From a virus: 29,830 nt of DNA. Within the stretch, counting starts at the first letter, position 1, and each line of letters begins with the position of its first letter. The stretch covers positions 1 to 29,830 of the IMG/VR virus record IMGVR_UViG_3300021963_000474. One strand, 5' to 3'. Shown here one piece after another: positions 1 through 29,830 of the stretch. The notes under the pieces were generated by a model. It was not told the origin of the DNA. It searched no databases and was given only the letters and a program-made list of their open reading frames with translations. The translations under genes and the position numbers were made by a program.

Positions 1-75
1 GTTGTGCGCAAAGACCGCCGGATTTGCAGCAAAGCCAGCGAGAATGCGTGATGCGATTTCAAGTCGTTGGTTCAT
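1..75 (-). CDS. Small phage protein, N-terminal fragment
   Basis: The gene starts at ATG 75 on the minus strand and runs off the left edge, leaving 25 codons (MNQRLEIASRILAGFAANPA...). A clear Shine-Dalgarno sequence, GGAGGAG, sits just upstream of the ATG, and the ATG overlaps the stop of the next gene (ATGA, 72-75), so translation is probably coupled. Short proteins that begin like this, with a helix ending in GFAANPAVFA, are common among accessory genes of tailed phages. That similarity is from memory and no function is known to me. Confidence 0.7.
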   Translation of the reverse strand, partial: MNQRLEIASRILAGFAANPAVFAHN

Positions 76-329
76 GGCTGCTCCTCCTTGCTAACGGCGT
101 CGATGGCGGCGCGGGTGTCATTAATCATCCCTGCTGTGATATTGGGTTCGCCAAACCCATACTGATCCGCCTCTGCATACCATTCGTCCGCCATACGCTG
201 CCAGCGTTGTAAAATATCCAGAAGCCGCTCCTTGTCCGCCCGCAGAGCGGCGTTCTCGCGCTCTAGCTCCTTGAACTTCGCCTCCCGGCAGTCGCAGGCG
301 AAGTGATGGGTGACGCATTGCTTGCTCAT
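72..329 (-). CDS. Small Cys/His and coiled-coil protein, unknown function
   Basis: This 85-aa product has an N-terminal Cys/His cluster (C5, H8, H9, C12, C14 in CVTHHFACDC) followed by a charged helix (residues about 19-45, rich in E, R, K, L) that looks like a coiled coil. The cluster could bind a metal ion, which is inference. The gene overlaps both neighbours by four bases (ATGA at 326-329 and 72-75), so it lies in the middle of a coupled minus-strand chain. A GGGGGA stretch lies about 7 bases before the ATG. I recognise the type as a frequent phage accessory protein but not a function. Confidence 0.7.
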   Translation of the reverse strand: MSKQCVTHHFACDCREAKFKELERENAALRADKERLLDILQRWQRMADEWYAEADQYGFGEPNITAGMINDTRAAIDAVSKEEQP

Positions 330-556
330 GTCTGGTCCCCCGCAGCTAGGTCGATGCCGTGCAAGTCCGAGGAGACCTCGGCCGCCATCAGCTCAATCTT
401 GTTGGTAACCCTGTACGCATCCCAGTATTTGCCTTCCGAGATGAGTCCAGAGGCTAGGGTGATCTCATCGACCACCTCCAGCAGCTTGGCGCACAACTTG
501 GCACGGGCCAGCAGTTCGTCACCGCTGACATGGATGGAATTCTTGTCGGCGACCAT
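326..556 (-). CDS. Small acidic helical protein, unknown function
   Basis: This 76-aa product is predicted to be mostly helical (ELLARAKLCAKLLEVVDEI, then YRVTNKIELMAAEVSSDL) and acidic. The start at 556 is supported by AAGGAG about 10 bases upstream and by CC directly before the ATG. The stop overlaps the next start (ATGA, 326-329). No motif points to an activity. Confidence 0.65.
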   Translation of the reverse strand: MVADKNSIHVSGDELLARAKLCAKLLEVVDEITLASGLISEGKYWDAYRVTNKIELMAAEVSSDLHGIDLAAGDQT

Positions 557-558
557 GG

Positions 559-741
559 TCAGACCACTCCTTTCGTAATTTTGGCAAGCGTGATGGCCGC
601 CTTTGCGTTATCCCGCATTAACCTACGGAACATGGCGTAACCAGATTGGTTGGCGGTGAATAAACTGGCTGCGATGCGATACGCCGTGGCTTTGCCTATG
701 TAGTACTGGCAGTACGGATCGCTCTTCATCAGTGCTTTCAT
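559..741 (-). CDS. Small basic protein, unknown function
   Basis: This 60-aa protein is basic, with several aromatic residues (YCQYYIG) and an amphipathic helix near the C terminus (RRLMRDNAKAAITLAKI). It lies 2 bases upstream of the next gene in the same minus-strand chain. The ATG is preceded by AGCC rather than by a good Shine-Dalgarno sequence. Function not recognised. Confidence 0.55.
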   Translation of the reverse strand: MKALMKSDPYCQYYIGKATAYRIAASLFTANQSGYAMFRRLMRDNAKAAITLAKITKGVV

Positions 742-744
742 GGC

Positions 745-954
745 TCACCACCACCCTTTCTCCGCCCAGACGTCGGCGTTCCAGGTGCCGGTCTCGTCAT
801 GCAACCGCTCCATCTGCTGGAGGGCGACGTATTCGTCGAGGCCGGTGTCGATGGGCTTGTTAGCGGAGGCCAAGTCGTCGAAGAACTTGGTCTGTTCATC
901 GTGGTACAGGTAGTACTCACGAACGTGCTGATCTAGCGTGTCGGTGTGTGTCAT
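745..954 (-). CDS. Small acidic protein, unknown function
   Basis: This 69-aa acidic protein begins MTHTDTLDQHVREYY. A longer reading from 1026 exists in the same frame, but it would overlap the ribbon-helix-helix gene and its extra residues are Pro-rich, so I chose the ATG at 954, which has AGCC directly before it. The product is rich in D, E and Y and ends in WAEKGWW. It sits 3 bases from the next gene. No known fold is evident. Confidence 0.6.
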   Translation of the reverse strand: MTHTDTLDQHVREYYLYHDEQTKFFDDLASANKPIDTGLDEYVALQQMERLHDETGTWNADVWAEKGWW

Positions 955-971
955 GGCTGGTACTGGTTGGG

Positions 972-1160
972 TTACTTGCGGGACTTGCGTCCCAGAAACT
1001 GGAGGAGGGCTTGCCGGATGATCCAAGAGCGACTGCGGTCGTTCTTGTCGGCATACGCATTAAGGCGGGCGAATAGCTCGGAATCAAGCTCGGTCGCCAC
1101 GATGTGTCGGGTGTCTTCCGTGTTGGTGGTGGTGCTGACCATGGAGTGAGTGGATACCAT
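972..1160 (-). CDS. Ribbon-helix-helix (CopG/Arc-type) DNA-binding protein
   Basis: The 62-aa product carries a typical ribbon-helix-helix core: a short strand (HIVATEL), then helix 1 (SELFARLNAYADKN), a turn with RSRS, and helix 2 (WIIRQALLQFLG), ending in a basic tail (RKSRK). Such proteins bind operator DNA as dimers through the strand and repress their own or nearby promoters. I chose ATG 1160, which has GGGAG four bases upstream, over a TTG at 1208 that extends the frame. It is the first gene of the leftward chain and faces the plus-strand gene at 1239, so the 78 bases between are the likely place for its operator. Its target is inferred, not seen. Confidence 0.75.
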   Translation of the reverse strand: MVSTHSMVSTTTNTEDTRHIVATELDSELFARLNAYADKNDRSRSWIIRQALLQFLGRKSRK

Positions 1161-1238
1161 GTCTCCCTGTTCGTCAACAACAATGTTTACTTTTTTTACG
1201 CATGGCAACGGAACACGAATTCAGAAGCATGGAGCGGC

Positions 1239-1448
1239 ATGACAACGTACACCGTGGAATGGACCGTAATCGAAACCGTTTTCCCGCAGCCCAATCGTGA
1301 AATTGATGGCCGTGTTTTGTCGAACGCGCCAGCCACCGTAAATTGCGGCGGCTTCACGCGAGTGAAGGCACTCTCGCATAATCACGCGATTGCTCACATG
1401 AGAGAAGTTATCGGGCCGCATCGCCGTGCGATACTGAAAATCGCTTGA
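1239..1448 (+). CDS. Small protein, unknown function
   Basis: This 69-aa product begins MTTYTVEWTVIETVFPQPN and has a strand-rich first half and a helical second half (NHAIAHMREVIGPHRRAIL). GGAG lies four bases before the ATG. Codon choice looks coding. A 66-aa reading of the opposite strand (1221-1421) covers the same bases and cannot be fully excluded, but it is Cys/Arg-rich and looks less like a protein. Divergent from the ribbon-helix-helix gene. Confidence 0.5.
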   Translation: MTTYTVEWTVIETVFPQPNREIDGRVLSNAPATVNCGGFTRVKALSHNHAIAHMREVIGPHRRAILKIA

Positions 1449-1468
1449 CGGCGGCGTAATCGCCGTTT
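1448..1468 (+). terminator. Weak hairpin terminator candidate
   Basis: ACGGCG and CGCCGT form a 6-bp stem with a 7-base loop, followed by only a short T run (TTT). It begins on the last base of the preceding stop codon, the right place for a terminator, but the U-tract is too short to be sure. Confidence 0.3.
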
Positions 1469-1810
1469 GGGTGCGTCCTTGTTGGGGCGCTGACCCACAG
1501 AAAAGCCAGCATCGTGAGCGACCACCCTAACAGGGAGTCCAGCCACGAACCAATCGGCAGCGGAAACGATCACCCGTCCGCATAAGAGTGAAGGTAGAAC
1601 CTAGTGAGCCGGTGGACTAGCCGTGTGCAGCAGGCACGCCCGAGCGGCCCCACCAGTCGAAGCGACACCCCGTCCAAGGCGCGTATCGCCCCTTACGACT
1701 GACAGCTTGCCCCCGCAAGGGGTGAGCTGTCTTCGCACGGTTGCCCGAACCAAAACGCGGTAAAGCCCCACCGAGCTTGCCCAAGCCGCTGCCAGCCGTA
1801 CACAGCCAGT
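1449..1810. other. Gene-free stretch, possible structured leader
   Basis: No open frame of convincing length covers these 362 bases on either strand. They contain the hairpin at 1701-1731 and several short stems. One piece (near 1639-1650, CCCGAGCGGCC) resembles a tRNA D-arm, but no T-arm or acceptor stem follows. The stretch lies directly upstream of the C1q-like gene on the plus strand, so it may be its 5' leader, a non-coding RNA, or both. Confidence 0.5.
1701..1731. other. Strong 13-bp hairpin
   Basis: GACAGCT (1701-1707) pairs with AGCTGTC (1725-1731). The stem continues inward through one U-G and one G-U pair and four C-G pairs to a 5-base loop, CGCAA. This gives 11 Watson-Crick and 2 wobble pairs without a bulge. 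There is no T run after it on the plus strand, so a classic terminator is unlikely. Confidence 0.75.
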
Positions 1811-2473
1811 ATGAACTTCCTCCGTACCCAGTCCATCCAGCGGATCGCTGACCTACTGAAGCTACAGTTGGATGGGCTGCCTTGGAAGACCCAGAGCAAC
1901 CTGGACATCGTGGCCGGGCGGAACATGACCTTCACCCAGACGGAGAGCAAAGATCTGACGACGCTTACGGTGACGGCGGGTGGCACGGGCGGCACTTGGG
2001 GTTACTGGGGACAGTTTTGGTCCACAGGTAACCAGACGGCAGCCAACACCACGACAAGTTACACCTGCACATTCACGGATTCTTACTCGGAGAATGACGG
2101 GGTGCGGTTGGTGAGTGGGTCGAGGATCACGTTCGACCATCCGGGCAAGTACAATATTCAGATCAGTTGCCAACTCGTGAACACGAATACGCAGATTCAC
2201 GACATAACGGTGTGGTTTCGGAAGAACGACAGTGGCAGCACGGGTGACATTGCGGATTCAGCCTCATTCGTGTCCGTGCCGAATAGCCACGGCGGTGTGG
2301 ATGGACGGTTGATCTTGGCTTACAACATCATTGAAAAGGTGGTGGCAGGCGACTACATTGAAGTCTGCTATTCTGTGAGCAACACAGCCGTTTCGATGCA
2401 GACGATTGCGGCTGGCACCACCCCCACGACGCCCCGCTCTCCGTCCATCATCCTGACCGCTACCCAAGTGTGA
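1811..2473 (+). CDS. C1q/TNF-like jelly-roll phage surface protein
   Basis: This 220-aa protein has a helical N-terminal part (residues 1-30, perhaps for oligomerisation or anchoring), a Gly/Thr linker (about 50-65), and a C-terminal beta-sandwich of about 150 residues. The order of features (ITFDHPGKYNIQISCQL, VWFRKND, VPNSHGGVDGRLILAYN, VVAGDYIEVCYSV, SPSIILTATQV) matches the C1q/TNF-like fold seen in trimeric phage tip or capsid-decorating proteins, where it usually binds a receptor. No Shine-Dalgarno sequence precedes the ATG. The stop overlaps the next start (GTG 2470). The family assignment is from pattern recognition. Receptor binding is inferred. Confidence 0.65.
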   Translation: MNFLRTQSIQRIADLLKLQLDGLPWKTQSNLDIVAGRNMTFTQTESKDLTTLTVTAGGTGGTWGYWGQFWSTGNQTAANTTTSYTCTFTDSYSENDGVRLVSGSRITFDHPGKYNIQISCQLVNTNTQIHDITVWFRKNDSGSTGDIADSASFVSVPNSHGGVDGRLILAYNIIEKVVAGDYIEVCYSVSNTAVSMQTIAAGTTPTTPRSPSIILTATQV

Positions 2474-2646
2474 GATGGGTTGAGGCCACGTTTCGCTTAC
2501 CCGTTGCAGCGAATATGCCCGTGGAGGTAGAGCTGGCCGGCGGCGGGACCGAGAAACGGGACACGGTCAGTGGCGACTGGCGGGATGTGGTCCGCTGGCG
2601 TACCGTGGTTGACACCGAGCCAGCCAAGCGGAAGAAGAAGGCATGA
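2470..2646 (+). CDS. Small beta-rich protein, unknown function
   Basis: A 58-aa frame opens at GTG 2470, which overlaps the stop of the C1q-like gene (GTGTGA), and closes at a TGA overlapping the next ATG (2643-2646). The product begins MRWVEATFRLPVAANMPVEV, then GDWRDVVRWRTVVD, and ends in a basic tail (KRKKKA). The exact nesting between two overlapping neighbours and the protein-like alternation of hydrophobic residues support it as real. A shorter start at ATG 2518 is possible. Function unknown. Confidence 0.65.
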   Translation: MRWVEATFRLPVAANMPVEVELAGGGTEKRDTVSGDWRDVVRWRTVVDTEPAKRKKKA

Positions 2647-2900
2647 GCGTAACGTATCGCGGCGAGACTTTCAGCGGTTACAACAAGCCGAAGCGCACCC
2701 CCGGCGGGAAAAAGAAGTCTGCTGTCCTCGCCAAGAAGGGCAGCAAGGTGAAGTTGGTGCGGTTCGGAGATCCCAGCCTATCTATCAAGAAGGATCAGCC
2801 CGCACGGAAGAAAAGCTATTGCGCCCGCAGCGCCGGCCAAGGTAACACGTCGAATATCTTTAGCTCGAATTATTGGAGCCGCCGCGCATGGGACTGCTAG
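2643..2900 (+). CDS. Basic phage protein, DUF6321-like
   Basis: This 85-aa, strongly basic protein has a run of Lys-rich turns (GGKKKSAVLAKKGSKVK), then VRFGDPSLSIKKDQPARK, KSYCARSAGQG and a C-terminal SNYWSRRAWDC. The RFGDP, KKSYCARS and YWSRRAW blocks are the signature of a small conserved phage family that I recall as DUF6321. The number is from memory. No function is established. It is coupled to the preceding gene by ATGA. The reading frame ends one base before a tRNA gene on the opposite strand. Confidence 0.7.
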   Translation: MSVTYRGETFSGYNKPKRTPGGKKKSAVLAKKGSKVKLVRFGDPSLSIKKDQPARKKSYCARSAGQGNTSNIFSSNYWSRRAWDC

Positions 2901-2901
2901 T

Positions 2902-2975
2902 TGGCTGGCCCGTCAGGGGTCGAACCTGAACAGAATGCTTCAAAGGCATTCGTGCTGCCATTACACCACGGGCCA
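2902..2975 (-). tRNA. trnQ: tRNA-Gln (anticodon TTG)
   Basis: Read on the minus strand this is a complete 74-base cloverleaf. The acceptor stem is TGGCCCG/CGGGCCA, with discriminator G and an encoded CCA. A D-arm GTG/CAC is present. The anticodon stem AATGC/GCATT holds the loop CTTTGAA, with anticodon TTG (positions 2943-2941). The T-arm TCAGG/CCTGA has the loop TTCGACC. The U1-A72 pair is typical of tRNA-Gln. It reads CAA and, by wobble, CAG. It lies 35 bases downstream of the HTH gene and may be cut from that operon's transcript. Confidence 0.95.
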
Positions 2976-3010
2976 AAGTAGTGGCCCCGCTCGCCTCGGT
3001 TGGTTCTCCC

Positions 3011-3259
3011 CTAATGCGAGCTGGGGCTGTTGGCAACAGGGCCACTTTGTAGCTCCTGACCATACACTGTCAAGCGGGCAAGCGCCCCCTCCTTGGTCAG
3101 GATATGAGGCTGCCGCAGCGGGTCGCCATGCTCCCATGCCTTGACCGTATTGCGGGCGATTTGGAGCCTTTCAGCAAGGCGCTGCTGGCTTACCCCGTAT
3201 TTGCGGCGAAAGGCCCGTAAAACGGCAGGAAAGCCCTGTTCTTGTGTGTCTGTGATCAT
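3011..3259 (-). CDS. Cro/CI-type helix-turn-helix regulator
   Basis: This 82-aa protein contains an XRE-type helix-turn-helix: FPAVLRAFRRKYGVSQQRLA, then ERLQIARNTVKAWEHG, with the usual SQQ at the first turn and RNTVKAWE as the recognition helix. Such proteins bind operators as dimers. I chose ATG 3259, which overlaps the stop of the upstream gene (ATGA), over an upstream reading from 3316. It is the last protein gene of the minus-strand operon that starts with the methyltransferase, and a tRNA follows. The regulated promoter is not identified. Confidence 0.8.
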   Translation of the reverse strand: MITDTQEQGFPAVLRAFRRKYGVSQQRLAERLQIARNTVKAWEHGDPLRQPHILTKEGALARLTVYGQELQSGPVANSPSSH

Positions 3260-3501
3260 GCTTTGGCCCAACGAATCACGGTTGTTTGCGGCGGCACCCT
3301 TCCACGGCGGTTCCAAAAGTAATGGTATCCCTCATCGATAACCTCGTAAAGCTCTGTGGGTGAAAGGTCTGGGAGGGTTTTGGCATTACGGCGAGCATCC
3401 CGGTCTTTCGGGTCGCGGCGTTGGACCAGGACAGACTGCCACTTACCGCTGGGTTTGTGCTGGAGATCCCAGCGACGTGGGTACTGCTTTGGCTTCTTCA
3501 C
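3256..3501 (-). CDS. Small basic protein, unknown function
   Basis: This 81-aa basic protein has a first half rich in K, R and W (RRWDLQHKPSGKWQSVLVQRR) and a second half containing LSPTELYEVIDEGYHYFWNRRG. Both ends overlap neighbours by ATGA (3498-3501 and 3256-3259). The charge suggests nucleic-acid contact, but this is only inference, and I do not recognise the family. Confidence 0.65.
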   Translation of the reverse strand: MKKPKQYPRRWDLQHKPSGKWQSVLVQRRDPKDRDARRNAKTLPDLSPTELYEVIDEGYHYFWNRRGRVPPQTTVIRWAKA

Positions 3502-3707
3502 TCTTCGACCTTTGCCAGTACGTCCAGTACCTCCCCGCGCAGGTAAACGGCTAACTGTTGCGGGGTCTGGAACCGCTCATCCCCGTGCTTTAGGAAGTTT
3601 CGCAGGGTGGCGTCCATGTCCAAGAGCGCGCTGAAGGCTGCGCTGCCATGAATCGCCCGCATAGCCAGCTCGGGCTCGTCCTCGCCAAACTCCAGGTGGA
3701 TTTTCAC
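3498..3707 (-). CDS. Small conserved phage protein, unknown function
   Basis: The 69-aa product begins VKIHLEFGEDEPELAMRAIH (start codon GTG) and continues into helices (ALLDMDATLRNFLKHGDE). The GTG at 3707 overlaps the stop of the upstream gene (GTGA), which is better supported than an upstream ATG that would overlap by about 65 bases. Proteins with a strand-rich acidic start (KIxxEF) followed by a helix with DMD and LR are widespread small phage proteins in my recollection, without a defined role. Confidence 0.7.
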   Translation of the reverse strand: MKIHLEFGEDEPELAMRAIHGSAAFSALLDMDATLRNFLKHGDERFQTPQQLAVYLRGEVLDVLAKVEE

Positions 3708-3928
3708 TCGATGACCTCCCGAGCGCGCTGCGCTTTTTTCTTCCAGTACCATTCCCCGCTGGTCCTGCACGCCAGCTTGCGTTTCAGTTCCTTGTTCTGC
3801 TCCCGCAGTTCGTCGGTTGCGACTTCCAATGCCGCGTACTTCATTTGCAGCTCGGACTGCTCGGCAACAGCGTCCGAGCGTGTCAGTTGGTAGCCCCAGC
3901 GGGCCAAGAGTTTGTTTAGTGTGTTCAT
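3704..3928 (-). CDS. Small coiled-coil protein, unknown function
   Basis: This 74-aa product begins MNTLNKLLARWGYQL and then forms a long charged helix with heptad character (AEQSELQMKYAALEVATDEL, REQNKELKRKL). The start at 3928 is two bases after the methyltransferase stop and has CC directly before the ATG. A longer reading to 4024 overlaps the methyltransferase and is not preferred. Function unknown. Confidence 0.65.
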   Translation of the reverse strand: MNTLNKLLARWGYQLTRSDAVAEQSELQMKYAALEVATDELREQNKELKRKLACRTSGEWYWKKKAQRAREVIE

Positions 3929-3930
3929 GG

Positions 3931-4491
3931 TCAAAAAGTCCATTGATCCGCCATTGCTTGGGCGATGCCTGGATACGTTAAACTTCGCTGCTTCCAGCGA
4001 TCTTTGCTCGGAGCCATCCGCCAAATCCGGTTTTCCCGGCCTTCAACGACATTGGTGGGTTTCAAAACAGGAAGGTTTTTCAGCCACAAGCACGTCGCCT
4101 TTGTTTCTCCGTGCCCAAATTGCCACGGCTGAACGATTTGATCCGCTGTACGGATGCGGGTCGCTATGCACCCGATGGGATTCTCCAAGGCAATGCGTGC
4201 GATTGGCGCGTCTAGGAGCCTGCGAACAAAGTCCAACGCGTTTTCCGTTTGCTTTGCCCGCTCCGGTCTGCGCTTGTTCCAATGCAACCCGGACGAACAA
4301 AGGTAGGTGCAAGGAGGATGGGCGATCATCATGTCCCATCCATCCGCCAAAATCCCAAGCACGTCGCCGTGAATGTGCTGCCCTGGCTTTTCCGTTGGTA
4401 ACAGGTCGCAACTCCAAGCATCCCAGCCGCGTTCCTTGAACGCATCGCGGACAACTCCGCTAAACTCGCAAGCTATGAGTATTCTCGGCAT
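3931..4491 (-). CDS. Cytosine-C5 DNA methyltransferase-like protein
   Basis: The 186-aa protein starts MPRILIACEFSGVVRDAFKE, a SAM-binding motif I equivalent, followed by GWDAWSCDLLP (motif II-like), MMIAHPPCTYL at residues 55-64 (the PPC position holds the presumed catalytic Cys 61) and ALENPIG at 101-107, equivalent to the ENV motif. A late block, QRSLTYPGIAQAMADQW, resembles motif X. It is much shorter than classic cytosine-C5 methyltransferases and has no room for a normal target-recognition domain. It may modify phage DNA to evade restriction. A longer frame to 4611 exists, but family proteins start at MPRIL. First gene of a five-gene operon that ends with a tRNA. Confidence 0.7.
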   Translation of the reverse strand: MPRILIACEFSGVVRDAFKERGWDAWSCDLLPTEKPGQHIHGDVLGILADGWDMMIAHPPCTYLCSSGLHWNKRRPERAKQTENALDFVRRLLDAPIARIALENPIGCIATRIRTADQIVQPWQFGHGETKATCLWLKNLPVLKPTNVVEGRENRIWRMAPSKDRWKQRSLTYPGIAQAMADQWTF

Positions 4492-4534
4492 GGGTCTTTG
4501 TTGGTTGGGCCACAACGTGTCCTTCGTTACAAGT

Positions 4535-4660
4535 CCAAATTGTTTTCCACCGTGATTTTCCCGGTTAAAACGGGTTTCCGAAATCCAGTTGGCTGTTTTT
4601 CCAGAGGCCAAATTGTTTCCGGGCCAGAATTTCCGGGTTAAAAACGAAATCCGAAATTGG
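4535..4660. repeat. Two imperfect direct repeats with nested palindrome
   Basis: Copy A (4535-4592) and copy B (4608-4660) share CCAAATTGTTT at the left, a CCGGGTTAAAA-like middle and a CGAAATCC...TTGG right end, with small gaps. Copy B runs into an inverted repeat, CGAAATCC (4645-4652) and GGATTTCG (4659-4666). A shifted alternative pairs CCGAAAT with ATTTCGG. This lies 44-169 bases upstream of the methyltransferase start, so an operator role is plausible but not shown. Confidence 0.6.
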
Positions 4661-4801
4661 ATTTCGGAATTTGCCAGCCGTTACGGGATGCCGGGTCGCA
4701 TGGGATGGCGCTTCGGCCCGCCGGATGGCGCCCGCCGCCCGGCCCCGGCCCCGCTTGCGGCCTCGCCGGCCCGCCCGCGATCCCGGCCTGCCCGGAGGCC
4801 C

Positions 4802-4861
4802 GGCAGGCAGGCAGGCAGGCGCCGCCCGCGCCCGTGTAAACGTACGCAAGCCCGCGCCCGT
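4802..4861. repeat. GGCA tandem and 12-base direct repeat
   Basis: GGCA occurs four times in tandem plus a partial copy (4802-4820). It is followed by two identical copies of GCCCGCGCCCGT (4824-4835 and 4850-4861), separated by a short AT-richer piece that includes the palindrome CGTACG. The role is unknown. Confidence 0.7.
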
Positions 4862-4878
4862 TGCGCCCGGATTTGAAC

Positions 4879-4914
4879 AAAAAAGCCCGCCGGCCCCGAA
4901 GGGCGCAAGCGGGC
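4879..4914 (-). terminator. Rho-independent terminator for the 6596-4967 operon
   Basis: Read on the minus strand, GCCCGC and GCGGGC form the outer stem and GCCC/GGGC the inner stem with a TTCG tetraloop. The stem is followed at once by six Ts. It lies 53 bases after the last gene of the leftward operon, the expected place and orientation. Confidence 0.85.
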
Positions 4915-4966
4915 AAAGGGAAAGGGCCGGGCAATTAAGCGCCGCGCCCGGAGTGTGGGGAAGGGT

Positions 4967-5227
4967 TTACTTCATGCCGGCAGGCCTCCCGGCGGAATGA
5001 TAGGAAATCGGCGCGCATCCCGCGACCGCCTCCGGGCATTTACTCTCCCGAACGCGGGAAACGGAAAGGCGCATCCCGATTCCGTACCCTTGCGGGAATT
5101 GCTCGAGCGCGAGCCATCGGGCAAACAAGCGGGAAACAGTGACAACTTGAATTTCCGCTTCCGTTTTTCCGTCGCGAAGGAAACGCACGCGCCAGGGAAC
5201 GCAACGGGGAATTGATTTAGACGCCAT
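4967..5227 (-). CDS. Small basic protein, unknown function
   Basis: This 86-aa product begins MASKSIPRCVPWRVRFLRDG and contains EIQVVTVSRLFARWLALEQF, a strand followed by a helix. GGGAGG lies seven bases before the ATG, a strong Shine-Dalgarno sequence, and the start overlaps the end of the upstream gene by 11 bases. It is the last gene before the terminator. A 169-aa frame over the same region is rejected because it overlaps two better-supported genes. No family recognised. Confidence 0.65.
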   Translation of the reverse strand: MASKSIPRCVPWRVRFLRDGKTEAEIQVVTVSRLFARWLALEQFPQGYGIGMRLSVSRVRESKCPEAVAGCAPISYHSAGRPAGMK

Positions 5228-5591
5228 GCAAGGCCTCCCGCCAGCGGTCCGCTGCGGTCCGCCGGCCCGATAGAATTGCGCACACCGTCGCGAGCGTTTC
5301 CGCCTTTTTCACTACTTCGGGCGCCGCCATATGCTGCGCCGCGAAAAGCCCGTACAAATTCCCGTTCCCGAATTGCCAGCGGATTAACCGCCAAAGCAAG
5401 CGGGATTCCGTGGGCGCCTTTGCCGGTTCCGTTTTGCGGAAGTAGGGTTTTCCCTTGTCGACAAAGCAAGGCGCTAGCCAAGCCCGCGCCTCCGCTTCCG
5501 TGGGGATTTCCGCTTGCGGAATCGATTGAAGCAAGGGAAGGCGGGAAACGATTAATTCAATCGCCTCCGCTTTGTTTTCGGGCGCTTTCAA
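5217..5591 (-). CDS. Unknown protein of the DUF7227 operon
   Basis: The 124-aa product starts at TTG 5591, which overlaps the stop of the DUF7227-like gene (TTGA) and has GGAGG six bases upstream. An open extension to 5693 lies inside the previous gene and is not used. The protein is helical, with KAEAIELIVSRLPLLQSI at the start, a Trp/Arg patch in the middle (RLLWRLIRWQFGNGNLYGLF) and a basic C terminus. The aromatic/basic patch could contact nucleic acid. That is inference, and no known motif is seen. Confidence 0.7.
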   Translation of the reverse strand: MKAPENKAEAIELIVSRLPLLQSIPQAEIPTEAEARAWLAPCFVDKGKPYFRKTEPAKAPTESRLLWRLIRWQFGNGNLYGLFAAQHMAAPEVVKKAETLATVCAILSGRRTAADRWREALHGV

Positions 5592-6274
5592 TTGGCACCT
5601 CCCGCCGCGATTGCGTCCGCTTTTTTGTAGCTGGTTCCGTGGGCCGGAAAGCCGATAATCACGGACCGCGAACCGCGGGAGCATAGTTGACACGTTGCGC
5701 AGCTAATCCCTTCCCGTTGCGTTGCGGGGCAAATCACTACTTTCCGCCTGCCTGGCGTTAAACAATTGGCGCTTTGGCTCGCGGGCAAAACGCAAGCGAC
5801 CGGCCCCGCTTTCAATTCCGCAAGGCGGTCCGCTTCCGCAAGGGAGTTTGCGGATAAGTTAATAGTAAAGCCCGCCGCGTTTGCCTCGCGGATGGCGCGG
5901 ACGTTCGCGGCGCTTCCGTATTTGTGTGAAAAGGTGAACCCGCGTTTCCCGCGATTGGCGCGGACTAGCTGGCGCAATTCCCGGCGGTTAATTGCTTCCC
6001 CTACTCCGGGCAAATCTCCCGCCTGGTTATGGCGCCAAAGTTGCCCGGCAGGCAAGGCGGACACCTCCGCGCAAAACTTCCCCCACGCCATCCCGCGTTC
6101 GCGGTTTGTGACTTTCCGCCAGTGAAGAGCAAGCGGACCGCTCCCGGCATAACATCCGCCGCCGCGATTAAAAGGACATGAAGGCGGGCACGTTTTGGCG
6201 GACGTAGTTGAAACGGGAATAGGGCCCGTTTTGGCGTTCCCCGATATTAGGGAAAGGTGAACTTGCGTTTGCAT
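5588..6274 (-). CDS. Cysteine-rich DUF7227-like protein
   Basis: This 228-aa protein has an N-terminal cluster C29-x3-C33-x7-C41-Y-A, then GPLALHWRKV, LWRHNQAGDLPG, GFTFSHK and INLSANSL, and a C-terminal cluster with C182 in VICPATQ and C192-x2-C195-x2-C198. This block order matches a family common on plasmids and phages that I recall as DUF7227 (number from memory). The clusters suggest zinc or iron-sulfur binding. The first recalls, but does not match, the radical-SAM CxxxCxxC motif. No Shine-Dalgarno sequence is present. Instead, three ACTGGTTTTG repeats occupy that position. Function unknown. Confidence 0.8.
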   Translation of the reverse strand: MQTQVHLSLISGNAKTGPIPVSTTSAKTCPPSCPFNRGGGCYAGSGPLALHWRKVTNRERGMAWGKFCAEVSALPAGQLWRHNQAGDLPGVGEAINRRELRQLVRANRGKRGFTFSHKYGSAANVRAIREANAAGFTINLSANSLAEADRLAELKAGPVACVLPASQSANCLTPGRRKVVICPATQREGISCATCQLCSRGSRSVIIGFPAHGTSYKKADAIAAGGAN

Positions 6275-6275
6275 G

Positions 6276-6310
6276 ACTGGTTTTGTTTACTGGTTTTGGT
6301 ACTGGTTTTG
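6276..6310. repeat. Three direct repeats of ACTGGTTTTG
   Basis: Identical 10-base units lie at 6276-6285, 6289-6298 and 6301-6310, at a 12-13 base pitch. On the coding (minus) strand they read CAAAACCAGT and fill the space between the 32-aa membrane-peptide gene and the ATG of the DUF7227-like gene, where a ribosome-binding site would be expected. Confidence 0.85.
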
Positions 6311-6318
6311 GGTTTGTC

Positions 6319-6417
6319 CTATCCCGGCAGACTAAAAGCAAAGGCGAGCGCGATCACGGCGCCCGCAAGGATGCATCCTAGCGTTTCCGCGATCCGGCGG
6401 AGAGTGTCGGGCTTCAT
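6319..6417 (-). CDS. 32-aa single-pass membrane peptide
   Basis: The product begins MKPDTLRRIAETLG and continues with about 17 uncharged residues (CILAGAVIALAFAFSLPG), a clear membrane-spanning segment with positive residues before it. The ATG overlaps the stop of the upstream gene (ATGA, 6414-6417) and GGAGGG lies upstream. It could be a small inner-membrane protein, for example a toxin-like or superinfection-exclusion peptide. This is only suggested by size and topology. Confidence 0.65.
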   Translation of the reverse strand: MKPDTLRRIAETLGCILAGAVIALAFAFSLPG

Positions 6418-6596
6418 GCTCCGCCCTCCGCATCCGGGAACTGCCGCTTGTATTCCGCGAAAGCAGCGTCAAATGCTGCCACGCTCGCCCATGCCCGGGC
6501 AAGATCCCGTTCCGCCTCTCCGCTTTCAACATAAGAGCGGAACTGCGCCGCCCGCATTGCCTGATCGAGTAGTGATAGCGTATATGTGTGATTCAT
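6414..6596 (-). CDS. Small helical protein, first gene of the operon
   Basis: This 60-aa product begins MNHTYTLSLLDQAMRAAQFR and is helical, with charged and Ala-rich parts (ERDLARAWASVAAFDAAFAE). A start three codons earlier at 6605 is possible. It opens the five-gene leftward operon, so the promoter should lie to the right of 6600, in the C/T-rich region that also leads the plus-strand gene. Function unknown. Confidence 0.65.
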   Translation of the reverse strand: MNHTYTLSLLDQAMRAAQFRSYVESGEAERDLARAWASVAAFDAAFAEYKRQFPDAEGGA

Positions 6597-7817
6597 GACG
6601 GGCACAATGTAGCCTCTCCCGTCCCATCCCGTCTACTTCAAATCCCGCCTTCCCCGCAGGCAGTAGATTTCCTACTGCCCGTATTACCTTGCCTTATCAT
6701 CCCGCCCCTATTTGCAATTCCTCCGCCAGCCCAACCTTTCCCTCCCTTGTCTTCCCTCTCTCCCGCCCCCTCCCTTGCTCCCTCCCTGACAAGCCCAGAT
6801 TCGGGCGGCCCGACCGAAAAGCCAGCAAAGCCAGGGAAGGGCAGGCCGAGAAAGCGGGCAATAGCGGGCCGGAAATCCCGTTTCAACGTCCTCATGAGGG
6901 AGGGCCGCCTGGATGAGGCGCTTGCTTGGCATGAGCGGGCCGGGCTTGCCCGTTACGGGATCCCCGCTCCCGCCCTCCCGCCTTCGGCGGACCCCGGCGC
7001 CTCCGCCCCTCCCGCCGTCGCCCCTGCCTCCGGCAGCCCCGCCGGCACGGCCCCGTTCCCGCCTCCGGCGGACCACGGGGGGGCGGGGGGTCACCAGCGC
7101 CTGGGCCGGGAGAATTGGGATAAAACCACCCAGAATGGTCAAAATTTGCAGTACGGCTGTAAAACCACCCCGCCACCTAAAAATTCGCAGTGCAGTCCGT
7201 TAGCTACGGCGGATGCTGTGCCGCTGGCAGTAGAAGCTGACCTCACTCGTCTGGCAGCTAAAGCTGACTACACTCCCACTGTCACTCCCCCTGCGGGGGA
7301 GTCGGAGGGGGATAGCCAAAAAGTCAAGACAATTACTGATACAGGTACTAGATTGGCTTCAATGTGGCCGGAGGGTGGGGAGGGGATTGTGGGGAAGGTG
7401 TGTCGGAACAAGCAGTACAATGAGTTGAGGGTGGTTGGGGAGAAGGGGGAGCTGTGGACAAAGGTGGGGAACTGGCTGTGGACGGGAGGATTGGTGAGGG
7501 GAGAGCGGGTGTTGGTGAACCGGGTGTGGGTGAGCGGAGATGACACGGATGCGGAGTACGAGGTGGTACGGAGGCTGGACGTGAATGAGGGGCCGAATGG
7601 AGTGCCCGTGCAGCCGCAGCCAGAGTCAGGGTCAGAGTCAGGGTCAGACTCGGGGTCAGAGTCATCCGTTGTTCCCGAACCGCAAAAGCCTGTGGCTATC
7701 CTACCGCAGTTCCAACGGGAGGAACCGGACTACCCGCGTAAGCAGGAGTCAGCGGAGGATTACATCTCCCGAATCAGGGCGGAGGCGGCCATGTGGGCCA
7801 ACGGGCAGGGACGGTAG
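6588..7817 (+). CDS. Basic/low-complexity protein with possible IF1/eIF1A-like OB fold
   Basis: The frame is open for 409 codons, but the first 75 or so are Pro/Leu/Ser-rich, come from a polypyrimidine tract and may be untranslated. ATG 6588 overlaps the divergent gene's start, and ATG 6891 is another option. Visible parts in order: an AT-hook-like KGRPRKR, a compact helix block (SRFNVLMREGRLDEALAWHE), a Pro/Ala linker, a 13-residue duplication (KTTQNG... and KTTPPP...), then a strand-rich block with GIVGKVCRN, ELRVVGEKGEL, GERVLVNRV and AEYEVVRRLDV, and a tail with repeated SGSES/SGSDS. The strand block resembles the S1-like OB fold of IF1/eIF1A. Nucleic-acid binding is inferred. Confidence 0.6.
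   Translation: MIHDGHNVASPVPSRLLQIPPSPQAVDFLLPVLPCLIIPPLFAIPPPAQPFPPLSSLSPAPSLAPSLTSPDSGGPTEKPAKPGKGRPRKRAIAGRKSRFNVLMREGRLDEALAWHERAGLARYGIPAPALPPSADPGASAPPAVAPASGSPAGTAPFPPPADHGGAGGHQRLGRENWDKTTQNGQNLQYGCKTTPPPKNSQCSPLATADAVPLAVEADLTRLAAKADYTPTVTPPAGESEGDSQKVKTITDTGTRLASMWPEGGEGIVGKVCRNKQYNELRVVGEKGELWTKVGNWLWTGGLVRGERVLVNRVWVSGDDTDAEYEVVRRLDVNEGPNGVPVQPQPESGSESGSDSGSESSVVPEPQKPVAILPQFQREEPDYPRKQESAEDYISRIRAEAAMWANGQGR
7121..7199 (+). repeat. 39/40-base degenerate tandem duplication
   Basis: Units starting at 7121 and 7160 both begin TAAAACCACCC and share AAAATT-like and GCAGT blocks at matching positions. The 39-base shift equals 13 codons and keeps the frame, giving KTTQNGQNLQYGC followed by KTTPPPKNSQCSP. 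Confidence 0.7.
7373..7394 (+). other. G-quadruplex motif in a G-rich coding strand
   Basis: Four G runs (GGG, GGGG, GGGG, GGGG) are separated by loops of 1, 1 and 5 bases, which meets the usual G-quadruplex rule. It lies in a 180-base G-rich, C-poor stretch (about 7365-7545) of the coding strand. Confidence 0.7.
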
Positions 7818-7822
7818 GCGCC

Positions 7823-8347
7823 ATGCCGGAAGGAATCAAAACGGATGGCAGCCATGGCCGGACGACGTACTCACCGCAAAAGCTCGTCAACGACTTGGCG
7901 GTGGCTACGTTGGAGGGACGTGGGCTGGGGCTGAAGAAACATCCTCGACTCGGGTATGTGACCGAGGAGGACAAACGACTATTTCAACGAATCGTGGGAA
8001 TCACCGTGGAAGAATTCAACCAACGCTTGATCGGCAAACTGGATAACCTGGCTGACCGGATTGTGGACCGGATGCTGGATACCGTGGAGGACACTCCACT
8101 TAACAGCCTCGGGTTCAATCTGGCTGTAGCCATCGACAAACGGCAACGGCTGGCCGGGCTTAACGCGACGCAGGGCGCCAACGTCAACATCCAAGTCAAC
8201 AACTACGGGAGCTTGAGCAAGGAGGAGATCGTGGCACGGTTGAGCGGCAAAGCCCCCGTGCCGACAATTCAGGCGGCCCCCGTGGAACTGCCCAACCCCA
8301 ACGACATCGACGTCAAGAAACCCGCTCCTGTGCGCGTAGCTGATTGA
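7823..8347 (+). CDS. Candidate terminase small subunit
   Basis: This 174-aa protein is helical through residues 15-115 (SPQKLVNDLAVATLEGRG, DKRLFQRIVGITVEEFNQ, LADRIVDRMLDTV), then AIDKRQRLAGLNATQGANVN with a strand IQVNNYG, and ends in a Pro-rich tail. The DKRQRLAGL...VNIQVNNYG pattern is familiar to me from small terminase or related DNA-binding phage proteins, which recognise phage DNA and load it onto the large terminase. It starts five bases after the previous gene, with CGCC before the ATG. It lies upstream of the large terminase on the same strand, with a minus-strand cassette between them. Assignment tentative. Confidence 0.5.
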   Translation: MPEGIKTDGSHGRTTYSPQKLVNDLAVATLEGRGLGLKKHPRLGYVTEEDKRLFQRIVGITVEEFNQRLIGKLDNLADRIVDRMLDTVEDTPLNSLGFNLAVAIDKRQRLAGLNATQGANVNIQVNNYGSLSKEEIVARLSGKAPVPTIQAAPVELPNPNDIDVKKPAPVRVAD

Positions 8348-8471
8348 TTTGCTCCGTCAGTCGAGCAATCTCCCGTTCCAGCTCACGCGCAAAGTCCACT
8401 GACACCCGTTCAGGCCGGCTTACTTGCAGCAACTGCTTTACCGCTGCATCCGTTCGTGGTGTGTCGCTCAT
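8313..8471 (-). CDS. 52-aa helical protein (MSDTPRTDAA type)
   Basis: The product begins MSDTPRTDAAVKQLLQVSRP and continues VSVDFARELEREIARLTEQI, a coiled-coil-like helix. The SDTPRTDAA...FARELERE pattern is very common in small phage proteins in my recollection, function unknown. It overlaps the upstream gene by 62 bases and, on the other strand, the last 35 bases of the candidate small terminase. Both overlaps are unusual, but the sequence signature is strong. Confidence 0.65.
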   Translation of the reverse strand: MSDTPRTDAAVKQLLQVSRPERVSVDFARELEREIARLTEQINQLRAQERVS

Positions 8472-8601
8472 AGTCTGCTTTCAGTTTGTTGTGCTCCTCA
8501 AGGAGCTTGTTGTACTGGTCGAGTAATCCGAAGAACGCATCAGCCTGCCGGCCAGCGTGCCACTTCTCCTCGGGCGTCATCACTCGCATTGATGCGTTCA
8601 T
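8410..8601 (-). CDS. 63-aa coiled-coil protein, unknown function
   Basis: The product begins MNASMRVMTPEEKWHAGRQA and continues with a helix (LLDQYNKLLEEHNKLKADYE) of heptad character. ATG 8601 overlaps the upstream stop (ATGA, 8598-8601), and an extension to 8640 is not needed. The last 17 or so residues are in the part overlapping the next gene and look less structured. Function unknown. Confidence 0.6.
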   Translation of the reverse strand: MNASMRVMTPEEKWHAGRQADAFFGLLDQYNKLLEEHNKLKADYERHTTNGCSGKAVAASKPA

Positions 8602-8759
8602 CGCTTCTGTCTGTTCTTGTAGTAGTTCACGGTGCTGCAACTGATGCCTAGCTCGGAAGCAATCTCCCGCTCCTTTCTTCCTAGCTGGAAGTAGAGGTGC
8701 CTTACCATGGCACCCCTCTTGTCGGCATCAAACGTGTTGGTGCGTCGTCCGCGTGTCAT
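8598..8759 (-). CDS. 53-aa helix-turn-helix protein
   Basis: After a basic N terminus (MTRGRRTNTFDADKR), the sequence forms a helix (GAMVRHLYFQLG) and then RKEREIASELGISCSTVNYY, a helix-turn-helix like those of resolvases and sigma region 4 with the usual G-I-S turn. It probably binds DNA and may control its own operon. ATG 8759 overlaps the upstream stop (ATGA), and an upstream reading to 8825 is not preferred. Confidence 0.7.
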   Translation of the reverse strand: MTRGRRTNTFDADKRGAMVRHLYFQLGRKEREIASELGISCSTVNYYKNRQKR

Positions 8760-8896
8760 CGTGCGTTGACCCAATCTACGTTCGTGGCCTTTGTCCAAAA
8801 CGGGCCAAACGGCATTTGCACACATACTTCATCGCCGCTGTACTCCAAGATTTTTACGGGCTGCACATCGCCGCACGGAAATACCACGATGTTCAT
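8756..8896 (-). CDS. 46-aa beta-rich protein, unknown function
   Basis: A short frame with overlapping ATGA junctions at both ends (8893-8896 with the glycosyltransferase, 8756-8759 with the HTH gene). The product begins MNIVVFPCGDVQPVKILEYS and ends WTKATNVDWVNAR, with alternating hydrophobic residues suggesting a small beta fold. The double coupling is the main evidence that it is real. Confidence 0.65.
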   Translation of the reverse strand: MNIVVFPCGDVQPVKILEYSGDEVCVQMPFGPFWTKATNVDWVNAR

Positions 8897-9765
8897 TTCT
8901 TCTTCGCGGCCTGCGCCTCCAGCATCTGCTGCTTGATGATTGCCAGCTCATCCTTGCGCCACGGCTCGGATAGCATTTCCAAGAGCTTCGCACTCTCAAT
9001 CGGAACTACGACGGATGCCTGGTGCCCCAGCACCATTAGCGTGTCCATCCAGATGTCGTAGCCAGCGGCCCGCGCCAAGTCGCAAAACCCGTAGTCCTCC
9101 GAGATGAACACGTTGGACTCGTCGTAGCGGATCGTCAGTTCCCGCTCAATGCGTGCGCGGAGAACTTCGTCGTTCTTCACCTCGGACAACGCCGCCCACA
9201 CTTGCTTCAGTCGATGGTCGCTGGTGTTCCTGCCTTTCAGTTCCATCGGAAACAATTCCGGCACGCTCTTCGGAGCACGATTAGGGTCCGTCAGAACAGC
9301 GACGCGGTCAGGATTCTGCGCCGCGATCTTCTTGAACACGGGCACCTTGATCTTGGAAAAGCCGATGCTGGCCCGCTCCACCCGCTGCAACCCAGCCTCG
9401 TCGGGCTCCTCGCCTTTGATGGCCTGAACGTGCCAGTGAGTCTCCAACGACCGCGACGAGTAAACCGCCGTGACGATGTCCCGGTCATGCCCGATCAGCC
9501 GCATAAGGGCGCTGGCGGTCACGTCTTCCCCGTTCCGCATCGCCAGCACGTCCTTGTCCCAGAAAATCAACTCATCGAACTTCTGTTCGACGGCATACGC
9601 CGCGATTTCGTTGCGGGCGATCTGCACCGCAGGACCATCCAACAAGATCCAATCCAGCTTAACTTCTGGGATTTCCGCTGTTACCATTTGCAGGCTGGTG
9701 CGGAAATACGACTTCGGGATGTCTCCCTTAAGCGGCGTGCCGATCAAGATACGTTTTTGGGCCAT
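8893..9765 (-). CDS. GT-A-type glycosyltransferase
   Basis: This 290-aa protein starts MAQKRILIGTPLKGDIPKSY, the first strand of a nucleotide-sugar fold. It has an arm with AVQIARNEIAAYAV, FDELIFWDKDV at the place of the metal-binding DxD motif (here DKD), and near the end ISEDYGFCDLARAAGYDIWM followed by VLGHQAS, the ED...GH pattern of phage glycosyltransferases related to family 2. It would transfer a sugar from a nucleotide donor, perhaps to phage DNA, a virion protein or a host surface glycan. The target cannot be told. First gene of a five-gene minus-strand cassette between the candidate small and the large terminase genes. ATG 9765 is preferred to 9783 because the fold starts there. Confidence 0.8.
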   Translation of the reverse strand: MAQKRILIGTPLKGDIPKSYFRTSLQMVTAEIPEVKLDWILLDGPAVQIARNEIAAYAVEQKFDELIFWDKDVLAMRNGEDVTASALMRLIGHDRDIVTAVYSSRSLETHWHVQAIKGEEPDEAGLQRVERASIGFSKIKVPVFKKIAAQNPDRVAVLTDPNRAPKSVPELFPMELKGRNTSDHRLKQVWAALSEVKNDEVLRARIERELTIRYDESNVFISEDYGFCDLARAAGYDIWMDTLMVLGHQASVVVPIESAKLLEMLSEPWRKDELAIIKQQMLEAQAAKKK

Positions 9766-9880
9766 GGGAGGTAGAAAAACCACAGTCGCATCGGTTGGAA
9801 TACCAAATCTACCAAAGGTACCTCATATTAGAGCCGCTAATACCGTGTTACGCCGTGTCCATCGGGCTTTACCGCAGCTA

Positions 9881-10099
9881 ATGACCGATGTATCGGAGCT
9901 TATGGTCACAAAACGAGCCGTGGACGAGTGGTTGATTGAACCGGACGTGGAAGGCGCCCGCGAATACGCCCGTTTGAGCATCTACGCGGAGCCGGAGGGA
10001 CTGAACATCGACGGCCAAGGGCTGATTCCGTGGGCACAGATCGAATCCAGCCGCCTCACCTACACCGTTCACATAAAAAAGCGCCATGCAGCTCGCTGA
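9881..10099 (+). CDS. Small protein upstream of terL, unknown function
   Basis: This 72-aa product begins MTDVSELMVTKRAVDEWLIE and has a helical first half, strands near the end (RLTYTVHIKKR) and a 14-base overlap with terL. The frame is also open upstream to ATG 9764, whose CCATGG is shared with the glycosyltransferase start on the other strand, so the true start could give up to 111 aa. That would leave no room for a divergent promoter. Its place just before terL suggests a packaging role, but this is only context. Confidence 0.55.
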   Translation: MTDVSELMVTKRAVDEWLIEPDVEGAREYARLSIYAEPEGLNIDGQGLIPWAQIESSRLTYTVHIKKRHAAR

Positions 10100-11726
10100 C
10101 CGCTACTACGCTGACGACTTCAAGCCCGATTTTGGCATCCCGTGGATACCAAACCCGCCCGATGCGGAGCTGTTGAGTTGGCCGCATGAAAAACTTGCCT
10201 CGTATCTGGCATTTCGTGAGCAGCGGAACAAGGAGGCGTTGGAAAACCCTGTCGGTGCCGGCTGGATTCTCCCGTCTTGGCAGACGGTGATGAACAACTG
10301 GGGCAAGTACACGAACCACATCATCCTAGGTGGCAACCGCTCGTCGAAATCCATGATCGCCAGTCGCCTTTGCGTGTGGGCGGCAGGCACCATCCCAGGA
10401 GCAGAGGTCCGCGCCTACCACGTCAACGAGGACCGGAGCATCGAAGACCAGCAACGCATGGTCTGGGACGCTCTGCCGCTCGGCATCCGCAATTTACCGA
10501 CGAAGAAAGGTCTCAATCACAGTGTCCAGTACTCGCAGAAAAACGGCTTCACTGATAATATCTGTATCCTGCCTCCTGTTGCTGGTTTCCGCCGTGGTGG
10601 CAGTATTAAGTTTAGTAACTACCGCAGTTACCAAGCTGACGCACAGGTAGCCGAAGGTTACCGTGCCCACTTGATCTGGTGCGATGAAGAGTGTCCGCAG
10701 AAGATGTTCGAGACGCTCCAGTACCGGACCACGGACTTCCATGGACGCATCATCCTCACGTTTACTACTCTCACAGGCTGGACACCTCTCGTACAGGACA
10801 TCCTCGGGAAGACTCGTACCATTGAAAAGCGATTTGCCCCGCTGGTGGGTCGAGAGTTACCAGTCGTCCAAGAGTCCCTTTCCCGACCGGGAACTGTTAT
10901 CTACTATTTCTGGACTGAAGACAACGCCTTCATCGATACCAGCGACTTCCGAAACAAACTGCTTGGTCGCGCCAAGGATGAAGTTCTGGCCCGTGCGTAC
11001 GGTGTCCCGACTAAAAGCATCACTAGCGTGTTCCCTGGCTTCAATAAGGAGGTTAATGTCATTCCGCATGAAAGATTACCGTGGATCAACAACATCGACT
11101 ATCAGACCACCCGATTCATGGCTTTGGACCCCGCAGGGAGCAAAAACTGGTTCATGCTCTGGGTTGCCATTGATGCTGGAGGAACGTGGTGGGTCTACCG
11201 TGAGTGGCCTGACTATGACGACTGGGCATTACCTGGCTCCGGTCCTGAAGGTAAGCCCGGCCCAGCGCAAAAGGGCAGCAAGAAGGGAATAATCGACTAC
11301 GTTGAGCTGATTAAGCACTGCGAGCAGGGCGAACAGATCTTTGAGCGGTTTATTGACCCACGACTGGGTGCCGCCGAAAAGCAGTCGCAGGAGGGCGCGA
11401 CGACCATCATCAGCGAATTAGATGAGGCTGGCATGATCTTCCATCCCGCGCCCGGCGTGGAGATCGAAAACGGCATCCAACTCATCAATGGCCTGTTGTC
11501 GTACGACGAGAAGAAGCCGTTGTCCGCGCTGAACGCCCCCAAGCTATACATCAGCGACCGCTGCCAGAACTTGATTTACTCCATGCAGGAGTACACGGCC
11601 AAGGGCGGCAAGGACGAGGCGACCAAAGACCCAATCGACTGCCTGCGCTACCTCTGCGTGTCCAACTGTAGCTTTGTGGACCCGCACGCCGCCGAACAGG
11701 TGTCCGACCGCACTTGGAGCTATTGA
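10086..11726 (+). CDS. terL: Terminase large subunit (ATPase and nuclease)
   Basis: The 546-aa protein has the two expected domains. In the ATPase: Walker A GGNRSSKS (residues 82-89), Walker B HLIWCDEE (195-202) and coupling motif ILTFTTL (223-229). In the RNase H-like nuclease: FMALDPAG (344-351), RFIDPRLG (421-428) and KDPIDCLRYL near the end provide the acidic metal ligands. It pumps DNA into the prohead at the portal and cuts the concatemer. Length is normal. No strong Shine-Dalgarno sequence is present. The ATG follows CGCC and lies inside the previous gene. Confidence 0.95.
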   Translation: MQLADRYYADDFKPDFGIPWIPNPPDAELLSWPHEKLASYLAFREQRNKEALENPVGAGWILPSWQTVMNNWGKYTNHIILGGNRSSKSMIASRLCVWAAGTIPGAEVRAYHVNEDRSIEDQQRMVWDALPLGIRNLPTKKGLNHSVQYSQKNGFTDNICILPPVAGFRRGGSIKFSNYRSYQADAQVAEGYRAHLIWCDEECPQKMFETLQYRTTDFHGRIILTFTTLTGWTPLVQDILGKTRTIEKRFAPLVGRELPVVQESLSRPGTVIYYFWTEDNAFIDTSDFRNKLLGRAKDEVLARAYGVPTKSITSVFPGFNKEVNVIPHERLPWINNIDYQTTRFMALDPAGSKNWFMLWVAIDAGGTWWVYREWPDYDDWALPGSGPEGKPGPAQKGSKKGIIDYVELIKHCEQGEQIFERFIDPRLGAAEKQSQEGATTIISELDEAGMIFHPAPGVEIENGIQLINGLLSYDEKKPLSALNAPKLYISDRCQNLIYSMQEYTAKGGKDEATKDPIDCLRYLCVSNCSFVDPHAAEQVSDRTWSY

Positions 11727-11776
11727 TTGCTTGCCACCTTTGTTATTGCGCCCATTAGGTGCGCTTATCAAAGCCT

Positions 11777-13924
11777 ATGAGTTCCATTGACGGCAACGCC
11801 ACCTCCGTTCCCCCTGATCCCGGCCTGCAACTTGCCCCACCGGAGAACAAGGGTCCAGACTTCAACCTGCTCAAGAAGGCGTTTGAGGACTGCGTGCGGG
11901 ACAACCAGCCGTTCATCGACCAATGCCGGCTGAATTACGAGACGCGGTACGCCATCTGGAACGGGCAGTCCGCCGACGGCAAGAAACACTCCCGCGAAGG
12001 CAGCAAAGTCAGCCCGACGCCGTGGGACGGCGCCAGCGACCTGCGCGTTTTCCTTGTCGATAACATCATCAACAAGAAAGTCGCCATGGAGTGCATGGCG
12101 TTCAAGCGGGCCAACCTGACCGCCGTGCCTGTGGGCGCGGAGGACGGTGCCCGCAGTCAGCTCGTAAGCAACTTCATGCGTTGGCTGATCCAGACGCAGA
12201 TTCCCGAGGTGGAGCGCGAAGTCGAGATGTGCTCCAACTACATGAACGAGAAGGGCGTCGCCGTTATGGGTCAGTTCTGGGAAAAGCGGCGCGAGAAGGT
12301 GCTGGTCAACGTCCGCGTGCAGGATCTCCAGCAGCAGTTCCCCAACATCGACATTGTCGCATTGGTCGAGGACAAATCCGCCGCTGATGACCTGAAAGCC
12401 ATCTTCCAAGAGCAGTATGGTTGCTCCAAGGACAAGGCGGCGAGGATGCTGAAAGAGCTGCGCGAGTCTGGCGAGACCACAGTGCCGATGGACGGTCCCG
12501 AGCGGTCGTATCCCGTCATCCGTGCGTTCAACTTGGACGAACACGTTTTTATCCCGTCGTTCTCGACGGATCTGGAGCGTGCTCCTGGCATCTACCGCGT
12601 TGAGTACTTCACCGCCGAGCAACTGCGGGCGATGGTCTACACGGATGGCTGGGACGAAAAGTGGGTCGAGAACGCGATTCAAAAGGTACGCGGTAAGCTA
12701 ATCACCATCAGCCCTAGCGAGTATCTCCAGCCCATCTCGCGCTCGTTCGTTTACACGCAGCAACGCTTCACGGATCGCATCGGCGTCGTCTACGCGTATC
12801 AGCGGTTGTCCGACGAAGATGGCACGCCTGGCATCTACTGCACGGTGTTCAACCCGATGCTGCCGCCCGATCAGAACCACGACGGATGCGCGAAGACCGG
12901 CCTCTTGGGTTATGCTCACGGCGAGTATCCGTTCGTGCTGTATCGCCGCGAGTACTTGAGCCGTAAGCTCCACGATTCCCGTGGTCTGCCGGAGCCGGGC
13001 AAGCCGTGGCAGGATCAAATCAAGGCGCACAAGGACTCTCGCATCGATGCCGCCTCCCTCGGCATCTTGCCTCCGATCTGCTACCCGCAAGGCCGCCCGC
13101 CGGGTCGTTGGGGTCCGGGTGCGATGATCTCGGAGCGGCGTCCGAACGAGTACCATTACGCCGACCGTCCGATACCGGACATGAACACGGACAAGTCCGA
13201 GCAACTGCTTGAGACTTCGTTCAAGGAGTACAACGGCTTTGCCAGCCGAGAGGGCGATCCCGCCATCGACCCGATCTACAATCAGTTTGAGGTCGATAAG
13301 TTCCTCGGCTGCCTCGCCAAGACTTTCCGCCAAGTGTGGAAGCTCTACAAACAGTACGGCATGGATCAGGTCACGTTCCGCGTGATGGGTGTCAAAGATC
13401 CGAACTTCCAACTCTTCAACAAGGGCGACGTGAACGAGGAGTTCGACTTCTACCTCGCGTGGGATGTGCAGTCGCCCGACTTCAAGCGCATGAGCGAGAA
13501 GTGGACTGCGATCATTCAGGCCGCGCAGTCGCTCGACCGGGAAGGCGTCATCGACTGGTCTGCCCTCTGCACGGCGTTCGTGTCCACCATCGACCCGAAC
13601 ATCGCCGAGCGTATCATCCGTCCCGCGCAGCAAGGTCAGCAGCAGATCGTGCAGGACGAGCAGCAGGATCTGGCGCAGATCTTCGCCGGCATCCCGAAGA
13701 ACATCAAGCCCGGCACCCCGCCGCAGATCGGCCTGCAAGTCATCCAGCAGTATCTCCAGCAGCCTGACGTGCAGCAGCGGTATCAGCAGGATCAGCCGTT
13801 TCGCGAGCGTCTGGATGCTAGGGCGAAACAGTACCAGTTCCAGATGCAGCAGCAGCAGAACGCTGTCATTGGCCGCCTCGGTGCAGCCATGCCCGGCCCG
13901 ATGCCCGCCACCACTTCACGATGA
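11777..13924 (+). CDS. Portal (head-tail connector) protein
   Basis: This 715-aa protein has an N-terminal block with SPTPWDGASDLRVFLVDNII, typical of large P22-like portal proteins, helical and strand regions in the middle, and a C-terminal 120 residues very rich in Gln (QQGQQQIVQDEQQDLAQ...). Twelve copies would form the ring through which DNA passes and onto which TerL and the adaptor bind. ATG 11777 is used. A GTG 18 bases upstream is possible. It follows terL by 50 bases and is coupled to the next gene by ATGA. Confidence 0.85.
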   Translation: MSSIDGNATSVPPDPGLQLAPPENKGPDFNLLKKAFEDCVRDNQPFIDQCRLNYETRYAIWNGQSADGKKHSREGSKVSPTPWDGASDLRVFLVDNIINKKVAMECMAFKRANLTAVPVGAEDGARSQLVSNFMRWLIQTQIPEVEREVEMCSNYMNEKGVAVMGQFWEKRREKVLVNVRVQDLQQQFPNIDIVALVEDKSAADDLKAIFQEQYGCSKDKAARMLKELRESGETTVPMDGPERSYPVIRAFNLDEHVFIPSFSTDLERAPGIYRVEYFTAEQLRAMVYTDGWDEKWVENAIQKVRGKLITISPSEYLQPISRSFVYTQQRFTDRIGVVYAYQRLSDEDGTPGIYCTVFNPMLPPDQNHDGCAKTGLLGYAHGEYPFVLYRREYLSRKLHDSRGLPEPGKPWQDQIKAHKDSRIDAASLGILPPICYPQGRPPGRWGPGAMISERRPNEYHYADRPIPDMNTDKSEQLLETSFKEYNGFASREGDPAIDPIYNQFEVDKFLGCLAKTFRQVWKLYKQYGMDQVTFRVMGVKDPNFQLFNKGDVNEEFDFYLAWDVQSPDFKRMSEKWTAIIQAAQSLDREGVIDWSALCTAFVSTIDPNIAERIIRPAQQGQQQIVQDEQQDLAQIFAGIPKNIKPGTPPQIGLQVIQQYLQQPDVQQRYQQDQPFRERLDARAKQYQFQMQQQQNAVIGRLGAAMPGPMPATTSR

Positions 13925-14217
13925 AGAAACGCCGCGATCCGCACCTGACGTCAGCCGAGAAGTTTGGCCGGCTGCGTCAGGCCATGTTCCGCCTCGTTGG
14001 GAATGATGGCTTCCAAGACTTCATTGAGGAGCTGCGTGAAATGCAGCACTCGACGATGATCGATCTCTGCTCCGATGCCGTGGTGAAGGATGAGCGCATG
14101 ACGCTGGCCGCCACGGGGGAACTGCGGGCGTACTCGCAGATCATCGGCCTGTACGATGACTTCGTGCAGCAGCAGATGCAGCAGGCGGAAATCGACGCCG
14201 AGCAGCGGGCTGGATAA
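13921..14217 (+). CDS. Small helical protein after the portal gene
   Basis: The 98-aa product begins MKKRRDPHLTSAEKFGRLRQ and is all-helical and charged, ending QQQMQQAEIDAEQRAG. The ATG overlaps the portal stop (ATGA, 13921-13924), so the two are probably made in fixed ratio. Its position between portal and scaffold suggests a head-assembly accessory, but no family is recognised. Confidence 0.7.
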   Translation: MKKRRDPHLTSAEKFGRLRQAMFRLVGNDGFQDFIEELREMQHSTMIDLCSDAVVKDERMTLAATGELRAYSQIIGLYDDFVQQQMQQAEIDAEQRAG

Positions 14218-14220
14218 GAG

Positions 14221-14287
14221 TTATTACTGCGGTTAGTAGTACCGCTAATAATTCCTGTTGACATACGGGTGTGCGATTCGCACCCGT
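14221..14287. other. Two consecutive hairpins before the scaffold gene
   Basis: The first (14221-14251) pairs TTATTA and GCGGT with ACCGC and TAATAA around the loop TAGTAGT, with a two-base bulge. The second (14265-14287) pairs ACGGGTG with CACCCGT. Neither has a T run behind it. They fill most of the 90-base gap before the scaffold start and could mark an RNA processing site or attenuator. Confidence 0.55.
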
Positions 14288-14307
14288 AGCGTCACTTGGC
14301 ACCCGCC

Positions 14308-15429
14308 ATGTCCACAGCCCTTGGGGGCTCTAATCCCATGTCTAACGAAACCGCAGAATCAGCTCCTTCACAGCCCGCCGAGGCGGCCCAAACCCCCGAG
14401 GCAAAAGGTGATGCACCGAAGAAAGGTAACTTGAGTGTCGCGCAAGCCGCGCAACGTCTCCTCAACATGGAGGCGGAAAACGCGAAGGCCCAACGACAGG
14501 TTGAACAAGCTACCCCCGCGCCGGACCAAGCGCAGTCCGATTCAACCGCCCCAGAGGAGGCTACCGCCGAATCTGCCGAGCCGACCCAACAGGCGGAAAC
14601 GCCCGAAGGTGAGGCTGACGTTCCTTCCCAAGACATTACACCCGAGCTTCAAAAGAAGATCGACAAGCGCATCGGCAAAGAGGTTGCCAAGCGCAAAGCT
14701 CTGGAAGCCCAGTTGGCGGAAATGCAGGTGCAGTTGGCCCAAAAGGCTGAACAGCCCGAGCAGTCCGCCCAACCTGCACCCGCCCAGCCGTTGCCCAGCA
14801 ACGTACCACTGGCGCAGATTGAAGACTTCCAGTCGCTCCAGACCTTGAGAGATCAAGCCAAGGAAGCGAAACGCTTTGCCCAAGAGCAACTCGACCGGGA
14901 TGACTTTGAACCTGTCCGCGTGGGTGATACCGTGCTGGGCAGGGGAGAGCTTAAGGCAATCCTCCGCAACGCGGAGAAAACCCTTGATGATGACATCCCA
15001 GCCCGAGCGCAGTTCCTGACGCAGAAGCAGGAGGCGCAGAAGGTTGCCCATCAGTTATTCCCATACCTGAAGGACAAGCAGGCGCCCGAGTACGTCCTCG
15101 CCCAGCAAGCACTTTCGCAGATGCCCTGGATGCGGAACCTGCCCAATGCGGACTGGATCATTGGTGTCCAGATTGAGGGTCTTAAAGCCCTTGAGGCCAA
15201 GCAAAAGGCGAAGCCAGAAGCCAAGCCCAAGCAGGCCATGAGCACCAAACCTCCCGCGAGTCAGGCAGTCGTATCTTCAGCCGGCGGCGATGTCCGCACC
15301 CCAAGTGCGGCCAAAGCAGCCAACCAGATTGAAGCTATGCGGATGCAGTTGTCCAAGAAAGGCGGCGTCACGGCAAATGAAGCAGCAGCGTTTCTTCTGG
15401 CCCGTGAAAAAGCTAAACTCAACCGATAA
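14308..15429 (+). CDS. Head scaffolding protein
   Basis: This 373-aa acidic, Ala/Gln/Glu-rich protein has no globular motif: a disordered first third (SAPSQPAEAAQTPEAKGD), a coiled coil (KKIDKRIGKEVAKRKALEAQ), a helical core (about 170-300) and a Lys/Ala-rich C-terminal tail with a helical end. Composition and position directly before the capsid gene identify it as the scaffold. ATG 14308 follows CACCCGCC. ATG 14338 (MSNETAE) is an alternative. Confidence 0.8.
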   Translation: MSTALGGSNPMSNETAESAPSQPAEAAQTPEAKGDAPKKGNLSVAQAAQRLLNMEAENAKAQRQVEQATPAPDQAQSDSTAPEEATAESAEPTQQAETPEGEADVPSQDITPELQKKIDKRIGKEVAKRKALEAQLAEMQVQLAQKAEQPEQSAQPAPAQPLPSNVPLAQIEDFQSLQTLRDQAKEAKRFAQEQLDRDDFEPVRVGDTVLGRGELKAILRNAEKTLDDDIPARAQFLTQKQEAQKVAHQLFPYLKDKQAPEYVLAQQALSQMPWMRNLPNADWIIGVQIEGLKALEAKQKAKPEAKPKQAMSTKPPASQAVVSSAGGDVRTPSAAKAANQIEAMRMQLSKKGGVTANEAAAFLLAREKAKLNR

Positions 15430-15441
15430 CCTTCGTTAGTC

Positions 15442-16443
15442 ATGGCCCTATCAACCACTTACAACGTAGCGGGAGATCGTGAAGATCTTACCGACTTCCT
15501 CACCATCCTCGCCCCCGAGGATACTCCGAAGATCTCGACCTTCGCCAAGACCAAGCGCATGACCAATGCGTATCAGGAGTGGCAGGTTGACACCTTGAGC
15601 CCCGTCTCGTTTGGCGGCGTGCTCGAAGGTCAGGACGTCCTGGCCTTCTCCAACCAAGCCGTTAATCGCGCTCGTCTGGGCAATTACGTCCAGCAGTTCC
15701 GCGAGCAATGGATGGTCTCCCGCCTCCAAGAGGCTTCCGACGTCGCCGGCGTGTCCAGCGAGGTTGCGAACGCCAAGATGAAGGCGATGCGCGAGATCAA
15801 GCGCGACATCGAAGCCTGCATCGGCTCCGACAATGACCGCCAGCAGGAAGCCCCGCCGGCCCCTTACAAGCTGCGCGCTCTCGGCAAGTGGATCAGCAAT
15901 ACGCCCGGCTCGGACGTTCCCGCTGCCTTCCGCACGCCCGCCGCGAACATCGACACGACCGCCACCGGTTCGCTGTCCGAGTCCGCCTTCAACGACGTCT
16001 TCCAGTCCATCTTCCAGCAAGTTGGTGGTCGCCGTTCCTACACCCTGTTCGCTGGTCCGTCGCTCAAGCGTGCGATCTCCAAGTTCCAGCGTTCCGAGGG
16101 CGCTTCCGGCACCACGAAGACCTATCAGGTCACGCAGGATGCCTCGGAGCACCAGATCGACCTCGACGTCACGATGTACGTCGGCGACTTCCACACCGTG
16201 ACCATCGTGCCTGACCTGTTCAACGGCATCCTCGATGGCGCGGACCCATCGACGACCACCAGCGCCCAGAAGGCCCGTGGTTACGTCATCGATCCCGAGC
16301 TGGTTGGCATCGGCTACATGCTTGGCATTGAGTCCAACGAGCTGCCGGACCTCGGCGGCGGTCGCCGTGGCTTCATCCTCGCGGCCCTCACCCTGATGGT
16401 GAAGAACCCGCTCGGCCTCGGCAAGTTCGCCGCGTCCAGCTAA
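15442..16443 (+). CDS. Major capsid protein, DUF5309/SU10-like HK97 fold
   Basis: The 333-aa protein has the N-terminal signature of this group: EDLTDFLTILAPEDTPKIST, then KTKRMTNAYQEWQVDTLSP, followed by a charged helix (NAKMKAMREIKRDIEACIG), a central region with AFNDVFQSIFQQVGGRR and a C-terminal GYVIDPELVGIGYM. The T-P after the first helix and EWQVDTL are typical of DUF5309/SU10 capsid proteins, which have the HK97 fold. Codon use is strongly biased to C-ending codons (GTC, ATC, CGC, CTC) compared with accessory genes, as expected for a highly expressed gene. No Shine-Dalgarno sequence is visible. Confidence 0.9.
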   Translation: MALSTTYNVAGDREDLTDFLTILAPEDTPKISTFAKTKRMTNAYQEWQVDTLSPVSFGGVLEGQDVLAFSNQAVNRARLGNYVQQFREQWMVSRLQEASDVAGVSSEVANAKMKAMREIKRDIEACIGSDNDRQQEAPPAPYKLRALGKWISNTPGSDVPAAFRTPAANIDTTATGSLSESAFNDVFQSIFQQVGGRRSYTLFAGPSLKRAISKFQRSEGASGTTKTYQVTQDASEHQIDLDVTMYVGDFHTVTIVPDLFNGILDGADPSTTTSAQKARGYVIDPELVGIGYMLGIESNELPDLGGGRRGFILAALTLMVKNPLGLGKFAASS

Positions 16444-16474
16444 TAGCCAACCACCTAAATAGGAGGAAACTACC

Positions 16475-16942
16475 ATGGCTGATACTGCTGTTACCATCGC
16501 CCGCGCCCGTACCTCGCAGCTCTCGCTGCAAGAGCAGGCGCGTGGCTTCTCGCACAAGTTCACGGTCAAGTCGTCCGACGTTGCCTACGGTGCCGGTTCT
16601 ACCGACACCGTGACGGTTACGCTGGGCGCCCTTCCGTCGAAGTATGTGCTCAACAATGCTCTGGTGAACATCACGACTGCCTTTGCCGGCACGACCGCGA
16701 TGACCATCCAGGTTGGCACCACGACCACGACCAACAGCCTCGTCACCGCGCAATCGGTGCTGACCGCTGGTGTTCTGGCCGGCGTCCCGACGACCGCCAC
16801 CATCCGCACCGCTACGGCGACTGCGAACTTGGTTGCGATCTTCACGAACGCCACCGGTGGCAGCCCGTCCGCCCTCACGGCTGGCGAACTGGACATCTAC
16901 CTGAACATCGTCGATCTCTCCGATCCGACGAAGCTCGGATAA
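16475..16942 (+). CDS. Capsid decoration or minor head protein
   Basis: The 155-aa product begins MADTAVTIARARTSQLSLQE and then is rich in Thr, Ala, Val and Gly with strand-like alternation, ending GELDIYLNIVDLSDPTKLG. It has one of the best ribosome-binding sites of the late block (AGGAGG, eight bases before the ATG) and a C-ending codon bias like the capsid gene, both signs of high expression. Position between capsid gene and terminator suggests a virion decoration protein. That role is inferred. Confidence 0.65.
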   Translation: MADTAVTIARARTSQLSLQEQARGFSHKFTVKSSDVAYGAGSTDTVTVTLGALPSKYVLNNALVNITTAFAGTTAMTIQVGTTTTTNSLVTAQSVLTAGVLAGVPTTATIRTATATANLVAIFTNATGGSPSALTAGELDIYLNIVDLSDPTKLG

Positions 16943-16955
16943 CCGAGATACTACT

Positions 16956-16993
16956 GGGGGCATCCCGAAAGGGCTCTGCCCCCTCCCTCTTTT
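16956..16993 (+). terminator. Rho-independent terminator after the capsid genes
   Basis: GGGGGCA (16956-16962) pairs with TGCCCCC (16977-16983). Inside, CCC and GGG close a GAAA tetraloop. The T-rich tail TCCCTCTTTT follows directly. Read-through would be needed for the tail genes, as at the terminator after gene 10 of T7. The last T is adjacent to the next ATG. Confidence 0.8.
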
Positions 16994-17356
16994 ATGGTGA
17001 GCGACAGCGGCATAGTCACCCAAGTACCCAAGGAGTTCGTCCGCAAGTGGTGGGGCGAGATCGTGAACGGTCTCCCAGACGAGAAGGCCAAGGTCCATGA
17101 AGACCAGGCCCGTCTGGCCGCCAAGATGCGCGAACAGGGTTCCACCCGCATGGACGGGTTGGGGCAGATGGCCGCTCGCATCAACAGTCGCCTGTTCTTC
17201 CGGCTACAGGCGCAGCACGGCAACAACGTGCATGAGTGGATGCCGGAGTACCTGAAGGATAACCCTCACCTCTGCGCGACGGGTTATCGCCCAAAGGTTA
17301 ATCCCGCCCGGCATGGCCTGACGGGAGGCTGGATGGGCAAGCAAAAGGACACTTGA
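16994..17356 (+). CDS. Unknown protein between capsid and adaptor genes
   Basis: This 120-aa product begins MVSDSGIVTQVPKEFVRKWW and has a helical middle (EKAKVHEDQARLAAKMREQG) and a basic C terminus (NPARHGLTGGWMGKQKDT). Its ATG directly follows the T run of the terminator, leaving no Shine-Dalgarno sequence. The GTG at 16997 is another option. The stop overlaps the TTG start of the next gene. Function not recognised. Position suggests a head-completion or tail-hub component. Confidence 0.65.
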   Translation: MVSDSGIVTQVPKEFVRKWWGEIVNGLPDEKAKVHEDQARLAAKMREQGSTRMDGLGQMAARINSRLFFRLQAQHGNNVHEWMPEYLKDNPHLCATGYRPKVNPARHGLTGGWMGKQKDT

Positions 17357-18669
17357 GGACGACTCCGTACAGCACGGCTTTAACCCAACTTTGCGGGCTT
17401 ATTGGAGTCCCGACGAGCCGACTGACCACGGAGACTGCGGAAAGCCTCAATACGCTGTTTAACGCGAATGTACGGCAGGTCTGGGGCGCTGGTAACTGGC
17501 CCGACCTGTCCATTTGGGGTGAGGCACGCTTTGCCGGGGATCTGCTGACGTATCCCAACGATGTCAGCCAGACGGCTTACTGGACGGCGACCAACGTCTC
17601 CGTAACGGCTAATTCGATCCCCAACCCCGCTGACAATCGGACAACGGCCAGCAAGGTGCTGGAAACGGTCACGAACGGGCAACACAAAGTAGCCCAGAGC
17701 GTCACCGGCTTCCCCAGCACGCAGTACCAGGCGTCCGTGTACGCCCGCCCAAATGGCCGCAGCTACATCCAGCTAGTGGTCAATGACGGCACGACCAGCT
17801 TCAGCACATTCTTCAACGTCCAAGCTGGGACCGTGGGGACGCAGGCCAACGTCTCGTCCGCCAACATCCAGCAGTGCCCGAACGGCTTCTTCCTCTGCAC
17901 GATCACGTTTACCAGCGGCGCCGCTTGCACCAGCCTCGCTTACTCCGTTGGCGTATCGACGGATGGCAGCACGATCTCTTACGCAGGCGACATCACCAAG
18001 GGCGTGTACCTCTGGGGCAACCTGATGGTGCAGGAGACGAATGTCAGCCCCAACCAGTTCATCGTACCGTACGACCAGACTGGCGAGAAGGTGATTGATG
18101 TCCTCTTCCAAGCGTGGGTGGACAACCCCGCAATGGTCAGCTACCCCCGTCCGCAAGGCTTCGTGGTGACGACCGAGGGGTTCCAGATGATTTCCACGGC
18201 TGGTGGCTTCATGGGGACGAATGGCTACGTCTCGTACAATACCAATCCTGCCAACCCGGTCTACCTGTTCTACCGCCGTGCCCCTTACAATTACAGCGGC
18301 GATGTGTTCAGTGCCACTGCCACCTACGTTGCGGGCCAGTACGTCTATTACACTCGTACGACGGGGGCGCAGGTAGGTACGTCCGATTACTGGAAGTGCG
18401 TAAGCGCCACCACGGCAGGCCAAGACCCCGAGGACACTCCGTCCAAGTGGGAGTTGCAGGAACTACCCGAGGCGTTGTCCGGTATCTTGGTCTGGCAGAC
18501 CTTTGGGGACTGGCTGACGCAGGACGGCCAGATGGAGAAGGCCCAGTCCGCTTACCAGACGGCAGAGCTGAAGAAGCTCAACGAATGGGACCGCATTGAG
18601 CGCCAGATGCCCGATAACTTCCAGGTCAACGTCTACACCCACGTCACCTCACAGTCGAGGTCTTGGTGA
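17353..18669 (+). CDS. Head-tail adaptor with two inserted carbohydrate-binding-like domains
   Basis: The 438-aa protein begins with a helical segment (1-60, TALTQLCGLIGVP...SLNTLFNANVRQVWG) and ends with another (370-415, SGILVWQTFGDWLTQ...YQTAELKKLNEWDR) that together look like a tail-tube adaptor of podoviruses. Between them, residues about 65-235 read as a beta-sandwich of the carbohydrate-binding kind (YWTATNVSVTANSIPNP, VYARPNGRSYIQLVV, GVYLWGNLMVQE). Residues 322-370 resemble a chitin-binding/CBM5-12 module (TYVAGQYVYY, DYWKCVSATTAGQDPE, PSKWELQEL). Start is TTG 17353 with AAGGA upstream, overlapping the previous stop. Adaptor role follows from position and termini. Glycan binding is inferred. 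Confidence 0.7.
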   Translation: MRTTPYSTALTQLCGLIGVPTSRLTTETAESLNTLFNANVRQVWGAGNWPDLSIWGEARFAGDLLTYPNDVSQTAYWTATNVSVTANSIPNPADNRTTASKVLETVTNGQHKVAQSVTGFPSTQYQASVYARPNGRSYIQLVVNDGTTSFSTFFNVQAGTVGTQANVSSANIQQCPNGFFLCTITFTSGAACTSLAYSVGVSTDGSTISYAGDITKGVYLWGNLMVQETNVSPNQFIVPYDQTGEKVIDVLFQAWVDNPAMVSYPRPQGFVVTTEGFQMISTAGGFMGTNGYVSYNTNPANPVYLFYRRAPYNYSGDVFSATATYVAGQYVYYTRTTGAQVGTSDYWKCVSATTAGQDPEDTPSKWELQELPEALSGILVWQTFGDWLTQDGQMEKAQSAYQTAELKKLNEWDRIERQMPDNFQVNVYTHVTSQSRSW

Positions 18670-19194
18670 TTCTGGTTTCCAATGCAAATTATCGCGTATC
18701 CGATAGGCGTGAGTCGCCGTGATGCCAAAATCTTTGGCTATCGCGGAGCCTTTATGCCCATCGGCAAAACGCTTTTGAATTTCAGTTATCTGCTCGGAGT
18801 TCAGTTTGGCATGATGAGCGCGTTCGCCCCGTGGCGACACATGCGTTCCAACGCGCCAAGAATGCTTCAAATTATCAGACTGCGAAACCCACTCCAAGTT
18901 GCTGACATGATTGTTCAGCTTGTTGGAATCCTTGTGATTAACTTGCGCCAAGTTATTGGGATTTGGCAGAAAGGTGAGCGCAACAAGACGATGAACCGAA
19001 ACATTCCAAACTGGTCTTGGTCCATCTGCCAAAGCAACAGTAGCGTATCCATACGGATTTATTCGCCATTTCAAGGCTCGCGGTTTGCTACGACGCCTTG
19101 TAGTGCCAAAGGACCAAGAGCGAATTTGTCCGCTTTCGGTAATTTCGTACAAGGTTTCGTAGCCCCGAATCGGGGTGTAGGTTTCAGTAGTCAC
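18649..19194 (-). CDS. Free-standing HNH homing endonuclease (NUMOD4-HNH)
   Basis: This 181-aa protein has NUMOD4 (IRGYETLYEITESGQIRSWS), an HNH_3 domain (SVHRLVALTFLPNPNNLAQV, NHKDSNKLNNHVSNLEWV) and a C-terminal helix-turn-helix (QITEIQKRFADGHKGSAIAK, DFGITATHAYRI) for DNA contact. Such enzymes cut a site in phages that lack the gene and spread by repair. It is the only minus-strand gene in the late block. The start is GTG 19194. Its stop lies 21 bases inside the 3' end of the adaptor gene, converging with it. Codon use is poorer in G/C than its neighbours, consistent with arrival from outside. Confidence 0.9.
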   Translation of the reverse strand: MTTETYTPIRGYETLYEITESGQIRSWSFGTTRRRSKPRALKWRINPYGYATVALADGPRPVWNVSVHRLVALTFLPNPNNLAQVNHKDSNKLNNHVSNLEWVSQSDNLKHSWRVGTHVSPRGERAHHAKLNSEQITEIQKRFADGHKGSAIAKDFGITATHAYRIRDNLHWKPESPRPRL

Positions 19195-19249
19195 GCATTG
19201 ATACCTAGCTCCGTTCTGGGTTACGTCAACGTTTAATTAGAACAAAGCC

Positions 19250-19576
19250 ATGAGTTCCTTCAATCTTAACAACATCTTCCCGAAACCGGCTTGGTATCGC
19301 GGAAGCGCAGTACCCGATCAACGCCTGACGGTTGATGCAACCGTGGGTGGCGTCCAGTTCTCCACGTTCAGCGACACCAGCAATATGATTGTGCTGGATG
19401 TGCAGGACGCTGACGTGATGTGTACTTTTGATGGCTCGGCCCCGACCAGCACCAATGGTCACCGGCTTTACAGCGGTTCCCAGTACACCTGGTCCGTCGC
19501 CGCCGCCCAGCAGGCCAAATTCATCCGTCAAGGCGCCACCAGCGCCGCCATCCAAGCCTCCGAGTTCCAGTTGTGA
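19250..19576 (+). CDS. Small beta-rich virion protein candidate
   Basis: The 108-aa product begins MSSFNLNNIFPKPAWYRGSA and has strands with VMCTFDGSAPTSTNGHRLYS and TWSVAAAQQAKFI. The FDGSAPT...NGHRL block is a pattern I know from small proteins in phage tail modules. It may be a decoration or tail-surface protein. AAAGCC precedes the ATG, with no Shine-Dalgarno sequence. Stop and next GTG overlap (19573-19576). Confidence 0.6.
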   Translation: MSSFNLNNIFPKPAWYRGSAVPDQRLTVDATVGGVQFSTFSDTSNMIVLDVQDADVMCTFDGSAPTSTNGHRLYSGSQYTWSVAAAQQAKFIRQGATSAAIQASEFQL

Positions 19577-19650
19577 ACTCCCCGTTTGGCAGCGCATCCA
19601 ACATGCTTGGCAAGCGTTTTGCCAACGGGATCACCAAGGGAGTGCTGTAA
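19573..19650 (+). CDS. 25-aa peptide, coupled to its neighbour
   Basis: GTG 19573 overlaps the stop of the previous gene (GTGA) and opens a frame of 25 codons: MNSPFGSASNMLGKRFANGI, then TKGVL. The overlap and the absence of another gene in the 80-base gap are the only support. It may be a real micropeptide or chance. Confidence 0.35.
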   Translation: MNSPFGSASNMLGKRFANGITKGVL

Positions 19651-19655
19651 CTGAC

Positions 19656-19838
19656 ATGATCGGCCTACTTGCCAGTCAATGCGCTGTGCTGGGGCAGCGG
19701 TTAGCCACCGGTCTCAATGATACCGTCCTGCAAGACAACGAGGAGCCCGGTGTGTTTGATGGCCGCCTAACCACCAATACTTCCGACTTCTTGGTCACTG
19801 ATACAGGTGACTACCTTGAATACTCTGAACGCCGTTAA
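19656..19838 (+). CDS. 60-aa protein, unknown function
   Basis: The product begins MIGLLASQCAVLGQRLATGL and ends FLVTDTGDYLEYSERR. The first 20 residues are hydrophobic, and the last part is strand-rich and acidic. GGGAG lies 12 bases before the ATG. Located between virion genes. The frame is also open upstream, but that part overlaps the 108-aa gene. Function unknown. Confidence 0.55.
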   Translation: MIGLLASQCAVLGQRLATGLNDTVLQDNEEPGVFDGRLTTNTSDFLVTDTGDYLEYSERR

Positions 19839-19849
19839 TCGCACCCGCC

Positions 19850-20755
19850 ATGGCTAACAAACGCATCAAAGACCTCTCCACGACAGCCGCAGTTACTGCA
19901 TCGGATGATTTCATTGCGGTGGATGGAGCGACGAACGGCACGCGCAAGCTGGATGCCTACAGCCCGACCTTCGGCGGCAACCTCACCGTCAGCGGAGCAA
20001 CTCGCGTTTCCGACGGAACAGCAGCCGCTCCAAGTATTTCTCTTTCGTCTGCAACTACCACCGGATTCTACAAATACAACGCTTCAGTGTTGGGTTTTTC
20101 CTCAAGCGGCAGTCATTCGTTTTTGTTCGGCTACGATGGGACAATTTACGGAGCAAACCTAGCAAGTACTCTGTCAATGCCAGCAGCCGGTGGCGTTACG
20201 TTGACCGCTGGCGGCACCAATCAAAACATCACGCTGACTCCGAGCGGGACGGGAACAAACGTACTAAACAAAGGACTGTCGGTATTAAACACTATTGGGC
20301 AATTTAGTGGAACTGGTGCTCCAGCATCTGGTGCTGGTGTCGAGGTTGGAATGTTAGGCACTACGCAAGGACTCATCTTTGCCTACAACCGCACAACTTC
20401 TGCCGCTCTGCCACTTTCGCTACAGCACGCTGGCGGTAACCTCCTCCTCGGCACGACCACCGACGGCGGGCAGAAGTTGCAGGTGAGCGGGACGGCTTAC
20501 GTCAGCGGCGACGCGACGTTTGCGGGTGACCTTTACGGCACGACCAATTTGGTTCTTAACGCCACCTCCGGCACCAACGGAAACGTGTATCTGCGAGCCA
20601 AAGGCACGGGCTACGTCCGCATTGATACCGGCAGCGGATTTCGCGTTGAGACCGGAAAGGTCAACTTCTCGTCGTTGCCTACATCATCCACCGGACTTTC
20701 TGCTGGCGACCTTTGGGTGGACACGTCCGCTGGTAACGTCGTCAAGCGCGTCTAA
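19850..20755 (+). CDS. Tail fibre-like repetitive beta protein
   Basis: This 301-aa protein begins MANKRIKDLSTTAAVTASDD, a start widely shared by phage fibre and tail proteins, and continues with Gly/Thr/Ser-rich strands (FGGNLTVSGATRVSDGTAAA, NLLLGTTTDGGQKLQVSGTA, VSGDATFAGDLYGT) and ends SSTGLSAGDLWVDTSAGNVV. The pattern fits an elongated trimeric beta-stalk. It likely reaches the host surface. Bases about 20030-20400 are richer in A/T than the flanks, suggesting an exchanged middle part. CACCCGCC precedes the ATG, as in the scaffold gene. Confidence 0.7.
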   Translation: MANKRIKDLSTTAAVTASDDFIAVDGATNGTRKLDAYSPTFGGNLTVSGATRVSDGTAAAPSISLSSATTTGFYKYNASVLGFSSSGSHSFLFGYDGTIYGANLASTLSMPAAGGVTLTAGGTNQNITLTPSGTGTNVLNKGLSVLNTIGQFSGTGAPASGAGVEVGMLGTTQGLIFAYNRTTSAALPLSLQHAGGNLLLGTTTDGGQKLQVSGTAYVSGDATFAGDLYGTTNLVLNATSGTNGNVYLRAKGTGYVRIDTGSGFRVETGKVNFSSLPTSSTGLSAGDLWVDTSAGNVVKRV

Positions 20756-20767
20756 CATCTAACCATC

Positions 20768-21127
20768 ATGCAAACCAACATTGTCCCCGTGCAGGTCTGG
20801 CCGAGCGAGGCCAACGTCCTTTACATCCGTTCCATCACGCTGGGGCCGCCGCCCTCCTACTACTACGAGCTTCAGAACGTGGAGGTGATTCCCGGCTCCC
20901 CTGCCATCCCCGGCACGACCGAGCAGCTTGATCCGACGACGGGTGCGGTGATTGTGCCCGCCACCGATCCCGTGGACGCTGTTCCCGACACCTACAAGGT
21001 GACCGTCCTCAAGAACGGCAACGTCAGCATGACTGAAGCCCAATGGAACGCTTGGCCGGCGGATGCCGATGACGACAAGGTTCAGTTGGATGCCATCTCC
21101 GAGAACCTCGGCCTGACCCGCGCCTAA
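20768..21127 (+). CDS. Conserved tail-module protein, unknown function
   Basis: The 119-aa product begins MQTNIVPVQVWPSEANVLYI. A Pro-rich spacer with YYYELQN and IPGTTEQLD leads to a C-terminal NGNVSMTEAQWNAWPADADD and LDAISENLGLTRA. The MTEAQWNAWP...NLGLTRA ending is familiar from small proteins next to fibre genes in environmental phages (from memory). The stop shares a base with the next ATG (TAATG). Confidence 0.65.
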   Translation: MQTNIVPVQVWPSEANVLYIRSITLGPPPSYYYELQNVEVIPGSPAIPGTTEQLDPTTGAVIVPATDPVDAVPDTYKVTVLKNGNVSMTEAQWNAWPADADDDKVQLDAISENLGLTRA

Positions 21128-21276
21128 TGTCCAAGCCCAAGGAACTCATCAAGGCTGAGATCATCAGCCAGCTCCAGCAGCAGTCGATGTCTGTGCTGGT
21201 CGATTCCCTCGCCGAGGCCCAAGCCAGGATTGCCGAGCTTGAGGCCAAGGTGGCCGAACTGACGAAGGGAGCCTAA
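21127..21276 (+). CDS. 49-aa coiled-coil protein
   Basis: ATG 21127 overlaps the previous stop (TAATG). The product, beginning MSKPKELIKAEIISQLQQQS and ending with a helix (SLAEAQARIAELEAKVAELT), is a plain coiled coil with heptad spacing. It may trimerise a fibre or act as a chaperone. This is inferred from the fold and position only. Confidence 0.65.
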   Translation: MSKPKELIKAEIISQLQQQSMSVLVDSLAEAQARIAELEAKVAELTKGA

Positions 21277-21306
21277 CGGCTTTCCTTCGGCGGGGCACTG
21301 GACGTA

Positions 21307-23889
21307 ATGAACCGCTACCGCTCATACGGTAACCTTGATGACCAACCCAAGGAGGTGGGCGACAACTCCTTCCTTGGGGTTGATGAGTACAACTCGCCCG
21401 AGAACATCAAGCCGGGCAACGTCCAGACAGCAGTAAACCACGACTTCACCTCGCAGGATGCCCAGACGCGGGGTGGGTTCGTGTGCCTTCCAGAATTGGG
21501 GTCCGAGCCGTTTGGTACGACTTGGACCACTAGCACAGCGTATGGGACCGTAACGTGGAACGACGTCACCTACGGTAATGGAATCTGGGTGGCGGTTGGC
21601 GTGGATGGCACGGGATACGGTACGGTGATGACGTCACCGGACGGCTCTACTTGGACACAACGCACGCTTGTGCTGGCCCCCACGTTCCAAGCTGTTGAGT
21701 TTGGCAACGGGGTATTCGTCGCAGTTGGTAAGCTGAACACGGGCGTCACGACGGGCATCCGCACGTCCACGGATGGGATCACTTGGACAAATCCCGTCAG
21801 CAACAGCACGTCAGACCACAACATGTCAGTGGCCTACGGCAACGGGAAATGGGCTGTGCTGGCTTACGAGTACTTTGGCGGCCACAACTGGTACACCTAC
21901 ACCAGCACGGATAACGGTGTAACCTGGAGCAAGTCCTTCATCGTAAACCACAATGCTGGCATCGAAGGCCACATCGTGTACGGCAACGGCACATTCGTTG
22001 CCACGTTCCCCTTTTTCATCCAAGTCTACTACAGCACGGATGCCACGACTTGGAACTACTCCACGATTCCCGATCCTGACCCGATTGGGCTCATGGCGAC
22101 AGATGCCGTCTTTGGCGCCAATGCCTTTGCCATTGTAAACCAGAACGGCAGCATCTGGACGTCCCCGAATGGCGCTACTTGGACCCGTACGCGGGACAAG
22201 GACGTAGCCGGTTACACTGCCCCTTGGTACTGCATGATTGGCAGCCAAGACGGGTTTGTGACCGCTGGCGCCGACAGCTGGGGAACACTGCAATCGCTGA
22301 CCGGCTCGGAGTGGATTCGGTCCACGACGACGCTTACTGGAACGTACTACGGCGGCCATGAGGCTGGCGGGCTTTACGTCCTAGTGGGCACGTCCGGCGC
22401 GGTCGCCTATTCTTCCAGCCCGATCATCAGCGTTTACGCTTCGTCCATCTACTCGGACCCCAACGACTACAACATCACCTGGATCATGCTGCTTGGGTCC
22501 AGTTCCGTTGGGTTTTACGCGGGCGGACACACCAGCCGCAGCATCAGCCTAGGAACGCACACGATTGCCGTAGGAACGCAGGCAACCATCGTCCAAGCCA
22601 ACAACTACGTCTACATCTTCCGTGGGGACGATGCCAAGCCGCTGTACTGGGATGGCGACTGGAACGGGTCGTTTGCGGAAGTGCCCGATACCACCCTTCC
22701 CGCCTCGTTTAACAGCATTCCGAACAGCAACCAAGCCACCTACTACCAGAACCGTCTCTGGGTCAGGGATGGCAAGGATAGCATCGCAGCGTCGGATGTC
22801 TTGGCCTTCACGGACTACGATCCGCTGGCTAACGAGTTCAATCTGAATACGGGCAACAGCGACTACGTTGTAGCCACGTTCCCATTTGGGCAGAACAGTC
22901 TCGTTGCTTTCAAGAACAAGTCCGTCCTCCTGCTCCAGAACGTCGAGGGCAGCTTGTCGGACGTGACGGTCACCGAGGTCACCCGCCAAGTAGGTCTGGT
23001 TGGTATCAACGCTGTTACCTCCATCGGTCCAGATCTGGCCTACGTCAGCAACCGAAACATCAACCTGCTGACGCTAACCAGCACGAACAACAGCCTCCAG
23101 CACAAGATCCTCCCGCTCTCCACCAAGATCAAGCGGATCATGGACCGGGTGAACTGGGAGGTTGGGTACAAGATCAGCCTCGGCTATTGGAACAACAAGC
23201 TCTACGTCGCCCTCCCGCTGGACAACAGCCTGTTCTGCAATGCGGTTGTGGTGCATAACTTTGTCACCGAGCAATGGTACGGTGAGTGGTCGTTCTCCAG
23301 CACGATGAATATGTGCATCCAAGGCTGGCAGGTAGTGGACTACCTCGGCCTGCAACGGTTGCACGCCATCACGGAGGACGGGCGGATCTTCGTGACGGAC
23401 GAGGGACAGAACGACATTAGCGGTACTACGCTCGCGGAAATCAGCACGCAGCTTGTCACCCGTGCCTACGACACGGACCAACTGAACCACTTCCAGCGGC
23501 GCCTGTACGTCGATCTTGGCACCAACCGTCCCAAGTTCTCCGTGGCAGCCTTCACCGAAGGGGCCAGCGAGGAAAGCACGCTACTGACGGACCAGACGTA
23601 CACGCGGTCCGAAAGCTGGAAGTTCAACGACTCGGCCTACGACCTCACCAACGCCAACAACGACTACAATCGGTCGTATCGGAAGGATTACTCGACTGGA
23701 CCCGATAGCGTGCAGACGGGAAGCGGCTTCCAGCCCGAGATGATTCAAGAGTTCCGGCTTCCGTTGCTGACCCGCCGGCAAGGTCGTTTAAGCTGGCTGG
23801 AGGTCACCAACACGCAAGGATTCATCAGTGTTATGTCCTTGGGTTACGAGACCCGACCGGGACAACGCGCCAACCTCGTCCAAGTTTAA
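21307..23889 (+). CDS. Tail stabilisation protein with inserted Asp-box beta-propeller
   Basis: The 860-aa protein has an N-terminal piece (1-65, with NVQTAVNHDFTSQDAQTRGG) and a C-terminal 430 residues (NNYVYIFRGDDAKPLYWDG, ATYYQNRLWVRDGKDSIAAS, FPFGQNSLVAFKNKSVLLLQ) that look like the tail tubular protein B / P22 gp10 group of tail-hub proteins. Residues about 70-370 are an insertion with repeated Asp-box motifs: TSPDGSTWT (109), TSTDGITWT (153), TSTDNGVTW (199), YSTDATTWN (242), TSPNGATWT (285) and the degenerate SLTGSEWI (330). This is a sialidase-like propeller scaffold. Catalytic residues of a sialidase are not evident, so binding is more likely than cleavage. Confidence 0.75.
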   Translation: MNRYRSYGNLDDQPKEVGDNSFLGVDEYNSPENIKPGNVQTAVNHDFTSQDAQTRGGFVCLPELGSEPFGTTWTTSTAYGTVTWNDVTYGNGIWVAVGVDGTGYGTVMTSPDGSTWTQRTLVLAPTFQAVEFGNGVFVAVGKLNTGVTTGIRTSTDGITWTNPVSNSTSDHNMSVAYGNGKWAVLAYEYFGGHNWYTYTSTDNGVTWSKSFIVNHNAGIEGHIVYGNGTFVATFPFFIQVYYSTDATTWNYSTIPDPDPIGLMATDAVFGANAFAIVNQNGSIWTSPNGATWTRTRDKDVAGYTAPWYCMIGSQDGFVTAGADSWGTLQSLTGSEWIRSTTTLTGTYYGGHEAGGLYVLVGTSGAVAYSSSPIISVYASSIYSDPNDYNITWIMLLGSSSVGFYAGGHTSRSISLGTHTIAVGTQATIVQANNYVYIFRGDDAKPLYWDGDWNGSFAEVPDTTLPASFNSIPNSNQATYYQNRLWVRDGKDSIAASDVLAFTDYDPLANEFNLNTGNSDYVVATFPFGQNSLVAFKNKSVLLLQNVEGSLSDVTVTEVTRQVGLVGINAVTSIGPDLAYVSNRNINLLTLTSTNNSLQHKILPLSTKIKRIMDRVNWEVGYKISLGYWNNKLYVALPLDNSLFCNAVVVHNFVTEQWYGEWSFSSTMNMCIQGWQVVDYLGLQRLHAITEDGRIFVTDEGQNDISGTTLAEISTQLVTRAYDTDQLNHFQRRLYVDLGTNRPKFSVAAFTEGASEESTLLTDQTYTRSESWKFNDSAYDLTNANNDYNRSYRKDYSTGPDSVQTGSGFQPEMIQEFRLPLLTRRQGRLSWLEVTNTQGFISVMSLGYETRPGQRANLVQV

Positions 23890-23891
23890 CC

Positions 23892-24404
23892 ATGGCTAAC
23901 GTAAATCCAGGGTACACCTTCACGGGTACGACTGACCCGATCACCTACACGAAGCTGAACCTGCTGGCCCAGCCAACGGTCACGGTTGGGTCCAACGAGA
24001 TCGTTACCGCCATGCTGGCGTCCGGTAACACTTACGCGGCCCCCACGTTGTCCGGTGGCACGACGATCACCCAAGCAACCCCGCTGTACGAGACGTACAG
24101 CACGGTCAGCTTTAGCGGGACCATCAGCCTCACGTTCACGACGTCCGATGGCAACGCCCGCCGTATCGCCTGCACCAGCAGCACGGCCAGCACCATCAAC
24201 GCGGCCTCTGTTCCCCGTGCCGGCTACATCCTCCGTATCTCGTTCACGACGGATGGCACGGGTGGCAACGTCATCACCTTTGGCACGAACTTCAAGACCA
24301 CGGGAACGTACACCCTGACGGGTACGAACAAGTACTTCCAAATCACGTTTCTCTCTGACGGAACCAACCTACTGGAGGTCAGCCGTACTGCGGCTGTCGG
24401 CTGA
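23892..24404 (+). CDS. Thr/Gly-rich beta protein of the tail module
   Basis: This 170-aa protein begins MANVNPGYTFTGTTDPITYT and is almost entirely Thr, Gly, Ser and Val with strand alternation (GTISLTFTTSDGNARRIACT, GYILRISFTTDGTGGNVITF), ending FLSDGTNLLEVSRTAAVG. It may be a tail-spike or fibre base component. It starts two bases after the previous gene with AACC before the ATG, and its stop overlaps the next ATG (TGATG). Confidence 0.65.
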   Translation: MANVNPGYTFTGTTDPITYTKLNLLAQPTVTVGSNEIVTAMLASGNTYAAPTLSGGTTITQATPLYETYSTVSFSGTISLTFTTSDGNARRIACTSSTASTINAASVPRAGYILRISFTTDGTGGNVITFGTNFKTTGTYTLTGTNKYFQITFLSDGTNLLEVSRTAAVG

Positions 24405-27169
24405 TGGCAGTGACAAGTACAACGCTGCTTGGATCCGCTGATAGTTTATTTGGCGGAATACCTAACCCTTTTGCTACTCCAACATTCAGGTCGGTGCAAG
24501 AGGCTGGTGGTGGCACGACTACGGCTACCGACGCGAGTGGTAACGTCACCACTCTACCAACATTTGTCGTACAAGAGCCAAAATTCACCGGCGGAGAGCT
24601 GGGTAACATCTTTAACCCCAACCAAATCACTGGCGCCGATTACATCGGGTTTAACACGGAGCTATCAGGCGCTACTCCCGGCATATCACCAGGAACAGGA
24701 ATTGGCGCTCTTGGCGGCGGTCCCACATCTACGGTAAAAGTAGGCGATACGAATCAGACGGTTTCCTTCGACGACATCGTCAACAAGGAGATCCAGGCCG
24801 AAATTGAACGGATGCGGAATGAAGGCGTGTTCAGCAGCGATCCTGAATTTGGTACGCGTATTGAAGTTGCAGCTAATCGCGGTCTTGAGATCTACAATGC
24901 TGCTGCCGGCCCAAGTCGTTCGCTTGATTTATCCTCATCAGGAGGAGCGGTTGCTGGGCAAGGCGGGATACCATTAATTCTCCCGATTCCAGGTATTGAT
25001 CCATCAACGGCTGCTATTTTGACCGCTGCTGGGTTAATTTTCTCTGGTGGCAAGATTGCCCGATTGGATCCCAACAACCCAGTAGGCAGCGTTGCTGGGG
25101 CCGTGCAAGGCGTCGGCCAGACAGGCCAGAACGTCATTAATGTAGCCACGGGGAAAGATACGTTGGGCAACATTTGGGATCCTGGTTCCACTGGGGCTCC
25201 ATCTGGGTCCACTAGTGCCGGAACAGGAGCTACGGGTGGAGCTGGTGGAGACGTTGGAGGAGGAACCGCTGGAAACGTCGGTGGAGCCATTTTTGGTGGT
25301 GGTTTGAGCACGGGCGGTGGCGCAGGTGCCGCTGCAACTGGGGCTACCGCCGGAATGGGCCAGCAAACGACCGGAGGCGGCGCGGTGGCCGTGACCGGAG
25401 GTGCGCTCGGAGGTCAACCTGGAGGCACTGCGGCTCCAGGATCAACCACAGGATCGGGTGCCACGAAAGGCGCGGGAGAAATGCCGTCTACTGGCGGACC
25501 TTACATCTTTGATAGTTCAGAACGTACCCAAAACATTTTGGGTCAAATTCTTGCTCCATCCCAAGCTATCAATCAAGCAGCCGCTGTCGCTGCCGCCGAA
25601 GAGCAGCAAAAAAACGTCATCAATCAAACGCTTTCAACTGCTGGCGCCGCTCAAACTGGAGCGGGTACGACTTCTGGCGGAATGGGCGGCACAGGTGGCG
25701 ATGTTGGTGGTGGAGCCACCGGTGTTGGCGTGGTAGGGACTGGAAGTGGAGGTGGTGGCGCTGGAGGCATAAATACCGGAACTGGAGGAACAAATCCCAG
25801 TGGAGGTGGAGGTGATACCACCGGAGGTGGCACTACAGGAGTTGTGCCCGGTGGAGGCGATGGTGGTGGAACAAAAGTTAGCGGAGGAGGAACTGGAACA
25901 GCGTCTGGTGGAACTACATCAACAGGAACCGGCGATGTTGCCCCTAACACGGGAACGCCTGGAGCAATTTCAACAGGAGGAACTGTGCCTACTACAACTG
26001 GAACAAGTGCGTCTACGCCCATCGTCATCAATGCCCCAACCGTTGGCTACACGCTTCCAACGCAAGGCACACCTGCTGCGCGTAATCTGTACACAGAGGC
26101 TGGAACCACGCTTGCCAGCTTGGCTGCTCCGATGCGCCAGTTCCAGATTGGCGTGGACGCCCAAGGCAAGCCCATCTACGGCACTGCTACCGGTGCGGGC
26201 GGTCAGCCTTTGAGCCTGTCCGAGGCCATCGCACAGGGCTACGGAGGGCTTTCGCAAGGGATGACCGGCCAGGACATCCAGAACCTGCTCAATTCGATCC
26301 GGGCTCAAACTGGAACCACGGTCACCCCCGGCCAAGCCGGCGGTTATCAGTCCGCTTTGACCCAAGCTGCCAATGAGCAGACGGCGGCAGCCAACACGGC
26401 TTTGCGGTCCGGCAACATCGCCGATGCGGAAGCCCTTTTCTCCCGCGCCCAATCCTTACGTCAGCAAGCGAATCCCCAGCTTTACGGGGACACCGGAACC
26501 TTGGGCCAGTACGCCACAGCAGCCCAGAATCAGGTCGCCCGTGACATTGCAGCCCTTCGCCAAGCCGAGACAGGCCAACTTACCCCAGAGCAAATCCGTA
26601 ACGCCCAACAGTCCGCACGGGAGGCTTACGCAGCCCGTGGACAGGTCTTTAGCCAAGGTGCGGCAGCTCAAGAAGTGTTGAACCGTCAGGCGGCGATCCA
26701 ACAGCGTGAGCAGCTTGCTCGGCAAAACCTTGCCCAGAGCATGGGTCAGTTGGGCCAAGGCGTGGCTTACCAGACGGCTAACATCTTTGATCCGATGGCG
26801 GCCACGCTTGGCGCCCAGTATGGTATGCAGAGCCAGAACGTCGGCTTGAACCAAGCCCTGTACAACCAAGCGATGGGTCTTACTTCCGGTGCGGGTGGCT
26901 ACGGCTTTGCCCAGCAGATGATTAACCCATTCAGCGGTTACGCGCAGGACGTGTACGGCACCAACGTCAATGCGCTCAACGCAGCACAGATTGCGGCTGC
27001 CAACCGCCAAGCGGCTTTGGAAGCTGCAAAGATGGGCCAGACGGGCACCTACGCTCAAGCTGCTGGAAACTTGATAGCCTCCGGCGGATTGGGTCAGATC
27101 CAAAGCGGTATCACCGGAGGAATCCAAGGACTCTTGAGCTTGCTTGGCGGCAAGTGGCCGACGAGCTAA
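24404..27169 (+). CDS. Large Gly-rich and Gln-rich virion protein, ejection-protein candidate
   Basis: The 921-aa protein has three parts. Residues 1-220 include a hydrophobic stretch (IPLILPIPGIDPSTAAILTA) that could span a membrane. Residues about 255-540 are low-complexity Gly/Thr/Ser (GGG and TGG repeats). Residues 560-921 are helical, Ala/Gln-rich (ANTALRSGNIADAEALFSRA, ARQNLAQSMGQLGQGV) and end in a Gly-rich amphipathic helix (GGIQGLLSLLGGKWPTS). Such Ala/Gln-rich proteins after the tail hub are often internal virion proteins that leave with the DNA. Codon choice changes near 26,050: GGA/ACT/GCT-rich before, C-ending after. Confidence 0.6.
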   Translation: MAVTSTTLLGSADSLFGGIPNPFATPTFRSVQEAGGGTTTATDASGNVTTLPTFVVQEPKFTGGELGNIFNPNQITGADYIGFNTELSGATPGISPGTGIGALGGGPTSTVKVGDTNQTVSFDDIVNKEIQAEIERMRNEGVFSSDPEFGTRIEVAANRGLEIYNAAAGPSRSLDLSSSGGAVAGQGGIPLILPIPGIDPSTAAILTAAGLIFSGGKIARLDPNNPVGSVAGAVQGVGQTGQNVINVATGKDTLGNIWDPGSTGAPSGSTSAGTGATGGAGGDVGGGTAGNVGGAIFGGGLSTGGGAGAAATGATAGMGQQTTGGGAVAVTGGALGGQPGGTAAPGSTTGSGATKGAGEMPSTGGPYIFDSSERTQNILGQILAPSQAINQAAAVAAAEEQQKNVINQTLSTAGAAQTGAGTTSGGMGGTGGDVGGGATGVGVVGTGSGGGGAGGINTGTGGTNPSGGGGDTTGGGTTGVVPGGGDGGGTKVSGGGTGTASGGTTSTGTGDVAPNTGTPGAISTGGTVPTTTGTSASTPIVINAPTVGYTLPTQGTPAARNLYTEAGTTLASLAAPMRQFQIGVDAQGKPIYGTATGAGGQPLSLSEAIAQGYGGLSQGMTGQDIQNLLNSIRAQTGTTVTPGQAGGYQSALTQAANEQTAAANTALRSGNIADAEALFSRAQSLRQQANPQLYGDTGTLGQYATAAQNQVARDIAALRQAETGQLTPEQIRNAQQSAREAYAARGQVFSQGAAAQEVLNRQAAIQQREQLARQNLAQSMGQLGQGVAYQTANIFDPMAATLGAQYGMQSQNVGLNQALYNQAMGLTSGAGGYGFAQQMINPFSGYAQDVYGTNVNALNAAQIAAANRQAALEAAKMGQTGTYAQAAGNLIASGGLGQIQSGITGGIQGLLSLLGGKWPTS

Positions 27170-27184
27170 ACGGGGATAACGACC

Positions 27185-28825
27185 ATGCCTTACAATCCAG
27201 GTATCCAAGATATCAGCGGTCAGTTGCTGGCGCAGGGTATGCAGGCGCGTGCCCAAGGCATCGCTGGGGGCGTTACGACCCTGTTCCAAGGGTTGCAGCA
27301 GAACCAGATGATGACCAATCAGGCGATTGCCCGCTTTCAAGCGGCATCGGCTGCCAACCCCAAGCTGTTGGACTTCTTGAACAAGGCTGGAACTGAAGAG
27401 TCGCCTGTTCCTGTCAATCCCGACGTGCTGAAGGCTTATGCGGACATCAAGTCCGGTAAGACCAACGTGCAGAACACGGCTCTGTTGGCCCAGTTTGCCG
27501 ACAGCTACAATCAAGCCGAGATGGCGCAGCAGCAGCAGCAAATGAGAGAGGCGCAAACTGCGCTTGTGACGGCTCAAGCTAATGAGCTTCGCAACAGAAT
27601 AGCTCGGGAACGCGCCGTTGCTCAAATGCTCGGCCTTCCCACTGGAGAGCCTGTCACTGAATCGGTAGGCTTGGAACGCGCACCCGTTCCTACTGCTGTT
27701 AGTGCGCCCTCTCGCGCTCCTACAGTGGCTCCCGAGGCTATTGCAGCCCCTCAAACGACTTCAGTTGCGCCTGCGCCTCGTACCCCAGTTGATGCGCCTC
27801 CATCCGTTAAAGCTGCTATTCGCGGCCTTGAAGCCTTTACTCCTGACATTGCTGAACAAGCGCAACGTGAAGCTGCGTTGAAGTTCCTCTCATCTGGACA
27901 ATACTCCGATCCCACGACAATCGCTCAACGCCTTGCGGCAGAAAAACGCAAGCAGGCTTCAGAAGAGCGCCAGATGACGCTTGATGAGGCAAAACAGCAG
28001 CAGGAAGCATTTAACGAAAGCCAGAAGGGGCTTCCACCCGGACAACGACGAGCCGCTACCGTCAAGGAATCTGGAACCGGAGGCTATTACGTCCTTAACA
28101 TCGGTCTGGCGGAGCTAACTCCATTGGAGAAAAAGCAACTGGAAGCGGACACAAAACAAGAGGAGTTTCGACTCGCCCGCGTTAATGATCGCATCAAAGC
28201 AGACATAGCAGCGGCTCAAGCTGACCGTTTGATCGCTCCAGCAGTATCAAATCTTGAGAGCATCATTAGGGAAGGAAGCCTCGATGAGGGCGCTTTGGCT
28301 ACTGTTAAAGCGAACATTATGAACTTCGGGAAAGCACTGAACTTCCCGGTTGATGAACGAAAACTTTCAGGCACCCAGCAGGCTTTGGCTTACTTCGGCC
28401 AGATCGTTCTTCCCACGTTTGCCGCTACCAAGGGGAGCATTTCCGACAAGGAAACGGAGTTGTTTAGGTCTTGGAATCCCCAACTTGGTTTGAGCAACAA
28501 GGCTAATCTTGAGCTTCTTGGTGTGCTGCAAAAGCGCATTAATCTAAACCGAGAGATGGAGTCACTGGCTAACAAGGTCGATGCTCAAGAGATCAGCGAA
28601 AAGGATTACATGACCCGTCGTAACAAGCTGATTAAGGCCTACGATGATTCAATCCCGTCCGCCAACGAACTGCGGGAACGGTCTGGAGTGCGCGATCAAC
28701 CCATCGCTCAAGGTCTTGGGGTTGGCGCTGGCGGTGAACCCGCTCCCGCCCAGCAACCCGTGACCAATGCGAGTTCAATGTTCAACGCCCTCATGCAAAA
28801 GGCAAAGAAAGGACAGACGCCATGA
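27185..28825 (+). CDS. Helical internal virion (ejection) protein candidate
   Basis: This 546-aa protein is nearly all helix: Gln-rich at the start (QLLAQGMQARAQGIAGGVTT, then a run of Q near residue 118), a Pro/Ala/Val-rich hinge (160-210) and charged coiled coils (ERQMTLDEAKQQQEAFNESQ, KQEEFRLARVNDRIKADIAA). This matches the small/medium ejection proteins of podoviruses in composition, not in sequence that I can recognise. GACC precedes the ATG, and the stop overlaps the next ATG (28822-28825). Confidence 0.6.
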   Translation: MPYNPGIQDISGQLLAQGMQARAQGIAGGVTTLFQGLQQNQMMTNQAIARFQAASAANPKLLDFLNKAGTEESPVPVNPDVLKAYADIKSGKTNVQNTALLAQFADSYNQAEMAQQQQQMREAQTALVTAQANELRNRIARERAVAQMLGLPTGEPVTESVGLERAPVPTAVSAPSRAPTVAPEAIAAPQTTSVAPAPRTPVDAPPSVKAAIRGLEAFTPDIAEQAQREAALKFLSSGQYSDPTTIAQRLAAEKRKQASEERQMTLDEAKQQQEAFNESQKGLPPGQRRAATVKESGTGGYYVLNIGLAELTPLEKKQLEADTKQEEFRLARVNDRIKADIAAAQADRLIAPAVSNLESIIREGSLDEGALATVKANIMNFGKALNFPVDERKLSGTQQALAYFGQIVLPTFAATKGSISDKETELFRSWNPQLGLSNKANLELLGVLQKRINLNREMESLANKVDAQEISEKDYMTRRNKLIKAYDDSIPSANELRERSGVRDQPIAQGLGVGAGGEPAPAQQPVTNASSMFNALMQKAKKGQTP

Positions 28826-29830
28826 ACCCAATGGAAGACGACATTGAGAGCAAGGCGTTGGAGTTGGCGAAGGCCGGTGTCGCTCAAAACGACATTGAGG
28901 CATGGATTGATGTTGCTCGCAAAGAGCGTGATTCGTTGGCGCCCAAGATTGCTGCGCCACCCGAGCCTTCTACTTCCGACCAACTGAAGGCCGATCTTGG
29001 ATACCTTGGAAAGACTGGCGGGGAAATGGCCGCCAGAGGTGCCGCCATCGCCGCTGGTCAGGGCATGGGCCTTCGGCTTCCAGGAGCAATGAAGGCTGTT
29101 GGCGTTCCAGTTGGTGGAGCGATCTCGGCTGCAATGACCGACGTTGCTTTGCAGCGTATGAGCGGAAAGCCGTACAGCCTTGGTCAAACCCTTGAAGAGG
29201 CTGCGATTGGTACGCTCCCCGGTATTTCCGCTACTCCCGCAGGAATGGCTACGGCTAGAAGCGCCATTCAGGCCGCTCCCAAGGTCTTGGAATACTTTGC
29301 CTCACCGCAGGGCTTTCGCACGCTGGGCACATTGATGGCTGGAAAAACAGCCAAAACGATGACCGAGGAAGGTCGTGTTCCCACTATGGGAGAAACGGCA
29401 TTAGTCGTCGGAGGTGCAGCCGTTGCAGGAAAGACTTCGGTCACTCCGCCAACAAAAAGCCAGATTGAGCAGGCCAAACGCGCAGTTGATGATGCGGTTA
29501 CAAATACCAACGTAAAGGAATGGCTGTCGAAGGGCGGGAGAATTGACCCGACTTTGAGCTACCGCGATTCTGCGGTTAATCGCGGCGTATCTACCGTCGC
29601 TGGACCTAGTTCCGTTCAGCGCGAAGCTAACGCTGAAAACGCAAGGGTGGTCAATCGTTTGGCCCGCGAGGAGATGGGATTCCCCGAGACGCAATCGTTG
29701 GCCCCCATCAACTTCACCGATTTGATTGTGAAGAAGTCGCAGTCATTGCGTGACATTGAAAACCTTCCGACGCCAACAGCAGGCGGGTCATTCAAAGACC
29801 AGGTAAACACGGTCCGCAAAGCCCGCGAAG
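28822..29830 (+). CDS. Large virion protein, N-terminal 336 residues
   Basis: The gene starts at ATG 28822, overlapping the previous stop (ATGA), and runs off the right edge. It begins MNPMEDDIESKALELAKAGV. Ala/Gly-rich helices follow (GEMAARGAAIAAGQGMGLRL, AVGVPVGGAISAAMTDVALQ, TALVVGGAAVAGKTS), with membrane-like glycine zippers, and then charged helices. Long proteins of this kind at the end of podovirus tail operons are injected into the host, sometimes carrying enzyme domains further along. The missing part prevents a firmer call. Confidence 0.65.
   Translation, partial: MNPMEDDIESKALELAKAGVAQNDIEAWIDVARKERDSLAPKIAAPPEPSTSDQLKADLGYLGKTGGEMAARGAAIAAGQGMGLRLPGAMKAVGVPVGGAISAAMTDVALQRMSGKPYSLGQTLEEAAIGTLPGISATPAGMATARSAIQAAPKVLEYFASPQGFRTLGTLMAGKTAKTMTEEGRVPTMGETALVVGGAAVAGKTSVTPPTKSQIEQAKRAVDDAVTNTNVKEWLSKGGRIDPTLSYRDSAVNRGVSTVAGPSSVQREANAENARVVNRLAREEMGFPETQSLAPINFTDLIVKKSQSLRDIENLPTPTAGGSFKDQVNTVRKARE

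Follow-up and report, generated by a model that had tools for sequence, protein, structure and literature searches.

Two modules inserted into the head-tail adaptor of a short-tailed phage, one of them in a recurrently altered slot, and their possible role in adhesion at the neck

The 29,830-nt stretch of viral DNA analysed here (IMG/VR record IMGVR_UViG_3300021963_000474; the whole stretch is referred to as the window) contains a gene in the position of a head-tail adaptor whose product appears to carry two additional domains between its helical ends, which raises the question of what such domains are and what they might do at the portal vertex. The gene order in the window is terminase, portal, small gene, scaffold, major capsid protein, 155-aa gene, 120-aa gene, and adaptor (Table 1). 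The adaptor reading frame is open throughout, its start codon region shares 4 nt with the preceding gene, and about 30 IMG/VR contigs match residues 1-438 at 66-99% identity, while the C-terminal half is matched in 59 loci; this conservation excludes a chance open reading frame and establishes a real gene. Relatives were gathered through portal and capsid searches of viral contigs (contig L034, with a broken adaptor frame, was left out). Direct Pfam and PHROG scans of the adaptor protein gave no match, tblastn of its C-terminal half against a phage collection gave a chance match only, and a scan of genome contigs for adaptor relatives found none.

Table 1. Positions of the adaptor gene, its parts and its syntenic neighbors in the window
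Feature	Position	Strand	Description and basis
Portal protein, presumed adaptor partner	11759..13924	+	32.7% identity over 86% to a C75C1 protein; 22.5% to annotated portal proteins
Major capsid protein, synteny anchor	15442..16443	+	phrog_1328, 8.9e-59
Companion gene, 120 aa	16994..17356	+	4-nt overlap with adaptor start; C75C1 and many contigs have the same small gene directly before the adaptor
Head-tail adaptor gene	17353..18669	+	438 aa, TTG start; homology, and a place behind the major capsid protein that SU10 and C75C1 share
Adaptor core block 1, residues 1-60	17353..17532	+	Predicted helices 6-17 and 26-44, then strand 53-59; core HMM positions 3-59; AlphaFold2
Slot 1 insert, residues ~61-228	17533..18036	+	Predicted jelly-roll (78-227, AlphaFold2); NF048003 match at residues 64-222; absent from insert-less relatives; swapped in L023 versus L019/L018/L026
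Adaptor core block 2, residues 229-318	18037..18306	+	Predicted beta part (strands 237-309, AlphaFold2); core HMM positions 49-112; profile-profile alignment with SU10-type adaptors
Slot 2 insert, residues ~319-367	18307..18453	+	Predicted CBM5/12-like small beta module (317-369, AlphaFold2); absent from insert-less relatives and SU10-type adaptors
Adaptor core block 3, residues 368-438	18454..18666	+	Predicted helix pair 373-390 and 394-417 plus C-terminal arm (arm uncertain); core HMM positions 136-204, 34.5 bits; AlphaFold2

Several neighbors of the adaptor were recorded in their own right. Directly after the capsid gene lies a gene for a 155-aa protein (16475-16942, plus strand), in the place where SU10 has an Ig-like domain protein; it is probably a capsid decoration, and a PHROG match to a spanin (7.9e-4) looks spurious. 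A conserved protein of ~108 aa (19250-19576, plus strand; sub-threshold CHB_HEX_C_1 match only, E 0.0095) stands next after the adaptor in many relatives (C75C1, L003, and other contigs) and may be an accessory protein of the neck or the tail. Encoded on the minus strand at the adaptor's 3' end is a 181-aa homing-type endonuclease (18649-19194) with NUMOD4 and HNH_3 domains (Pfam matches 6.9e-7 and 8.7e-8). It looks like a recent insertion (~18655-19255 in the window), because L003 lacks it although its adaptor is 99% identical; an HNH endonuclease is also annotated under the adaptor match in two SU10-like phages, and such an enzyme might promote local gene conversion beside the modular adaptor. 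The plus-strand frame at 18682-19236 (ATG start), considered as a further adaptor partner, was rejected, being antisense to the endonuclease and very likely no gene.

The identity of the protein as an adaptor rests on its core. Relatives with the same gene order have adaptors of 202-464 aa, the shortest of which (202-210 aa) consist of the core only, and a profile built from six insert-less adaptors, with the window protein excluded, aligns to the window adaptor in three collinear blocks (residues 2-59, 221-283, and 369-436; 58 bits). A family alignment of 27 insert-less cores matches the SU10/LUZ24-type family (hhalign 74%, E 2.7e-5, columns 1-183 of 205), and a local run of the same comparison gave 86% and a score of 37, where 40 column-shuffled controls scored no higher than 12.7 and the reversed alignment scored 4.0. 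The match is obtained only with the family alignment; with SU10 gp11 as the sole partner, hhalign did not align the core. The Pfam model SU10_adaptor (PF24175) matches neither the window protein nor the 55-row alignment nor the insert-less core alignment, and is approached by one relative, L160, which stays below cut-off with E 0.03 over 5-235. Among the 50 best Foldseek matches of the adaptor model in the PDB there is no known adaptor, and sandwich and CBM proteins dominate. The model itself contains N-terminal helices, a beta dock part, and C-terminal helices with an arm. By profile homology, the ~200-aa core of the window protein is that of a podovirus head-tail adaptor of the SU10/T7-gp11 type; we claim homology rather than PF24175 membership because the SU10_adaptor model does not match the window protein. 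Core block 2 is, by collinearity, the counterpart of the fibre-dock region of these adaptors, and the C-terminal arm is probably the embracing loop. In SU10, gp11 forms a dodecamer between portal and nozzle and comprises a helix bundle, a fibre-dock domain, and the embracing loop (PMC9509320).

Comparison with the insert-less adaptors places the additional segments precisely. In the 55-row alignment, the columns of window residues 71-230 and 331-360 are empty in all insert-less adaptors, which fill most of the other columns almost completely; relative to 202 core columns, the window adaptor has 160 aa inserted at core position 60 and 50 aa at core position 132. The alignments thus identify two independent insertions, far beyond chance, as the original prediction had claimed, and its boundaries (65-235 and 322-370) were close, the best estimates now being residues 61-228 and 319-367. 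AlphaFold2 on the 55-row alignment (pLDDT 85.6, pTM 0.77; uncertain at residues 282-294 and 425-438) predicts that both inserts fold as separate domains, in agreement with what had been expected of a whole-protein model. (An earlier model from a shallow alignment had a pLDDT of 48.7, and its fold search is usable for the sandwich only.) The two readings that would have undone the prediction were that the segments are integral strands of a tail tube, or that a standard adaptor matches over the full length; instead, the segments are absent from relatives and separate in the model, and the core profile leaves gaps at both inserts. The original prediction is upheld as regards an adaptor core bearing two surface-type modules that fold separately. 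Matches to TPR_21 in seven rows of the alignment (best E 0.0023) were taken as chance.

The first insert (module 1) can be assigned to a family. It scores 84.5 bits against NCBIfam GTA_spike_fiber (NF048003; cut-off 36), a cut-off also passed by the corresponding adaptors of L118 and L117 and not by that of L124, and it matches the head spike fibre Rcc01080 of the Rhodobacter gene transfer agent RcGTA (PDB 6tb9_F3) at 3.6e-16, or 2e-21 by profile. In the window this amounts to membership of the domain, located inside an adaptor, and not of the head spike. The PDB fold matches of module 1 are headed by E217 gp45 / Pa193 gp46, followed by CBM27, CBM16, a porphyran-binding CBM, CBM61, and CBM4. 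The sandwich of the E217 protein shows the same motif pattern, and a similar stretch occurs in 85 phage records, those with an annotation being mostly tail, fibre, and structural proteins; module 1 is accordingly regarded as a mobile virion-surface module. The head fibres of RcGTA mediate attachment of the particle to Rhodobacter capsular polysaccharide (PMC7296036). In the RcGTA structure the part of the fibre that module 1 matches is flexible and not visible (PMC7296036), so that capsule attachment is ascribed to the fibre and not to this domain in particular.

The second insert (module 2) is a probable CBM5/12-like fold, all of its matches lying below curated significance. The Pfam model CBM_5_12 (PF02839) is sub-threshold in 4 of 55 rows (best E 0.0094; in L118, E 0.013 and 15.9 bits against a cut-off of 26.2), and a profile search of the PDB returned the chitin-binding domain of ChiA1 (1ed7), covered almost entirely, at E 0.22 and 0.45. 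Two probable core aromatics are strongly conserved, Y325 in 64 of 64 sequences and W366 in 63 of 64. The exposed Trp in AGWEP of 1ed7, the chitin-binding residue of ChiA1, corresponds to Q, E, or D in all 64 module 2 sequences. With the binding aromatic absent throughout, chitin binding in the known mode was rejected and chitin is an unlikely ligand of module 2; surface aromatics matter for chitin binding by CBM5/12 modules (PMC8449059). The description of both inserts as carbohydrate-binding-like therefore holds firmly for module 1 (NF048003, 6tb9, and the CBM4/16/27/61 fold matches) and weakly for module 2 (sub-threshold PF02839 and 1ed7). Amongst the ligands that had been suggested, the closest precedent for module 1 is capsular polysaccharide, and not mucus or chitin.

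A survey of 174 adaptors counted inserts of at least 15 residues. Large inserts lie at core position 60 (slot 1) in most cases, at 71 in three, and at 62 in two, whereas core position 132 (slot 2) is filled only in the clade carrying the spike sandwich, the one exception being C75C1 with a loop of 17 residues. The other inserts are N-terminal extensions and a ~16-residue loop at position 111. Slot 1 is empty, or holds the spike sandwich, or holds one of at least six other modules. One of these, with a G-Y-T-x-A-P repeat, is found in six adaptors (L127, L148, L149, L195, L204, and L238) and also in PHROGs of tail fibres, baseplate proteins, and a head closure protein, and by this distribution is another promiscuous virion module. 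At least five further modules lack good family matches (e.g., YTIL in L135, L154, and L160; FTYxL in L139 and L158; xLLG in L224, L228, L223, and L399). On a tree built from the core columns only, with modules labelled by motif and length so that the finer classes are rough, slot 1 content changed at least 11 times, and well-supported branches require at least six changes of the insert-less state. The xLLG module appears at four separate places among insert-less adaptors, which suggests repeated gain or loss. Adaptors of the spike form make up one clade (21 rows, support 100/99), throughout which both inserts are kept. Judged from these alignments and the core tree, the adaptor family has in slot 1 a favored site for insertions.

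Exchange within slot 1 is seen directly between close relatives in the spike clade. L023 and L019 are 93.7% identical over 5.7 kb, with only 64% identity within adaptor residues ~71-225, flanked in the adaptor by DNA that is 95-99% identical. In comparisons of L023 with L019, L018, and L026, the surrounding 5.7 kb is 92-95% identical overall, and dS is 1.4-1.6 in the sandwich as against mostly <0.2 elsewhere (maximum 0.41). The borders of the divergent stretch coincide with those of the sandwich domain, and homology is lost again ~350 nt past the adaptor, where tail genes begin. By these sequence comparisons, the slot 1 sandwich has been exchanged as a clean cassette; as one clear case among 63 spike-clade sequences from metagenome contigs, it establishes that exchange happens and gives no frequency. 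Median dN/dS is 0.18 in both inserts versus 0.09-0.12 in the core, the distributions being broad and overlapping, consistent with purifying selection throughout that is slightly relaxed in the inserts; dN/dS gave no sign of diversifying selection in either insert.

The reading that we favor, with a probability of roughly 0.55, is that the adaptor ring bears weak glycan adhesins at the neck, module 1 being in putative contact with host surface polysaccharide. In this proposal twelve copies of the ~200-aa core would assemble below the portal; the helical ends and the C-terminal arm would form the ring and contact the portal, and the two modules are inserted in the fibre-dock-like beta part between the helical ends. 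By analogy with adaptors of the SU10/T7 type, each ring would display 12 copies of each module at the neck, on the outer, fibre-dock side. Module 1 would make contacts with host surface or capsular polysaccharide that are individually weak and useful through multivalency, as the RcGTA precedent and the fold suggest, and these contacts could keep the virion near the cell and help it to orient ahead of fibre engagement, whence we infer a role of the modules in adsorption. The content of slot 1 would be replaceable by recombination with the core undisturbed. Since module 2 has a CBM5/12-type scaffold that lacks the usual chitin-binding aromatics, it may bind another ligand or act as a spacer or structural element.

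The main rival is that the inserts are structural and stabilise the neck. There is a precedent in the dodecameric adaptor of roseophage R4C, whose peripheral Ig-like domain contacts the capsid and was interpreted as stabilising, an adsorption role being considered unlikely by its authors because the domain is close to the head (PMC10276861); purifying selection on all parts and the retention of both inserts through the entire spike clade would also suit a brace. However, relatives with the same gene order manage without any insert, unrelated modules occupy slot 1, and a cassette ~36% divergent has replaced another within surrounding DNA that kept 92-95% identity, which a fitted brace should not easily tolerate; moreover, the nearest sequence kin of module 1 is a fibre known for capsule attachment. 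We consider adhesion likelier because relatives do without the insert, unrelated modules can take its place, and one allele of it has been exchanged for another; stabilisation we regard as unlikely.

Two further explanations appear less probable still. The inserts could extend the fibre-dock domain and serve as docking sites for the tail fibres or spikes encoded just downstream. The exposed long-tail-fibre dock that SU10 and T7-type adaptors have in the same beta region (PMC9509320) would fit such a role, and so would the second loss of homology in L023 at the start of the tail genes, but insert-less relatives also have downstream tail genes, and in E217 gp45 it is a distinct loop (residues 76-123), and not the sandwich, that holds the fibre (PMC10329688), so that docking seems improbable. 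That the inserts are neutral passengers, promiscuous modules tolerated in a permissive loop, would accord with the spread of such modules over many unrelated virion proteins and with the alternation of bare and filled states on the tree; yet both inserts are under purifying selection (dN/dS ~0.18) and have been retained through the whole, deeply diverged spike clade, and we give this explanation very little credence.

Adaptors, the GTA spike domain, CBM-like modules, and a decorated adaptor were each known already. In the open-access literature we found no adaptor with a CBM-type insert and no description of slot 1, R4C being the only near precedent. Searches for phage host-range modules normally turn to tail fibres, spikes, and capsid decorations, and the connector is usually regarded as conserved plumbing; here the connector carries and exchanges a module whose family is linked to capsule attachment, at a site where domains have been added to the adaptor core repeatedly in evolution. 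A broader proposal, which we offer tentatively and would not yet call probable, is that in a widespread aquatic podovirus group the adaptor is a dedicated display platform at the portal vertex, a fixed ring with one exchangeable slot that receives different adhesin modules in different lineages and is cassette-swapped, giving the neck its own role in adhesion to hosts or particles independent of the tail fibres. The neck of a short-tailed aquatic phage may thus serve at the same time as an adhesive collar with exchangeable parts. Adaptors without inserts, with the spike sandwich, or with another filling offer natural comparisons for the role of neck decorations, and the cataloguing of adhesion modules should include the adaptor genes of this SU10/T7-like family.

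Among known systems, SU10 shares with the window the order of terminase, portal, small gene, scaffold, major capsid protein, small gene(s), and adaptor, with gp11 after the capsid gene, and in LUZ24-like phages a short gene likewise stands before the adaptor. SU10/T7 gp11-type adaptors share the succession of helix bundle, beta part, helix pair, and C-terminal arm, with a collinear profile match along the full length of the core, but lack both inserts (the slot 2 gap is seen in the alignment), and the window protein is about twice as long. The claim in the original prediction that adaptors are normally small and buried was too strong, given the exposed fibre dock of SU10 and T7 (PMC9509320) and the peripheral domain of R4C (PMC10276861). 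Phage C75C1 (OQ984151) has the gene order of the window, and its 351-aa protein at the adaptor position shares with the window adaptor the C-terminal motif E-x-P-x8-V-x-x-T-x-x-D-x-L-x-x-D-G-Q-x-x-K-A. For module 2, the chitin-binding domain of Bacillus circulans ChiA1 is alike in size and motif layout (Y..G..V...Y.KC...AG..P...P..W) and differs in the replacement of its chitin-binding Trp by Q, E, or D. The protein of Pseudomonas phages E217 and Pa193 has the same kind of sandwich within a fibre-bearing structural protein, which is a baseplate wedge of a contractile tail and not an adaptor. The R4C adaptor resembles that of the window in being dodecameric with an accessory beta-sandwich at its periphery, whereas its domain is N-terminal and Ig-like and its adaptor is of a different type (PMC10276861). 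Finally, residues ~90-252 of RcGTA GhsB/Rcc01080 are homologous to module 1, but in RcGTA 11 capsid vertices bear one such fibre apiece, whereas in the window the domain lies inside the adaptor at the portal vertex.
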